A stretch of DNA of 64,000 bases, from NCBI GenBank assembly GCA_902601345.1, contig CACKMK010000005.1, positions 20,925 to 84,924 on the forward strand, in the 5' to 3' direction. The stretch's first letter is position 1; every line of letters begins with the position of its first letter. Origin of the DNA: an uncultured Candidatus Poseidoniales archaeon. GTDB taxonomy: Archaea > Thermoplasmatota > Poseidoniia > Poseidoniales > Thalassarchaeaceae. Of the stretch, positions 1 through 64,000 are shown piece by piece. The notes under the pieces were generated by a model. The model worked only from the letters and a program-made list of their open reading frames with translations, ran no database searches and was not told where the DNA came from. A program made the translations under genes and the position numbers.

Positions 1-1
1 T

Positions 2-775
2 TCCCTACAATGGGCTGCAGAGAGGTCTCAGAGAATTTCTGGAGAAGCTCAGGCAAAGATTCTGAGATTGAGGGACATTGACGGTTTTCACAAGGCAAGA
101 AGACACGCATACGGGAGACTTTCCTCAGTAATTGATCAGATTTCGCCCCAAATCATTTGGCTAGGAGATGCCAGGAATATCCTAAGAAAACTGCCCTCAA
201 TCGATCCGAGCGAACCCTGTATCGTGGTAGCTGGCTCTCCCAATGTTGGAAAATCTGCTCTTATCGGGGCACTGTCTAGCGGAGAGCCACAAGTTGCGTC
301 TTACCCATTCACCACCAAGCAGTTGCACGTTGGTCACTTCACGCATCGGAGGAGGGTATACCAAATGGTGGATACCCCGGGACTTCTAGACCGGCCAATG
401 GATGAGAGGAACCAAATTGAGATGCAGGCCATTGCCGCCCTAGAGCACCTAGGAGACGTACTTCTCTTCTTGATAGACAGATCTTCCGAGTCTACTACCC
501 ATATCTCGGAGCAGGAAAGACTCCTGAGGGAGGTGAGAGGTCTTCTCTCCGATAGGCAAGTCCTACTAGTTTCATCCAAGTCCGATATAACCGAAGAAGA
601 AAACTCTGCAGATGACCATAGGATTAGTTCAGTAACAGGGCACGGGCTGGAGTACCTTCGTTCTAATCTGATTGACATTATCGATGCTGACAGGGTGGAA
701 GACCCACTGAAACTTCCAGAGAACTGGCCTAGAGAGGATGAAGGAAGTGGGGACTTCGACCTAGACGTGCCATGA
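2..775 (+). CDS. Nog1-type GTPase, 5'-truncated by window edge
   Basis: The frame is open from base 2, so the gene begins before the window; the listed TTG at 68 is only an internal codon. The protein shows the Nog1/Obg-class pattern: a short helical lead-in, then IDPSEPCIVVAGSPNVGKSA (G1 P-loop), YPFTTK (G2) followed by LHVGHF, and DTPGLLDRP (G3). The PFTTK-VGHF combination is typical of Nog1, a GTPase involved in large ribosomal subunit assembly. The G4 position reads SSKSD instead of the usual NKxD, so guanine specificity may be altered; G5 is SSVTGHG. The C-terminus is short and acidic and lacks the long eukaryotic NOG1 tail, as in archaeal members. It converges on a small zinc-ribbon ORF and overlaps it by 15 bp. 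Family assignment is firm; the ribosomal role is from family knowledge. Confidence 0.85.
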   Translation, partial: SLQWAAERSQRISGEAQAKILRLRDIDGFHKARRHAYGRLSSVIDQISPQIIWLGDARNILRKLPSIDPSEPCIVVAGSPNVGKSALIGALSSGEPQVASYPFTTKQLHVGHFTHRRRVYQMVDTPGLLDRPMDERNQIEMQAIAALEHLGDVLLFLIDRSSESTTHISEQERLLREVRGLLSDRQVLLVSSKSDITEEENSADDHRISSVTGHGLEYLRSNLIDIIDADRVEDPLKLPENWPREDEGSGDFDLDVP

Positions 776-877
776 GTGGCCGCAGATAACGCAATAGAAG
801 TTGTGACCCCCGTATGAGGCGGATATCCCGGAAACGTCTACCTCCGAACCGCAATTTGGGCACTTCGTCACACGCAT
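761..877 (-). CDS. Small zinc-ribbon protein (about 38 aa)
   Basis: This ORF is too short for the ORF track. From ATG at 877 it reads MRVTKCPNCGSEVDV, then a short linker, then FYCVICGHSWHV and a stop. Two CxxC knuckles (CPNC and CVIC) about 20 residues apart form a complete rubredoxin/zinc-ribbon-like metal site with almost nothing else. A GTG six bases upstream is an alternative start. Its 3' end overlaps the end of the Nog1 gene on the other strand by 15 bp. No clear Shine-Dalgarno sequence precedes it. The paired CxxC motifs and the lack of any other gene here support coding; function is unknown. Confidence 0.55.
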   Translation of the reverse strand: MRVTKCPNCGSEVDVSGISASYGGHNFYCVICGHSWHV

Positions 878-922
878 ACTCACGCTAATCAGGAGGGGTT
901 ATTCAACGATACTGAATATGGC

Positions 923-1513
923 TTACACTTCGCGACTAAAGCGATTGAGTATGGTTCGAACGGGAAAAGCCATCTCTCCAGCCCCCAATAATAGAAGGGC
1001 AGAGGTCCCAGCTAGAACGATCTCGACGTAATTGTCCAAGTGGATACTCGCGTCCATGTCTACATCCTGCATGGAGAGTCCAGAGCCCTCGTATCCTCCC
1101 GTTACGAATCTGTATTCCCCGGGTTCCAACCTGAACGTCATCAAACCACCATTATCTGGTCCTCCTACTATGAGATACTTCCTTATCTCCTCCTCTGTAC
1201 AAGGGGTAAGTCGTGTGGACGAATCTGGAGGACACTCTTCGGCTGCAGATGCTTCTACCACTCCCAACCATCCTCTTTCAGGCTCTTCCCATTCTATCTC
1301 CAATGTAATATCAAGTAGGGCGAATGCTGTTGGAACTTCCATGTCCTCCAGATTCATCGCCACATTGCACCCCTCATCTCCGTCGGAACAAGGAACAATT
1401 GGTGCCTCGCTACTTGTAGTCGGAGCTTGGTATCCAATTAGACTTAGAACCACGATCAAGGCGCACAATAATCCAAACAACATTGGCAGCAGAGAGAGGA
1501 TTCTGACCATCAT
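923..1513 (-). CDS. Hypothetical membrane protein with two membrane segments
   Basis: A 196-aa protein that I do not recognise. Residues about 5-28 form a hydrophobic N-terminal segment (ILSLLPMLFGLLCALIVVL), followed by an acidic, probably extracytoplasmic domain of about 120 residues with four to five cysteines (PCSDGDEGC, EECPPD, TPC). A second membrane segment lies near residues 163-183 (EIVLAGTSALLLLGAGEMAF), then a short basic tail (RTILNRFSREV). This predicts both ends in the cytoplasm and a small disulfide-capable outer domain. The start at 1513 is backed by AGGAG about 10 bases upstream. It lies 28 bp downstream of the DUF2116 gene on the same strand and may be its last operon partner. 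The overlapping plus-strand ORFs are shadows. Confidence 0.65.
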   Translation of the reverse strand: MMVRILSLLPMLFGLLCALIVVLSLIGYQAPTTSSEAPIVPCSDGDEGCNVAMNLEDMEVPTAFALLDITLEIEWEEPERGWLGVVEASAAEECPPDSSTRLTPCTEEEIRKYLIVGGPDNGGLMTFRLEPGEYRFVTGGYEGSGLSMQDVDMDASIHLDNYVEIVLAGTSALLLLGAGEMAFPVRTILNRFSREV

Positions 1514-1541
1514 GGCAACTTGACTCCTAAATCTCCACTGT

Positions 1542-1850
1542 TCAACCTGATGCCCCCATGTATATCTGAACTACTAGCATTCCCACGAAAACAACAATGC
1601 CGAGATACATGATGAATGAGAAACGCTTCCTCGATTTCTCCCTCCTTTCATATATCCTAGCGCAGCCATCATCCCCACATATAGGGGGGTCGCTTTCCAA
1701 AGAAATTGGTTTCCAGCAAACTGAGCAATGTCTATGTGAATCCACGCTGACTCTGGATGATGACCGTTTCTTCCTCTGGGTCGCAGCAGAATGGGCCTGT
1801 TTCGCTGTCCTCTGTGCGGCTTTCAGTATTGTATCCTTTCTACTAGCCAT
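1542..1850 (-). CDS. DUF2116-type zinc-ribbon protein with C-terminal membrane anchor
   Basis: The 102-aa product has a basic N-terminal half, then a compact metal-binding motif HCSVCWKPI followed by CGDDGCARIYERR, and one C-terminal transmembrane helix (FIMYLGIVVFVGMLVVQIY). This order matches the archaeal DUF2116 family of small membrane-anchored zinc ribbons, whose function is not established. The ATG at 1850 overlaps the stop codon of the upstream pyrH gene by one base (TAATG), which points to translational coupling. A tail-anchored protein with its basic zinc domain in the cytoplasm is the simplest reading. Confidence 0.75.
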   Translation of the reverse strand: MASRKDTILKAAQRTAKQAHSAATQRKKRSSSRVSVDSHRHCSVCWKPISLESDPPICGDDGCARIYERREKSRKRFSFIMYLGIVVFVGMLVVQIYMGASG

Positions 1851-2551
1851 TATGGAGTCACCATCGTCCCTTCGAAATATTCCCCATTTATGGAGGATGA
1901 TATTCTTCGAGGTTCCCTTCCATCGAGGACATCTAGGGGGAGTCCATTTGCTCTAGCCTCCCCAACTCCAACAGGGTCAACAACCTTCGAAGAACCCGCA
2001 TCTGCATGATCAGGCGGACCTACGATTTCTTGTAATTCATCCAGGGTCAACCTGTCAAACGATTCTGCATCCGGATTTTCCCTCGGGTCTTCAGAGTGAA
2101 CCTTCGCAACATTCGTCGCAATTATGCACTTGTCGGCTCTGTATTGTATTGCCAATCTGATTGCTACTGCATCAGTGGTATGGCCTGGAACCGTCCCCCC
2201 CATTACAATTACTGGAAAGTCTGACAATTCATCAACTGCCTCATCGATGCTTTTCGGAATATTCTCTGAAACTTCGACCCCTCCTTCTGCAATAGCCTCT
2301 CTGACTATTGTTGCATTCAGCCTAGTAGCTGCAATTCCTATTCTATCAAGATGGGATAAGTCGTGGATTACCGGTCTAGCCAAATCTATGCCTTCCCGTG
2401 CAGGAGCCCCCCCTCCAACTACTAATGCTAGTTTAATGCCTGAACTTACGCTATTCTTCACCACTCCAACCATATCTTCCAGCCATTTGTGACGCTCCTC
2501 CACTTCCGGTCTCAAGAGACTCCCGCCAAGAGCAACAACAACCGTCGCCAT
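1850..2551 (-). CDS. pyrH: UMP kinase, archaeal type
   Basis: The 233-aa product phosphorylates UMP to UDP with ATP in pyrimidine nucleotide synthesis. It belongs to the amino-acid-kinase fold and follows the archaeal UMP kinase pattern: N-terminal VVALGGSLL, LALVVGGGAPAREGI, DRIGIAATRLNA (nucleotide site), VIVMGGTVPGHTTDAVAI (UMP site), ATNVAKVHSEDPRENPDA, and a C-terminal DGREPRRI. Length is close to the usual 225 aa. The shared fold includes isopentenyl phosphate kinase, but TRLNA plus PGHTTDAVA favours UMP kinase. It is divergent from prf1 with about 96 bp between starts, and coupled by a 1-bp overlap to the DUF2116 gene. Confidence 0.9.
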   Translation of the reverse strand: MATVVVALGGSLLRPEVEERHKWLEDMVGVVKNSVSSGIKLALVVGGGAPAREGIDLARPVIHDLSHLDRIGIAATRLNATIVREAIAEGGVEVSENIPKSIDEAVDELSDFPVIVMGGTVPGHTTDAVAIRLAIQYRADKCIIATNVAKVHSEDPRENPDAESFDRLTLDELQEIVGPPDHADAGSSKVVDPVGVGEARANGLPLDVLDGREPRRISSSINGEYFEGTMVTP

Positions 2552-2636
2552 CGTCCATAGGTTGGCACCTTGCCTTTCAATACGTATGCTCTTGTAGCGC
2601 TGAAGGGTTGAAATGCCGCCCTTCGCGGCTGAACAC

Positions 2637-2644
2637 GGAGGAGG
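2637..2644 (+). promoter_or_regulatory. Shine-Dalgarno sequence of prf1
   Basis: GGAGGAGG lies just before the ATG at 2648; the GGAGG core has six-base spacing. It fixes the prf1 start and shows that this genome uses leadered, SD-dependent initiation for at least some genes. Confidence 0.75.
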
Positions 2645-2647
2645 AGC

Positions 2648-3895
2648 ATGTCCGAGGATCTGGAACTACAACAGCGCCGACTAAGGCTGAAGAAGAGCCT
2701 CAAGGAACTGTCTGATATGAAAGGCATGGGGACAGAACTAGTCACGGTAGTCATCCCTCCTGAGAAGATGATTAGCGATGTTCGGCATCAACTAGGAAAC
2801 GAGATGGGCCAGGCTGCTAATATCAAGTCAAAATCAACGAAGAAACATGTCACGGACGCCTTGGAATCCGCTATTTCCTCACTCAACAGGTACAAAACCC
2901 CGGGCGAAGGGGGGATTGCAATTTTCGTTGGACACGTCATCGTGGGAAATAATAAGACAAAATTGACATCAACAGTAATCGACAATCCGCCTGAGCCTTT
3001 TTCATCATTCAGGTATAGATGCGACTCAACCTTCGAGATCAGCCAATTAGAAGAGATGCTAATCGATCGCACTTCCTACGGATTATTCGTAATTGACAGG
3101 TCCGAGGCCGCCTATGGGCTGGCATCCGGGAAAAGGCTGCATTTCCAGGAGCACATCACATCCCTAGTCCCATCAAAACACGGGAGAGGTGGCCAGTCTG
3201 CCCAGAGATTCGAGCGCCTTATCGAAGAAGCCGCTCATAACTTCTTCAAGAAAGCCACAGAGAGAGCATGCAATTACTGGCTTCCCATGGTAAATGACCT
3301 GAAGGGAATAATCATTGGTGGTCCGGGAGCAACAAAGGACTTCGTCGTGAAGAATGACTATTTCCACCACGAAATAAAGAAACTCATAGCAGAGCCTTTC
3401 TTCGATGTAGGTTACTCCAATGAAAGCGGATTGAGGGAATTGGTCCAACGCGCCGGCTCTACTATGGATCAGATCGAGTTAGATGTTGAGAGAACTATAG
3501 TTGATAGGTTCCTGCAAGAGGTGATGCAGGCAAATCCAAAGGCAACATATGGGGAAGTGATGATCCGCTCAGCACTAGACCAAGGAGCAGTAGAGACTCT
3601 TTTGATATCTGAGGCAGTTACAATGAGAAGGGTACAATGGATTTGTAAAGATTGCAAGAATACTTGGAAAACATCACATGACAAATCCTCCGCACCACCT
3701 AATTGCCCGGAATGTGGATCGGACAAGGTCTTCGAAGACGAGGAAAATTCGATGGAATTGATAGATGAACTTACAGTTTTGGCCGGTCACACCTCGGCAA
3801 AGGTGCGAATAATTTCCTTGGATACCGAAGAAGGGGCCACTCTGAATACTGCATTCGGAGGCATAGCGGCTCTTCTGAGGTATGCTATTTCTTGA
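2648..3895 (+). CDS. prf1: Peptide chain release factor aRF1
   Basis: The 415-aa product is the archaeal class I release factor, which reads all three stop codons and triggers peptidyl-tRNA hydrolysis. Domain 1 carries the NIKS stop-recognition motif at residues 58-61 (QAANIKSKST). Domain 2 carries the GGQ hydrolysis motif near residue 180 (HGRGGQSAQRFERL). The C-terminal domain holds a four-cysteine mini-domain (CKDCKNTW then CPECGSDKV), common in archaeal members. Length matches the family. A strong SD supports the start. The end overlaps the annotated start of argS by 14 bp, so the two are probably one transcript. Confidence 0.95.
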   Translation: MSEDLELQQRRLRLKKSLKELSDMKGMGTELVTVVIPPEKMISDVRHQLGNEMGQAANIKSKSTKKHVTDALESAISSLNRYKTPGEGGIAIFVGHVIVGNNKTKLTSTVIDNPPEPFSSFRYRCDSTFEISQLEEMLIDRTSYGLFVIDRSEAAYGLASGKRLHFQEHITSLVPSKHGRGGQSAQRFERLIEEAAHNFFKKATERACNYWLPMVNDLKGIIIGGPGATKDFVVKNDYFHHEIKKLIAEPFFDVGYSNESGLRELVQRAGSTMDQIELDVERTIVDRFLQEVMQANPKATYGEVMIRSALDQGAVETLLISEAVTMRRVQWICKDCKNTWKTSHDKSSAPPNCPECGSDKVFEDEENSMELIDELTVLAGHTSAKVRIISLDTEEGATLNTAFGGIAALLRYAIS

Positions 3896-5667
3896 GGTGG
3901 TTCGGATTAAGGAATTGATAAACCAACTAAAACCCTCATTCTCCAATGCCATGAATTCACTGGACGTACCAGAATCAACATGGCTGCCCCTTCTAGGAAA
4001 GGCAACTGTGGAGGATCATGGGGATGTGGCTCTTCCTTGCCACTCTTTGGCCGGAATTATGAAAAAGGCACCTCAGGAAATTGCTGAACAGATTTCCGAA
4101 CTTGTAGCATCCGACTTGAAATCATTCGCCACCGTTTCATCTATGAGCGGATTTGTTAATATTACAGCCAAGCCAGAATGGCTGTCGAAGCGAATATCGA
4201 TACTACTCGGGGATACTAGGCTCGGAGTTAGCGTTGATGAGAAGAAAACCTTCGTCGTGGACTACTCCGCTCCGAATGTCGCCAAAGAGATGCATGTGGG
4301 ACATCTTAGATCAACTGTTATCGGAGACACGATTGTAAGGATGCTGGAATTCAAGGGGCATACTGTAATTAGAGAGAATCATGTTGGTGACTGGGGTACT
4401 CCATTCGGCATGTTGATTGAGCATCTCCTAGATTTAGGGGAAGACCGCGCTGCAAACGAATTAGGAGTAGGAGACCTGGATTCCTTCTACAAGCAGGCCA
4501 GATCAAAGTTCGTCTCCGATGAAGAATTCGCTAACCGTTCCAGGAGCCGTGTAGTAATGCTACAGGGAGGGGATGCAGAGACGCTCCGTTTGTGGCGCAT
4601 TCTAGTGGACGAGTCAATGAGGTACTTCAACGAAGTTTACTCAATGCTCGGAGTAATGCTTACCGACGACGATATCAGAGGCGAGTCCAGCTATCAAAAA
4701 CTGCTACCGGAGGTGGTTGAGAGACTCAGAGAATCCGGAGACCTCGAGAAGAGCGATGGTGCTGATGTCGTTTTCCCGGGCGGCTGGGTTAATCGAGACG
4801 GAGAACCCCTTCCAATGATAATTAGGAAGGCAGATGGTGGTTACAACTACAGTACTTCAGATCTGGCATGCATAATAGACAGAGTTGAGAGACTAGGCAG
4901 TGATGGATTCCTGTATGTTGTCGGGACTCCACAGAAACAGCATTTCGAGATGGTATTCCAAGTAGCAAAGAAAGCTGGTTTCATGAGTAACAATCACCAA
5001 GCAGTACACGTAAACTTCGGATCTGTTTTGGATACTGACGGAAAGGTTCTGAAGAGTAGAGAGGGCGAGGTGATAAAGCTCCACGACCTTCTCAAAGAAG
5101 CAATAAGGCGTGCCGAGCAGTCTATAGATGACAAGAATCCAGATTTAGCAGGCAAGGAAAGGGAAGAAGTCGCTAGAGCGGTGGGAATCGGCGCTGTGAA
5201 GTATGCCGACCTATCAACTGAGAGGACCAAAGATTACGTTTTCGACTGGGAGAAGATGCTATCATTCGAGGGAAATACTGCTCCATATCTTCAATACGCA
5301 TACGCCAGAATATCCAGTATCTTCAGAAAGTGGGGGGGGCGATAGGGAATCTCTTACAACGAACTTCGAATCTCTGATGGAAAGCGAAATTAGCACCCTT
5401 AGGAGTGAAGAAATTTTACTTTCTAGAAGACTAGTGGAGTTCCCTTCGATTTTAGATGACTCGGTTTCAACTTTTAGCCCCCATAAGCTCTGCAAGCACC
5501 TGCACTCAATAGCATCCTCTTTTGCCTCCTTTTACGAGAATTGCGGAATACTCAAGGAGGATAATGAGATAATTTCTCAGAGACGTCTTGCTCTGTGTGA
5601 AGTCACCTCTAGAGAACTGAAACTGGGCTTGGAAATGATGGGAATCAATGTTCCAGAGAGAATGTGA
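3882..5667 (+). CDS. argS: Arginyl-tRNA synthetase, interrupted by a +1 frameshift in a G8 run
   Basis: Class I arginyl-tRNA synthetase, charging tRNA-Arg. The first frame (3882-5345, 487 aa) holds the N-terminal additional domain, the HIGH-like HVGH within APNVAKEMHVGHLRSTVIGD, the catalytic core and a KMSKS-equivalent KSREGEVIKLHDLL. It stops at WGGR just after a run of eight G (5332-5339). The missing C-terminal DALR anticodon domain is encoded at once in the next frame and ends in the typical GINVPERM. Removing one G gives a continuous 594-aa enzyme reading WGGDRESLTTN across the joint. Either a sequence error or a real indel is possible. The start could also be GTG 3897, one base after the prf1 stop, rather than ATG 3882. 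Confidence 0.9.
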
Positions 5668-5706
5668 ATCCAGGCATGTTCAAATTATACACCCCATAGC
5701 CCCAAC

Positions 5707-6171
5707 ATGGTAAAAGTAGGCGATATGGCGCCCGATTTCACTCTGAAGAATACCTCTAAGGAAGCAGTAAGACTATCTGAACATCATGGAAAGACCGTGA
5801 TTCTAGCATTTTATCCTGGAGCCTTTACCGGAGTTTGTGACCAAGAGATGTGTTCCTTCCAGGAAAATCTTGCCAAACTAAACGGTTGCAATGCGACTGT
5901 ATTGGGGATAAGTGTCGACTCCCCATGGGCTAATGCGGAGTTCTCTAGAAGATACAACCTAGAATTCGAACTTCTATCGGATTTGGATAGAGTCGTTGTG
6001 GAGGCATATGATGCAAAATTCATCGGATTAGGAGGCATTGAGGGCTACGTCAGCGCCAATCGAGTGGTCATAATTATCGATAGTGAGGGGACGGTTCAGT
6101 ATCGTTGGGTAGCTGAAAACCCAGGAGTTGAGCCTGATTACGAAGAGATTGTCTCTTTCTGCTCCGCTTAG
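5707..6171 (+). CDS. Peroxiredoxin (Bcp/PrxQ-like, AhpC-TSA family)
   Basis: A 154-aa thiol peroxidase that reduces H2O2 and organic peroxides. The peroxidatic motif is FYPGAFTGVCDQEMC, with Cys44 as the attacking residue and Cys49 five residues later, the spacing of the resolving cysteine in Bcp/PrxQ enzymes. GDMAPDFTL at the N-terminus and the ILAFYPGAFT strand are standard. Downstream motifs (VLGISVDSPWANAEFSRRY, FELLSDLD) fit the thioredoxin fold. Whether it works as a 2-Cys PrxQ or a 1-Cys enzyme cannot be decided from sequence alone. It follows argS by 39 bp and converges on the M28 peptidase with a 4-bp overlap of the ends. Confidence 0.9.
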   Translation: MVKVGDMAPDFTLKNTSKEAVRLSEHHGKTVILAFYPGAFTGVCDQEMCSFQENLAKLNGCNATVLGISVDSPWANAEFSRRYNLEFELLSDLDRVVVEAYDAKFIGLGGIEGYVSANRVVIIIDSEGTVQYRWVAENPGVEPDYEEIVSFCSA

Positions 6172-7721
6172 CTCCACGCTAGATGCCTAACTAGTGACCC
6201 ATAGATAATCCCAGACACAGCTAAGCTCTCTTCGTTGAATCTGTCCATGTTATCCAGGTAGGTGTGGTACTCCAACGATCCAGAACCATAGCAGAGCATC
6301 GCTTTCCCAAACTCGCCCTCCTCTTGATGCACTTCGTAAACGAATGGGGCATGATCTGAATTGTAGGGCATCTGCTCTGATTCTAGTTCTCTCACCGTAA
6401 TGCCATACTTTTCGTAAAGCTCTGGGTAGGAAGATGAGAACTCCTCCACTAGGCCTTTGATATGACGAACATCAGTTTTGCTATTGCCTTGTAGGACAAC
6501 CCCTGAGTTCCTCTCTGCATCAACGTGGTTCATATCGAGATTGATGTACAATCTGAGGTTTTTAGCGAGGTCATCCCTATGCTTGTCCACCCACTCCTTA
6601 GAACCCCACAGGCCTTCTTCTTCGCCACCCCAAGTGCAGAAATACACCGTCATCTTCGGGTCACCGAGTTCAGAATGAAGAATTCCGAATTGCCTGGCTA
6701 TCTCCATCACAGTTGCTGTTCCTGCGGTGTTGTCCACTGCTCCCTGGCCATTATACACCGTGTCGTGATGAGCGCCGATTACAATCAATTGGTCAGTCTC
6801 CCCCTCTAGGATTCCGCAGGGAACATGTATGTTCCCATTGTTCTGGTTGTCCACGTCGACTTGGAATCCAAGCATGCCGCCAGAATTTACAACCTTCTCT
6901 GAAATCTGCTCCCCGACGCTTCTAGATACCATCACGAAGCCAATATCGTAGGGCCTCTCCTCGAACTGAGTAATATCCAGCGATTTCGAGTAGGGGATGC
7001 AATCTCCGGCAACCAAATCGTCGCAGTTCTGCCTAGAATTTACAGTGATCAATCCTCTGAGGCCGTTTTCCTGAGCTCTCTTCATCAAGACCGTGTTGCT
7101 TTCCGTTCCAGCCTGCCCGCCCTCCCCATCACGAAGCCATACTATGCCGACCCCATTGCTTGCGACGTCCCAGTCCTCAGATTCATTCCCCATTCCGAGA
7201 TCTACGACCTCAACATTACTGCTGGCAGGAATATCTACGCTTCCGCTGTACCCCTGAACAACGAAGTCCACGGTATGCTGGAAGTTCGTCTCTTCTCGAT
7301 TAATATCTGCAACCGTACAGGGAGTGGGCCCCCCGAAAACCCCTCCAAGGGTACCAGAGTTACAAATCATTAGTTCGAATGAATTTCCCATGTAGTACAA
7401 CGGGACCTCAAACTCCTCAAGAGTGGAAGGAAGCCCGCTGTTTGAGAAGTTGGTCTTGATAGATTGAGCGGCGTTCTCCTCTTCGACAGTACCTGAAAGC
7501 CTCCCTCCCCAGACTGGATCTCCTAGATTCACGAGTCCCTGGGCATAGTCTCTGGTTTGGTTTGAGTCAAAGCCGATAAGTTCGTATTCAGTGTCCCCGG
7601 CAACCCAGTTCGAAATCTCTTCTCCATACAATAGCCCGCCTCCTGCGGTCCCGAGGACTAACATTCCAGCAACCAGGACTGTTGATGACGGCCTGTTGAA
7701 ACTTCTCAGCCATTCGTTCAT
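6168..7721 (-). CDS. Membrane-anchored M28-family zinc aminopeptidase with PA-like insert
   Basis: The 517-aa product starts with a short cytoplasmic stretch and one membrane helix (residues about 15-35, VLVAGMLVLGTAGGGLLYG), so the catalytic part faces outside. The middle section resembles a protease-associated (PA) domain. The M28 zinc site is complete: GAHHDT (His), GAVDNTAGTAT (bridging Asp), GGEEEGLWGS (catalytic Glu and ligand Glu), NLDM (Asp) and a late EYHTYLDN (His). Secreted M28 enzymes release N-terminal residues from peptides, which would suit a heterotroph feeding on protein. It is the last gene of the minus-strand run, 64 bp downstream of ubiX, and may have its own promoter. Confidence 0.88.
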   Translation of the reverse strand: MNEWLRSFNRPSSTVLVAGMLVLGTAGGGLLYGEEISNWVAGDTEYELIGFDSNQTRDYAQGLVNLGDPVWGGRLSGTVEEENAAQSIKTNFSNSGLPSTLEEFEVPLYYMGNSFELMICNSGTLGGVFGGPTPCTVADINREETNFQHTVDFVVQGYSGSVDIPASSNVEVVDLGMGNESEDWDVASNGVGIVWLRDGEGGQAGTESNTVLMKRAQENGLRGLITVNSRQNCDDLVAGDCIPYSKSLDITQFEERPYDIGFVMVSRSVGEQISEKVVNSGGMLGFQVDVDNQNNGNIHVPCGILEGETDQLIVIGAHHDTVYNGQGAVDNTAGTATVMEIARQFGILHSELGDPKMTVYFCTWGGEEEGLWGSKEWVDKHRDDLAKNLRLYINLDMNHVDAERNSGVVLQGNSKTDVRHIKGLVEEFSSSYPELYEKYGITVRELESEQMPYNSDHAPFVYEVHQEEGEFGKAMLCYGSGSLEYHTYLDNMDRFNEESLAVSGIIYGSLVRHLAWS

Positions 7722-7785
7722 GATATCTGGTACTCAGTACTTTCCAACACTATTGAACCCATTCCAATATAGTACGTGGCAGGAG

Positions 7786-8367
7786 TCAGTCTTCCAACGG
7801 GACCTCTTCTCCCGACCATCTTCTACCGATGGAGTGATCAATATCCAATTGGTCTAGAATCCTAGCCACAACGAAGTCAACCAGATCATCGATACTTTCA
7901 GGAGAGTTGTAGAATCCAGGGCTAGCAGGCAAGATTACGGCCCCCCATTCAGACAGATTGAACATCGCCTTGAGATGAGGGGTTGAGTACGGCGCTTCTC
8001 TTGGGACAATTATCAATTTCCTCCTCTCCTTCATAGCCACCAGTGCGCTCCTGGTTGCAAGGTTATCACTAATCCCGGCCGCGATTTTACCTATTGTGGT
8101 GCCACTTGCAGGGCAGACGACATAGGCATCGAATCTAGCGGAACCAGAAGCGGATTTTGCGGCAAGATTGCCATTGTCCTCTAGTATGACTCCGTCCATA
8201 GATGCCAACTCACTAGGAGTCATAGAACACTCCAGATCGAGGTTAATTGCACCAGTGCCGGTCACAATTAGCCTCACGGACCACTTGTGTTCAACTAAGG
8301 CTTCTATGAGTCTCACGCAGTACTTCGCTCCGGACGCTCCGGTAAGTGCCACAACCACCTCGGGCAT
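7786..8367 (-). CDS. ubiX: UbiX-family flavin prenyltransferase
   Basis: UbiX/Pad1 enzymes join dimethylallyl phosphate to FMN to make prenylated FMN for UbiD-type decarboxylases. The protein shows VVVALTGASGAKYCVRLIEAL (FMN-binding N-terminus), CPASGTTIGKIAAGISDNLATR and the typical REAPYSTPHLKAMFNLSEWGAVILPASPGFYN. I chose ATG 8367 because MPEVVVALTGASG matches the usual N-terminus; the ORF track begins eight codons earlier at 8391, where GGAGGG may instead be part of the ribosome-binding region. No ubiD is in the window. It lies 45 bp after the aminotransferase gene. Confidence 0.87.
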   Translation of the reverse strand: MPEVVVALTGASGAKYCVRLIEALVEHKWSVRLIVTGTGAINLDLECSMTPSELASMDGVILEDNGNLAAKSASGSARFDAYVVCPASGTTIGKIAAGISDNLATRSALVAMKERRKLIIVPREAPYSTPHLKAMFNLSEWGAVILPASPGFYNSPESIDDLVDFVVARILDQLDIDHSIGRRWSGEEVPLED

Positions 8368-8412
8368 ACACTCGGGTATGCCACCCTCCATTCAATGGTT
8401 TGCTTTCTATAA

Positions 8413-9624
8413 TCAGAGAGATCTACTCAGACATTCTGCTAGGAACTCGTACTCTTCCAAGTGATTGTAAAGCTGTGCAGATATTCTGATGTACCTCTTG
8501 TTGTGATGCCTCCATGGGAAAACGGGAACTTGGATTCCGAATTCATCTAGCAGAAAGTTGTGATAAGGATCCCCCTCCAGACTCATTGGCCCCACATTCC
8601 CTTCACCCGGCATCTCAACGGCTGCAATGGAGGACACCATTGAGTCCGGTACAGGCGGACTAGTACCTAATGCTCCGCATAGAATCTTCCTCCCTTGTAT
8701 GGCGAGTGCCCTGTTATTCTCCATTATTTCCTTCCAACCCCCATCTAATAGGCTCCCAAGGAATTCTATTGCGTGGGGAATGCAGAGCCAGGCAGTAGGA
8801 TCTTGCGTTCCCGGCCATCCGAACTCATACTCGAATTTCTCCTGATCTGTGCCCTCGAAGCTGTGTCCATGGCTGATACTTAACGGCCTTACCAGACCTT
8901 TCCTATCTTCTCTTATGTGTAGAAATGCAGAGCCCTTTGGGGTGCATATCCATTTGTGGCAGTTTCCAGTGCAATATGCTGCATCCATTGCAATCAGATC
9001 AAGCGGGACTATGCCAGGACCGTGTGCAGCATCCAGGAGCACGTCAACGCCGGCTCCCTGTATATCCCGTACCAGTTTCTCGAATGGCATTCTAAGTCCA
9101 GTCGCGCTCGTTACCGTATCAATCATCGCGAGAACGGTCTTTCCGGTTACTTTGGCCATAATCAAATCGAGTACCTCTTCCTCGTCCCTTACTCTGAACG
9201 GAATATCCACCACGACGGTTTTTGCGTCCGACCTTTGAGTTACGAAGTCAACAGCATTCCAACAAGCTTGGTAGCTGTGATTGGTAACGATAATCTCGTC
9301 ACCCGGCTTCAAATCCAGGCTCCTCAGGACTGTGTTTACACCTTCTGTCGTATTTTTTACGAATACAAGACCTCCCGGATCAGCGTTGATGAATTCCGAT
9401 AGTTTACCCACGGCCCCCCTCATCAGTGGGATGTAATCTCTCTCAAAGAATCTAACCGGGTCACTCTCGATTAGGTTCCTAAGTCTGCTCTGCTCCTCTA
9501 GGACAGATACTGGAGTCGCTCCGAAAGAACCGTGGTTTAGGAAGCAGGTTTCGGGATCAAGAATCCAGTGTCTAGCTAAATCGCCCCTTTTGGGTCTGGT
9601 CAAATTACCATCTCCGGAGACCAC
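8413..9624 (-). CDS. Class V PLP-dependent aminotransferase (isopenicillin-N epimerase / cysteine lyase-like)
   Basis: The 403-aa product has the class V fold-type I pattern: CFLNHGSFGATP at the N-terminus, FVKNTTEGVNTVLRSL (cofactor phosphate region), DEIIVTNHSYQACWN, LLDAAHGPGI (Asp contacting PLP nitrogen) and GNCHKWICTPKGSAFLHI, whose Lys forms the Schiff base. The FLNHGSFG opening and HKWICTPKG block are seen in the isopenicillin-N epimerase / EgtE-like subgroup, where substrate differs from member to member, so the reaction cannot be named. The start is GTG 9624, overlapping the end of lipB by 25 bp. Position after lipB suggests co-transcription rather than a proven role in lipoate or sulfur supply. 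Confidence 0.82.
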   Translation of the reverse strand: MVSGDGNLTRPKRGDLARHWILDPETCFLNHGSFGATPVSVLEEQSRLRNLIESDPVRFFERDYIPLMRGAVGKLSEFINADPGGLVFVKNTTEGVNTVLRSLDLKPGDEIIVTNHSYQACWNAVDFVTQRSDAKTVVVDIPFRVRDEEEVLDLIMAKVTGKTVLAMIDTVTSATGLRMPFEKLVRDIQGAGVDVLLDAAHGPGIVPLDLIAMDAAYCTGNCHKWICTPKGSAFLHIREDRKGLVRPLSISHGHSFEGTDQEKFEYEFGWPGTQDPTAWLCIPHAIEFLGSLLDGGWKEIMENNRALAIQGRKILCGALGTSPPVPDSMVSSIAAVEMPGEGNVGPMSLEGDPYHNFLLDEFGIQVPVFPWRHHNKRYIRISAQLYNHLEEYEFLAECLSRSL

Positions 9625-10265
9625 TCAACAGGTTCCATGGGGGTCCTGCCGAGAATCTCTTCACAGGTCTCGATAAGACAACTCTCAATCTTGTTTATGT
9701 CTATGTCGTATCCTAACTTTGACAGACTAGTGTGCTTTCCTGCTGGAATCCCGCAGCATTCTATCCCCTCAACTCGATCCTCCGGGGTATCGATGTTTAT
9801 TGACATTCCATGCCTGCTAACCCAGTGGAGGAAAGACAGCCCGATCGAGCAAACCTTGTGGCCGTCAACCCAGGCTCCCTGCATCTCTGGGTCTTTGTAG
9901 GAAGTTATCCCACACTCCTTTAGCGCCTCTATCGCCCAATCCTCTAGGCTTCCTATCACTCCTCTTACGCTCTGCTCTTGGACTTTCCACTTTATGATCG
10001 GATAAACGACTAGTTGCCCCGGTCCGTGCCAGGTCACCCCTCCCCCCCTATCGGTCTCAGTAGTTGGATAGCCTTCAATCGAGACCTCTTCTCTAACAGC
10101 CTTTGGGCCGATAGTAACTACTTCTGGATGCTGAACAAAGATCAGCGTGTCTTCTATTTCCCCTGCAATCCTCTTCTTTTGGAGGTCCTTCATCAACTCA
10201 AAAATTATGTGGTATTCCACGACTCCACACCTTAGTACGGCGACTCTTCCCATCAGAAACCTCAA
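9600..10265 (-). CDS. lipB: Lipoyl(octanoyl) transferase LipB
   Basis: LipB moves octanoate from acyl carrier protein to the lipoyl-domain lysine, the first step of de novo lipoylation. Diagnostic blocks are FVQHPEVVTIGP, DRGGGVTWHGPGQLVVYP (substrate pocket), DGHKVCSIGLSFLHWVSRHG (active-site Lys) and GIECCGIPAGKHTSLSKLG (active-site Cys in the xCG..TSL motif). Length 221 aa is normal. The true start may be Met5 (MGRVAVLRC). It overlaps the E3 gene by 4 bp upstream and the aminotransferase by 25 bp downstream, so it is embedded in the dehydrogenase operon whose E2 it should modify. Confidence 0.93.
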   Translation of the reverse strand: MRFLMGRVAVLRCGVVEYHIIFELMKDLQKKRIAGEIEDTLIFVQHPEVVTIGPKAVREEVSIEGYPTTETDRGGGVTWHGPGQLVVYPIIKWKVQEQSVRGVIGSLEDWAIEALKECGITSYKDPEMQGAWVDGHKVCSIGLSFLHWVSRHGMSINIDTPEDRVEGIECCGIPAGKHTSLSKLGYDIDINKIESCLIETCEEILGRTPMEPVEWSPEMVI

Positions 10266-11695
10266 CTTATGTGGATAGCATGGCCTAATGTCTTGAGAAC
10301 GCTCTCATGGAATGCCTCCGACAAGGTGGGATGAGCATGGACCGTCCCAGCCACGTCTTCCAGTAATGCGCCCATCTCTAGTGCGAGAACGAATTCCGAG
10401 TGTAACTCGGCTACGTGGCTGCCAACGGCCTGAACTCCCAGGATGACGTGGTCGGACTCCCTAGCAGTCACTCTGATGAATCCCCCAGTCTTTTCCGCTT
10501 CAAGACTCAAGGCTCTTCCGTTAGCAGCAAGAGGGAATTTTCCGACTATGATTTCCTCTCCCCTCTCTTTGGCTTCTTCGGGAGTCAGCCCTACTGAAAC
10601 AATCTCAGGCTCAGTGAAAACTATTGCAGGAATTGCGACCTTGTCGAATTCCCTCTTGTGTCCAGCAATAATCTCTGCGACCATCTCTCCCTCAGCACTG
10701 GCCTTGTGAGCCAGCATGGGCTCCCCAGATACGTCCCCAATCGCGTAAACTCCTGGTACCGATGTTCTGCATTGTCTATCAGTTCTAATGAACGTACCTG
10801 AACCGTCCATCCTAGCTCCGATGTTCTCCAGACCCCAACCCTTCGTGTTGGGTTTCCTTCCAACAGTGACTAATACCTTGTCCACTTTCAAGGTCTCTTC
10901 AGAGCCATCTTTCTCGAATGTTACCTCGACCTTCCTGGATGCCCCTTTGCCTTTGATCTCAGCACCCCTGGCTAGAGATTCGGTATGAACCGTCACGTTG
11001 TTTTTCTTCAACCATAGATCCAATGGCCTGACTATTTCCTTATCCATTATTGCGAGAATAGCTTCCATGCCTTCAATAACTGTTACTTCGGTACCGAGTT
11101 TTGAAAGGGCGCAACCCAGTTCTAAACCTATGTAACCTCCTCCAATTATTGCAATGCTACTAGGTAGAGAATCCATATCTAGAGCTCCTGTAGATGATAG
11201 GATAAACTCCTCGTCACAATGCATGAAAGGGAGGTCGATGTGACTGGAGCCCGTCGCGATAATCACGTTTTCAGCTTCGATTTTTATTACTTCACCATCA
11301 TTTTCTACGGTACAGGTCTTGGGGCCGTCGAACTTTGCCCAACCCTGAACTAACTCTGCACCGGCCGCCTTTAGGAGTCCTTCAACTCCTTTGTTCAGCC
11401 TATCTACGATGGAGTCCTTCCAAGATACCAGGGCCATCATATCAACTTCGGGCTCACCTGAAACAGAAAGACCCATGTGCCCTCCTTCTGAGTGAAGACG
11501 AAGATTCTCGAACCTCTCAGCAGCATGAATAATTGCCTTACTTGGGATACAACCCCGAATAAGGCAGGTACCACCTGCTTTGTCGCCCTCAACTATCACG
11601 GTATCAAGGCCCAACTGGGCAGCCCTGATCCCAGCCACATATCCTCCCGGACCGGCGCCTACCACCAAGACTTGGCATTTTTTTGATATGACCAT
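10262..11695 (-). CDS. lpdA: Dihydrolipoyl dehydrogenase (E3)
   Basis: The 477-aa FAD enzyme reoxidises dihydrolipoamide on E2 and passes electrons to NAD+. It shows VVGAGPGGYVAGIRAAQLG (FAD Rossmann), the redox disulfide GGTCLIRGCIPSKA (Cys44 and Cys49), ATGSSHIDLPF, IIGGGYIGLELGCALSKLG (NAD Rossmann), VYAIGDVSGEPMLAHKA and the C-terminal HAHPTLSEAFHES base motif. Length and motifs are fully standard. It lies 7 bp after the E2 gene and overlaps lipB by 4 bp. Confidence 0.95.
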   Translation of the reverse strand: MVISKKCQVLVVGAGPGGYVAGIRAAQLGLDTVIVEGDKAGGTCLIRGCIPSKAIIHAAERFENLRLHSEGGHMGLSVSGEPEVDMMALVSWKDSIVDRLNKGVEGLLKAAGAELVQGWAKFDGPKTCTVENDGEVIKIEAENVIIATGSSHIDLPFMHCDEEFILSSTGALDMDSLPSSIAIIGGGYIGLELGCALSKLGTEVTVIEGMEAILAIMDKEIVRPLDLWLKKNNVTVHTESLARGAEIKGKGASRKVEVTFEKDGSEETLKVDKVLVTVGRKPNTKGWGLENIGARMDGSGTFIRTDRQCRTSVPGVYAIGDVSGEPMLAHKASAEGEMVAEIIAGHKREFDKVAIPAIVFTEPEIVSVGLTPEEAKERGEEIIVGKFPLAANGRALSLEAEKTGGFIRVTARESDHVILGVQAVGSHVAELHSEFVLALEMGALLEDVAGTVHAHPTLSEAFHESVLKTLGHAIHIS

Positions 11696-11702
11696 AAGAA
11701 CC

Positions 11703-12953
11703 TCACATGAATATTAGTGCCGGATTCTCCAGCATTCTCTTTAGGTGCTGAATAAGTGATGCACCATCCGCACCATCAACAACTCTATGGTCAAAGGCGC
11801 TTGATAGGTTCATTATCCGGCGAATCACTATTGCACCATTCCGGGCCACCGGCATCTCTCTAGCCTTGTGCACTCCAAGGATTGCAACTTCCGGATGGTT
11901 GATGATGGGGGTGGCCCCTAATCCCCCTTCCCTACCAAGACTTGTAATTGTAAATGTGGATCCTGTTAATTCGTCCAAGCTCGCACTTCCATCTCTTGCA
12001 GAGCCAGAGACTCTCTGCATTTCAGAAGCCGTCTTCCAGATATCCATGGACTCGACGTGCTTAACCACGGGGACATATAGCCCTCTATCCGTTTGCGTGG
12101 CTATTCCCAGATTTACTGCGGCATTCCTGTTTACCACTCCGGCCTCATCATCGAAGTGGGCATTGCACTCCGGGTGATCGGGCATTATTTTCGCCAATGC
12201 TATCATTATGAAAGGCAGATAGGTCAATTTAGGCTGGATTTCGTCTCTTGTGGAATTTAGAATCTGTCTCAGACTCTCTAATTCTGTTATATCCACTTCC
12301 TCGAAATATGAGAAATGAGGGATCCTGCTCTTTGAAAGGCTCATCTGCTCGGAGATCTTTCTTCTTAGACCCACAACTTTCACTTGCGTCACTTCTGTCC
12401 TCTTCAGAGAATATGCCATAGGCGGTGCACCAGAGACTGCTCCCCCAGCGGCAATAAATGCGTCAAGATCTGCATGCCTGATTCTGCCCGCTGGTCCTGA
12501 ACCTCTCACGTTGGATAGGTCTACATCATTCTCGCGCGCTCTCTTTCTAACCGCAGGACTGGCGAGAACTCTTCCTATTTGGGTTTGGATTTCGGAATGG
12601 ACAGGCTCGAGTGCCTTGGGGGCTGGAGCGGGCTCGGGTGCCTTGGGCGGATCAGGATCAGAAACCGGCTCTTGCTCTTCGGTATCTTCTGCCTCCGGAC
12701 CCGCTCCCTCGCCTTCAGAATCTATTTCCATAAGGCTAGAACCAACGGCAATCATGTCTCCTACATCTCCGCTCAGGGAACTAATGATTCCACTAACTGG
12801 GGAGGGAATAGTCACAGTAGCCTTGTCTGTCATGACATCCACGATCGGATCATCCTCGGATACTGAGTCACCTACTGAGACGTGCCACTGGACAACCTCC
12901 CCTTCAACTACTCCTTCACCTATGTCTGGTAACTTGAAAACGAAACTTCCCAT
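11703..12953 (-). CDS. 2-oxoacid dehydrogenase dihydrolipoamide acyltransferase (E2)
   Basis: The core of the complex, transferring the acyl group from E1 to CoA. One N-terminal lipoyl domain carries the target Lys44 in VMTDKATVTIP. A Pro/Ala/Glu-rich flexible linker (about residues 80-118) leads to the peripheral-subunit-binding domain (ASPAVRKRARENDVDLSNVR then GRIRHADLDAF). The catalytic domain ends with SAFDHRVVDGADGASLI, whose His and Asp are catalytic. The architecture with one lipoyl domain suits branched-chain as well as pyruvate complexes; the neighbouring E1 sequences favour branched-chain substrates. Only 1 bp separates it from the E1beta gene. Confidence 0.93.
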   Translation of the reverse strand: MGSFVFKLPDIGEGVVEGEVVQWHVSVGDSVSEDDPIVDVMTDKATVTIPSPVSGIISSLSGDVGDMIAVGSSLMEIDSEGEGAGPEAEDTEEQEPVSDPDPPKAPEPAPAPKALEPVHSEIQTQIGRVLASPAVRKRARENDVDLSNVRGSGPAGRIRHADLDAFIAAGGAVSGAPPMAYSLKRTEVTQVKVVGLRRKISEQMSLSKSRIPHFSYFEEVDITELESLRQILNSTRDEIQPKLTYLPFIMIALAKIMPDHPECNAHFDDEAGVVNRNAAVNLGIATQTDRGLYVPVVKHVESMDIWKTASEMQRVSGSARDGSASLDELTGSTFTITSLGREGGLGATPIINHPEVAILGVHKAREMPVARNGAIVIRRIMNLSSAFDHRVVDGADGASLIQHLKRMLENPALIFM

Positions 12954-12954
12954 C

Positions 12955-13965
12955 TTAGTCCTCCTGTGTTTGCGCTATTGCCGCGGCAATCCTAGTCGGC
13001 CCGGGCATGTAATCCCATTCAGTAGTATGGGGGAAAGGTGTGTCCCATCCAGTTACTCTCACGATGGGACTCTCGAGGTGGTAGAAGCACCTCTCCTGAA
13101 TCGATGCTGACATCTCCGCTCCGAACCCGCTAGTCTTGGGGGCCTCATGCACAATCACGCACCTGCCAGTCTTCTCAATCGAACCAACTACAGTTTCCTT
13201 GTCCCAAGGAACAAGAGTTTGCAAATCTATCAGATCACATGAGAATCCGCTGTCTTTGATTGCCTGCTCACACACATGTACCATGGCCCCCCAAGATATT
13301 ACAGTGCATTCGCTCCCCTCCAAGGCCATTCTAGCCTGGCCAAGTGGGATTCTGTACTCTCCCTCTGGAACTTCTGCCTCCGGATGATCAGCCCAGGTTG
13401 GAACTTTGTGCGGATCCCCGTAGAATGGTCCTCTATAGCATCTTTTGGGCTCGAAGAATATTACTGGGTCGTTGCTCTCAACTGAGCTAATCAACAGGCC
13501 CTTGGCATTGTAGGGAGTCGAACAATAGACAACCTTGAGCCCTGGTGTGTGAGTAAATTGAGACTCAGGGGATTGGGAGTGATGGTGCCCCCCTCTAATT
13601 CCACCGCCAGCAGGGGTCCGCAGTGTGACTGGTGACCAGAATTCTCCGCCTGACCTATGTCTGATCTTGGCCATCTCATTCACAATCTGATCGTATGCTG
13701 GGAAGATATAGTCTGCAAATTGAATCTCCACAATCGGTCTAAGCCCATTCAGCCCCATGCCAAACGCGGTAGCGGCGATTCCGCCTTCTGACAGAGGCGT
13801 ATCGAATACCCTATGGTCTCCGTGCTTCGATTGTAATCCGTCTGTGGTCCTGAAAACTCCTCCGAAGTAACCAACGTCCTCTCCGAAGATAATCACATCA
13901 GGATCCCTATCGAGCATAATGTCAAGAGCGCTGTTCAGCGACTGGATCATATTCATGTTCGTCAC
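12955..13965 (-). CDS. 2-oxoacid dehydrogenase E1 beta subunit (branched-chain type)
   Basis: The 336-aa product is the beta half of the thiamin-diphosphate decarboxylase. GEDVGYFGGVFRTTDGLQ, RVFDTPLSEGGI, PIVEIQFADYIFPAYDQIVNE and the His-rich GGIRGGHHHSQSPESQFTHT are the blocks expected. GYFGGVFR-T-GLQ and the HHHSQSPE-QFTH version resemble BCKDH E1beta more than PDH E1beta. It contributes to TPP binding and to the E2 docking surface. The gene starts 2 bp after the E1alpha stop and ends 1 bp before E2. Confidence 0.92.
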   Translation of the reverse strand: MTNMNMIQSLNSALDIMLDRDPDVIIFGEDVGYFGGVFRTTDGLQSKHGDHRVFDTPLSEGGIAATAFGMGLNGLRPIVEIQFADYIFPAYDQIVNEMAKIRHRSGGEFWSPVTLRTPAGGGIRGGHHHSQSPESQFTHTPGLKVVYCSTPYNAKGLLISSVESNDPVIFFEPKRCYRGPFYGDPHKVPTWADHPEAEVPEGEYRIPLGQARMALEGSECTVISWGAMVHVCEQAIKDSGFSCDLIDLQTLVPWDKETVVGSIEKTGRCVIVHEAPKTSGFGAEMSASIQERCFYHLESPIVRVTGWDTPFPHTTEWDYMPGPTRIAAAIAQTQED

Positions 13966-13967
13966 GA

Positions 13968-15206
13968 TTAACCACCCATCATCTCATCATGTTGTTCTTG
14001 TAGATGCCATGGAACCTCTTCGTAAACTTCGGTGAAGATAGTATCTGCTGATGGGTACGGGCCGTTGGCCAGATCCCCGAACTTTACAGCCTCTTTGTAT
14101 GCTTCCACAACCTCTGAATCTATCTTTTCCTCAAGCCCAGAATGACTCTCCTCGCTCCACTCTCCGATATTGATTAGATGCTCCTTGAGCCTTACCACGG
14201 GATCCCCCCCCGGCCACTTCGTATGTTCATCTCCGGGCCTATACCTGCTGGGATCATCGCTACTACTGTGGGCCCCCGTTCTGTAAGTGAGCACTTCGAT
14301 ATGAGTTGCACCTGCTCCGGAAGCAGCCCTTTCTCTGGCCCATTTGGTTACCGAATATAGTGCCAAGAAATCATTCCCGTCCACTCTAATGGAGGGCAGC
14401 CCATAGGGAAGGCCTCTAGAAGCGAAATCACCAATTCCAGTTGCGAAGTTAGCATGTGTGGAAATTGCCCACTGATTGTTCACGACATTCAGAATTACCG
14501 GGGCATTGAAAACACTGGCAAAATTCAGAGCATAGTGGTAATCGCCCTCTGCACTGGCTCCGTCACCTATCCACGTGATCGTCACCTCGTCAAGACCCTT
14601 GTAGCTGGAAGCTAGTGCCACTCCAACTGCCTGACTGAACTGAGTCCCGACTGGACTCGAAACAGAAATGAATCTCCCTTCCCTGTAGGAGTAGTGTACT
14701 GGCATCTGCCTGCCCTTGATGTTGTCTTCCTCATTACCGATGCAATGGCAAATCATGCTGACCATGTCCCTTCCTCGGACAAACTGAGCTCCTGGCTGTC
14801 TGTATGTGGGGAAAATCCAGTCTTGATCCTGGAGGGCCATTGTCTGTGCGATAGCCACTGCCTCCTCACCTAGTGACCTCATGTAGAATGAAAGCAACCC
14901 TGTCCTCTGCATCTTCATCATCCGATCATCGAATATCCTAAGCCTAACCATATGCTCCAAACCGTTTCGCAACTCCTCAGAGGAGAGTCCTGGGTCCCAT
15001 TCCCCTGAAGCCAAACCATCGTCATCGAGAACCCTGACTAGACCATTTGCTAGCTCTGTGGTATCTTTGAATTCGCAAGTTTTTGGATCCGGCATGGAGA
15101 AGTCCCCTGGCTTCCATGGCCAACTATCGAAACTAGCCTCCTCTCCCGGTCTGAATGGTGCATCCGGGACTCGGATACTCCCCTTGCTACCGTCTGCCGC
15201 CATCAC
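13968..15206 (-). CDS. 2-oxoacid dehydrogenase E1 alpha subunit (branched-chain type)
   Basis: The 412-aa alpha subunit binds thiamin diphosphate through WIGDGASAEGDYHYALNFAS and VILNVVNNQWAIST (the GDG...NN motif). IKGRQMPVHYSYREG, SVSSPVGTQFSQAVGVALA and TYRTGAHSSSDDPSRYRP follow the branched-chain 2-oxoacid dehydrogenase pattern, including the Ser-rich loop phosphorylated in eukaryotic homologues. Substrate preference (2-ketoisovalerate and relatives versus pyruvate) is inferred from resemblance only. A C8 run at 14204-14211 is in frame here, unlike the run in lipA. The N-terminal 40 residues are family-specific. It starts 12 bp after lipA. Confidence 0.92.
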   Translation of the reverse strand: MMAADGSKGSIRVPDAPFRPGEEASFDSWPWKPGDFSMPDPKTCEFKDTTELANGLVRVLDDDGLASGEWDPGLSSEELRNGLEHMVRLRIFDDRMMKMQRTGLLSFYMRSLGEEAVAIAQTMALQDQDWIFPTYRQPGAQFVRGRDMVSMICHCIGNEEDNIKGRQMPVHYSYREGRFISVSSPVGTQFSQAVGVALASSYKGLDEVTITWIGDGASAEGDYHYALNFASVFNAPVILNVVNNQWAISTHANFATGIGDFASRGLPYGLPSIRVDGNDFLALYSVTKWARERAASGAGATHIEVLTYRTGAHSSSDDPSRYRPGDEHTKWPGGDPVVRLKEHLINIGEWSEESHSGLEEKIDSEVVEAYKEAVKFGDLANGPYPSADTIFTEVYEEVPWHLQEQHDEMMGG

Positions 15207-15218
15207 CGTACCCCCTAT

Positions 15219-16314
15219 TCATGGATTCCCCGTCTTTGCCGAAGTGGCACTCTTTGCGGAAAAAATATGACTTACCGCAGAACCGGTTGAGTCTCTTGTG
15301 ACAACAGGCTCGCCACCCATTGCCTCCTCCCACAAGAGACCGGCTCGATAGCTTGACCTAACAAGAGGGCCACTAGCCACGGCTCTGAAGCCTAGCTCCC
15401 TAGCAGTTCCATCCCAGTCGGCGAAGCTCTCGGGCTCAGGAAATCTGTCAATAGGGAGGTGCCTAATGCTTGGTTGCAAGTATTGTCCCAGAGTAATCAT
15501 GTCCACTCCCGCTTCTCTCACCATTTCCATTGCCTCCGTAATCTCTTCATCAGTCTCTCCTAACCCTACCATGAGGCTGGTCTTCGTCATTAGATCAGGG
15601 CGGATCTCCTTAGCATACCTGAGTATTTTGAGTGATTGTTCAAATGAAGCACGCGGATCCCTAACAACGCCATCTAATCGAGGCACACACTCGACATTGT
15701 GAGCAAAAACCTTCAGAGGCAGCCCTTCGAGTAACATTTCGAGCGAATCTAGGTTCCCATCTAAGTCAGAGCATAGAAGCTCTAGACCAACCCCCGGGTT
15801 AGTTTCAGAAACTCTCAGAATGCAATCCTTGTAATGTGAAGCCCCCCCCATCAGAAAGATCGTCTCTGTTCACAACCGTAATCACCGCATAACTAAGCCC
15901 CATCCTTTTCACTGCAACCGCCAACTCTCTGGGCTCCTCAGGGTCCAGTTCAGGTGGCGTTCTGACCGTACCCACTGCACAGAATCTGCACCCTCTGGTG
16001 CAAACCTCCCCGGCAATCATGAAAGTAGCAGTCCCCCTTCCCCAGCAATCGTGTATGTTCGGACATCTAGCCTCCTCGCACACGGTGTTCAGGCCGTGTT
16101 CTATGACATTTCCCTTGGTGCCATTGAATCTAGCTTGTGCAACTCCTGTTGGGAGAGAGGTCTTGAACCAATCCGGTAGCCTCTTACGCATCGATTTCCG
16201 CTTTTCTAGGGGGCTCAATTCTTCGGAGACTCCACAGCCTCCCGACCCATCCACATCGAGGTCGATGATTGGCAACCGTCTCTCCATCGAAATAGGCGGA
16301 TAGAAGAACGACAT
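15219..16314 (-). CDS. lipA: Lipoyl synthase, interrupted by a +1 frameshift in a C8/G8 run
   Basis: This radical-SAM enzyme inserts two sulfurs into protein-bound octanoate. The first part (15805-16314) has the auxiliary-cluster motif [13 protein letters not shown] and the radical-SAM [10 protein letters not shown], then [10 protein letters not shown], after which the frame is lost. The second part (15219-15851) resumes as [13 protein letters not shown] and ends with the diagnostic [12 protein letters not shown]. The break is at eight C on the plus strand (15842-15849); removing one base restores [13 protein letters not shown] and a 364-aa protein, slightly longer than usual because of the N-terminus (Met10 MERRLP is an alternative start). 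It is the first gene of the dehydrogenase run, with SDR divergent 69 bp away. Confidence 0.9.
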
Positions 16315-16383
16315 TAACCGTTCTCATCTGCAAGTCCCACTTCATCTGAGAAATTTGTAAAATAGACATCCCTTGCGCGTGCC

Positions 16384-17136
16384 ATGAGCGACGTGGTTAT
16401 AGTAACTGGAGGAGCAATTAGAATTGGACGAGAGATATGCTTGAAACTCTCCGAAGAGGGATACAAAATTGCCATCCACTACAGGAGTTCGGAAGATGAT
16501 GCCAGAGACCTGCAAGAAGAAATCGAGTCCGCAGGCGGAAATGCATGTACTATCCAATGCGATTTGAACGATTCAGCCTCCGTAAAAAAACTAATCAAGA
16601 ATGCTTCCGATTCGCTAGGGGCAGTTGTTGGAGTTGTGAACAATGCATCTCTATTCGTGCTAGACCGAATCGAGGATGTTTCCGAGGAAACCTGGGTAGA
16701 GCACATGAAAGTCAACGCCTTGGCGCCATTACTACTGATTCAAACCCTCTTTGAGTCATCTGTCGAAGGCTCATGGGTGGTCAATATTCTCGACTTTAAA
16801 GTGGAATCGCCCAACGCCGACTATCTTTCTTACACGGGTTCTAGATTCGCTTTGCACGGCCTGACTTCTGCTCTTGCACTCGATCTAGCGCCTAAGGTAA
16901 GAATAAACTCGGTAGCCCCGGGACACGTTCTTACCAGTGACATCCTAGATGCAGAATCCCTGAATAGAGTCCAATCAGAGTCCCCTCTTGGATACGGGCC
17001 ATCTGCTAGGGACGTTGCGGATTCCGTTGCATTCCTAGCAAAGTCCCCAGCAATTACCGGACAAACGATTTTTGTCGACTCAGGCGAGAGATTCAGACAG
17101 ATGAAGAAGGATCCCGCACTTGACAAGGGTGAGTAG
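16384..17136 (+). CDS. SDR oxidoreductase, pteridine-reductase (PTR1/FolM)-like
   Basis: A 250-aa short-chain dehydrogenase. The NADP site is VIVTGGAIRIGREICLKL; GGA-RIGR is a hallmark of pteridine reductases and FolM rather than fatty-acid SDRs. After it come HYRSSEDDA, VVNNASLFV and NSVAPGHVL. The catalytic Ser is replaced by Asp (NILDF), as in PTR1/FolM, and Tyr sits in YTGSR, where the usual YxxxK lysine is arginine. The following folB supports a pterin substrate such as dihydropterin to tetrahydropterin. The Arg substitution makes the exact activity uncertain. It is divergent from lipA and separated from folB by 2 bp. Confidence 0.82.
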   Translation: MSDVVIVTGGAIRIGREICLKLSEEGYKIAIHYRSSEDDARDLQEEIESAGGNACTIQCDLNDSASVKKLIKNASDSLGAVVGVVNNASLFVLDRIEDVSEETWVEHMKVNALAPLLLIQTLFESSVEGSWVVNILDFKVESPNADYLSYTGSRFALHGLTSALALDLAPKVRINSVAPGHVLTSDILDAESLNRVQSESPLGYGPSARDVADSVAFLAKSPAITGQTIFVDSGERFRQMKKDPALDKGE

Positions 17137-17138
17137 AA

Positions 17139-17558
17139 TTGAGTAAAACAACCCCTCACCTCACCTCGATAATCTCACGAATCGACACAAATGGGTGGAC
17201 AACGGTTCTATTGGAGGATGTAGTTATGCAGTTGGATATCGGAGCCCATGATTTCGAGAAAGGAGTAAAGCAGCCAATCAGGTTTGACATAGAAGTCTTG
17301 GTAGAAGGGGCAGAATCACCAATTAGGGATGATATCGGTGAAGTACTCAACTATGAGTATCTCCATGGTTCGATAGTATCTGCAATTTCAACGAGGCATT
17401 CTCTGTTGGAAAACTTGGCTGCTTCGATACTGGAGGAGATTTTACTGCCCGAGAAAGCAGTAGCGGGAGTTGTCTGCCTGACCAAACTATCCCCCACTGG
17501 ATTCGATGGCAAGTTCGGATGCTCCATGGTCAAGGTAAAACCGGGCCGAATGACTTGA
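17139..17558 (+). CDS. folB: Dihydroneopterin aldolase FolB-like
   Basis: The 139-aa product fits the bacterial-type FolB fold, which cleaves dihydroneopterin to 6-hydroxymethyl-dihydropterin and glycolaldehyde. The block LDIGAHDFEKGVKQPIRFDI holds the conserved Glu and Gln; LNYEYLHGSI carries the active-site Tyr; HSLLENLAASILEEILL is the typical LxExLAxxI helix; and CLTKLSP holds the catalytic Lys. The annotated start is TTG 17139, 2 bp after the SDR stop. Archaea more often use MptD for this step, so a bacterial-type enzyme suggests an acquired folate/pterin branch. The stop codon directly abuts the encoded CCA end of a convergent tRNA gene. Confidence 0.82.
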   Translation: MSKTTPHLTSIISRIDTNGWTTVLLEDVVMQLDIGAHDFEKGVKQPIRFDIEVLVEGAESPIRDDIGEVLNYEYLHGSIVSAISTRHSLLENLAASILEEILLPEKAVAGVVCLTKLSPTGFDGKFGCSMVKVKPGRMT

Positions 17559-17644
17559 TGGTGCAGGGGATGGGATTCGAACCCATGAAGCACTAAGCAC
17601 CGGAGCTTAAGTCCGGCCCCTTTGACCAACTCGGGTACCCCTGC
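17559..17644 (-). tRNA. tRNA-Leu (anticodon UAA)
   Basis: On the minus strand the 5' end is GCAGGGGTACCCGAGTTGGT and the 3' end is CCCCTGC-A-CCA, with a 7-bp acceptor stem. The anticodon stem CCGGA/TCCGG encloses the loop CTTAAGC, giving anticodon TAA. A long variable arm (GTGCTTAGTGCT) marks a class II tRNA, as expected for leucine. The T arm is ATGGG-TTCGAAT-CCCAT. CCA is encoded. No intron is seen. It abuts the folB stop codon with no gap. Confidence 0.95.
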
Positions 17645-17746
17645 AGTTCAACCAGCACCGACTTTGAATTTCAACCGAGCGGACGATTACCGTCCTATAA
17701 CCGATGCATTTAGTACTCCAATCTCCCGAACTCTTTAACATCTCGA

Positions 17747-20701
17747 ATGCGGCGCGTATTTGTGCGAAATAGGAACCCAGCCCCGTGTGTTGATCGAAGT
17801 GCCCTTGTTTCCCTGGCTCTTGTCATATTGATGGTATCACCCACTGGGATAAATCTGCAGGCAAAAGAGCTAACGAATTTCTACAGATCTGACTCATCCG
17901 AAAGCGATCCAGCAGCAAACCTATACAAGCTCTACTTCGTAGAACCCGGACAGAACCAGACGGCAGGTATGGACGGACTCATCAGCACTCAACCCCCGGC
18001 GTCAAATGCCGATCAGGTAACTGCTAGCGCTCTGGATGACGACGTGCAGTTCATGTCAATATCGATGATGTCGACTTTGGAATTATTCGGAAGAAAATTC
18101 TTTGCCAATGAAACACACTACGTTCCCGTCGAACTGTTCCTCAAGTCAGAGGGCCCTCAGAATTCTAATGTGGATTGGACAGTATCCATCATGACAACAG
18201 AAAGGACTCTTGGCTCTACTACTTACTCCGGATCAGTTTGTACTGCTTCATTTGGTAGCAGTTGCGACTTTGATCACGAAATAATCGATGTCGGCATCGG
18301 CTCATCAGAGTCCTTTGATGTGAGGAAAGGTGAGAGGCTGATAGTCAAAGTTAGGGCTAGTATGTCTGGATGCGATGGGGGTGATAGTCCATTCGGCGGT
18401 TCCGACTGCTCTGCTGACGTTGCATTCAATAGGATAGACAATGAGCCAAATAAATTCTCCAAGATGGAGGCCAACGGCAATGCTCTGATGAATAGTATCA
18501 TTGTTGTACAGAGGGAAGGAGCCAATATTGCGGAGGGCTCCGAATTAGATTGGTATCCTAACGATGTGATTGAAGACAGGAAGATGCAGTTCTCAATGGA
18601 CGCAATCAGTGCTTTCGGGAGGAGCGATATATCACGGGTCGATATCCTGATGAGGGGTCCGAATGGTAATTACGAGGTCGATGAAAGAATCACTGGGGAT
18701 ATGGAAGAAATAGAGGACTCGAGCACGGGGATATTCGGCAAGTATGTCCATACTTACAACAGCGGACTAACCCCTGGTGAATACACAGTCATCCTCAAGG
18801 TAAGAGACGTTGGAGGTAATGAGATTGAGATAGAGCACGAGCCAATCGAAATGCACCAATTTGGCGTCTCATTGAAGCATAGATTCGATCGTTCAGTTGA
18901 GTATTTCGCACCGGGAAAGGTAACGCCAGTTCCAATGGTTCTAGTGCACAGGGGGGACTCGACAAAATCGATGACCGTAGAGTTGGAAGTCCTAACAAAT
19001 CTAGGGAGCTCGTGGTTGGTAGAGTTCGATTCTCCAGCCGGGTACGAGATGAGTTCGGGCGGTTCTGTTCTCAATCCAACAGTCACACTCACAGCTCCAG
19101 ATGACCTCACAGGAATGCCCAAGAAGATAGAGATTAGAGCCATAGCCGAGGCAGATGTTGATGGGGTTATCTCCGTTGTACATCAGGATACTTTGGTCCT
19201 AAACGTCGAGAAGATCGATGTCTACCAACCACCAGTAGTGTCTATTTGGTCGGAGGATCACAAGATTCCAATTGCTAACTCATCTAGAGGAGACGCACTA
19301 GACTCAACGATACCAAGATTCGCTGAGTATGGAGAGTTCAACCCATTCATACTCGAGATTTTCAACTCTGGCTTCGATGCTGATACCTTCAGGATCGACA
19401 TTCTAAAGAGGTCAAAGTCAATATTCCAACTACACGACAATCTAACCGGTCAACGGATACTCCAGGACGAGGGAGATGGTACATTCCATACCTCTCTTCT
19501 TGAGAGGCACAATACCCAAGTTTTGATTCTAGGAATTAAGCCGAGCCTCGATAGAGATGACGATGACATCGGAGAAATCGAGATTGAGGTAATCAGCGGC
19601 GGAAACGCATCTACGACCACTAAGGTCTCATTCACCATTCAGAGAACTTATGGGATTAGAGGTGAGATTTCTCAGGACTGCGACGGCACCCCACTTGGTC
19701 ACATGGAGGTCGCTCTGTGTGCTCCCGGACAGGATAGGCCGGTACTGGAATTCAGAGCAAGGATCACAAATAGCGATACTGAACTAGGCCCCGCCTCATG
19801 GTGGTTGCTGAAGAATCCGGCCAGCCTTCAGGAAAATTTGGAAAGAGATACGAAATATGGAAATTGGGAATATAGAATCACTAACTCGGGCGGCGAGGCA
19901 GTTCCCCGTGTTTCCCTCGGCCCAGGAGACTTCACTGAAGTATTCCTCAGCGTCACTATGACCAATCAGGTGGATGCGGGCAATCACACAGTTTTCCTTA
20001 GAATCGTGGAGGATGTGGACGAAGATAATCCTCGCTATTTCGACCTCCCTATGACATTCGAAGTCGATGCAGTAGATCCCATGCTGGAGATAGTTCAGGA
20101 ATCCCCTAACAAGAAGTTCTCGCCTGGTAACGATTACTCGATTACAATGATTGTCAAAAACGAAGGGAACAGCCCCATGACAGTTCTTCTTGAGGCTGAT
20201 GCCGATGCAAGCGGTTGGGAAGTCTCAATCGGTGGGCTATCCGGATCTCCTTTGATAGAGATAGATCAATTCGATCAGGCTACTTTTACAGTAGAGGTTT
20301 CTGTACCGAGCTCGGCGAATAACGGACAGTCGGTTCCGATTTCGATTACTGCGACCCCCCTTGATACCGAGCAGAGCTTTGCCGACTCATTGAAGGCCCA
20401 GTTCACTCTGGTTGCGATAGTCGAAATCTCATCAATCTCCAAGATAGTGGTCAACGAGATCGTTCATCCCAGGCCAATTTCTATGGTTCTCTTCGCAGTC
20501 AGCGTTCTACTCTTGTTTGCAGGAGTCCAGAGCAGACTCAACAGAAGGAGATGGGCAGCACAAATGCGGATGCTAGAATCCCTATCGGAACCAGAAGAGG
20601 ATATACCGTCTGAGGTACCTGACATACCAGCACCAGTAGTGGTAGAAGATCCACCGAGAGCAGTGGACAGATACGATGATGACGACGTTGAACTTATCTG
20701 A
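17747..20701 (+). CDS. Large secreted, C-terminally anchored surface protein
   Basis: A 984-aa protein with no single recognised family. A basic start and hydrophobic run (LVSLALVILMVSPTGINLQA) give a signal peptide within the first 40 residues. The ectodomain is beta-rich and contains repeated CARDB/NEW3-like segments (for example MIVKNEGNSPMTVLLEADA, EIFNSGFDADTFRIDILKR), a fold common in archaeal surface proteins. Near residues 925-945 lies one membrane helix (PISMVLFAVSVLLLFAGVQ), then a basic stop-transfer and an acidic cytoplasmic tail ending DDDDVELI. Only 75 bp separate its stop from the next giant's likely start, so both are probably one unit. A small inverted repeat GGACG-N5-CGTCC lies 66 bp before the ATG. 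Confidence 0.75.
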   Translation: MRRVFVRNRNPAPCVDRSALVSLALVILMVSPTGINLQAKELTNFYRSDSSESDPAANLYKLYFVEPGQNQTAGMDGLISTQPPASNADQVTASALDDDVQFMSISMMSTLELFGRKFFANETHYVPVELFLKSEGPQNSNVDWTVSIMTTERTLGSTTYSGSVCTASFGSSCDFDHEIIDVGIGSSESFDVRKGERLIVKVRASMSGCDGGDSPFGGSDCSADVAFNRIDNEPNKFSKMEANGNALMNSIIVVQREGANIAEGSELDWYPNDVIEDRKMQFSMDAISAFGRSDISRVDILMRGPNGNYEVDERITGDMEEIEDSSTGIFGKYVHTYNSGLTPGEYTVILKVRDVGGNEIEIEHEPIEMHQFGVSLKHRFDRSVEYFAPGKVTPVPMVLVHRGDSTKSMTVELEVLTNLGSSWLVEFDSPAGYEMSSGGSVLNPTVTLTAPDDLTGMPKKIEIRAIAEADVDGVISVVHQDTLVLNVEKIDVYQPPVVSIWSEDHKIPIANSSRGDALDSTIPRFAEYGEFNPFILEIFNSGFDADTFRIDILKRSKSIFQLHDNLTGQRILQDEGDGTFHTSLLERHNTQVLILGIKPSLDRDDDDIGEIEIEVISGGNASTTTKVSFTIQRTYGIRGEISQDCDGTPLGHMEVALCAPGQDRPVLEFRARITNSDTELGPASWWLLKNPASLQENLERDTKYGNWEYRITNSGGEAVPRVSLGPGDFTEVFLSVTMTNQVDAGNHTVFLRIVEDVDEDNPRYFDLPMTFEVDAVDPMLEIVQESPNKKFSPGNDYSITMIVKNEGNSPMTVLLEADADASGWEVSIGGLSGSPLIEIDQFDQATFTVEVSVPSSANNGQSVPISITATPLDTEQSFADSLKAQFTLVAIVEISSISKIVVNEIVHPRPISMVLFAVSVLLLFAGVQSRLNRRRWAAQMRMLESLSEPEEDIPSEVPDIPAPVVVEDPPRAVDRYDDDDVELI

Positions 20702-20710
20702 GCAGCCTAG

Positions 20711-20731
20711 ATGTACGAACGACGCTCCATT
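20711..20731 (+). promoter_or_regulatory. Conserved 21-bp upstream element, copy 1
   Basis: ATGTACGAACGACGCTCCAT and the next base match, with 2 mismatches in 21, a sequence at 58800-58820. Both lie exactly 66 bp upstream of the likely ATG of a TSP3-repeat gene and are followed by an A/T-rich possible TATA element about 40 bp before the ATG. It may be an activator or operator site. It also makes the ORF-track start at 20711 doubtful. Confidence 0.45.
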
Positions 20732-20776
20732 CTGCTTAAGACCCCGAGTTATCGCCAAAGAACTGTGACACATATC

Positions 20777-23700
20777 ATGAGGTTCGTAATTGCGAATTAC
20801 GAAGGTAACCTCGAATCATCAAAGAAGAGATCAGCCACTCTTCTGGCATTGCTGTTCCTGATATCAAGTACAGCTTCTATCCATTTTTCTGCAGTCGAGG
20901 TTTCGGCTACAAACAATGACCAGGATGCGGACGGCCTTCCATACGGTATTGAGTTCATCATCAACACACAACCCCAGGATTGGGATTCCGACAATGATGG
21001 CCTCCCCGATGGGTGGGAGTGGCAGTACGGCCTGGATCCACTATCTTCATTGGGAGATAATGGATCTACTGGCGATCCAGATTCCGATGGCCTGACAAAT
21101 CTCAACGAGTACCTCTTCGGAATACCCTCTGGCTGGGACGAACCCTCGACTACCAATGTCCTCGACAATGGTGTTTGGTGGAACGGGACCATCCCAGTTT
21201 CAAACTGGGACGAGGAGAGCGCGATGCAAGTTATTCAAGGCTCAGGATCCGATGGTGCTGATGAGGATCCGGTAGGAAACATCTGCACCGACACCTTCGA
21301 CAATGACCATGATGGGATGGTCGACTCAAATGACAATGACTTCGACGGCGATGCAGATTGTAGCTCGGATGATGACGATGGGGACGGAGAAATCGATGAG
21401 GACCCCAACGGCTGGGATACCGATGGAGATGGTATGCCAGATGGTTGGGAGGTAGCAAACGGTTTGGATCCTACTTCAAATTCCAACCAGGACGGAACAT
21501 ACGGGGATCCGGACTTCGATGGCTTGGCTAACATCTACGAGTACGTCAATCCTGCATGGGGGACCAGGAACGGCTCAACATTCCCTCCTACCCAGTATTT
21601 TAGACCAGGTCCGATAAACATGACAATCACTGAGTCGCCATGCAACCCAGTCCTCTCTCTAGGGCCAGGAGGATGTGCGATATTCACCGCAGAGGTCGAT
21701 GGCATAACGCAGACAGATCCTCAGAACAACGATACTGACGGCGACGGCCTCAATGACTCATTCGAGGGACTGGTGTTGCTTACCGATCCAACCTCCCCTG
21801 ACACTGATGGTGATGGGATTTTGGATGGAATCGAGTATAACGGCTCTTACGGAGACCCCGCACAAGGCTCAGATCCACGTGATAATAACACCGATGGCGA
21901 CCATCTTGATGATGGGGATGAGGACCTTAACGGAAACGGGGTGATTGACACTGGAGAGACCGATCCGACCAGGATAAACGACGAAGGGGACTTCGATGGC
22001 GACGGTCTTCAGAATTGGGAGGAGAACAACTCATGCACCCTCTGGAACGTCGCTGATACGGATGGAGGGGGCATAAACGATGGAGACGAAGGCTTCCCCG
22101 GACAGACCGATCCCTGCACCTCGACATTTGATCTAGTCTTCACGGTAATAGCGTGGGACGGAGAGGCGGACACACTTACTCTAAACTCTACAGAGGGAAT
22201 CGACCCGGATCCCGTAGACTGGAGGGGAAGCCCCCCAATGGCTTACTATATCTCTCCCAATGGTACGCAAACACCGTTCGTCTACTCCTCCCTAGAGTCA
22301 CTATTCATGAGGGGCGTAGACGTCGAACCCCCGGCGGGTTCCAATACCATACTAATTACAAACGGATCTTGGTGCTGGGATGCTTCTCCAAACGCATCCA
22401 ATGACCCATGGTGTGATGACGACTACAAGGACACCGATGGTGACGGACTGGCCGACTGGGAGGAACTGACCGCAACTTGGGGGTACCTATCAGACCCCAC
22501 TCTATTCGATACCGATGGAGACGGCGTGAACGACCTCTCGGAGATACTGAACGATACAGACCCAAGGGAGCCCTGCGACAATCTTCTCGATTCAGATGGA
22601 GATGGCCTCAATAACTACTTCGAGAACTCTACGGGCTGCTCTATGATTTTCGGTATCGGTGGCAACCTTACTAGCGATGTCTGGTTCACGATTTGGAACA
22701 TAGCCGACTCCGACTCCGGAGGAGTTGATGACGGTCAAGAATACCTTGACGGTACAAACCCCCAGAATAATCCCGATGATGACATTAATCCCCTAGATAC
22801 GGACGGGGATGGGATTCCCGATTCCATAGAGTTGGACCTCGGTACTGATTGGTTGGATCCAGACTCAGATGGAGGGGGGGTGCCTGACGGCGAAGAATGC
22901 CCAGAGGATTTCTGGGAGCTAGACTGCATCGGCTCTCCAAGCGACCCCTTCGACCCTTCTGACGATATCGAGGAAAACTCCCTGATGTTCACAGCAACAA
23001 ACACCTCAGACGGTCTTGACCCATCTTTGAGGCACTACTGGAGATGGCACACTTACGACTACTACACTGGAGTCTCGTGGGGGGTAAACAGCACTCTTGT
23101 CGGGAACACTCAGGTTATGCCAGAATTCTCTGTTGAACAGGGAGTTGCAGACCAATCCTTCTGGAATCACTCAGGACCTCTATCATGGGAGATTATCTTC
23201 GATGAAGCGGGATACATCGGGCCTGGCCGGGAACTAATTCAACCATTCAATGTAGTCAACTACACGACTTGGGCAGACTTTACCGCTGGACTTAATTTCT
23301 CCAACTACACCAGGGATGTGATCGTCGACAGCGCTGTGATTGAGGCGCTTTACGTAAATGCTCCAGAGGTGATTCTTACTACTGAAATCACAGATAACTC
23401 CACCGCATTCGATGATTCGGAATACGGTAAAGACCTCCCTCAAGACTTCTTGGATAACGGAGATTTTGTGATCAATCTGACACAGGACATACTGGATCAG
23501 TCCGGAGCAATTTCAGCATGGGACAAAATCAATGCAATTCAGGACTTCCTCGTCAATGGCAATGAGACCATATCCTTCCTGAGGAACCATTATGGCTCGG
23601 GAAGACCCGATGGGATGGGCAGTGATAGTGACATTTCTCACTGGATTCTGAACTCTTCTCGAGAAGGAAACTGTGACGAATTCACCTCCGTCTTCGTTAC

Positions 23701-26700
23701 GATGTTGAGAATAGCGGGGATGCCTGCCAGGAAGGTAACAGGATTCGCAGGAGGGACCTGGGATGGCAAGGCCTTCAACGTGTATGGGAAGGACTTCACG
23801 AGATGGGCAGAAGTCCATCTTCAGACAAATCAGAACCAAGGAGAACTGGATATGGGTTGGATCCCGTTCGAGGCTTGTCCCCCGATGTCGGAAGTAACAG
23901 TCAATGTGGAATCTTGGGGGCCAAACTCAATAGAAAGGAACGTATCTATTTCAGAAGAAATATGGGTACAAGGGACCCTAGCATTCTCAGAAAATCAGAC
24001 ACTGGTAGAAAACGTCTCGTTGTCTCTTTACTTAGTGGAGCCAGAATCATCTGACAACGTCCCAGGCAGCGCAGCAATTCCTGAGCATGTCGTTGCCAGC
24101 GTCTCGACAGATTCCAATGGATCGTTCAACCTAACAGGGCTGCCCCAGGAAGTAATCCAGCCAGGGTTCGGATCATTGGTCATTCTGACCTCCGAGAAGG
24201 GTTATGTCGGAGTTCAGGGAATAACGATGGCATGGTTACTGAATGTCTCAGACAACGTTTCTCTCTCCATCACAAATCCAATCCCCGTGAATCAGCCTAT
24301 GCTCGGGATAGGTGTGAACTCGTCAATCACTGGGCAACTATCGTGGGCTAGCTCCCCATTCCTCGATCCATCGATAAGGGACGATATGCAGGTCGTTCTG
24401 AACTACTCATCCCAAGTTGATGGGGAGGTATCAGTCACATCAGGAGTCTCTAGCGGTGGTTACTATGAGTTCTTGGTCCCGATAGACGAGACCGAGCCCC
24501 TCGGGCTCATGGATGCGGCAATTTCATTCTATGGATGGCACTTTGATGACCTCAACAACGAAACACCGCCATCTTACCATGCCAGACCTAGTAACTATTC
24601 TTTCAAACTCAACATCACTCTATCTCCTAACCTGACCGTTGACTTAGAGGCGCAGTCAACGAACAACTCAATTTTGGAGATAGGAAGCAACGTATACCTG
24701 AATGGAACTGTCCTGAGCAGGGGTCCGTCTCCCTCGCCACTGAACGGGACACTTATCTTGGAAATGAGGAGGGCCGACATTTCCGGGCCATTCGTGGAAC
24801 TTTCCTCTTGGTACCTGAACAACTCTTCTTGGGGACCTAATCCCGGTGAGTTCTCCATCACTTGGCCTTTCTCTGCAGCTGAGGTTCCGATACCGGCAGG
24901 TCCCGTCGACGTCAGATTCCAGTTCGATTCCGATGACCTAAATGCAAATGATCAGGAACAGTTCTCCGATACGTTCGGGATTCGTAGCTTCGTGGTATTC
25001 GACTACGAACTCCCATTCGCGATCAGGGGTAGAGAGTACTCTGTGGACGTCTTGCTGGAAGATCATACAGGCTCATCTTTCGCATCTTTCGAAGGGGAAT
25101 ACACTCTGCTCTTCGACGGAGTACTAGAATGGAATCAGACAGACCCAGACGCAGGCAGGGTGACTCCAACGTTCACCCCGACATGGAACATGGCTCCTGG
25201 TGACTATGACTGGAACCTTAGCTATGCAGGATCCACATGGCTTAGCGCGAATTCGACTTCGGGAGTCCTAAGAGTTAGAGGATTAGCCAACGCCACTGCA
25301 AACCTATCAAGCGATTGGTCTGTCAGGGGGTCCACGAACTGGATTTCTGGAATCGCAAAGGACATGATTCTCCAGAATGCGGTCACCCAGAACAACTCCT
25401 CTGTGCTAGTACAGCTCCTTGTCCCATCCGACCTCCCCACAACCCCTGGTGGTTTCCCTGCGGCACCCGCCATATACAACATCGCCAACGGATGGGTCGA
25501 CAACCTAACTGGCTCTTACAACCTATCATTCGAAATCCCATCAGGAATACCCTCTGGTGTCTACGAGATTTCGGTCACTCTGGGATTCTCTTCGAATCCC
25601 CCTGATGGAGGGGCATACTACAATGCTGCAGATCCGACCACAATTCCTATTGGAGTCCAGACAGAGTTCGTCGTTCAAACAGATCAAACTTCTATGATAG
25701 TTACTGCAGGGGAGCAGTTGGAACTCCAAGCCACTGTTACTGACGTCGAGGATCCGAGTGCGACGCTATCCGGAGTAGAACTTGAGTTGTACTTTGACTG
25801 GGGGGGCCCTCTACAAACCATTCTCCAGTCTTCTACCACGAGCTCCGAGGGAATAGCATCCTTCGATGCTACGATACCATCGTCCACCCCTCCCGGATTC
25901 TATAACATTAGGATACACGCCCCAGATGATGTGACCGACACCCTGGAGTCCCCAGGGGCAGGAAGGTGGCTAGGCAACCAGAGCTTCGCAAATTTAACAG
26001 TCCAGGTGGGTAGCACTGTCGAAATCACGTTTATCCCAAACCAGGTAACAGCCCTCCAATCATTCAACCTAGTTGGGACTGTTATGGACTCGGCGGATGC
26101 AAACAGGACAGTAGACGGACCAGTTGGAATCAACGTCTTCTTCTTGGACGAGCCCGATGAGCTACTGGTAGAAAACCACACTACTGATGCATCGGGAGGT
26201 TTCAACGTCTCGGTACCCACAGATGTACTAGGAAACGGAGTAACCAGAGGAGATAGAACCGTAGTAGTTAGCGTGGTCAACGGCTCGACACCGTTCTACC
26301 TAACTGGAAACGGGAATGCGTCTATTCTCGTCATGGGAGTTCCCCAGTTCACTGATACTAATCCATTCATTAACACAATCATCGACCGAGGCGACTCAGC
26401 CATCATGACCACTAGGCTTATCGAGTTCAGCAACAACGAGGCACCCCTTTCTGGATTCGAGGTTCTAGTACTCTTTCACGACACTTGGCTCGACCCTTCG
26501 GTCACCGCTGCCGATGGCAGCGCCTCCTTCGAATTCGAGATACCTCACGACCATCCACTGGGACTCGTTAACGTAACCTTCGTGTTCAATGGTTCTGGTG
26601 ACCTCAACCCTGCCGTCCAGATTCTGAACACGATCACCGTAAGGTCTCCCGTTAGCATGTTGATCGACCCGATCCAAGCTAACCCCCTGCCAGGAGAGCC

Positions 26701-29700
26701 CTTCAACGTGACAGGTTCGCTCACCTCCAGCAACGGGACGGGTTTGTCAGACACCAATGGAAACCCACTAAATCCCACTCTGATTTTCTCGATAGACGGA
26801 GAATCTGCGAACTTTACCGTCCCATCAGTTGTATTCAACTCCGACGGCACATGGTCGGCCCAGATACGTCTGGATCTGTCGTTCCCTCGTGGCCCTCACG
26901 GTATCGATATTTCATTCACGCCTCAAGTAACCTACTTCTCTGCCGCCTCTGCCTTCACCACTTTCAACAGCAGAGGCTACACCGTCCTAACAATTGAGAG
27001 TCCAGACGACCTCGATCCCGACAATAGGACAATCCGAGGTGACACCTTCGACATGTCCCTGTCAATCATCGACAATTCAGGATCCCCAGTCTCCTCCGCA
27101 ACCGTTGTTGTCGAGGTAGACAACATCACCGTATGGGGCGGGCTCACCGACTCCAACGGAACCGCTTCGGCATCAATCTTAGTCAAGCCAGACAGAGATC
27201 CAGGGCCGATGAGGGTCACTGCAACTTTCTCCGGAATCAGCGGACCCACTGGCCTCCTAGGGGACCAGACATGGACCAGGGTTGTCGTCCTCGCACCTAC
27301 GCAACTAGTTCTGAAAGAGGCAACATCTCCCTCAATCGCAGGGTCCTCAGTAACCTTCACCGGCTCCCTCCAAGACGAGAGGGGACAGATGCTGAAAGAA
27401 GAGGGCAACCTCAGTGGTGGCCTAATTCATTTGCACATTGATGGGGTTGACGTAGGACCAGCATACACCGTATTCTCGAACTCTACCACGGGACAGTGGT
27501 CGATAACATACCAGATCCCATCAGACATGGATTTCGGACAACACCAAGCCAGAGTCGAGTTCCTAGGAGGATTCTCATGGGTCGATCCAATGGGCCAGGG
27601 AGACTCGGTTAATCCTGAGTACTACCTTGGCTCAACAGACTCCCTGGCATTCAATGTGACACAGCCTTCACAAGTAGTGATTTCCACTTCTCCTTCTGAG
27701 ATAGACAGGACCGAGGTCGCCACTGTTGAGGGGATGCTCACAGACGGTGTGGGGAGGGCCATTCCCGATAGGGACCTTGTCCTTTCAGTGGACGGACAAG
27801 AAATAACCTCGATATCAGTAAACTCCAACGGATCCTTCGTAGGTTTAGTTCCAATTCCACCCGATATGCCACTAGGTCCCGTAATCATCGGGGTTGAGTT
27901 CCTTGGTGAGGACTTCATCCTCCCATCCAACTCCACCGTAGTATTCACCGTCTTCGCACCCGTCTCGGTCACCATTGATGATCTCGGACCAGTTGCTGTA
28001 GGGGATGAAATGACCGTATCCGGTACCGTCAAGGACAATCTCGAGAACGGTTGGCTGGACAGCCATACCATCGAGGTCTTCGTGGATGGGGTCCTCATTG
28101 GCATTACAAGCAGTCAGCAGGATGGCAACTGGAGCCTGAAATGGCTGGTCCCGGAATCTGTGGAAATAGGTAACCACTCCATTTCCGCGATCGCACCTGC
28201 TCAAGGATTCTACAGACAGGGCTCTACAGACTCCAACTTCACCGTATCGTACCATACCGAGATATCCCTGCAGGCTGAGGGCAGCTATGCAACACGTGGC
28301 GGATATTGGAACCTCAGTGGCAGACTCTTCGAGTCCGACACAGGTTTCGAGCAAGGCCTGGAAGGAAGGGAAATCACTGTTCTTCTTGACGGCTCCGATG
28401 TGGAAACCATAACTACAGAAGAGGGAGGGCTGTTCTCTCTGAGTCACAGGGTGCAGTACTCCCTAGACAGGGGTTCTCACAACTTCACGTTCCTATTCCA
28501 AGGTGAGTTCCTTTACCTTCCTGCTGAATCACAAATGGAGGTATTCGCCCTGTCTGACGTCGTTATAGAGATGCAGCCGATCACAAACACAATAGTGAGA
28601 GGAGACCCTTCCCCTTCACGATCGATAATGCTCCAGGGCCTGATAAGGGAGGTCGGCGGAGACTCGGAAATTTTCGATAATCTCTCCATGTCTCTTGCTT
28701 GGGGAGAAACCGAACTCCCCATGACTTCGGGACCTTGGGGCAACCCCGACACTATGAACTTCCAGATTAGAGCCAAGGCGCAAGAGTTCATGACCCCGGG
28801 AAACAATATGATTACGATTATCGTGGAGTCGAATCAGGCAAGCTTCCTGAATGGGGGATCCAAGGAAATCGATATCCTTGTCATGGTCGAGGTCGATTTC
28901 GAGTACTCGGAAATAGAACTCTCCAACGGACAGAGAATAATCAGGGGTTCAGTGAACGCCACGGCAAGGGACACCGGAGCTCCCCTGGAAGGACTCTCTC
29001 TGAGTGCTAGCCTCGCCAACGGCAGCGTCACCCACTTCTCCGTATCCAAACTGACAGGGGCGGATGGGGTCTTCGAATACGAGTTCAAATCAATGGCACC
29101 TCTGCCTCCACTGTCCTCACAATCCCCTCCTCCCGAGGGATGGGGGGTACTCGCGGTCCTGCTGATGTCCGACTCGGACTTCATCGAACCAGGTAGCTTG
29201 GCCCTGCTCCCGTCATCAGGCGTCCAAATCGCCTATGAGAAGCCAGAGGAGGCATCCTTCCTGGATAGGGCAGCAGTAGCCATTGTGGCCATCGTTGTAG
29301 GTGCCATTCTAGTAGCGATAGGTGCCATGGCCATCAACACTAGGAGGAAATCCACCATCAAGGAGCTGGCCAACATTTTCGGACAGACGGTTGAGATGCT
29401 AGCCTCCGGCGACGAGTACAGGAGAGCCATCTTCCTATGCTATGAAAACCTGTGCTCAGTCCTCACCCGACGCGGGTTCCTGCGTCGCAACTTCGAGACC
29501 GTCAGGGAGTTCGAGATGGCTATCCGAGGCGCACTGCCCATCAGCGAGGCATCATTGGTTTCGCTGGACAGGATTTTCGAGGAAGCACGGTACTCCAGTC
29601 ACGTCCTAGGAGATGCCCACAGAGACAATGCCCAACTGGCCCTGTCCTCAGTAGTTGAGGAGATTAAGGCGATGCAGGACATCCCGAAGAGAGGTCCGCT

Positions 29701-29722
29701 CGAGTTCGAGCTGGAAGAGTGA
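20777..29722 (+). CDS. Giant surface protein: TSP3 repeats, transglutaminase-like domain, Ig-like repeats, DUF4129
   Basis: Start ATG 20777 is preferred to 20711 because it puts the signal peptide (SATLLALLFLISSTASIHF) near the N-terminus; about 2981 aa. Residues 50-750 carry calcium-binding TSP3 repeats of the form DSDGDGLPDGWE. A transglutaminase-like core follows with a full triad: Cys966 (GNCDEF), His1014 (RWAEVHL) and Asp1025 (DMGWIPFEACPP). About 1750 residues of repeated beta-sandwich domains come next (recurrent patterns GS-V-F-G-L-D and DG-W), rich in N-glycosylation sequons. One membrane helix (about 2831-2852) precedes a cytoplasmic DUF4129 domain. TGase plus DUF4129 is a known pairing in bacterial and archaeal membrane proteins; the size is unusual. 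It ends 1 bp before the convergent 151-aa gene. Confidence 0.82.
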   Translation: MRFVIANYEGNLESSKKRSATLLALLFLISSTASIHFSAVEVSATNNDQDADGLPYGIEFIINTQPQDWDSDNDGLPDGWEWQYGLDPLSSLGDNGSTGDPDSDGLTNLNEYLFGIPSGWDEPSTTNVLDNGVWWNGTIPVSNWDEESAMQVIQGSGSDGADEDPVGNICTDTFDNDHDGMVDSNDNDFDGDADCSSDDDDGDGEIDEDPNGWDTDGDGMPDGWEVANGLDPTSNSNQDGTYGDPDFDGLANIYEYVNPAWGTRNGSTFPPTQYFRPGPINMTITESPCNPVLSLGPGGCAIFTAEVDGITQTDPQNNDTDGDGLNDSFEGLVLLTDPTSPDTDGDGILDGIEYNGSYGDPAQGSDPRDNNTDGDHLDDGDEDLNGNGVIDTGETDPTRINDEGDFDGDGLQNWEENNSCTLWNVADTDGGGINDGDEGFPGQTDPCTSTFDLVFTVIAWDGEADTLTLNSTEGIDPDPVDWRGSPPMAYYISPNGTQTPFVYSSLESLFMRGVDVEPPAGSNTILITNGSWCWDASPNASNDPWCDDDYKDTDGDGLADWEELTATWGYLSDPTLFDTDGDGVNDLSEILNDTDPREPCDNLLDSDGDGLNNYFENSTGCSMIFGIGGNLTSDVWFTIWNIADSDSGGVDDGQEYLDGTNPQNNPDDDINPLDTDGDGIPDSIELDLGTDWLDPDSDGGGVPDGEECPEDFWELDCIGSPSDPFDPSDDIEENSLMFTATNTSDGLDPSLRHYWRWHTYDYYTGVSWGVNSTLVGNTQVMPEFSVEQGVADQSFWNHSGPLSWEIIFDEAGYIGPGRELIQPFNVVNYTTWADFTAGLNFSNYTRDVIVDSAVIEALYVNAPEVILTTEITDNSTAFDDSEYGKDLPQDFLDNGDFVINLTQDILDQSGAISAWDKINAIQDFLVNGNETISFLRNHYGSGRPDGMGSDSDISHWILNSSREGNCDEFTSVFVTMLRIAGMPARKVTGFAGGTWDGKAFNVYGKDFTRWAEVHLQTNQNQGELDMGWIPFEACPPMSEVTVNVESWGPNSIERNVSISEEIWVQGTLAFSENQTLVENVSLSLYLVEPESSDNVPGSAAIPEHVVASVSTDSNGSFNLTGLPQEVIQPGFGSLVILTSEKGYVGVQGITMAWLLNVSDNVSLSITNPIPVNQPMLGIGVNSSITGQLSWASSPFLDPSIRDDMQVVLNYSSQVDGEVSVTSGVSSGGYYEFLVPIDETEPLGLMDAAISFYGWHFDDLNNETPPSYHARPSNYSFKLNITLSPNLTVDLEAQSTNNSILEIGSNVYLNGTVLSRGPSPSPLNGTLILEMRRADISGPFVELSSWYLNNSSWGPNPGEFSITWPFSAAEVPIPAGPVDVRFQFDSDDLNANDQEQFSDTFGIRSFVVFDYELPFAIRGREYSVDVLLEDHTGSSFASFEGEYTLLFDGVLEWNQTDPDAGRVTPTFTPTWNMAPGDYDWNLSYAGSTWLSANSTSGVLRVRGLANATANLSSDWSVRGSTNWISGIAKDMILQNAVTQNNSSVLVQLLVPSDLPTTPGGFPAAPAIYNIANGWVDNLTGSYNLSFEIPSGIPSGVYEISVTLGFSSNPPDGGAYYNAADPTTIPIGVQTEFVVQTDQTSMIVTAGEQLELQATVTDVEDPSATLSGVELELYFDWGGPLQTILQSSTTSSEGIASFDATIPSSTPPGFYNIRIHAPDDVTDTLESPGAGRWLGNQSFANLTVQVGSTVEITFIPNQVTALQSFNLVGTVMDSADANRTVDGPVGINVFFLDEPDELLVENHTTDASGGFNVSVPTDVLGNGVTRGDRTVVVSVVNGSTPFYLTGNGNASILVMGVPQFTDTNPFINTIIDRGDSAIMTTRLIEFSNNEAPLSGFEVLVLFHDTWLDPSVTAADGSASFEFEIPHDHPLGLVNVTFVFNGSGDLNPAVQILNTITVRSPVSMLIDPIQANPLPGEPFNVTGSLTSSNGTGLSDTNGNPLNPTLIFSIDGESANFTVPSVVFNSDGTWSAQIRLDLSFPRGPHGIDISFTPQVTYFSAASAFTTFNSRGYTVLTIESPDDLDPDNRTIRGDTFDMSLSIIDNSGSPVSSATVVVEVDNITVWGGLTDSNGTASASILVKPDRDPGPMRVTATFSGISGPTGLLGDQTWTRVVVLAPTQLVLKEATSPSIAGSSVTFTGSLQDERGQMLKEEGNLSGGLIHLHIDGVDVGPAYTVFSNSTTGQWSITYQIPSDMDFGQHQARVEFLGGFSWVDPMGQGDSVNPEYYLGSTDSLAFNVTQPSQVVISTSPSEIDRTEVATVEGMLTDGVGRAIPDRDLVLSVDGQEITSISVNSNGSFVGLVPIPPDMPLGPVIIGVEFLGEDFILPSNSTVVFTVFAPVSVTIDDLGPVAVGDEMTVSGTVKDNLENGWLDSHTIEVFVDGVLIGITSSQQDGNWSLKWLVPESVEIGNHSISAIAPAQGFYRQGSTDSNFTVSYHTEISLQAEGSYATRGGYWNLSGRLFESDTGFEQGLEGREITVLLDGSDVETITTEEGGLFSLSHRVQYSLDRGSHNFTFLFQGEFLYLPAESQMEVFALSDVVIEMQPITNTIVRGDPSPSRSIMLQGLIREVGGDSEIFDNLSMSLAWGETELPMTSGPWGNPDTMNFQIRAKAQEFMTPGNNMITIIVESNQASFLNGGSKEIDILVMVEVDFEYSEIELSNGQRIIRGSVNATARDTGAPLEGLSLSASLANGSVTHFSVSKLTGADGVFEYEFKSMAPLPPLSSQSPPPEGWGVLAVLLMSDSDFIEPGSLALLPSSGVQIAYEKPEEASFLDRAAVAIVAIVVGAILVAIGAMAINTRRKSTIKELANIFGQTVEMLASGDEYRRAIFLCYENLCSVLTRRGFLRRNFETVREFEMAIRGALPISEASLVSLDRIFEEARYSSHVLGDAHRDNAQLALSSVVEEIKAMQDIPKRGPLEFELEE

Positions 29723-29723
29723 C

Positions 29724-30179
29724 TCAGTCCAACCTGATGGAGACGATATCCCCTTCCCACTTGGCTCCCTCTATTCTCATTCCTTCCGGTAGGCGGAATG
29801 ACCTGATCATCCCTCCGAAACTCCCAGCTGACATTATTCTGACTAGCTGAGCATCTCCGTCTTCTCTCGTGCCAATGGAGAATCCATCCCTCTGAACAGA
29901 GGGGAGGGGGATTCGGATATCATTGCCAGACCACTCGCCACCTATTTCCGATACGAACTCCCCTAGTGATGAGACTTCATCATTCAATGCTCTAGACTCT
30001 ATTTCCGAAACTACGGATGAGTGCATCTCTTGAACATCAGATAGGTGAGGCAGGCCCCTCATGAACTCCCGGTGCATGGACTCAGCATCGGTGTCAAGAC
30101 CGACCTTGAGATCCGCCAATCCACCGACCTCCTCTCTGATATCTTTGTCTGACTCGACATCTATGCTCGTCCACTCCAT
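29724..30179 (-). CDS. Alpha-crystallin/Hsp20-like small protein, divergent
   Basis: The 151-aa product is acidic. Its N-terminal 80 residues look helical (MHREFMRGLPHLSDVQEMHS). The C-terminal 70 residues resemble the second half of an alpha-crystallin domain: GFSIGTREDGDAQLV, then GGMIRSFRLPEGMRIEGAKW and EGDIVSIRL, which parallels the Hsp20 pattern of F-R-F-LP-G followed by A-x-x-x-G-x-L-x-I. A role as a holdase-type chaperone is possible but the similarity is weak and was judged by eye. It lies 40 bp downstream of the helicase and is convergent with the giant gene, almost touching it. Confidence 0.6.
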   Translation of the reverse strand: MEWTSIDVESDKDIREEVGGLADLKVGLDTDAESMHREFMRGLPHLSDVQEMHSSVVSEIESRALNDEVSSLGEFVSEIGGEWSGNDIRIPLPSVQRDGFSIGTREDGDAQLVRIMSAGSFGGMIRSFRLPEGMRIEGAKWEGDIVSIRLD

Positions 30180-30219
30180 GCAATGCCCAGATATCCGACC
30201 CGAATGAACCCATTGATGT

Positions 30220-32268
30220 TCACATCTGGAAGAACGAGTTTACTCTCTCAGCTGTCCTGGAAGGATTTGAAGTCTGCATCTTCTGCATTACTGGCATGCA
30301 CCTGCTGACTCTGTTTTCTAGAAGTCTTTTCTCCAGGAGGACTATTATCGCCCTATCCTCCTTCTTGCGAATGGGTCTTCCAAGTGCTTGCAATATGCTA
30401 TTCACTGCAGGTTGGAGGCTTGCGTATTTCCAAGCCCTGTCCCTGTCGAATTTCTTAGTGTAGTATTCCAATAGGGCATCCTGTCTGGCACTTGGGGGCG
30501 GAAGCGGCAGTCCTACACAGACCAATGCACTCAGGACATTGTCAGAGTAATCAACCCCTTCGGACAACTTCCCGCTTAGAACCCCGAAGAGAGCAGAACC
30601 TCCCATGTCCTTGTACTGGTATAGCCTAGAGATTAAACCCTCAACCCCTCTTTTACTCATCCTCTGCTCTTCCTTAATTAGTCGACCTGTTTTTGAGTTC
30701 CAGTTATCTTTGAAGTGATCATAGATTGTATCTAGCATAGAATAACTCGGTGCAAAAATTGCTACATTTCCCTCTGTATTATCTATTACTGATTTGATGT
30801 GCTCAAGTATGGAACTCATACTCCTTTCCCGTTCGGAATATTTCGTAGTTACATCGCTGGCAATCATCACAGGCCTATTGCCCAAGGGGAAACCAGATGG
30901 ATAATTCTTGCAAATTGATCGATTTTCTGGAACTCTCAGAATATCAACGTACATTTCTGGAGGGAACAGAGTTCCTGACATTAGTATTGAACCCGGACTC
31001 TGCTCAAAGATTGGCCCAGATACAACCCCAGGGTCGAGTAAGTGCGTTGTTACTCTTGGTTCTCCTATGATTTCGTCGAATACCAATGCCAATGCCGAGT
31101 CATTTCTATATCTAACACATATCTCGAGAATCTCTGCCAGTTTGGTGCATTGATTCTCATTCGCCTCCTCCTCCAAATCCTCATCTTCTGCGACCACCAC
31201 TGCCAATAATCGTGAAATCATCGTAAGAACTCTTGAAATTGGATCTTCAGAATCATCTTCTATTATTCCTTGAACAGCGGATGAGACAACATCCAGGAAA
31301 TCTTGCGTATCTATCCTTATGTCATCTCCCTTTGACTTATTATTCTCTAGCTGTTTTACCTCGAACCACTTTCTTAGTCCTGGATCACTTTTCAATGCTG
31401 AAATCTGCTTCTCCAGTTTTCTGGCCTCACCTAGTGCCCTGGACTCTGGAATATCGAGAGCATCCTCTTTCTTCTCTAGCTCCTCCTTATACTCCTGACA
31501 GTCAGCATGGGCCCTTTGGAAGACCTTTTGTGTTATTCTTCTTTCGAGTCCACTCCTAATCCGATCTGGTAGATTATGCGCTTCGTCTACAACAAGTATT
31601 GTATTTCCCAGGTCCACTCCCATTACGGGTAGCGAAGCCTCCCTGACTCCTTCTACGAAAACATGGTTGTAGTCGCAAACGATAATGTTCGTCGATCTGG
31701 CTACATCTCTGGCCGTAGCCCAAGCACAAACGCCATTCCTTTCAGCGTATTTCAGGATTTGATCTACGTGCCTAGGCTCTGAGTGGATATAATCTTCTAA
31801 GTCCGATCTAAGAGACCTTCTTTCAGACTCTGTTACCCCAGGTTCACAATTGCACTTCCCTGTAGATTTGTCAATAATCTTGCACATTCCTTCTCTTCCA
31901 ATAATGTCGACTAACCTCATTTTCGAGAATTCCTGCGACATCCTTCTGTTGATCTCCCTGATTGTATCCACTACAATCCTATGCTGCGACTGTCGTCCTG
32001 TGAGGAAAAGTATCTTCGGTGTCTCAGAACCAGTGCTGTAAAGGTTAGCCACCTTGAGCGCGGACGCTAGTGCTGCAGCCGTCTTCCCAATCCCCGTTGG
32101 GGCCGCAGCAAGTAGGAAATGACCGTCTTTCAGTGCGTTTATTCCGTCTGCTATCATCTCTTTCTGCGATTCTCTTGGAGACTCATGCGCGAAGAACAGG
32201 TCGTCATTCTCCAACTCTCCCTCCGACATGGAATTCTTCTGGAGAATTGACCGTCCATAAGTTTGCAT
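30220..32268 (-). CDS. XPD/Rad3-family DNA helicase with Fe-S cluster
   Basis: A superfamily 2, 5'-to-3' DNA helicase related to eukaryotic XPD (nucleotide excision repair). Motif I is AAAPTGIGKTAAALASAL; motif II is VVDEAHNLPDRI (DEAH). Four cysteines between motifs Ia and II (GREGMC, GKCNC, NGVCAW) match the XPD iron-sulfur domain. Late motifs are VAIFAPSYSML, GKLSEGVDY and QALGRPIRKKEDRA (motif VI). Length about 680 aa is near archaeal XPD. The ORF track begins with TTG 32274; ATG 32268 lies two codons later, and ATG 32229 (MSEGELENDD) is also possible. Confidence 0.93.
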   Translation of the reverse strand: MQTYGRSILQKNSMSEGELENDDLFFAHESPRESQKEMIADGINALKDGHFLLAAAPTGIGKTAAALASALKVANLYSTGSETPKILFLTGRQSQHRIVVDTIREINRRMSQEFSKMRLVDIIGREGMCKIIDKSTGKCNCEPGVTESERRSLRSDLEDYIHSEPRHVDQILKYAERNGVCAWATARDVARSTNIIVCDYNHVFVEGVREASLPVMGVDLGNTILVVDEAHNLPDRIRSGLERRITQKVFQRAHADCQEYKEELEKKEDALDIPESRALGEARKLEKQISALKSDPGLRKWFEVKQLENNKSKGDDIRIDTQDFLDVVSSAVQGIIEDDSEDPISRVLTMISRLLAVVVAEDEDLEEEANENQCTKLAEILEICVRYRNDSALALVFDEIIGEPRVTTHLLDPGVVSGPIFEQSPGSILMSGTLFPPEMYVDILRVPENRSICKNYPSGFPLGNRPVMIASDVTTKYSERERSMSSILEHIKSVIDNTEGNVAIFAPSYSMLDTIYDHFKDNWNSKTGRLIKEEQRMSKRGVEGLISRLYQYKDMGGSALFGVLSGKLSEGVDYSDNVLSALVCVGLPLPPPSARQDALLEYYTKKFDRDRAWKYASLQPAVNSILQALGRPIRKKEDRAIIVLLEKRLLENRVSRCMPVMQKMQTSNPSRTAERVNSFFQM

Positions 32269-32305
32269 CCCCAATCAGCATTTCATCTGGGCAGAGTGGG
32301 GTTGC

Positions 32306-32324
32306 CCCGCACGAGGCGTGCGGG
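32306..32324 (-). terminator. GC-rich hairpin downstream of the small basic ORF
   Basis: CCCGCACG-AGG-CGTGCGGG is a perfect 8-bp stem with a 3-base loop. It lies 19 bp past the stop codon of the 64-aa ORF and about 38 bp before the helicase start on the same strand. It could limit transcription between them; archaeal termination normally depends on T-rich tracts, which are absent, so the role is open. Confidence 0.4.
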
Positions 32325-32343
32325 ACGGTGTGTGTGTTGAGTT

Positions 32344-32538
32344 CTATCTTTGTTCTGCTTTCCTTTGCGTTCGAGGGGCATCTTTGGAGTCATATCCGAC
32401 TGCGTTGCTTAGCCTCCTGGCCCTATCTCTGATCCTCCTCAGACCGGTCTCGAACCTACCGGTTCCGTTTGATTTGTGGTTGGGGGAGCGGACGTGCCGC
32501 TCCCCCGATTTCTGTACGTGCATCCCAACATCGTCCAT
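32344..32538 (-). CDS. Small basic protein co-transcribed with the RHH regulator (64 aa)
   Basis: The ORF track starts this frame inside the RHH gene at 32592, but ATG 32538 lies only 13 bp after the RHH stop and is preceded by GGAGTG with suitable spacing, so I take it as the start. The product (MDDVGMHVQKSGERHVRSPN, then FETGLRRIRDRARRLSNAVG and a lysine/arginine-rich end) is strongly basic and resembles no family known to me. Its middle coincides with a 10-bp perfect hairpin. Position after an RHH protein recalls toxin-antitoxin pairs or small nucleic-acid-binding partners, but no toxin motif is visible. A structured RNA is the alternative. Confidence 0.5.
   Translation of the reverse strand: MDDVGMHVQKSGERHVRSPNHKSNGTGRFETGLRRIRDRARRLSNAVGYDSKDAPRTQRKAEQR
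32482..32506. other. Perfect 10-bp hairpin
   Basis: GGGGGAGCGG-ACGTG-CCGCTCCCCC can fold with a 5-base loop. It falls inside the small basic ORF. An ACCGGT-N9-ACCGGT inverted repeat lies about 25 bp away at about 32441-32461. Two such elements in a 195-bp gene hint at an RNA-level function, either in the mRNA or as a separate RNA. Confidence 0.45.
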
Positions 32539-32551
32539 ATCTCTCTCACTC

Positions 32552-32917
32552 CTAAATGTTTGAATCTTCATCATGTCTGGAGCGCAACTCATCCATGCGT
32601 CTCCTCAATAGGTCCACAACAGTGGCCCCCTCGACCATCTCCTTTCGGATCATTTCCCTAGCAGATTGCCTCAGGACTACATCCGCTGACTCCCCGATTA
32701 TCTTGCAGTAGTCTCTGAGCCTGATAGTAAGATCCGGACCTAAGTCGACCTCTATCCTATCTCCCTTGCCAGGAAGTGGATTGGAAAGCATCCTCCGGAC
32801 AGCCTCTCGGATTACATCAGACCTGTTCCTCATGCCATCGAAACCAACCAGCCTGTCTAACTCCAGGAGGTGATCCTCTGGTATCCTTAGCGAGACCATT
32901 GGACTGTTGCCGGCCAC
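32552..32917 (-). CDS. Ribbon-helix-helix (CopG/NikR-like) regulator, apparently duplicated
   Basis: The 121-aa product opens with a typical RHH unit: a beta strand (MVSLRIPEDHLLELDRL) then two helices ending NRSDVIREAVRRML. Residues about 53-95 look like a second RHH unit (IEVDLGPDLTIRLRDYCKII then SADVVLRQSAREMI), so one chain may supply both halves of the DNA-binding ribbon. The remaining tail is basic and helical. No NikR-type C-terminal nickel (ACT) domain follows. The start is GTG 32917, backed by AGGAGGGG with 7-base spacing. Just upstream lies an array of four (C/T)AATT(G/A) sites spaced 11 bp, a likely autoregulatory operator. The target regulon is unknown; the divergent HD gene is an obvious candidate. 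Confidence 0.8.
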   Translation of the reverse strand: MAGNSPMVSLRIPEDHLLELDRLVGFDGMRNRSDVIREAVRRMLSNPLPGKGDRIEVDLGPDLTIRLRDYCKIIGESADVVLRQSAREMIRKEMVEGATVVDLLRRRMDELRSRHDEDSNI

Positions 32918-32959
32918 CTACTTGCCCCTCCTGAAACTGTGAGAGGAGCGTACAGGATA

Positions 32960-32998
32960 TAATTGTATTGCAATTGAAATGCAATTGAATTACAATTA
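32960..32998. promoter_or_regulatory. Operator-like array: four AATT-core half-sites at exact 11-bp spacing
   Basis: TAATTG (32960), CAATTG (32971), CAATTG (32982) and CAATTA (32993) repeat every 11 bp, so AATTG-N5-CAATT occurs three times in overlap. This places all sites on one face of the helix. The array lies 43 bp upstream of the RHH start codon and about 80 bp upstream of the divergent HD gene, the position expected for an autoregulated RHH operator. Confidence 0.65.
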
Positions 32999-33004
32999 GA
33001 CTTT

Positions 33005-33025
33005 ATTGAAATGTCCCGTTTCAAT
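33005..33025. promoter_or_regulatory. Inverted repeat ATTGAAA-N7-TTTCAAT
   Basis: A perfect 7-bp inverted repeat with spacer TGTCCCG lies 53 bp before the HD gene start and 6 bp beyond the RHH-side array. It is distinct in sequence and could be a second regulator's site or part of the HD promoter. Confidence 0.4.
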
Positions 33026-33077
33026 CCGGCAACGTGCGATTCAAGACACATGACTGCTGGGCATTCTCTGTGATACT

Positions 33078-34394
33078 GTGAAAGTCATCAACGATGCAAT
33101 CCACGGCCAATTCAAATTGGATGGTGTGACAAAGGATCTTCTTTCAACGCCGGAGATGAATAAACTCAGTCACATCAAGCAGTTGGGGCTCGCTCATTTG
33201 GTATTCCCGGGCGCGCATCACACTCGGTTTGAACACTCGTTGGGAGCCTCTCACATTGCGGGAAGGATGGCAGAATCCCTTTCAATGGACGATTTAAACA
33301 AGGATACCCTACAAGTTGCAGCCATGTTGCACGATGTCGGGCATGGCCCGTACTCGCACACTCTGGAACATATCCTCGCGGATAGAGGGGGCCTTGATCA
33401 CATGGAGGTCACCAAGGGCATAATCCTCGGCGAATATGATGTCATAGTCGAGGGTGAAGGGGAATCCCTAGATGATAGGAAATCGATTCCTGAGATATTG
33501 GAGGATAGAGGTCTAGATCCAAAAATCGTTTCTTCGCTGATCACTGGTCCCGATGCGTCCGGAACCGAGAGGTCCTTGCTGAGCTGGTCAGAGGGGCAAT
33601 CCGATTTCTCTGGAGAGGATAGGACCCTTGCCCTCCTCATACATGGTCCTGTGGATTGCGATCAACTGGACTATCTTCTCAGAGATTCCCACTTTACTGG
33701 AGTCAAGCATGGAGTAGTGGACCATAATCGGCTCATAGAGTGCCTGAGAAGTCAGAGCGGCGACATTGTTGTAGAACAAGGGGGACTATCTTCTCTGGAA
33801 GGGATGCTTGTTGCCAGAGGGCTGATGTACAGTGCTGTTTACTTCCACAGAGTCACCAGAGTTACAGAAGTGATGCTTTCAAGAGCGGTCGAGCGAGCGG
33901 GAGATAATCTCCCTGACTCCTTGGACCTCCAGAGGAGAGTGGATGCCGAGATATGGGCAGAATTGGACAAGGTCGGGGGATTCTCGAGAGATATGGTTAC
34001 TAGACTCAAGTACAGGAATCTTCTGAAAGTCTGCCTAAGCAGGAGGAAGGAAGATATGACCCAAGAGCAGGTAGAAAGGCTGGCAAAGGCGGCAGATAAC
34101 CTGGCAGAAAGAAGGGAGTTGGAGGACGATATTGCATACCGGGCTGGTCTAGAGCCTGGATATGTGGCGATTGACGTTCCTAGCGTGAAACTCTTACTCT
34201 CCGAGCCACGAATGGCCCAAGTGGATGTTAAGATCCTAGGGGATGACGGAAAAACAAGGTGGCTCAAGGAGGTAACTCCTATGGCCGAGGCTCTCAGGAG
34301 GAGGCAGGTAAGCCAAGAGGCAGTATATGTGATGACAACATCTGGAAACGAGCGCAGAGTATCGGAAATCGCTCAAAAGATACTGTTCGAATAA
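33078..34394 (+). CDS. HD-superfamily phosphohydrolase (COG1078/SAMHD1-like)
   Basis: The 438-aa protein has the HD-domain metal motif in order: HHTRFEHSLGASHI (His), VAAMLHDVGHGPYSHTLEH (HD), and LDYLLRDSHFTGV (Asp). The opening VINDAIHGQFKLDG and ISHLKQLG-like block LSHIKQLGLAHLVFPGA are hallmarks of the COG1078 dNTPase-like group, related to SAMHD1 and dGTPases, which remove triphosphate from nucleotides. The substrate here is not known. The start is GTG 33078 with no clear SD. It is divergent from the RHH regulator across a 160-bp region full of operator-like repeats, so its expression may respond to that regulator. Confidence 0.85.
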   Translation: MKVINDAIHGQFKLDGVTKDLLSTPEMNKLSHIKQLGLAHLVFPGAHHTRFEHSLGASHIAGRMAESLSMDDLNKDTLQVAAMLHDVGHGPYSHTLEHILADRGGLDHMEVTKGIILGEYDVIVEGEGESLDDRKSIPEILEDRGLDPKIVSSLITGPDASGTERSLLSWSEGQSDFSGEDRTLALLIHGPVDCDQLDYLLRDSHFTGVKHGVVDHNRLIECLRSQSGDIVVEQGGLSSLEGMLVARGLMYSAVYFHRVTRVTEVMLSRAVERAGDNLPDSLDLQRRVDAEIWAELDKVGGFSRDMVTRLKYRNLLKVCLSRRKEDMTQEQVERLAKAADNLAERRELEDDIAYRAGLEPGYVAIDVPSVKLLLSEPRMAQVDVKILGDDGKTRWLKEVTPMAEALRRRQVSQEAVYVMTTSGNERRVSEIAQKILFE

Positions 34395-34492
34395 CCTCTC
34401 CATCCCTGTTAAGCTACTTGGAACATTGAAAAGGGGAACATACGCAGGGGCGCACGCCCGACATCAGGGTCAACATAATCGTTGGTGACCAA

Positions 34493-35851
34493 ATGGACAA
34501 TGCGATAAAGACAGTTTACGAGACAGTGATAACGAGAGACCCAGACCAGCCTGAGTTCCATCAGGCAGTGGAAGAAGTCCTGGAAAGCCTTGGACCCGTG
34601 ATATCTGAGAACCCAGAATACATGGATGTCGTACATAGCATGGTAGAGGCCGAGCGAGTAATTCAGTTCAGAGTACCATGGTACGATGATGAGGGGTCCC
34701 TACAGGTGAACAGGGGCTACCGGGTCCAGTTCAACAGTGCAATAGGGCCCTACAAAGGCGGGCTTAGGTTTCACCCAAGCGTCAATCTATCCATATTGAA
34801 GTTCCTGGGATTTGAGCAGGTGTTCAAGAATAGCCTAACAGGGCTGCCATTGGGTGGTGGAAAAGGGGGTTCAGACTTCAATCCCAAAGGGAGATCAGAC
34901 TCCGAGGTCAAGAGATTCTGCCAGTCCTACATGAGTGAACTTTGGAGGCATATTGGTGCTGATCTCGATGTGCCTGCGGGAGATATCGGAGTTGGAGGCA
35001 GAGAGATAGGGTACATGTTCGGGATGTTCCGGAAATTAGCAAATGAGTTCACCGCCGGCGTGCTAACAGGAAAAGGACTCTCCTACGGTGGTTCGCTTAT
35101 CAGGCCAGAAGCAACTGGCTACGGTTTGGTATACTTTGCAAGAGAAATGCTGTCAACGAAGGGCAAGTCATTCGAAGGTGCCAGAGTAGCAATTAGCGGC
35201 TCCGGAAACGTAGCGCAGTTCGCCTGTGAGAAGGTCTTGGATCTCGGAGGCAAGCCTGTTACAATGTCGGATAGTGGCGGCTACATATACGATGAATCTG
35301 GAATAGATAGGGAAAAGCTTGCATGGATCAAGGATCTCAAGAATAACAAGAGAGGCAGGATCAAGGAGTACGCTGATCATTTCGATGGAGTTGAGTACAC
35401 CGAATCGAAGCCTGAGCCAAATCATAACGAACTGTGGGCGACTGAAGTCGATGTTGCCCTCCCTTGTGCTACTCAGAATGAGGTTAACGAGGCAGAAGCT
35501 AGGATGCTGGTTGAGGGTGGGGTGATTTCTGTAGCGGAGGGTGCGAACATGCCATGTACTCCCGAAGCAATCGAGGTATTCCACGAAAACGGGATTCTAT
35601 TCGGACCAGGTAAGGCCAGCAATGCGGGAGGGGTGGCAACCTCGGGTCTCGAGATGAGTCAGAACAGCCTAAGGATGAGTTGGAACAGGGAAGAAGTAGA
35701 CCAGAAGCTAGAGAGCATAATGGTCAACATTCACAAGAACGCCTTCGAGACAGCGGAGAAGTATGGCATGCCTGGAAACTATGTGGCCGGGGCAAACATC
35801 GCCGGATTCCTGAAAATCGCAGAGGCTACAATCGCTCAGGGAGTTCTTTGA
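34493..35851 (+). CDS. gdhA: Glutamate dehydrogenase, NADP-type hexameric
   Basis: The 452-aa enzyme interconverts 2-oxoglutarate plus ammonia and glutamate. Conserved blocks are GPYKGGLRFHPSVNLSILKF, PLGGGKGGSDFNPKGRSD (catalytic Lys region), VPAGDIGVGGREIGYM and GKGLSYGGSLIRPEATGYG, then a Rossmann domain (ISGSGNVAQFACEKVLDLG) and ISVAEGANMPC. Length and motifs fit the 450-aa bacterial/fungal GdhA class rather than the shorter archaeal GDH, which suggests an imported gene; cofactor preference for NADP(H) is inferred from that class. Its 3' end overlaps the convergent surface-protein gene by 16 bp. Confidence 0.93.
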   Translation: MDNAIKTVYETVITRDPDQPEFHQAVEEVLESLGPVISENPEYMDVVHSMVEAERVIQFRVPWYDDEGSLQVNRGYRVQFNSAIGPYKGGLRFHPSVNLSILKFLGFEQVFKNSLTGLPLGGGKGGSDFNPKGRSDSEVKRFCQSYMSELWRHIGADLDVPAGDIGVGGREIGYMFGMFRKLANEFTAGVLTGKGLSYGGSLIRPEATGYGLVYFAREMLSTKGKSFEGARVAISGSGNVAQFACEKVLDLGGKPVTMSDSGGYIYDESGIDREKLAWIKDLKNNKRGRIKEYADHFDGVEYTESKPEPNHNELWATEVDVALPCATQNEVNEAEARMLVEGGVISVAEGANMPCTPEAIEVFHENGILFGPGKASNAGGVATSGLEMSQNSLRMSWNREEVDQKLESIMVNIHKNAFETAEKYGMPGNYVAGANIAGFLKIAEATIAQGVL

Positions 35852-37557
35852 TAGTCTTCGTTTTCGACTTCCTCTTCGGTGTTTGTGTAGATCGATAGAA
35901 GGAAGTAACCCCCTATGCCTGCTGCCACGATCAATGCGATTAGAGCTGGCATCATGGTCGAAACCCCCTCCTCCTCAGCTTCAGTCCACTCTATGCTATT
36001 GCTGGAAAACTGGCCCCCTCCGAAAGAGAGCTCTTCCACAAGTTGAGTGGGAGTTAGAATCCTGCAACTAAGGGAGTCAGTGCCTTCGACCGTTACTCTC
36101 CAGCTGAATGGAATAATGACTTGTTCTCCCGGGCTAACGAGGGCATTGGGGAAGGATGGTGAAATCTGTGCCGTCGATCCAGTGCTGACATCCTCGCAGT
36201 TTATTGCCAGAGATGCGGCAGCCGAGCCGGTGTTTTCTATCACAGCAAGCATATTCGCGGAATTGCCGACCGAGATATTTTCAGTAGGGTTACCACTATC
36301 ATCAACCGCACCCAAAGAAACCCACCCAATACTTGGGGTTCCACTGTCTACAACAACTTGATTCTCCCATCCGAGAGGGAATTGCCCACCTCCGTAGTCC
36401 CCGATTCCTGACTCTTCAGGATTCCATGCAGTTCTGTAATCTGTAATTGTGACTATCGCTTGCTCGCTCCAAATCCTTTCAGACTCCCATGAATTGTCAT
36501 CTGACCATGAAATTTCTACGACCCTCTCCCTTCCCCCATCAATGAACGAAATCCCCATCTCGTTACTGAAGTTGGAATAGCTTGGGAACCTATGCATTCC
36601 TGTGATCTCGTAGGTAACGTACATGGCATCAAATGAAAGGCTCTGGCCAGTCAATCTCCTTTCCCACTTGTCTGTTAATCCACCAGAGCCGATGACATCA
36701 TCCCCCCACCCAATGGTTGAGAAACTTCTAGCTCTAACATCGTGGTCGTCGGTGCTGTTAGTGAACTCAGTGTTACCTCCCAAGATGATTGCAGAATCGT
36801 CTTCCTCCAGAATTATCGGACCAACCCTGTCAAGTGTGGTATCGTTTATCCTCAGTGTTCCCGAGGCACTAATCGTTCCACCGAAAATGGATGACCCGAT
36901 CGACTCCATGTGCCCATTAATCTCGATGGTAAAGCCAGTATCTCCATACACCATCATATTTCGATGCTGGAAATCTGCAGCACTGCGCCAAATCCTTTCC
37001 TGCCCAACCCTCTCGATGCTAATCTCACTCAGAGAAACTGGGTGACATAGGGGGCCAGTCAGACCCACCCAAACGTCAACAGGGCCACTACCTAATGGTA
37101 TGAAATCCTCATCTCCACTAAGCTCCTTAGTCTCGTTTCCAAAATGTGCCGTGGCTCCGTCTAGGGAAAATCCCTGTATTGGTCGGATGTACATCCTTAC
37201 ATTTTGCTCCGATGCAGTTGTCGCTCTGACTGCCGACATGTTCGCTTCGTCACAATAACCGAATCCTGCTAGTCCACCAGGAGGGCTTTCGGAAGCAATA
37301 TCCGAGTCTACTAGCCTCAGAGAAGAAGAGGAATCGACGAATATTTGCACATTACTACTAACACTCAAGTGTGAGCCTACCAAGCTCAGGGACCCCCCAT
37401 TCAACACCCTCACATTTTGCGAGAGGGACATATCGTCCGACCAGGTCATATCTGATTCTATGACTATGTCGTCTCCTTCTGCTGACGCATTTATCGAAAA
37501 TACTGAAACCGAGAGTAACAGAACTACGGCCAAAAGTTTGGCTTCCATCTTCTTCAT
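35836..37557 (-). CDS. Secreted, C-terminally anchored surface protein
   Basis: I start at ATG 37557 (MKKMEAKLLAVVLLLSVSVF), which gives a clean signal peptide ending near NASAEG; the 45-residue extension in the ORF track overlaps the divergent gene's promoter region. The 573-aa product begins with a beta-rich segment of short strands (VRVLNGGSLSLVGSHLSVSS) like a parallel beta-helix capping motif, continues with beta domains, and near the end has a CARDB-like stretch (SVGNSANMLAVIENTGSAAA). A single membrane helix (MMPALIALIVAAGIGGYFLL) and a short acidic tail (TEEEVENEDYQRTP) close it. No enzymatic motif is visible. The layout matches the other surface proteins in the window. Confidence 0.72.
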   Translation of the reverse strand: MKKMEAKLLAVVLLLSVSVFSINASAEGDDIVIESDMTWSDDMSLSQNVRVLNGGSLSLVGSHLSVSSNVQIFVDSSSSLRLVDSDIASESPPGGLAGFGYCDEANMSAVRATTASEQNVRMYIRPIQGFSLDGATAHFGNETKELSGDEDFIPLGSGPVDVWVGLTGPLCHPVSLSEISIERVGQERIWRSAADFQHRNMMVYGDTGFTIEINGHMESIGSSIFGGTISASGTLRINDTTLDRVGPIILEEDDSAIILGGNTEFTNSTDDHDVRARSFSTIGWGDDVIGSGGLTDKWERRLTGQSLSFDAMYVTYEITGMHRFPSYSNFSNEMGISFIDGGRERVVEISWSDDNSWESERIWSEQAIVTITDYRTAWNPEESGIGDYGGGQFPLGWENQVVVDSGTPSIGWVSLGAVDDSGNPTENISVGNSANMLAVIENTGSAAASLAINCEDVSTGSTAQISPSFPNALVSPGEQVIIPFSWRVTVEGTDSLSCRILTPTQLVEELSFGGGQFSSNSIEWTEAEEEGVSTMMPALIALIVAAGIGGYFLLSIYTNTEEEVENEDYQRTP

Positions 37558-37676
37558 TATAGTCCCGTTCAGAATAAGGAACATGAACATCACCCCTAAT
37601 GGTTTGAACAATCCATTGTTTGAAAAGCGCCGAAGTAAGTGCGAAGGTTCATTCTCCTGATTTACCTGCCACCCAC

Positions 37677-38360
37677 ATGTCCTCCGACTCATTGCCTTGG
37701 GATGATCCCTTAATCGCCCCTCTTCTTGTCCTGTGGCTATACCTCCCTGGATATCTCTCTAACACCGCTGCAATGCTTGGGGGAAAATGGATTCCAGATA
37801 TGACTGGATTTCCAGTTTACAGGATAGATGGGGGTAGAGTTCTCTCAGACGGAAATAGGATGCTAGGCGATGGGAAAACCTGGAATGGACTACTGGGGGG
37901 GACTATTGGAGGGGGCATCATTGGAGTCCTAATTCACTCATTTGCCAAAGACAACCTTGTGACATCTGCTCCGTTCCTGGACCCTATTTCTTCTTACGGA
38001 ACCAGCTCTGCAGAGATTTCAGATGCATGGTTCTACATGGGAGGAGGGCCATTGACCGCCTTCGTAATGGGCTGTGTTCTAGGGCTAGGATGTATGGTCG
38101 GCGACTCAGTAGGATCATTTGTCAAGAGAAGAAGGGGCCAAAAGAGAGAGGGAGATGTCAGCTCCGAAGCACCGCTTCTAGACACCCTTCCATTCGCAGC
38201 CTCTGCATTTATATTCGGACAACTATTCCTTTCTCCCTCATTGATTGGAAGCTCCGAACTTCTGATGGGCATGGTGATACTACTGGTTTTCACTCCAATC
38301 ATACACAGATCCTTCAATATCTTAGGACACAGGCTTGGACTTAAGTCAGTACCTTACTAG
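37677..38360 (+). CDS. carS: CDP-archaeol synthase
   Basis: CarS (DUF46) makes CDP-archaeol from CTP and unsaturated archaetidic acid, giving the activated intermediate for ether-lipid headgroup attachment. Seen here: an N-terminal membrane segment with WLYLPGYLSNTAAMLGG, the signature RMLGDGKTWNGLLGG, a central hydrophobic segment, GCMVGDSVGSFVKRRRGQKR (the GDxxxSFxKRRxG motif) and SEAPLLDTLPFAA. The C-terminus is another membrane segment. I chose ATG 37677 over 37620 because MSSDSLPWDDPLIAPLLVLW places the first helix normally. The gene marks the genome as archaeal. It ends 49 bp before purD. Confidence 0.92.
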   Translation: MSSDSLPWDDPLIAPLLVLWLYLPGYLSNTAAMLGGKWIPDMTGFPVYRIDGGRVLSDGNRMLGDGKTWNGLLGGTIGGGIIGVLIHSFAKDNLVTSAPFLDPISSYGTSSAEISDAWFYMGGGPLTAFVMGCVLGLGCMVGDSVGSFVKRRRGQKREGDVSSEAPLLDTLPFAASAFIFGQLFLSPSLIGSSELLMGMVILLVFTPIIHRSFNILGHRLGLKSVPY

Positions 38361-38409
38361 CCAAACCTCGTAGTGCAATCCATTATGACTGGAATGGCCA
38401 GCGCGATGC

Positions 38410-39678
38410 ATGGCTGGCATCGAAGTGCTCGTAGTCGGTAGTGGGGGGAGAGAGCACGCGCTTGCTCTGGGCCTTTCAAAGAGCGACTCCGTTTCCAAGG
38501 TGCACTGTACACCAGGAAACGCCGGCACTTCCATGGTGGCAGTGAACCATCAAGTCCCCGATACCGATATCGAAGGGATAGTAGATCTAGCGATCCAACT
38601 CTCGGTCTCTCTGGTTGTTGTAGGTCCAGAAGCTCCACTGGTGCATGGCCTTTCTGATAGACTCAGAGCAAATTCTATTCCTAGTTTCGGACCACATTCG
38701 GAAGGTGCTCTTCTCGAAGGATCGAAAATCCATGCAAAGATGCTAATGCAGTCATTGGGAGTCCCGACAGGATCATTTCAAAGGGTTGAGAAGGCGGATG
38801 AAATAGAGGGCTCATTGGATTCTTTCGAACCTCCTTGGGTAATCAAGAGAGACGTTCTAGCGGGTGGGAAGGGGGTTACCGTAACCACATCTAGAGAAGA
38901 AGCCAGTGAGGCTCTAAAGTATGGAATAGAAGAAGACGGCTATGTGCTTATTGAAGAGCATCTCTCAGGGGAGGAGGCATCGATTCTAGTAATTATGGAC
39001 GAGTCTGGATATGTCATGTTGCCACCTAGTCAAGACCACAAGAGAGTGGGGAATAACGATACTGGGCCAAATACTGGTGGAATGGGAGCATATGCGCCCG
39101 CCCCCATTGTCACACCCTCTGTGCTTGCAAGGGCGAGGGAGGAGATTATCGAACCAATGCACCATTATCTAAGAAACTCGAATACTCCCTATCGGGGATG
39201 CCTCTATGTTGGGCTAATGATTGACTCGCAGGGCTCTCCAAGCGTCGTAGAGTTCAACGTCAGACTAGGGGATCCAGAAGCTCAGGTCACTATTCCTCTA
39301 GTTCAGTCGGATCTAGGAGAATTGCTTCTAGCAGCAGCAGAGGGCAGTGTCTCGGAAACTCAGGTAGAATTCAAGAATCTCCATGCTTCTACAGTCGTCC
39401 TTGCTTCAGAGGGATATCCTGGGTCTGTTGTCACTGGAAGGGAAATATGCGGTTGGAAAGCTGAAATTGATGAGGGCCTAGTTAGGGGTTTTGTCCATCT
39501 TGCAGGAGCATCCATGGATGAGGGAGGCAAGCTAATTTCCAATGGAGGAAGAGTTCTTTCCGCGACTGGTTTAGCTCCATCTCTTAGCGAGTCACTAGAG
39601 GCGTCCTACCAGATAATTGGGAGCATCACTCTTGATGGCTCCCACTACCGCGAAGATATCGGTTTCAGGGCACTTTAG
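38410..39678 (+). CDS. purD: Phosphoribosylamine-glycine ligase (GAR synthetase)
   Basis: The 422-aa ATP-grasp enzyme joins phosphoribosylamine and glycine in purine synthesis. Clear motifs are VVGSGGREHALALGLSKS, VVGPEAPLVHGLSDRLR, GSKIHAKMLMQSLGVPTG, IKRDVLAGGKGVTVTTS (ATP-grasp Lys loop), PPSQDHKRVGNNDTGPNTGG and VEFNVRLGDPEAQV (metal ligands). Length is typical of monofunctional PurD; no PurM or PurN fusion is present. Confidence 0.95.
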   Translation: MAGIEVLVVGSGGREHALALGLSKSDSVSKVHCTPGNAGTSMVAVNHQVPDTDIEGIVDLAIQLSVSLVVVGPEAPLVHGLSDRLRANSIPSFGPHSEGALLEGSKIHAKMLMQSLGVPTGSFQRVEKADEIEGSLDSFEPPWVIKRDVLAGGKGVTVTTSREEASEALKYGIEEDGYVLIEEHLSGEEASILVIMDESGYVMLPPSQDHKRVGNNDTGPNTGGMGAYAPAPIVTPSVLARAREEIIEPMHHYLRNSNTPYRGCLYVGLMIDSQGSPSVVEFNVRLGDPEAQVTIPLVQSDLGELLLAAAEGSVSETQVEFKNLHASTVVLASEGYPGSVVTGREICGWKAEIDEGLVRGFVHLAGASMDEGGKLISNGGRVLSATGLAPSLSESLEASYQIIGSITLDGSHYREDIGFRAL

Positions 39679-39717
39679 GGTTAGTCATACTCATTCTTCT
39701 AGAGGTCCCAATCTCCT

Positions 39718-39747
39718 ACCGTTCTACGAACGGTTAAAACAACCGTT
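39718..39747. promoter_or_regulatory. Overlapping inverted repeats before aglB
   Basis: ACCGTTC-TAC-GAACGGT overlaps AACGGTT-AAAAC-AACCGTT, giving three ACCGTT half-sites (forward, reverse, forward) in 30 bp. The cluster lies 47 bp before the ATG at 39795 in the purD-aglB gap. It may be an operator for the giant aglB; a purD terminator hairpin is less likely because no T run follows. Confidence 0.45.
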
Positions 39748-39794
39748 TAGGTCGGCGCGATGCTTAATCATTGGCAGATAGGTCCGTGGATAGT

Positions 39795-42700
39795 ATGGAA
39801 TCGAAGAAAGATGACTCTAAGGTTGCCCAATTTGGCAACCTGATCTCCCCTGTAGCAATCGCATCATCTTTGTTATTCTTGTTCCTGGCCACAACGTCAC
39901 TCGATGGCAGGGATTTGGGTAATGAACTAAATTCTGCTACACTCGTTGCACTATCTGTTTTGGTGCCGGCATGCATCGGCAGATCTTCTGGATTGATTCC
40001 TCTGGAGAATAGCGCTTCACGGATCGGCTCCCTTACAGTTGCTCTTCTTGTAGTCGGGACGGCGGCAAATTATCTCAACCCTGACTCTTTCAATCACATG
40101 TTCGTTACTACCTTTTTCTTCGTAGGCTTGGTTACGGCTCTATTGAATGAAACCGATAGGACAGAGGAATCCTCGCTATTCATCAGTATGATCCTAGGGA
40201 TGAGGTTAGCCGCGGTTTACGCATCCGGTCTTGCAATCGCACAAAATGACTCAGAGGCAGTAGTGGATTGGGTCCGAGAGTCAATAGGTAGTGCATTCTT
40301 CTCATTCTGGCTGGCCTCAATTTCTCTCGGCTTCTTAGTAATGGTTCTAAACAGGGGGACTGTCGAGAAAAAGGGCTCAGGAAGCTTTTTCCGAATGCTC
40401 CCCACAATCAGAGAAAGTCCAGATGCTGCTGCGTACTCTACATTGATATTCGCCTCTTTCATGATTCCTCTCGTTTGGTTAGGACAATTAGACAGTCTGG
40501 CTGAGTTCTCCGAGGGAAGCCATCTCGGAGTGGCATGGGCTTCATTCACTGCATTAGTAATATTCACTCATGCCTTCTTCAGGTCTGAGGGATGGCATGT
40601 TTTGGCCTCTCTTCTGACTGTCAACTGGATTCTTTACTCCATCGGTCACCTTCATGAGATCGGAAACGAACTTCCTTCCCTATTCTCGCAAGGTGGATTC
40701 ATCGAGTCCTTCACATGGTTCTTTTTGGGTTTCTGGTTGAACTTCTTTGCATTCTTCTTTTCATCAAGAGGGGTATTCGGTGACGTTGCCCCACGGAGGG
40801 ACAAAAGTTCTTTCAGAGTCTGGTGGAATGAGAACTCATACTTCCTGATGGTATCTCTGGCATTTATCACTGCCCTAGTTGTCAGAGTCGCGTGGAATAT
40901 AATTCCCGCCATGAACGCCAGTGGGACTGGACTTTGGGATATGTCTGGAGGTTCTGATCCATGGTACATGAAGCGGGTAGTAGACTACGTAATCGCTGAG
41001 AGGAGCCACCTGATATACGATCACGACAGAGCTTATCCAACCGGCGGGATTAATCCGAGACCACCCCTATTCTCCTGGTCCTTAGCGCTCGGTGGCATCG
41101 CCCTATCTTGGTTACTCGAAATGCCTTCAGAACAGGCAGTATGGTGGGCTATGTCTTCACTCCCAGCAATATATGGGGCACTTATTGTCGTCCCAGTGGC
41201 TGGAATCGCCTCGCGTGCACACAGTAGAAGTGCGGGAATAATTTCAGCTTGGCTCATCGCACTAATGCCAGGACATCTGAGCAGATCCACGTTCGCTTAT
41301 GCCGACCACGACTCATTTGCCATGCTTTTCCTGGCAATCGCTCTTTACTTCTGGATTAGAGGGCTCGAGCAGATTCAATACAAGAAGGTGTTCAAGTCTA
41401 CAAGCGCAAATCCTCTGTATATTATCGCTGGAATAAGAGAAACCTGGAAGAGTAATCCAGTGCTAATGGCAAATGCAACAATGTCAGGAATCGCATTCTC
41501 AATCATGGCACTCGGCTGGAAGGGTTTCGTATACGGCCCGGGGATTCTTTTCCTAGCATATTCATTCCAGGTAGTGATAAACATCTTCAAGGGAAGGGAC
41601 AGCCTACAATTTACCTCTGCATCTCTTCAGATGATGTTTACTTCGATGATAATCCCTGCACCATTCTACGCTTGGCCTGGAATGAATCTACTCTTCGCTC
41701 CCAGCGGTATGCAACCCATGTTCTACATAATCGGCTTCACTTTCGCTATGGGTTGGATTTCCAGCTCATTCAGGGACAAGCCATGGCTTCTGATAGTAAT
41801 GGGCGGTAGTGTACTATTCGGCTCGATTCTTTCAATTCTCTTCATACTTCAGGAAGCTCAGTTGTACAGCGGCTGGGACATCCTTTTCACCGGGGGATTC
41901 TACTTCTCTAAGAATAAAATCTTCCTAACAATCGGAGAGGCTCAGGCTCCAGAACGCGGAAGACTATTCGCTTCTTATGGGCCTATAGTAGCAGTTATCG
42001 CAATAGGATGCGCAGTAATACTGCTATGGAGGGGCAGCAGGAAGAACCAATCAGAACTTACTCTACTAGGGCTATGGACCCTTATCGCATCTTACATGTC
42101 ATGGTCTGCCGGTCGATTCATCATCAACGCTACACCTGCCATGGCAGTAGTAGGGGGAATCGGAATCTCAATGCTGTGGAGTGCAGCAAACCTGCCAACA
42201 TTTTCCAAGGTTTGGAGGAACTCGGGAATAGGCACTCCCAGGACTCGTTTCAAGTCTCTGTGGCCTGCAACTAAGGCTCGTCCAGGCATACCCGCTATGA
42301 TCATGGTGATCCTTCTTATCTCGTCACAGCACGCTACTTACGGCATCGACTCTGGTATACCAGGAAATGACAGGTCGGCAAATGAGGTCGATCAGAGCAT
42401 CTACGACTTGGCACCTGATATCCTGAGGCAGGATCTTCTAGGCTTGTTCTCAGTAATGAACAGCGAACAGTACGACCCCAGCGAATCAGGGCTTTGGTAT
42501 CTGGGGACCTTCGGACCGAGCTTCGGAGGACAAGGATGGAATGAGGCATATGATTGGCTTTCTGAGCAGGACAGCGACGTTCCATTCAGCGAAAGACCAG
42601 CCTTCGTATCTTGGTGGGACTACGGTTTCCAGGCTCTTGCTTCCGGAGATCACCCTACCGTGGCAGACAACTTCCAGTCAGGAATCCCCAACAGCGGGGC

Positions 42701-45700
42701 AATGCTCCTATCTTCAGGACAGGAAGACACTCTATCTTTGTTCATCTCAACACTTGCCTTCGGTGACAGGAAGTTGAATGATATGGATCTTGGAGCAGAC
42801 TTCCTAGCTGCATTGGAACCAGAATTGTCCGGAGAACAGATCCAGGAGTTCCAAAATATACTATCGAACGAGGACCTCGAGTTCCTGAAAACACGATCGA
42901 TGGCAGTAGTTGCAGAGTACGGCGAAGTACAGATGCTCAAGGGCAATCCGTTGGATGATGATGGGATGCCCTTGTCCGATGCAGGTCACCTGTTCATCAT
43001 CATAAAGGAAGGCGAGCAATTCGAAGAACCCACGGCCAATGAATCAGAGGCTAGGACCCTTTTCAACAATGCACGTGGATCGGGATTGAATTCAGAGTAC
43101 GAAATTCTTGATTTCGAAGACGCCAATCACTACAACGTTGGCGGCTATCTTTACACCCGAGACATAATTGATGACTACTACGACGTATCTACTGCAATTC
43201 ACCGCACTAATGCGAAGTTCGGCATGGCAAGAGCGTTCCTTACAGCAGCTTTGGACCTGGAACAACTCGTAAGCGTCTATCACAAGATTTCCTCCATAGA
43301 CAACTACGAGGTGTCCGACTTCGAGGAATCTCATGGAAGCACAACAGAAAGGAATCATGAAATCAGATACTTCGCAGTAGACAACCGCCTATACCCATTG
43401 GGCGGAAAGGCATATCAAGATTTCCAGTCTTACCACAGGGGGGCATATTCAGGAATTTTCCACGCACCTACGGGGCTATCTGGCTTAGATATGGATACGT
43501 ACATCACAACTACCTACGAGACCAACCAGGGGCCAAAGACCCTCCAGGAATTCTTGGACCAGCAGATGTCGGACCTCAGGGCACAGGCATCAGGTGCATC
43601 CACCGGGGAGGACATGATCCAACTAACCGACAGAAGCTATCAGCATCAGGCTGGATTCTTTGATACAATGATTGCAAGGACCTACGTGGGCTATGGTACG
43701 TCCACCCTTGGATTGCCCTCGATCAGTGGACAGTTAGGAGATGCTGACACCCCATCAACTTGGATCCTCCCCAACTCACTCACAGGGACTCCCGGGAGTT
43801 ACCTACAGGGCTCTATGGCACTCCCAGGAGCAATGATGAATCACTTCGTTCTATCCAATTGGTATGATCCGACTAATGGTTCACATTGCCAGGAAATCCA
43901 GATTTCCGGAACAGCTTCCACGGTAGCAGGCTCAACCAAGCTGACAGACGTCACCCTCTCAACAGACGCTACACTCTCAACCGGTTGGTCCGCAATTCAG
44001 TCAGGCGGTCCCTGGGAAGTAACACAGATCGAAGATGGAGTTATTCCCACTGGATCCTCGATTCCCACCTACAGCAGCGCCATCTCATTCGAGTCCAAGA
44101 CCTTAGACATCAGCAACAGTGCCACCAACACAAGTAATGGGACAGATTTCATTCTAACCGGGAAGGTTGACAAGTACTGCGGCTCAATCTACGACTCCAA
44201 TAGAAATGTGAAGATTCTGAAGTACTACAGCGGTGCCACTCTGGAGGGAACAGTGTCTCTAGACGGGATTGGCCCAGTCCCTAATGCCAGGATACTGATT
44301 GAGAGAGACGCATTCAGTGGGGAGGAGATGGAAGTCGACGGTCATGTCGTTGACAGAGATTCGAGAACATACTGGATCCCCATCGGTAGCACTCAGGCGA
44401 ACGAAGATGGACTCTTCACCTTCAAGGTACCAGCAGGAAAGATCCGAGTATCTGCCTTCTCGGGAGAACCAGATTTAGAATCAGCCAGAACATCACTGAT
44501 GACGGGATCAGGGTCTTCCATGCAAGAACTATTCGTAGAAAGCTCCCAGAATAGGAATGTGAATGCGATAACGGGAATTCTCGGGAACGTTTACGGCTCC
44601 ACATGGCTATCCGAAACAATCGTCAACATATCCGGAACAGATGGACACAGTAACGGCCAAGAGATAATTCAGGCTCCTATCTCGGTGTCCCCATCTTCCG
44701 CTGCAGGAATCCTGGAATGGTCTGGGGAACTGGAATTCGACGGGGAACCCGTACTTTCAGCTCAAGTTATCCTCACTCCATCCTCAGAAGAGGTTTCCAT
44801 TCAACCTTATGTTGCCATGACCTCCAACGGAACTATGGAAGGCGAAGACCTGAAGTTCACTGGAACCGGAGAAGCGACATTCATGGGCGAAGGATCCGTA
44901 GAGAGCATGGGTTCTGTTTCAGTTCGGGAATTCACCGGTTCTCACACCCAGATGATCTACGACAACCACAGTATCACGGGACAGGGGCAGTTCTCCGGTA
45001 TGGGTACCTTCGATGGCTCAATCACAGGCGACTTCCCCGGTTGTTCAGGAGATTCCGTCCCGGATGGCTCGGAAGCATGCTTAGTTAGCGAGAACACCTA
45101 CATACTGAACGGAACAATAAACGGCTCTGGAAAGTTCACTTCATTCGGGATTAGCGAATTCACAAGAGATCTGTTCCAGGCCACATTCATAGGATCCGGC
45201 ACATTCATCACAGACTCAAACCAGGATCTACCCTCGTACGGGACCATAAACGGGACGGGCACCTTCTCGGGACACGCTATGTTCAGCGGACCTATGGTCA
45301 GTCCTGGATCGTTCCACATTGTAGACGCTCTACCTGGAGAATACGCGTTATCCGTAGACTTCGGGGACGGGGACGCGGTGGAGTTAACAGCACCATTCAG
45401 AATTCCACTATCCTCAACAGATATCCAGTCCCCAGTTTCGATTTACGGAGGCGCAATAAAGGGCCAGGTATCCCTTTATTCTGGTAAATCAGTTTCCGAG
45501 GAAAAAGTATCCATATTCTCAATAAACGGATCGAGCGAAGACTCTGTATTACAGTGCCAAGGAGTAATTACGCATCCATGCTACGTATCTACAGATGAAA
45601 CTGGCTCTTTCGAAGTAGGCCCGATTGTGCCAGGAACCTACATTGCCGAAATAGACCTTGACGAGGACGGATTCCCAGAATTGTCACAGATTTTCACCTT

Positions 45701-48700
45701 TGAATCGGATCAAGGTACCTTAGTCTCATTCCCGTCCGAGATACCTAGAACTTCTGATATCACATTCACCCTCTCAGACGAAGGAACGAGCGTAGACGAC
45801 TTAGAGTTGCAGTTCTTGCCCGAGGATCAGAATCGAGCACCAGTATCTGCGATTTTCGACAATGAAACCAAAACCTACCACGCAGAATTACTTCACGGAG
45901 ATTGGGTTGTCAACTACACTCTGGGTGATAATAAGCAACTATGGCAAAGGGTGAAGATAGCCGAATCAGACATCTCTGAATCATTCCAATTCCTTGTCAG
46001 TCAATCCGTTAATGGAATAGTGTTGAACAAACCAGACAAGGACGCTTCAGCCCCGCAGATTGAATCAAGGGTGAACAATCAACAGGTCGTATTCCAGTGG
46101 GAGGGATTCACCCTAACCGCGACCACTGACTCATTCGGGGAGTTCAGTGTCCTTCTACCACGTGGGGCATTTGTACAGGCAACCGTTGAGAGGATGATCG
46201 GTGCTGGTGGCTTCTATTCTAACGGTACCAGCTTCCAGGTAGAAGAAGGGATGGAAAACGTCACTATAGAACTAACAGATTCCATGATGGTGCTAGGCGA
46301 AGTAAGCCTGAATCGCGAAGGTAATACGTACAACCAAGGATTCTCTGGTTGGTACCCCGTCCATGCCCAAGCAAACAACCTCGATGGTGAAACAACTGCT
46401 GTATGGAGGGAGGAAGTTGATGACTTGGGGCGCTTCGATATGCTCCTACCAGTAGGAAACTGGTCATTCACACTAGACGCAGGGGGGATGTCCTCTAATT
46501 CCGTCACAAAGGAAGTCAACACCTCCATGGAAGGAGTAGTAGAATTGTTGGCTTTACCATTGGAAAACAGTACCGTCCGCATTGACTTCTTCATTGATCA
46601 CGAGGGAGACAACAACGCATCAAACGGCACTCCTGTTAACTACCCCTTCGAGATAAAGCCGCTTTCTCCCAACGGTGCTGGTTACACTGTCGATTCCGAT
46701 GGTGACGAGTGGATTAACCCTGGAACTGCCGAAGTATCGCTAGAACCGGGAAGATACCGAATCGTCGTTGAGAGGGCTAACTCTTCTGCCGACGAGCCGT
46801 TCGATACGCTCTATGACACGAACGAAATATTCGATGTGGAAATAGACGGTCCGACGATTGAGCGTTCGGTTGGTTTCGAACCAAGATGGCTGACTAACAT
46901 CACATTGAGAAACGAGAGCGGGGAAGTACTCCCCAATCACGAGGTAAAACTTCAATCAGTGGACAATGGATGGATTCAGACATTCCTCACTGATGAGGAA
47001 GGAATGCTTGTAGAGTACCTCAATGAAGGGGATTGGATTGTGATCGTTGAAGATTTCGAGACCAACTCGGATGTCTTTGAGGGTCTTAGAATGGACATTT
47101 CTGTGAACCAGGATTCAGCGGGAACGAGATACAACTTCCAAACCCAAGAGCTAGCACAAGTCACCCTTACTCTGCAATCATCCTCCGAAGTGGCCAATGC
47201 TGAGGAAATAGAAATCACGGTCACGTCACAAGAAGGGCTAGGCTCATTCCAAACTTCGGTTGATGGCCTTGATCAGGCCATAGAAATCAGACTCGTCCCA
47301 GGGTTGTGGAACGTAGAGGTAAATCAAACTAGTCAAGATGGAGTTAGAATTCTATTGGCCAACTCCACTCTGATCGAGTCAGGAGTCACCGTGGGTCCCG
47401 ATCACCAGGTTTACATGACCGTGCAGAAGCTAGTCAGGCTCAGTGGCAAGGTATTCTGGGATCTCGATGCGGATGGTGCTCCTGGATTCTCAGAGGGCCT
47501 GGCAAATGCAACCGTTAACCTTGCAGGAAACGACGATAGTCAACAAATCACCACTAGCGATAGCGGTGAATGGTCCACCTACCTGCCCTCATTGAGCACC
47601 TGGAACATTACAGTCGAGAAGACAGGATTCGGCACGCAGAACACAACGATAGAACTCGGAGAAACATCACTCATCGAGGATATCGAGATTTCTGCAGGAG
47701 AGGTAGAGGTCTCAGGCACAATCTCCTACTTGGATCAGGACTGCGTTTCCGGTGGCGACTGGTCTGTTTCCATAATTCCATCTCACGGAATTGCCAGAGA
47801 TCGCGTACTAGTCTCAGGAAACAGTGCAGGAGAGTGGACAACGCTTCTACAGCCGGGAAGCTGGGTTGCTTACTCCACAACATCTGACGCAACACCAGGT
47901 TGTCAGGGGCTAGTGTCAATCGACCCCCTCGTTGTCGGAGTTGAAGGGGGTACAGTCGACTCCGAACTCACGATAGGAGGAATCCTGAACCTAGATACAA
48001 GTTGGCTTGATTTCGAGGGAGGAGAGCACGAACTAATCGAGATCGAAGACTACGACTTAGTGATCAATTTCAACTCAATGTCCTGGGACGAGGAGCTAGA
48101 CGAGGACGGAACTCTATCGCTACTGCTTCTCCCTGGAACTATTCAGACATCCAGTGACTTCGAATTGAATGAGGATGGCAGGAACGTTTCCTACTCTGGA
48201 GGAAAAGGAGTTACAATCAGGGCCGGTCAGGAAAGTCCGCAGAGTACTCTCAGCATAGAGAGGGTTTCCAAACAAGATGTGACCCTCTCCGTTCAGGGCC
48301 CCGAAACTGTCCAGGTCCAGGAATTAAATGAGGCTTGTACAAACGACGACGATGGAGACGGTGTGATCAACGGTGAGGACGCATTCCCACTGGACTCCAG
48401 CGAATGGAGCGACAACGACGGTGACGGTATCGGCGATAACGAAGACCCAGACGACGACGAAGACGGGACTATCGACACCGACGATGACTTCCCATTAGGG
48501 CAGGGGCTCTTCGAGAACCAAGACCTTGGTTGCAAGTACAATGATGCTTACTTCAATGTCACAGTGGATTACCAAGGTCACAATTCATTCGATGAATACA
48601 CTGTAGTAGGTACTGTCCCTGGAGCAGATGGAGCGCAGTGGAGTGTGGAGTTCCAGAACTCTACGGGCTCTTGGTCGAACACCCACTCTTTCGACTTGGG

Positions 48701-49679
48701 CCTCGGAAACTCTGACTTATCTGATCAAATCAAACTTAGAGTAGTTCCTGCGTTTGTGGGCTCTGCACACCACTTCCCCTCGGGGCACATGGTCCTAGTC
48801 AAACTCTCAACAAACCAGGGATACTCCACCCAACTCGAACTGACAGTGGAAGTGCCTCCCACCAGAGGATTAGAGATATATGAGCCAGACAACGTGTACT
48901 TTGACGTGGAAGAAAGAGCCGTGACCATGGAGATACCGTTCAAGAACACTGGAAACTCGGACGAACTATTCTTCTTCGAATTCGAACAGAGCGATTGGTG
49001 GGAGGTTGCCGGACCCAGTACACAACCAGCATCACCATTCTCGGATGGTACTGCAACCTTCACTTTCGTTAGATCTAGCGAGGCAGATCTCCCAGGCCAA
49101 TACACCGAAGAGATATCATTCACGGTCACTGATCAGAATAACAACTCATACCCGGGAGAAACCATACTAGTAATGGACGCCCCGTCTTTGTCCATAGATG
49201 GGGCCACTGTCGACCTTCTTGGAAGCGACTTCGCGACATTTGGTGAAATTGAGACGTATTCCCTGAATATCACCAATTCCGGTAATGTAGACGCAGACAG
49301 CGTTACTCTGTCTGCAGCGCTATGCTCGGATATAAGGTGTGAAAATTTCGTTGGAGTCAACGCAACATCTAGCGGTTCAGTTCCAGCAGTGGGCGAGTCC
49401 ACATTCTTGATAAATATGGATTTCACTCAGTTCGAGGAGTCAAAGAAGTACTTCATCAAATTCTACATCGAGGGGGAACTCACAGATGAGATATCTGAAC
49501 CATGTAATGATATCCTACCCGACGGCGAGACATCTTGTGTATTCGAAGCGCAACTCTGGACTAGCTCCGAAGAGAACGACAGTCTCCAGTACCTATCCTA
49601 TGCATTCCTAGTTATGCTAATCGCCGCACTCCTGTACTTCACTAGGAGGCCAACCAGACGAGTTAGCGCCCCGTTCTAA
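39795..49679 (+). CDS. aglB: AglB/STT3 oligosaccharyltransferase with giant extracellular extension
   Basis: The enzyme transfers lipid-linked glycans to Asn of N-x-S/T on exported proteins. ATG 39795 is used; the ORF track takes TTG 39771. About 3294 aa. The first 850 residues are a multispanning membrane domain with GGSDPWYMKRVVDYV (catalytic acidic motif, near 388) and STFAYADHDSFAM. The acceptor-site WWDYG is at 940-944. Beyond the normal AglB length of about 900-1400 aa, roughly 1900 more residues follow: carboxypeptidase-regulatory-like beta domains (ATLEGTVSLDGIGPVPNARI), a Gly-rich F-x-G-x-G region near 1680-1835, more beta domains, TSP3-like DDDGDGVINGEDAFPLD near 2850, CARDB-like repeats and a final membrane helix (SYAFLVMLIAALLYF). 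Extra domains may bind glycan, calcium or the envelope. Confidence 0.88.
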   Translation: MESKKDDSKVAQFGNLISPVAIASSLLFLFLATTSLDGRDLGNELNSATLVALSVLVPACIGRSSGLIPLENSASRIGSLTVALLVVGTAANYLNPDSFNHMFVTTFFFVGLVTALLNETDRTEESSLFISMILGMRLAAVYASGLAIAQNDSEAVVDWVRESIGSAFFSFWLASISLGFLVMVLNRGTVEKKGSGSFFRMLPTIRESPDAAAYSTLIFASFMIPLVWLGQLDSLAEFSEGSHLGVAWASFTALVIFTHAFFRSEGWHVLASLLTVNWILYSIGHLHEIGNELPSLFSQGGFIESFTWFFLGFWLNFFAFFFSSRGVFGDVAPRRDKSSFRVWWNENSYFLMVSLAFITALVVRVAWNIIPAMNASGTGLWDMSGGSDPWYMKRVVDYVIAERSHLIYDHDRAYPTGGINPRPPLFSWSLALGGIALSWLLEMPSEQAVWWAMSSLPAIYGALIVVPVAGIASRAHSRSAGIISAWLIALMPGHLSRSTFAYADHDSFAMLFLAIALYFWIRGLEQIQYKKVFKSTSANPLYIIAGIRETWKSNPVLMANATMSGIAFSIMALGWKGFVYGPGILFLAYSFQVVINIFKGRDSLQFTSASLQMMFTSMIIPAPFYAWPGMNLLFAPSGMQPMFYIIGFTFAMGWISSSFRDKPWLLIVMGGSVLFGSILSILFILQEAQLYSGWDILFTGGFYFSKNKIFLTIGEAQAPERGRLFASYGPIVAVIAIGCAVILLWRGSRKNQSELTLLGLWTLIASYMSWSAGRFIINATPAMAVVGGIGISMLWSAANLPTFSKVWRNSGIGTPRTRFKSLWPATKARPGIPAMIMVILLISSQHATYGIDSGIPGNDRSANEVDQSIYDLAPDILRQDLLGLFSVMNSEQYDPSESGLWYLGTFGPSFGGQGWNEAYDWLSEQDSDVPFSERPAFVSWWDYGFQALASGDHPTVADNFQSGIPNSGAMLLSSGQEDTLSLFISTLAFGDRKLNDMDLGADFLAALEPELSGEQIQEFQNILSNEDLEFLKTRSMAVVAEYGEVQMLKGNPLDDDGMPLSDAGHLFIIIKEGEQFEEPTANESEARTLFNNARGSGLNSEYEILDFEDANHYNVGGYLYTRDIIDDYYDVSTAIHRTNAKFGMARAFLTAALDLEQLVSVYHKISSIDNYEVSDFEESHGSTTERNHEIRYFAVDNRLYPLGGKAYQDFQSYHRGAYSGIFHAPTGLSGLDMDTYITTTYETNQGPKTLQEFLDQQMSDLRAQASGASTGEDMIQLTDRSYQHQAGFFDTMIARTYVGYGTSTLGLPSISGQLGDADTPSTWILPNSLTGTPGSYLQGSMALPGAMMNHFVLSNWYDPTNGSHCQEIQISGTASTVAGSTKLTDVTLSTDATLSTGWSAIQSGGPWEVTQIEDGVIPTGSSIPTYSSAISFESKTLDISNSATNTSNGTDFILTGKVDKYCGSIYDSNRNVKILKYYSGATLEGTVSLDGIGPVPNARILIERDAFSGEEMEVDGHVVDRDSRTYWIPIGSTQANEDGLFTFKVPAGKIRVSAFSGEPDLESARTSLMTGSGSSMQELFVESSQNRNVNAITGILGNVYGSTWLSETIVNISGTDGHSNGQEIIQAPISVSPSSAAGILEWSGELEFDGEPVLSAQVILTPSSEEVSIQPYVAMTSNGTMEGEDLKFTGTGEATFMGEGSVESMGSVSVREFTGSHTQMIYDNHSITGQGQFSGMGTFDGSITGDFPGCSGDSVPDGSEACLVSENTYILNGTINGSGKFTSFGISEFTRDLFQATFIGSGTFITDSNQDLPSYGTINGTGTFSGHAMFSGPMVSPGSFHIVDALPGEYALSVDFGDGDAVELTAPFRIPLSSTDIQSPVSIYGGAIKGQVSLYSGKSVSEEKVSIFSINGSSEDSVLQCQGVITHPCYVSTDETGSFEVGPIVPGTYIAEIDLDEDGFPELSQIFTFESDQGTLVSFPSEIPRTSDITFTLSDEGTSVDDLELQFLPEDQNRAPVSAIFDNETKTYHAELLHGDWVVNYTLGDNKQLWQRVKIAESDISESFQFLVSQSVNGIVLNKPDKDASAPQIESRVNNQQVVFQWEGFTLTATTDSFGEFSVLLPRGAFVQATVERMIGAGGFYSNGTSFQVEEGMENVTIELTDSMMVLGEVSLNREGNTYNQGFSGWYPVHAQANNLDGETTAVWREEVDDLGRFDMLLPVGNWSFTLDAGGMSSNSVTKEVNTSMEGVVELLALPLENSTVRIDFFIDHEGDNNASNGTPVNYPFEIKPLSPNGAGYTVDSDGDEWINPGTAEVSLEPGRYRIVVERANSSADEPFDTLYDTNEIFDVEIDGPTIERSVGFEPRWLTNITLRNESGEVLPNHEVKLQSVDNGWIQTFLTDEEGMLVEYLNEGDWIVIVEDFETNSDVFEGLRMDISVNQDSAGTRYNFQTQELAQVTLTLQSSSEVANAEEIEITVTSQEGLGSFQTSVDGLDQAIEIRLVPGLWNVEVNQTSQDGVRILLANSTLIESGVTVGPDHQVYMTVQKLVRLSGKVFWDLDADGAPGFSEGLANATVNLAGNDDSQQITTSDSGEWSTYLPSLSTWNITVEKTGFGTQNTTIELGETSLIEDIEISAGEVEVSGTISYLDQDCVSGGDWSVSIIPSHGIARDRVLVSGNSAGEWTTLLQPGSWVAYSTTSDATPGCQGLVSIDPLVVGVEGGTVDSELTIGGILNLDTSWLDFEGGEHELIEIEDYDLVINFNSMSWDEELDEDGTLSLLLLPGTIQTSSDFELNEDGRNVSYSGGKGVTIRAGQESPQSTLSIERVSKQDVTLSVQGPETVQVQELNEACTNDDDGDGVINGEDAFPLDSSEWSDNDGDGIGDNEDPDDDEDGTIDTDDDFPLGQGLFENQDLGCKYNDAYFNVTVDYQGHNSFDEYTVVGTVPGADGAQWSVEFQNSTGSWSNTHSFDLGLGNSDLSDQIKLRVVPAFVGSAHHFPSGHMVLVKLSTNQGYSTQLELTVEVPPTRGLEIYEPDNVYFDVEERAVTMEIPFKNTGNSDELFFFEFEQSDWWEVAGPSTQPASPFSDGTATFTFVRSSEADLPGQYTEEISFTVTDQNNNSYPGETILVMDAPSLSIDGATVDLLGSDFATFGEIETYSLNITNSGNVDADSVTLSAALCSDIRCENFVGVNATSSGSVPAVGESTFLINMDFTQFEESKKYFIKFYIEGELTDEISEPCNDILPDGETSCVFEAQLWTSSEENDSLQYLSYAFLVMLIAALLYFTRRPTRRVSAPF

Positions 49680-49711
49680 TACTACGACCTCGGAGACAGG
49701 GTTGGACAAAC

Positions 49712-50974
49712 ATGCGTGGAATCTCGCATCTCGAACTCATGCCAGAGCCCGAGGACCCAAGCCTACTTACCGCAGTAGATACAGATGCACCAGGTTATCC
49801 TGGAAAGGCATATGGCCTCACTGATGAGGAAGCAAGGAAGCTAAGATGGCCAATGGGCCCAATTATCAACTTCCTTTGGCCATGGGGAGCAGTAGGATTC
49901 TCAGCCATAGTAGTCTCAATCATGCTCGTGTATCCTTCAATTTATTCTGTACTTGGTAACGTTCTGGACTCGGAATGGGCATTCGAGGACTCTGGTATTA
50001 GAGAGCTCCAGCGTTCTGGAACAATGGGTGAAGGAGTCAATGTCTGCATCGTGGACACGGGAATAGACATTAACCATCCCGACTTCTATGACTTGTCTTT
50101 GGAAGGCTTTCGAGACTTCTACACTGAGGTCAACGAACCGGTTCGAGACATCGGCCAAGCTAGTCATGGAACCCTGATGGCAGGGCTATTAGTCGCAAAC
50201 GGTTCATTTGTCGGTGCAGCACCAGAAGTCTCCCTATCTGTAGCTATAGCGCTTGGACCCGATGGCAAGTCTGCGAATGAGAGAATGGTCTCTCAAGCGA
50301 TAAGATGGTGCAGAATTTCACAGGATGCAGATATCATTTCACTCAGCCTAGGATCTGAGCCGGGATCCATTTTCGCCTCTTCATCAGATACCACTGAAGC
50401 AGTAAAAGAAGCCCTTGGAGAGGGTATTTTCATAGTCGCAGCAGCAGGAAATATTGATCCAGAGCAGAATTCCTCGGACGTTTCATCCCCTGCAAGTCTC
50501 CCAGGAGTTATCGCTGTAGGGGCGCATGGAAAATCAGGAGATCCATGGAAAGATAGTGCCAAGGGAGCATTAGCCGACCCAGAAACAGGACAAAATAGGA
50601 CTTTCCCGAATCAGAAACCTGAGATTTTAGCCCCAGGAGTTGATCTCTGGTCGTGCATAGACAGCGAAAGAGACCCTCCCTACGCCTTCTCAACAGGAAC
50701 TAGTGACTCTACCGTGATGGTTACGGGTGCACTGGCCCTAATTATTGCAATTCACGGAGAGCAAATTGCAGGTGATGATGGAGAGATCGACGAGCAAGAG
50801 ATGCGACTGGTCAAGGTTGCACTGGCTAACTCGGCCAAGAAAACAGCAGGTCAAGCTCAGATACATGACCAGAAAAGCGGGTACGGCCTACTTAATGCAA
50901 TTGAGTGGTCTACACAGGTCCAGAAGGAGTTCGGAATAGGCACTGAGACTACCGATTCACCTGATGCAAAGTGA
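49712..50974 (+). CDS. Membrane-anchored subtilisin-like serine protease (S8)
   Basis: The 420-aa protein has a cytoplasmic N-terminus of about 50 residues, one membrane helix (WGAVGFSAIVVSIMLVYPSI) and an extracellular subtilase domain. The triad is complete: Asp116 (CIVDTGIDINHPDF), His152 (ASHGTLMAGLL) and Ser331 (FSTGTSDSTVMVTGALAL), with the oxyanion Asn in VAAAGNIDP. A classic I9 propeptide is absent. The start is ATG 49712, 32 bp after aglB, so both may be one transcript. A cell-surface protease next to the glycosylation enzyme could process surface proteins or digest external protein; no substrate is evident from sequence. Confidence 0.9.
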   Translation: MRGISHLELMPEPEDPSLLTAVDTDAPGYPGKAYGLTDEEARKLRWPMGPIINFLWPWGAVGFSAIVVSIMLVYPSIYSVLGNVLDSEWAFEDSGIRELQRSGTMGEGVNVCIVDTGIDINHPDFYDLSLEGFRDFYTEVNEPVRDIGQASHGTLMAGLLVANGSFVGAAPEVSLSVAIALGPDGKSANERMVSQAIRWCRISQDADIISLSLGSEPGSIFASSSDTTEAVKEALGEGIFIVAAAGNIDPEQNSSDVSSPASLPGVIAVGAHGKSGDPWKDSAKGALADPETGQNRTFPNQKPEILAPGVDLWSCIDSERDPPYAFSTGTSDSTVMVTGALALIIAIHGEQIAGDDGEIDEQEMRLVKVALANSAKKTAGQAQIHDQKSGYGLLNAIEWSTQVQKEFGIGTETTDSPDAK

Positions 50975-50992
50975 CGCCGGCGTAACGTATGG

Positions 50993-50998
50993 TTATAT
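50993..50998 (+). promoter_or_regulatory. Possible TATA box placing the start codon at the transcript end
   Basis: TTATAT in GGTTATATTGG is centred about 27 bp before ATG 51023. Archaeal TATA boxes lie about 26 bp before the transcription start, so the mRNA may be leaderless; no SD precedes the ATG. A perfect palindrome ACGCCGGCGT (50974-50983) lies just upstream. Confidence 0.4.
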
Positions 50999-51022
50999 TG
51001 GCCAGTTGTCGTCCGTGGGACA

Positions 51023-54000
51023 ATGGCCCGAGACAAAAAGATGCGGTCTTTCTCCCTTACGGGATTGTTCCTGTTCAGCATTCTACTTTCTCTAGCTTTG
51101 CCGGCTGGCACAGTTTCAGCCTCCAACGAGACTACTTCGGGGACAATTACCGGGACCGAGACATGGGCAGGAGTGCACACTCTCACTGGTGATGTGACGA
51201 TAGCTCCCGGTGCCAAACTCATCATCAATCCAGGAGCAACGATCGAGTTTCCAAACGGAACCCACCTTGATGTCAGGGGTAGTCTATGCGCTGGAGTGGC
51301 TTCATGCGGAGCATCGTCCAATGCAGGTCCCGCTATGCGAATCAACCTAAGATGGAGCGAACCGGTTAACGCAAGCGCAACCGGAGAGTGCTACGGGATG
51401 AGCTACGGCAACCAAGAGATTTGGATAGACGATCCGTCTTGCAGTGAAGGAGTTCTGATGAGGAGCTCCATAGATCTGGCTGAGACTGGCCTGAGATACG
51501 TCACTTTCGATAGTGCTTGGGGAATTCCACAATACATCTCGGCAGTGGGAGAGTTTCGGTATGGGGCCCTAGTCCTGGATGGTGCCAGCCCTACCCTCAC
51601 TGAACTGTCTTTCAATCAAATCAACACATCCAGCGTTCTAACCACCAACCTAGCCCAACCGTCATTCAATGGGGGGGACTTTGCAGTTGGTATAGATGCA
51701 AATACCGGAATAGTCGGCGCTGCTCTCCAGATTTACTCCTCGGGCTCGTCTGTTAGCCCATTCTCGTTGTCCGACATTTCATTGACTGGAACAAACAACG
51801 GTTGCGGTAATAGGGATAATGGCCGGCATACTATCTGGGCCGAGAACTCATTCATCGAAATCGACAATGCTGACATCCAATCTGGGGATTTCGGAATCGG
51901 ACTATGGACTTCTGCCGGCAGTGTAACAAATTCCATCATCAATGTGAATTGCAATGGAATTGACTTGAACGGGAAGAAGGCAGTTGGGGGGACATCATTC
52001 AACTTCGATATTTCGAACAATGAAATAACAACGGTTAACGGGCCAGGGATTACTTCCGCCGCGGGCGCACTTGTGGATATCACGGACAATGATATCGGGG
52101 GTGCTGCTTCCGGATCAGGAGTGCTCGTTTACAATAGCGAGGCCCACATCCATCGGAACGAGATTGGACCAATAGGGGGATACTTTGGATTATGGCTGGG
52201 CGGTTCTTATGACGTGATTGCCGAGAACAATTCAATTTTCGAAACTTCTCTGACTCCAGTAGTCGCAGGAATGTACTCATATTCTATCCAGGCTGCATCA
52301 AGACTCTATCTGGCAAACAATTCGATCTCGTATGACGGAACCGGAACCTGTAGTAGTGATACTAATTGGGGGGGCCAATTCTCCTGTCCAGTTTTACATG
52401 CATACTTGACGGGTGTGACAATGTATGACAACATAATCACTGCTAGCGGGACAGCCGATGGAATTAGGGCCGTGGGCTCGCTCTTGGATATCCAGAGGAA
52501 CTCCTTCGATGTCCAGAAGACCGGCGCAGTGATCAAGAACTACGACAGCGGGTATGCTGACTCACAACAATATGGATCCCTGGCCTACTTCTCTGAGAAC
52601 GATTGGAACCAAGCCGAATCAGTATACAACGTAACCAAGAGCTCAGTAACTGCCCAGTCTGAGTATATTCCATCCCCACCCAGTGGAGAATATCCAGTCA
52701 AACTATCATGGCCAGATCAGGAGGCATGGCCCGACAACCAATTCCAGGGCGCAATTATCCCAACTCCTGTCAAGGATTGCAATAATTGTCAGAATATGAC
52801 TCCTAGGAACTTCCCATTGGGAGTGAGCATGGATAACAACTCCACCGTCTTCACTTTTGCAGACCTCACAAACTTAGACCTGTCAAAAGTGCAGATTGCA
52901 ACGCAGCCAACACACTTCGCAGTCCAGGTAAGTAGGGCAGAGTTGGTCAGGTTCCAGACTCTGATTGGGGGGGAGAAGGTCAGTGATGCTCTAGTCATAG
53001 TAGAGGATGCAGTTGGCAACGATCTCTACAGAGTCAACTCTGGCGGTGATGGATTCACACCTTGGATAGCACTTCCTTCTAACTTCCACCTAGACTTCAG
53101 AGGACTAGGTGGGGGGGACAACCCGGATGGCTTCGCTGATGACGAGTACGAGGACTCATGTTCCGATGGAATTGACAATGACGGTGACCTGATAATTGAC
53201 ACAGATGATCCCAGTTGCGACTATAATGCAGGAACAAGGGAGCTATCTTTGTACAGATATACCGCCTATAGATTCGGATATGGATACTATTCAGGAGAAT
53301 TCACACTCGAAGAGAACTCCCTGCAAGAGACAGCCAATCTGGAGAATCAGGCACCGACGGTAATTGTCACACAGGAAGAGGGCCACTCCTTCCGAAGAAT
53401 AGTCAATATTACAGGTAGCGCACACGACGGGACTCTGGCCAACAGCTATCCCACAGATGAGAGGGCACAATGGGATCAAGGCGGATACGTTCACGAAGTT
53501 CAGGTCAGAAATCCATTTACAGGATCATGGGAGAGTGCAGAATATGCTATTGATACTAGCGGGGTTGACGAGGGCAAAGTGACCCGGTTCAACAGACCCT
53601 TCAGTTCATGGTACTACAGCATTGACATGACGGGTTTGGCAGGAGAGGGCGATTATACCTTCGAATTCCGAGCCTTCGATGGGATAGACTACAGCACAGT
53701 GGTATCTAGGACCGTCAAACTAAACACACAACCCCCCACTGTATTCGTCTCATCGCCTAGCTCATTTTCGTCACATGACGAAGGCTCAGTAGTTTTCGAC
53801 GGATATGCCCAGGACCCATACGGGTGTCCAGATGCCTGTAACATCGACATCGGTCTGGTGTACATGGACATATCTGGGCCCAATTACCAGGTCACAAGCC
53901 CAGTCCAGACAAATGAAGACGGGACCTGGGATTGGGAATGGGACTTCAGCACTAGACCCAGAGAACTAACAACCTACACCTTCACAATCTGGGCATCGGA

Positions 54001-55309
54001 CTCCGACTTCTGTATCGGTGAAGTTGACGAGTGCCAGCCCGTAACACTTACTCTAACAATAGACAACAGAAACAGCCAGCCTACGATTAGCGTAAACCAA
54101 CCCGTGTCAGGGACACGTGTCTCTTCTTCAGCGGACACCTTGCTTAGTGGAGTGGCTAGAGACTTCGATGGAGGGGTTACCAGAGTCGATTTGGAGGTAA
54201 AGGATGTCTCAAACGACTATGTCACCGTGCATGAAACAAGCACAGGCGAGTTCTCTGAAGAAGGCGAGTGGGAGATAAATTGGGATACTACCCAACTTAG
54301 ACATGACGCCGAGTATCAACTGAGGTTCCGCTCATATGACGGCATAGACTACAGCAGTTGGGTCGATGTGATAATCACTGCCGACAACCCCCCTAACGTA
54401 GGCAATAATCAACCGGAGTTCGACCAAACTGGTTGGCAAAGCGAGATTATCCTCTATTGCGATACCGAATCGATTTCAGTCGACAAGTGCACAACCGCAG
54501 AGATTGACTTGAAAGAATACTTCTCAGATATTGACAATGACATCCAGTTCATGTCAGTTTACAATGATCCATCCACTGACTCTGATGACATTTTCCCGCT
54601 CGTTGTGGGTGTAGGAACTGACGGGATAGCCCGGTATGATCCGGCTGATATGCTATTCTATGAGGAGAATATGGATTCATGGACACTGAATAATGTTATT
54701 TTCATCGCTACAGATGCTTGGGACTCTAAGGCAAACTCACTACCGGTCACGTTCCGGGTCCTTCCTCTAGAATTTAGTATTCAAGAGCCTAACCAGACTT
54801 GGGTAGATTTGGATGGAATTGCGATTTATTCAGGAATCGGACTGCCAGGAAAGCAAGTCTCAGTATCAATAGGGGGAAATCCAGTAAACACCACAGTTGT
54901 CCAGGATGATGGAACTTGGGAACTCGGAGTCCCCGCCTCGAGAATCAAAGGAGAATCCTCTATTCCCGAATTCTCATATGCCGGCCAGAATACTGAAGTG
55001 ACCCCTATCTCCAAGGGTGAGCCGACAGCAGACTCTACTAATATGGCGTTGATGTTAGGAATGGCCGGATTGATACTTGTAGCTCTGGTGGTGCTGGCAT
55101 TCTTCAGCGGATTCATTGGAATAGAGGTCGAAGAAGATGAGGAGCCAAAGCAACCTGCTCAGATTCCAGAAGGAGAAGAATGGTGGTCCGGAGAATCGAA
55201 TGAAAATACCGATGAAGAAAGGGGACTAGAAAGGTATGACGACCATCCCGGGTGGCTTTGGGATCCCGATTCAGAGGAATGGGTCCCGGACCCAGATTTT
55301 CAGGAATAA
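51023..55309 (+). CDS. Large surface protein with parallel beta-helix-like region, TSP3-like motif and Ig-like domains
   Basis: The 1428-aa product has a signal peptide (SLTGLFLFSILLSLALPAGT) and early strands such as LTGDVTIAPGAKLIINPGAT, typical of beta-helix/adhesin caps. Residues about 90-560 contain short repeats (IEIDNADIQSGDFGIGLWTS, ITSAAGALVDITDNDI) like the NosD/pectate-lyase parallel beta-helix. Near 710-735 lies a Cys-bracketed acidic loop (CSDGIDNDGDLIIDTDDPSC), a calcium-binding motif. Ig-like domains follow (about 760-1330), then one membrane helix (LMLGMAGLILVALVVLAFF) and an acidic tail ending in WLWDPDSEEWVPDPDF. Polysaccharide binding is possible; no catalytic motif was seen. 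Confidence 0.75.
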   Translation: MARDKKMRSFSLTGLFLFSILLSLALPAGTVSASNETTSGTITGTETWAGVHTLTGDVTIAPGAKLIINPGATIEFPNGTHLDVRGSLCAGVASCGASSNAGPAMRINLRWSEPVNASATGECYGMSYGNQEIWIDDPSCSEGVLMRSSIDLAETGLRYVTFDSAWGIPQYISAVGEFRYGALVLDGASPTLTELSFNQINTSSVLTTNLAQPSFNGGDFAVGIDANTGIVGAALQIYSSGSSVSPFSLSDISLTGTNNGCGNRDNGRHTIWAENSFIEIDNADIQSGDFGIGLWTSAGSVTNSIINVNCNGIDLNGKKAVGGTSFNFDISNNEITTVNGPGITSAAGALVDITDNDIGGAASGSGVLVYNSEAHIHRNEIGPIGGYFGLWLGGSYDVIAENNSIFETSLTPVVAGMYSYSIQAASRLYLANNSISYDGTGTCSSDTNWGGQFSCPVLHAYLTGVTMYDNIITASGTADGIRAVGSLLDIQRNSFDVQKTGAVIKNYDSGYADSQQYGSLAYFSENDWNQAESVYNVTKSSVTAQSEYIPSPPSGEYPVKLSWPDQEAWPDNQFQGAIIPTPVKDCNNCQNMTPRNFPLGVSMDNNSTVFTFADLTNLDLSKVQIATQPTHFAVQVSRAELVRFQTLIGGEKVSDALVIVEDAVGNDLYRVNSGGDGFTPWIALPSNFHLDFRGLGGGDNPDGFADDEYEDSCSDGIDNDGDLIIDTDDPSCDYNAGTRELSLYRYTAYRFGYGYYSGEFTLEENSLQETANLENQAPTVIVTQEEGHSFRRIVNITGSAHDGTLANSYPTDERAQWDQGGYVHEVQVRNPFTGSWESAEYAIDTSGVDEGKVTRFNRPFSSWYYSIDMTGLAGEGDYTFEFRAFDGIDYSTVVSRTVKLNTQPPTVFVSSPSSFSSHDEGSVVFDGYAQDPYGCPDACNIDIGLVYMDISGPNYQVTSPVQTNEDGTWDWEWDFSTRPRELTTYTFTIWASDSDFCIGEVDECQPVTLTLTIDNRNSQPTISVNQPVSGTRVSSSADTLLSGVARDFDGGVTRVDLEVKDVSNDYVTVHETSTGEFSEEGEWEINWDTTQLRHDAEYQLRFRSYDGIDYSSWVDVIITADNPPNVGNNQPEFDQTGWQSEIILYCDTESISVDKCTTAEIDLKEYFSDIDNDIQFMSVYNDPSTDSDDIFPLVVGVGTDGIARYDPADMLFYEENMDSWTLNNVIFIATDAWDSKANSLPVTFRVLPLEFSIQEPNQTWVDLDGIAIYSGIGLPGKQVSVSIGGNPVNTTVVQDDGTWELGVPASRIKGESSIPEFSYAGQNTEVTPISKGEPTADSTNMALMLGMAGLILVALVVLAFFSGFIGIEVEEDEEPKQPAQIPEGEEWWSGESNENTDEERGLERYDDHPGWLWDPDSEEWVPDPDFQE

Positions 55310-55362
55310 TCGGAGTCACAGGTTCTCCTAACATTATTGAGTGAGTCTAAGAGTTGGGTACC

Positions 55363-57891
55363 ATGACAGCGGGCACTTCTTCACGACCTGGGGTACAGGA
55401 AAGGATATTCCTGCATCTAAGTGACTATGTAGATCATACGGATAAAGTCGAAGTCCCATTCGCACTATCCCAGATGGGCATTGCGAACGCGGTCTCCATT
55501 GCTAGATCTAATGTTCCCAGGGCAATATCTGGGATGAAAGAGGCCGGCCATCTTGTGGAACGCCAGGCGCATGTCACCGGCGTTTCTAGGAAGAGGAAAG
55601 CCTACTTCCTAACCGACGAAGGTGCCAAGGTTGCAGATGAAATTTGGTCTAGGATATCCGAGAACAAGGTACGAGTTATTCATTCAGATGGCCGCTCCGA
55701 ATCTTCAACTCTTGCACAGGCAATCGAGTCATCTGAACTCCCACTTAGACATGTGGATATGCTTCGATACATGGACGATTCAGGGACAATTGACCTGTCA
55801 GGACTTTCATCCGAATTGGTTGAGAGGGACCTATCCAAACACATCGAGAAACAACTTGTTTCCTACCTAAACGACCTTCCTAGAACGAGGAGATTCTATG
55901 GTAGGGAGAAAGAATTGGACGTAATGGCCAAGCTCCTCGAAGCCAAGTCGGCATCAATCTTGGTCCCGGGGATTGCAGGAATTGGGAAGACCTCACTTTC
56001 TACCAAGATTCTAGACCGATTTACACACCGGAGAAACCTCCTTTACCATAGGTGTCAGGACTGGGAGGGTTCTAGGGCCTTCCTTGAGGCATGTGCCGAG
56101 TGGCTCTCGGCAGTCGGACATAACGATCTGTCTGACTATCTGGCTTCAACCCCAGTTCCTCAGACTAATATGGCTGTGAATCTAATCTCTGCAGGTTTAT
56201 CCGAATCTCCCTCATTGATTGTAATAGATGATCTGCACAAAGTTGGCGATGAGACGCTATACTCGATTCTAAAGGAACTAACTCTAAGAATTCACTCCTT
56301 GAATGAAGTGGGACTCGTGATGTTCTCTAGATCATTCAGGATGGTAGTCCCCGAATCCGACCAATCTGGTAATATCGTAACCCTGGTCATGCCTCTACAG
56401 GGACTAGATGAGGAATCCAGCAGACAGATTCTCACGGCCATGCCAAAGATGGATTCTGATCAATTCATGCACATTTACTCGTTGTCGAGGGGGCACCCAC
56501 TAATTCTTGAACTAATCAATAGGGGCAATGTTGCTGAGACCTTTCACGCCACACTAGAGGCATTTGTAGAGAAGGAGATTTTCAGTAGGCTTTCAGGATC
56601 TGAGAAACGGGTATTAGGAGCAATTGCGGTCTTCAGAGAGCCAGTTCCTATCCAAGCAATCCATCAAATCGAGGGAAGCGTCGACCTAATTGATGAATTG
56701 GTAGAGAAGGGACTAGCTAGACAGTCAGATGCAGAAAATTTCGATGTTCACGATCTAGTAAGGGAGTTCTTACTCAGATCCATGGACCATGAAATGAAAA
56801 CAGATCTCCATGCTGCAGCAGTGAAATGGTACCGAGGGAAAATGGACGATGCTGCAGATCGAATAGAGTTCATTCACCACTTGAGTCAGACTGGAGATGA
56901 AGAGGGCCTAGCAGAGGTTTTGCTTACCGAAGGACACGGTCTAGTAAGTTCTGGACACACAGAGCTTCTCTCAATTCTCAACTCTCTGGAAAGTAGTGAT
57001 TATGACTCAAAGAGTCGGGGACTAATCAGAGAACTGAAGGGAGATATACTGACTATTCAGGGAAGATGGGACGAAGCAGAGGAGCAATATGACGCTGCGA
57101 CAAAGCACATTGGCGCTAACATGCCAAGCTCCGAGTTAGCCCGTCTCCTATCAGCCAGAGCAGACATAGCCGTAAAGAGGGGTGCAATGGACGACGCTCT
57201 CGAGTTGCATAGGAACGCACTCAAGATTCAGATCGAGATTAGAGACGCAGTAGGTGCTGCTAGGACTTACAACAACATGGGCCATATTTTCCGTAGGAGG
57301 AGGGATTCTCGTCGCGCACTCGAGGTCTATGGGAATGTCGAGGACCTTCTGGACAAAGAAAAGGATCCAGAACTAAATGAGGCTAGAATTAGATTGGCCT
57401 CTGCATTTATTGAGATGGGTGAGCTAGATAGGGCAAGGGAACATGCTCTTTTTGCCTATGAGAATACCAAGGACTCCAATCAGGATTTCCTACACGCTAG
57501 ATCAAGAGCGGTTCTTGGCAGATACTACGCTAAAATTTCAGATAATGACCTAGCGCTTCTACACTACTCAGGGGCACTCGACACCCTATCCGATCAGAAT
57601 GATCCACAAAGTACAGTGGAAGTAGAGATGCTACTCGGTCAGGTTTTGATCGATGCAGGTAGAAGGGAGGAAGCAGCCGAGCACTACCTAAACGGTCTAG
57701 CCGTAGCCGAGTCAAATGACTTTAGAATGCTGCAGGGAGAGTTACTAGCGAGACTGGGCGAAGTCGAATCCGATCGATCTCAGAGGATGAATTATCTCCA
57801 GAGATCGCTGTCTCTATTCAGAGAGCTCGGAGCCGTTGGAAGGATGAAGGAAGTCCAGAACTCAGTCCATAGGGCTGTAATGGGAAGATAG
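55363..57891 (+). CDS. wHTH-STAND ATPase-TPR signalling protein
   Basis: About 842 aa from ATG 55363; the ORF track starts three codons earlier at TTG. The N-terminus is a winged helix: QERIFLHLSDY, ALSQMGIANAVSIARSNVPR and a wing KRKAYFLTDEGAKVADEI. RRFYGREKELDVMAKLL introduces a STAND/AAA module with Walker A GIAGIGKTSLSTKI (near 203-212) and Walker B SLIVIDDLHKV (near 285). From about residue 545 repeated helical pairs (for example RWDEAEEQYDAATKHIG, MDDALELHRNALKIQIEIR) form TPR repeats. STAND proteins are signal-driven switches; MalT- and AfsR-like members act on transcription. The signal is unknown. It is convergent with the MBL gene, stop codons adjacent. Confidence 0.85.
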   Translation: MTAGTSSRPGVQERIFLHLSDYVDHTDKVEVPFALSQMGIANAVSIARSNVPRAISGMKEAGHLVERQAHVTGVSRKRKAYFLTDEGAKVADEIWSRISENKVRVIHSDGRSESSTLAQAIESSELPLRHVDMLRYMDDSGTIDLSGLSSELVERDLSKHIEKQLVSYLNDLPRTRRFYGREKELDVMAKLLEAKSASILVPGIAGIGKTSLSTKILDRFTHRRNLLYHRCQDWEGSRAFLEACAEWLSAVGHNDLSDYLASTPVPQTNMAVNLISAGLSESPSLIVIDDLHKVGDETLYSILKELTLRIHSLNEVGLVMFSRSFRMVVPESDQSGNIVTLVMPLQGLDEESSRQILTAMPKMDSDQFMHIYSLSRGHPLILELINRGNVAETFHATLEAFVEKEIFSRLSGSEKRVLGAIAVFREPVPIQAIHQIEGSVDLIDELVEKGLARQSDAENFDVHDLVREFLLRSMDHEMKTDLHAAAVKWYRGKMDDAADRIEFIHHLSQTGDEEGLAEVLLTEGHGLVSSGHTELLSILNSLESSDYDSKSRGLIRELKGDILTIQGRWDEAEEQYDAATKHIGANMPSSELARLLSARADIAVKRGAMDDALELHRNALKIQIEIRDAVGAARTYNNMGHIFRRRRDSRRALEVYGNVEDLLDKEKDPELNEARIRLASAFIEMGELDRAREHALFAYENTKDSNQDFLHARSRAVLGRYYAKISDNDLALLHYSGALDTLSDQNDPQSTVEVEMLLGQVLIDAGRREEAAEHYLNGLAVAESNDFRMLQGELLARLGEVESDRSQRMNYLQRSLSLFRELGAVGRMKEVQNSVHRAVMGR

Positions 57892-58695
57892 TCAAGAAGC
57901 CAGAATTTTGCTGGGCTCTGCCTGGCCAGTCCAGTAGCTGAACTCTGGGCCCAATTGTTTTGAGATCGAGATATTTCCTTCGAACTCGTCCCCTATCGCT
58001 AGAAGGACCTCACTCTCAGCAAGGTGGGGTGCGTTATTACTCTCCGAGAGGTGACAAAGAACAATGCTCCTCAGGTCCTTATTCATTGAACGAAGGAGTA
58101 CTTCTCCAGCTTGGCTATTGGAAAGGTGTCCCCCTCTTCCCGAGATTCTCCTCTTCAGGGAATCAGGATATGGGCCAGACATGAGCCTCTCATGATCATA
58201 GTTAGCCTCTATGGAAATATGGTTACAACTCGAAAGATGCTTGACTAAGTCATCTGGAGCCTCGCCTAAATCGGTTACAATCGCGGCTCTATCTCCTTTC
58301 CCATCGCTAGCAACCAATGCTACGTTGTCTGCATCATCGTGAGGTACAGGTATGGCTAGCATACTCAAATTGGATGAAAACTGAATTCTTTCCAGACTCC
58401 CGAATTCTGCGAACTCACCTTCTACCAGTCCCATCCTTGAGGCGGTTCCGCCATTACAGTGCAGAACAGAAGACCATTTTTTCGATGCATTTAGTGCAGA
58501 CCCTGAATGATCCTTGTGATGATGAGTTACGACAATCGAATCTATTGATTCCGGATCAAATCCAGCTATCCTGAGCCTTTTCTCAGTCTGCCTTAGGCTG
58601 AACCCGCAATCAACCAGGACATTGTAATCTCCTGAGGAAATTAAGGTGGCATTTCCACGACTTCCTGAACCTAGGTGAGTAATGCCAATTCCCAT
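57892..58695 (-). CDS. MBL-fold metallohydrolase (YycJ/WalJ-like)
   Basis: The 267-aa protein has the opening ITHLGSGSRGNATLIS and the metal-binding loop SIVVTHHHKDHSGSALNA (HxHxDH at residues 58-63), with later ligands in AIVTDLGEAPDD and IVLCHLSESNNA. LGSGSxGNATLI and CHLSExNN are characteristic of the YycJ/WalJ group, some of which are nucleases linked to DNA repair. Length is normal. Stop codons of this gene and the STAND gene touch, and the TSP3 giant begins 170 bp upstream on the other strand. Confidence 0.88.
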   Translation of the reverse strand: MGIGITHLGSGSRGNATLISSGDYNVLVDCGFSLRQTEKRLRIAGFDPESIDSIVVTHHHKDHSGSALNASKKWSSVLHCNGGTASRMGLVEGEFAEFGSLERIQFSSNLSMLAIPVPHDDADNVALVASDGKGDRAAIVTDLGEAPDDLVKHLSSCNHISIEANYDHERLMSGPYPDSLKRRISGRGGHLSNSQAGEVLLRSMNKDLRSIVLCHLSESNNAPHLAESEVLLAIGDEFEGNISISKQLGPEFSYWTGQAEPSKILAS

Positions 58696-58799
58696 AATTA
58701 ACTTCCTGCCTCGAGGCGCTCTTTGAACAAATCCGTTCTCATCAGAAAATAATCTCGATTTCCCCCTACTGCACTTTTCTCCACGCCTCCCATCGTGAT

Positions 58800-58820
58800 A
58801 TGTCCGAACGACGCTCCATC
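58800..58820 (+). promoter_or_regulatory. Conserved 21-bp upstream element, copy 2
   Basis: ATGTCCGAACGACGCTCCAT matches the element at 20711-20731 and lies exactly 66 bp before ATG 58866. An in-frame stop ends any peptide after 12 codons, so a DNA-level role is more likely than a protein extension. A possible TATA (GATAAAT, 58826-58832) follows. Confidence 0.45.
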
Positions 58821-58865
58821 ACCATGATAAATCTCTGAAGTTGGGATTTACATAGAGGTGTGCGA

Positions 58866-61800
58866 ATGCGTAGGAAGCAGACTGCATTACTAGTATCCCT
58901 TCTGATTTTTTCTAGCCTTGCTTTTGTTTCACAAACAAGGCCACAATCTCCGGTTTCATCCACGGATCCCAATGAGGCCGAGGGTACAGAATCGCCCGTT
59001 ACAGACCAGGACGGCGACCTAGTACCCGATCTTTACGAGGTTATCTTCGGTGAACCGGTTGAGATTGACTTGTCTGGAATGAAGATGGCCATATCTGGTC
59101 TTAATCCCTCAGACTCTACAGACAACTCAACTGATCACGATAGAGATGGTCTGACCGCGTTACAAGAATACTGCTGGCCCTACACCTTGGATAACTGCTT
59201 CGAGGAGAGAAGTACGCTAACAGGAAAACCACCCGAAGAAACCGAATCCGGGCTAAGGGAATACTTGGATCCACGCGTGTCTGATACCGATGGTGATGGA
59301 CTTCCTGACGGTTATGAAGTCCACATGTGTACATTAGGGGGACTCTACAAAAAGGACCCAAACGATCCACTTAATCCGAATAATTTCTGGGAATGCCGGT
59401 ATTTCGACCCTCTAGACCCAAGTGACGTGAACATAGATTTCGATAGATGCGAGGCCGACTTCAGTTGGGGTTGTGGAGATGGATTCGATTTCAATAGTGA
59501 CGGGGAAATAGATGTGGGAGAAATGTTCACCAATGTAGAGGAATACTTGTTTGGAACTCCTGATGACTGGGTTACTGAAAGAGACGGCTTGTGGTGCTGG
59601 GGGCAGATTGCGGGTCTTACTGAGGACTCTTGTCAGGACCAGATCGAGAGGCCAACGGGCGAATCTGGTTGGATGGGGAGCGATCCGAGATTCTCAGACT
59701 CTGACTATTTCTTCTGGGATGAACTAGCTCCATCCCAATTGGACATAATTGGAGATGGTATTCCTGACGGCTGGGAGGCTCAATATGGGCTAGACCCATT
59801 GAATGCTAGTGATGCTACGATAGACTCGGACTTTGACGGATGGGACATTGACGGAGATGGTTTTGTTACACAGGATGTTACAATTGATACCTCCCAGTGG
59901 GGTGAGGCATTCAGTAACTACCAAGAGTATATGGTGGATTTCGATGATAGGGCTAGCGTAGTCCCGGGAGTCAGAGGCTTCGAGATATTTGCCGATCATG
60001 GCAACATGCTTAATTTCGATCACTCTACTGCAATTAGACTCACTGACTCTTCCGTTCACAGCATCATAGCCGATCAACCAAGAGAGAGGCTTGTAATTGG
60101 CAGCAAATACGGAATTACAGTTCTTGATCCATTTAGAGGGACCTCATCATCATTTGGAATTCCAGCCGGACTCGAGATCAATGTCATGGAGAGAAATACA
60201 GTAGGAGGTCTCGATTTTCTATTACTAGGTTCAAACATCGGTTTTCACTCAATAATCATGGAAAACGGAATACCGATGATGGAGTCAATGACTACTGATG
60301 AGATTGGTGAAATCTCAGTAATTTACCCGATAGAATCAGAGTCTATTGACTTAGGGATTCTACTAATTGGCGAAGAAGTCTGGAAGGTTACGTTCTCCGC
60401 GGAACAGTCAACGCTTATTCAATCTGAGATTTCAGCGATAGAACCTCTCTTTACTCTTCTTGAAGATGCAAAGGCAACCGTAAAATCAATCGCTCAGGCT
60501 AAAATTTTCGGTAGAACCCCGATTCTCCTAGTAGGGACAGACTTCGGATTAATTGCCTGGAACTCAACAGATGCCTCTGAGGATATCGGTAGCCCCTGGT
60601 GGGTCTTTACGTCCAACAATGCTGATGAATTCGTTAATCCTGATATACTTGACTCGAGAAAGACCGCAGTCGTCAACAGTATAGTTGTTGAAGAGTCAAA
60701 CAGTGGCTCAGATAATGTTTGGCTGGGCATGGGTGGAGGGCTTCATCAGATTACCATGGACCTATTTATCTCTCAACCAAGAGAGTCCATCAACAATGAA
60801 AGGATGCTCAATCTGGACGGCCTTCTATCCGGTTCAAACGACGTCAGAGCAATATTGCCCCTAGACGGGACGATAGTTCTTGGATCAATGGACGGAACCT
60901 GGTGCTTGGAGGGTGATTCGGACGGAATACTCGGAACTATGCAGAATCAGACTGACATACCTGGCCTTGTCACAACACTGACATCACTGCAGAGAGATGG
61001 GGAGATGTGGATTTTCGCTGGAATATCCCCGGGGAGATTCATGAATATCGCACCAATGGACCCACACTCTCATGACTCTGATCTAGATGGGATGCCCGAT
61101 GGTTGGGAGTTTGCCTACGGGCTGGATCCAACAGACCCATTCGATGGCTCAAGGGATAATGACGCAGATGGAGTGGCCATTGGCGTCGGAATCGGTTTCG
61201 GATTTGACAGATACTGGAGTAATTTGGAAGAATATCGCTTCACAGCTCCCTCTGAATACGGACACAATGGCACAGATCCCAGAGTTTCAGACACTGATGG
61301 AGACGGTCTAACCGATGGCGAGGAATACTGGGGATGGTTCCTAGAGCCCACCAATTTTGAGTGTCATTATCTCAATCAACAATATCTCTGCGATTCCACG
61401 CTGGGCCAATCTGCATCAGATGTCCACATGGGGGGTTGGACTGGGACCGGATCCAGTGGTGGGAGTGATTTGCCCACCGATCCGACCAATCCAGACTCGG
61501 ATGGCGATGGGATGCCTGACGGATGGGAAATAAAGCATAGGAGATGGATAGGGGACGTTTATACCGGGGGAAACGACTGGACTCTGGACCCGAATAACCC
61601 GGATGATGCGAACGAAGACGCTGATGGGGATGGTCTGACAAATCTTTGCGAGTATGAGTGGGAAAGGCTGCGAGAAAGATCGATACTTACCGGAATACAA
61701 TCTCATGGGGAGTCTCCCGATTCAGTATTAAATTGGACTCCTACTAACCCCAACCAAGTCGACTCAGACGGAGACTCACTACCAGATGGTTGGGAGGCAA

Positions 61801-64000
61801 GATACTCCTGCAACTGGCCTTCGTCCAGTTCAGGAATAAATCCAATGAACGGCTCTGACGCTCTAAAGAATCCAGATGGCGATGGTTTCGACATAAACAA
61901 AAACGGACTCATCGATCAAGAAGAGGCCTTTGTCAACTGGTTAGAATATCACATGAAATCAGAAATCCTTCTAGAGGACTCAACTCACTCTGGAATGGAA
62001 TATCCTGATAATTTCACCTCCAACTTGCCCCATCAATCATGGCAGGGTCTGGCAAATGAGGCATTCGGCGAGAGAACCGGTGAATACTACTTGTCACTGT
62101 GGGTTGGACTGCCTACAGAGGATATCGGTTCAGCAGATCCTCTAAATTCAGACTCAGACAACGACGGGATGCCCGATGGTTGGGAGATTTTCCATGCCAG
62201 GTGGAGTTTGTTTGATGATGACTGGACCCTAAACCCAGTTAACGGAGGCGACGGGCTAGGAGACCCAGATTTGGATGGAATGTCAAATTGGGAAGAGTAT
62301 AATTCAATTGATAGCGAAATAAGTGAGTCAGACTCCTCCATCTCATCTCCTCAGTTCTACCTGACCGACGCGGCCGGAGCTCTTGTCGAAACTCCTTGGA
62401 TTGGTGCCGAATCGTCACTATCATTTGGGCATTTTCTGACTGCAGAACAGGCTAGCTTAACAGGTACTTCATCAGACCCCAACAACCCTGATACTGACGG
62501 GGACGGCCTTTTAGATGGGATAGAAGTTATTTTCACCACCTGGAACTCTACTGACTCGGTGTGGACACTAAACCCCCTAGTTCCAAATCAGGGTGGGTAT
62601 GACTCGGATGGCGATGGGGTCGGAGACTTGGTGGAATTGAATCTGACATCCAATTTACCGATTAACGGGGAAACCTATCCACTGGGCGTGCCAACCTTCG
62701 GTGATGAAGCCCGGGAAATCGATAACTTAGCTTTCGAAAATAGAGTTTTTAGGATTTTATTCAGTAAAGAGGGAAGGGCTGACTTAGGAATGGATCAGTA
62801 CCTCGAATGGAAGTCGGGGATGCCAGCAAAGCCGATGCTACAAGCAATATTCGGAGTAACTGACCCCAAGGATCCAGATACTGACCGGGATGGAATGGTT
62901 GATGGGTATGAGTACTGGTTCTCTGAATGGGATCTCGAGGAGAACAAATGGACAATGAATCCTCTCACCGACACTGATGTAGATTTTGATTCAGATGAGG
63001 ATTCTTTCGACTGCAATGGGGACGGAGAAATTTCTGACTCTGAGTCATTCGACAATCTAGCCGAGTTCGACTCTAGGTGGTATGGAAAGAGGCTAGAGAT
63101 CGGGAACGTTCCAAACGGAACTACTGCGGTATCATACGGAAGAGACACTGTAAATGCGCTAATGGAGGAGGAGGGACTTTCCAATGCAGCAGCATGGGAT
63201 CGGCTTTACTCAATATTCTCTACAAAGAGCTTGAAATCGTCTGAGAAGATGGGGCTGATTAACCAGGAAGACCCCAATAATTTCAACAAATCTCTGATTG
63301 GAATCAGTGATCCCACAGACGGCGACTCCGATGGAGATGGGATGCCAGATGGATGGGAATACTGCTATTCAGTATATTCAGAGATTCTACCTGTAAACTC
63401 ACTACGTTGGTCGCTAAACCCATTAAATCCTCTAGATGTCGATTATGATCCAGATGCAGACGGTTGGTTGGATAGGGATATTCTAGATACTCCTGCAATT
63501 CAGGGTGTCTGGGAGGATAGGTCCTTTTCTCCATTTTCAGCTGATCAGCAGATTGGAAACGGGGCCAACTCCCTGTATTTCACTAATATTATGGAATACA
63601 GAAATGGGACAGGGCCGCTGGATCCGGATTCTGACTCAGACTCTGTAATGATGTCGCCCGTTATTGCCGATGGAGTAGTCGTAGATTATCGCCAAGACAT
63701 GAGCCTCTCAGATGGCAGAGAGATGTTCAAGTATGGAACAAATCCATTGGATAATGACACAGATGGAGACATGATGCCAGATTTCTATGAGCTCCACAGG
63801 GGTTGGAACGAAACAAACGATAATTGGTCTTCTTACTTGAAAATTCAGGTTCAGTGGATAGAAGTGACGCCCCAGAATTGGAAACCTGTACAGTTCTCCG
63901 ATGGACAGATTACCAGGCCTCAATTAGATTGGACATGGTTCACCCATGATGCTACAGACCCTAGCGATGCTATTCAGGATGCGGATAATGATGGAGAATG
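58866..64000 (+). CDS. Giant secreted TSP3-repeat protein, 3'-truncated by window edge
   Basis: Absent from the ORF track because no stop occurs before the window ends; the frame stays open for more than 1700 codons. ATG 58866 has GAGGTG five bases upstream and starts a signal peptide (ALLVSLLIFSSLAFVSQ). The body contains about ten units of the type DSDGDGMPDGWE followed by a Trp/aromatic-rich stretch and DP-NP (near 59285, 59750, 61077, 61497, 61760, 62151, 62490, 62880, 63325 and 63760), the calcium-binding TSP3 pattern. A different section around 60000-60950 (IIADQPRERLVIGSKYGITV, FLLLGSNIGFHS) looks like beta-propeller blades. Adhesion or cell-surface polymer binding is possible; no catalytic motif is visible in the part seen. 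Confidence 0.8.
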   Translation, partial: MRRKQTALLVSLLIFSSLAFVSQTRPQSPVSSTDPNEAEGTESPVTDQDGDLVPDLYEVIFGEPVEIDLSGMKMAISGLNPSDSTDNSTDHDRDGLTALQEYCWPYTLDNCFEERSTLTGKPPEETESGLREYLDPRVSDTDGDGLPDGYEVHMCTLGGLYKKDPNDPLNPNNFWECRYFDPLDPSDVNIDFDRCEADFSWGCGDGFDFNSDGEIDVGEMFTNVEEYLFGTPDDWVTERDGLWCWGQIAGLTEDSCQDQIERPTGESGWMGSDPRFSDSDYFFWDELAPSQLDIIGDGIPDGWEAQYGLDPLNASDATIDSDFDGWDIDGDGFVTQDVTIDTSQWGEAFSNYQEYMVDFDDRASVVPGVRGFEIFADHGNMLNFDHSTAIRLTDSSVHSIIADQPRERLVIGSKYGITVLDPFRGTSSSFGIPAGLEINVMERNTVGGLDFLLLGSNIGFHSIIMENGIPMMESMTTDEIGEISVIYPIESESIDLGILLIGEEVWKVTFSAEQSTLIQSEISAIEPLFTLLEDAKATVKSIAQAKIFGRTPILLVGTDFGLIAWNSTDASEDIGSPWWVFTSNNADEFVNPDILDSRKTAVVNSIVVEESNSGSDNVWLGMGGGLHQITMDLFISQPRESINNERMLNLDGLLSGSNDVRAILPLDGTIVLGSMDGTWCLEGDSDGILGTMQNQTDIPGLVTTLTSLQRDGEMWIFAGISPGRFMNIAPMDPHSHDSDLDGMPDGWEFAYGLDPTDPFDGSRDNDADGVAIGVGIGFGFDRYWSNLEEYRFTAPSEYGHNGTDPRVSDTDGDGLTDGEEYWGWFLEPTNFECHYLNQQYLCDSTLGQSASDVHMGGWTGTGSSGGSDLPTDPTNPDSDGDGMPDGWEIKHRRWIGDVYTGGNDWTLDPNNPDDANEDADGDGLTNLCEYEWERLRERSILTGIQSHGESPDSVLNWTPTNPNQVDSDGDSLPDGWEARYSCNWPSSSSGINPMNGSDALKNPDGDGFDINKNGLIDQEEAFVNWLEYHMKSEILLEDSTHSGMEYPDNFTSNLPHQSWQGLANEAFGERTGEYYLSLWVGLPTEDIGSADPLNSDSDNDGMPDGWEIFHARWSLFDDDWTLNPVNGGDGLGDPDLDGMSNWEEYNSIDSEISESDSSISSPQFYLTDAAGALVETPWIGAESSLSFGHFLTAEQASLTGTSSDPNNPDTDGDGLLDGIEVIFTTWNSTDSVWTLNPLVPNQGGYDSDGDGVGDLVELNLTSNLPINGETYPLGVPTFGDEAREIDNLAFENRVFRILFSKEGRADLGMDQYLEWKSGMPAKPMLQAIFGVTDPKDPDTDRDGMVDGYEYWFSEWDLEENKWTMNPLTDTDVDFDSDEDSFDCNGDGEISDSESFDNLAEFDSRWYGKRLEIGNVPNGTTAVSYGRDTVNALMEEEGLSNAAAWDRLYSIFSTKSLKSSEKMGLINQEDPNNFNKSLIGISDPTDGDSDGDGMPDGWEYCYSVYSEILPVNSLRWSLNPLNPLDVDYDPDADGWLDRDILDTPAIQGVWEDRSFSPFSADQQIGNGANSLYFTNIMEYRNGTGPLDPDSDSDSVMMSPVIADGVVVDYRQDMSLSDGREMFKYGTNPLDNDTDGDMMPDFYELHRGWNETNDNWSSYLKIQVQWIEVTPQNWKPVQFSDGQITRPQLDWTWFTHDATDPSDAIQDADNDGE

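Follow-up and report, generated by a model that had tools for sequence, protein, structure and literature searches.

The window analysed here is a stretch of 64,000 nucleotides from the 1.18-Mb, 64%-complete genome of an uncultured Candidatus Poseidoniales archaeon (Thalassarchaeaceae). It contains a gene for a small regulator of the RHH type, preceded by a phased array of short repeats and followed, 13 nt past its stop codon, by a small open reading frame (Table 1). A divergent HD-phosphohydrolase gene starts at 33078 (+) and has an intergenic region of about 160 bp in common with the RHH gene, an arrangement that is kept in most of the family. A second conserved block, CTTGAATCGCACGT (window 33032-33045, - strand), is found in this region about 33-46 bp upstream of the HD gene. 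Elsewhere in the window a 3003-aa ORF (20711-29722, +) has repeats of Asp-rich and beta-sandwich-like segments; it probably encodes a giant surface protein.

Table 1 Features of the RHH gene, its putative control region and the small ORF downstream
Feature	Position in window	Strand	Remarks
Tandem-RHH regulator ORF	32552..32917	-	121 aa, GTG start; RHH-1 at about residues 7-46, RHH-2 at about 53-97
Shine-Dalgarno AGGAGGGG of RHH gene	32925..32932	-	Read from sequence
TATA-box-like AATTATAT of RHH gene	32957..32964	-	Abuts unit 3; kept in orthologues; putative promoter
Predicted operator unit 1 (distal) TTGTAATTCAA	32985..32995	-	Orthologue conservation and sequence
Predicted operator unit 2 TTGCATTTCAA	32974..32984	-	Orthologue conservation and sequence
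Predicted operator unit 3 (promoter-proximal) TTGCAATACAA	32963..32973	-	At expected BRE position
64-aa basic, Arg-rich small protein	32344..32538	-	Directly downstream of RHH; probably co-transcribed, judging by spacing
RNA element within small-ORF start	32482..32526	-	Invariant GGGATGCAC (32518-32526) and covarying G/C hairpin (32482-32506)

A small ORF of this type (GMH-type) was present in 98 of 122 downstream regions, and its differences at the three codon positions (270/367/896) give a clear coding signature; the 64-aa protein had no match in Pfam. The RNA element is single-copy, its hairpin shows three covarying pairs, and a comparison with Rfam gave no match. Sequences that resemble it were seen at two other places: GGGATGCAC immediately precedes the start codon of some Poseidoniales ftsZ genes (L237, L239), and GGGATGGGA occurs in the rhh leaders of other Thermoplasmatota (L293-L295, L302, L308). 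A G/C hairpin behind a ACACACAC stretch follows the small ORF (32305-32324) in most members of the genus and possibly marks the transcript end.

The regulator

The first-pass annotation had proposed that two RHH units lie in one chain, and had suggested structure prediction of the 121-aa chain, alone and as a dimer, and a profile search with residues 50-95. The N-half matched the Pfam family RHH_1 (PF01402) with 21.6 bits against a gathering cut-off of 20.5, and positions 54-108 of the family profile matched the solved CopG-type RHH chains 6iya and 7etr with E-values of 0.0012 and 0.0037. When modelled alone with AF2, the C-half (pLDDT 84.5) had an extended strand and helices at 60-74 and 78-103, and nearly all Foldseek matches of this model were RHH proteins (Arc, CopG, ParD, NikR); 6iya was matched with probability 1.00 and TM 0.78/0.89 in a search whose best E-value was 0.06. 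The full-length model, by contrast, was poor (pLDDT 63.5) and formed no ribbon, and its best Foldseek E-value of 0.54 was not taken as proof of fold. The presence of two RHH units in the 121-aa chain is confirmed by these profiles and predicted folds, with E-values for the C-half that are modest. TALE matches of the C-half profile in the PDB were disregarded because they summed repeats of a 19-residue match, and Adeno_E1B and FliT matches were at chance level.

In the Poseidoniales sequences alone the internal repeat between the N- and C-halves is weak (P about 0.01), and it was settled only by the addition of relatives from other Thermoplasmatota (L212-L231). Two RHH_1 stretches were found in three of the six relatives tested, the two halves of the relatives align with each other with a probability of 97.9, and their full length matched the Poseidoniales profile over residues 1-99 with a probability of 98.6. 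The strand sequences of the two units are unlike, R-I-E-V-D-L in RHH-2 and V-S-L-R-I in RHH-1. A scan of 11 genomes for RHH_1 gave the regulator and at most one further match in each, several of these further matches being within a protein of about 540 aa; by this search the regulator is the main small RHH_1 protein of the scanned Poseidoniales genomes. A search of IMG/VR for viral homologues returned just one short single-RHH match.

The operator array

The hexamers TAATTG, CAATTG, CAATTG and CAATTA begin exactly at 32960, 32971, 32982 and 32993, in the 11-bp phase first noted, and a pattern of three such hexamers was matched in none of 100 dinucleotide shuffles of the whole window. They had been described as half-sites, but each is a palindrome, and the array (32963-32995) is better read as three 11-bp units, TTGYAWTWCAA, next to the TATA box. 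The conserved object across orthologues consists of two full CAWWTG dyads and one flanking half at each end: the two inner hexamers, which are the dyads between units, are conserved on both sides and the outer hexamers on their inner side only. In the Poseidoniales array, units 1 and 2 lack symmetry at positions 4/8.

The expectation that the array would recur upstream of orthologues held in all 112 regions scored, with 84 distinct arrays (Thalassarchaeaceae, Marine Group II); these regions comprise L001-L033 from whole genomes and L114-L193 from named contigs, and the genomes overlap in part. Every region scored at least 26 out of 33 for three units, against 25 for the best of 2,580 shuffles, and when periods of 8-15 were compared, period 11 scored 29.4 and the others 19.8-20.9. 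A distance of 40-45 bp separates the array from the start codon in every region except one (37 bp), and the conservation forms an island that terminates at the TATA box. The full array is absent from two divergent Thalassarchaeaceae (f1) genera, those of L035 and L041, and the sister family f2 has a variant array in which TGTAATCAnnTGTAATACA is repeated with alternating 10/12-bp spacing. These comparisons confirm that the array, phased at 11 bp, is real and present upstream of orthologues.

A two-unit search with 3 mismatches found a single locus in the source genome (G000) and, in 27 of 28 genomes of the genus, essentially only the regulator's own promoter; as multi-unit patterns were used, single-unit targets elsewhere escape these searches. 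The f2-type pattern gave scattered matches, and the five inspected were four coding and one intergenic (G016).

Relatives and ftsZ

The FtsZ gene lies directly downstream in 12 of the 20 relative loci. TGTCNGACA palindromes are found upstream of the relatives (27 sites, 0.9 being expected from mononucleotide shuffles), over promoters and often 22 or 11 bp apart. From genome scans for the 22-bp pair, 22 loci were examined, the choice resting mainly on a low number of mismatches or on a spacer that looked like a promoter. At 16 of them the pair was just upstream of tandem-RHH or FtsZ homology, which started 19-102 bp further on; these include an unlinked ftsZ in each of the two genomes of one genus (L258, L290). 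At 2 mismatches a reversed-pattern control also gave frequent matches, so weight is placed only on low-mismatch pair sites. From this arrangement of genes and sites, the Thermoplasmatota relatives seem to control the adjoining ftsZ. At one further locus (L259, in G136) a 22-bp-spaced, TGTCNGACA-like pair stands before an apparent membrane-protein gene, neither RHH nor ftsZ.

Tandem-RHH relatives directly upstream of ftsZ, with phased palindromes, point to a CdrS-like regulator of the division type. On this kinship the family is thus a duplicated form of such a regulator that has been separated from ftsZ in the Poseidoniales. The first-pass suggestion of an undescribed class went too far, as the pairing of CdrS with ftsZ2 is known and the protein looks like a tandem-RHH form of these ftsZ-linked regulators. 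In the Poseidoniales regulator loci ftsZ is not a neighbour, and the array was not found at the ftsZ promoters examined in this order (three tubulin-type classes). ftsZ was therefore rejected as a strong-operator target there, and a division role in the Poseidoniales would follow from kinship only.

Proposed mechanism

From the sequence, its conservation, the folds of the two halves, the uniqueness of the array and the linkage to ftsZ, we infer DNA binding, cooperativity, repression and a role in division. It is likely that the protein is a tandem-RHH, CdrS-like regulator which represses itself via the phased array, and that its relatives very probably set the level of FtsZ. Two or three neighbouring RHH ribbons would occupy the 11-bp units along one helix face; the spacing places the units on the same side and so suits adjacent ribbons. 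With the promoter-proximal unit on the BRE position and touching the TATA box, the bound regulator would exclude TBP/TFB, and this would shut off the transcript for the RHH and small proteins (negative autoregulation). Members of this family in other Thermoplasmatota would act directly upstream of ftsZ on a TGTCNGACA core phased at about 22 bp, very probably to set FtsZ, and in the Poseidoniales the regulator gene would have moved away from ftsZ, with the self-operator alone recognisable.

The ribbon could be formed in cis or in trans. It is possible, if rather doubtful, that each chain is a pseudo-dimer in which RHH-1 and RHH-2 make one ribbon in cis, monomers then lining up on the array like those of the lipothrixvirus protein AvtR. 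The linker that joins the two RHH units is short, and the asymmetry of units 1 and 2 at positions 4/8 keeps an asymmetric model alive. AvtR offers a precedent, being a tandem-RHH monomer that is reported to repress its own gene and to cover about 100 nt of DNA (PMC5569661). The RHH-2 strand is unlike that of RHH-1, however, so the two halves of a site read by a cis ribbon should differ, whereas the sites of the relatives are near-perfect palindromes; the full-length AF2 model, of low confidence, also lacks a cis ribbon. The symmetric TGTCNGACA site fits a symmetric N-N' ribbon (RHH-1:RHH-1') at least as well as the putative cis pseudo-dimer.

Whichever ribbon is formed, the array might be an activating site, with the regulator bound directly upstream of its own promoter and recruiting TBP/TFB there, although this is unlikely. 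Placement upstream of a TATA box can also serve an activator, and activation of the own promoter is conceivable because haloarchaeal CdrS activates ftsZ2 (PMC7439475); most CdrS binding sites are 41-110 nt upstream of the TSS (PMC8406309). In the array, however, the BRE position is taken by unit 3, and some palindromes of the relatives flank the TATA box or sit just downstream of it, where occlusion is expected. These positions favour exclusion of TBP/TFB and hence autorepression, and the regulator probably turns its own gene off.

That the array serves the divergent HD-phosphohydrolase gene, or both genes, is improbable. The conserved intergenic region is shared by both genes, but the HD gene is absent at L032, L192 and L193, where the array is still present, and likewise from f2 genomes, which have the variant array; in all of these the distance of the array to the RHH TATA box stays fixed. 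The array also overlies the RHH core promoter. As it stays with the RHH gene when the HD gene is missing, and is the sole strong site in the genome, the regulator's own gene would be the target, and autoregulation is the simplest reading for the Poseidoniales regulator. The statement in the first-pass annotation that no target family is recognised was in this respect too strong, the predicted target being the own promoter. Archaeal promoters are commonly AT-rich, but the idea that the array is an AT-rich promoter spacer or an element common to MGII promoters, with no dedicated regulator, is already largely refuted and barely credible, given the lead of period 11, the 112 regions that beat every shuffle and a site that is essentially unique in each genus genome.

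A broader history can be offered as a plausible conjecture, short of probable. In the Thermoplasmatota a duplicated CdrS with helically phased palindromic operators would set the FtsZ level, and in the Poseidoniales this system would have been rewired: the regulator left ftsZ, its operator changed from TGTCNGACA to TGYAWTNCA, and together with a new 64-aa protein it now makes up a closed, self-limiting circuit, the message of that protein bearing its own RNA element.

The control of division genes is open in archaea beyond haloarchaea and Sulfolobales. A tandem-RHH regulator found across the phylum, with operators that can be recognised at ftsZ, would be a concrete circuit, testable in cultured Thermoplasmatota. 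For Marine Group II, which is very abundant and uncultured, the prediction is of a regulator with one recognisable strong operator, its own promoter. The tandem architecture, with its symmetric and asymmetric operator variants, also amounts to a natural experiment in DNA reading by fused RHH units.

Comparison with known systems

Arc, CopG and other classical RHH repressors autoregulate through adjacent dimers on one face of the helix. The fold of both halves of the regulator is that of Arc and CopG, which differ in having one RHH per chain. AvtR, from Acidianus filamentous virus 6, likewise has an archaeal chain with two RHH units in tandem, and it is reported to oligomerise on DNA as well as to repress its own gene (PMC5569661). 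It is viral, and its consensus, ATnnTnnTAnnACnTT, is unlike the operator here; the likeness is one of architecture.

aCcr1, the Sulfolobales cell-cycle RHH regulator of cdvA, is a division-gene regulator whose family model is matched by the N-domain in 26 of 30 family members. For the window protein the match to this model (NF053762) is 25.8 bits, below the curated cut-off of 60; the second RHH is a further difference, and the context of the relatives is ftsZ, not cdvA. The RHH regulators of division genes given in a 2024 review are CdrS and aCcr1 (PMC7617429).

CdrS, also a small archaeal RHH regulator, is the best NCBIfam match of the RHH_1 N-domain, although model NF058555 gave 31.2 bits against a curated 100, over residues 8-46 only. 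It is a single-domain RHH protein of 55 aa encoded with ftsZ2 in haloarchaea (PMC7439475), and archaea usually have an RHH_1 gene near ftsZ2 (PMC9871819), as the wider tandem-RHH family is directly upstream of ftsZ in Thermoplasmatota. The regulator here differs in its 121 aa, its two RHH units and its own phased operator, and in the Poseidoniales the linkage to ftsZ is missing. A search of the open-access literature found neither a tandem-RHH ftsZ-linked family nor such phased operators described. The pairing of CdrS with ftsZ2 is thus already known, while the tandem architecture and the phased operators, by that search, are apparently new.
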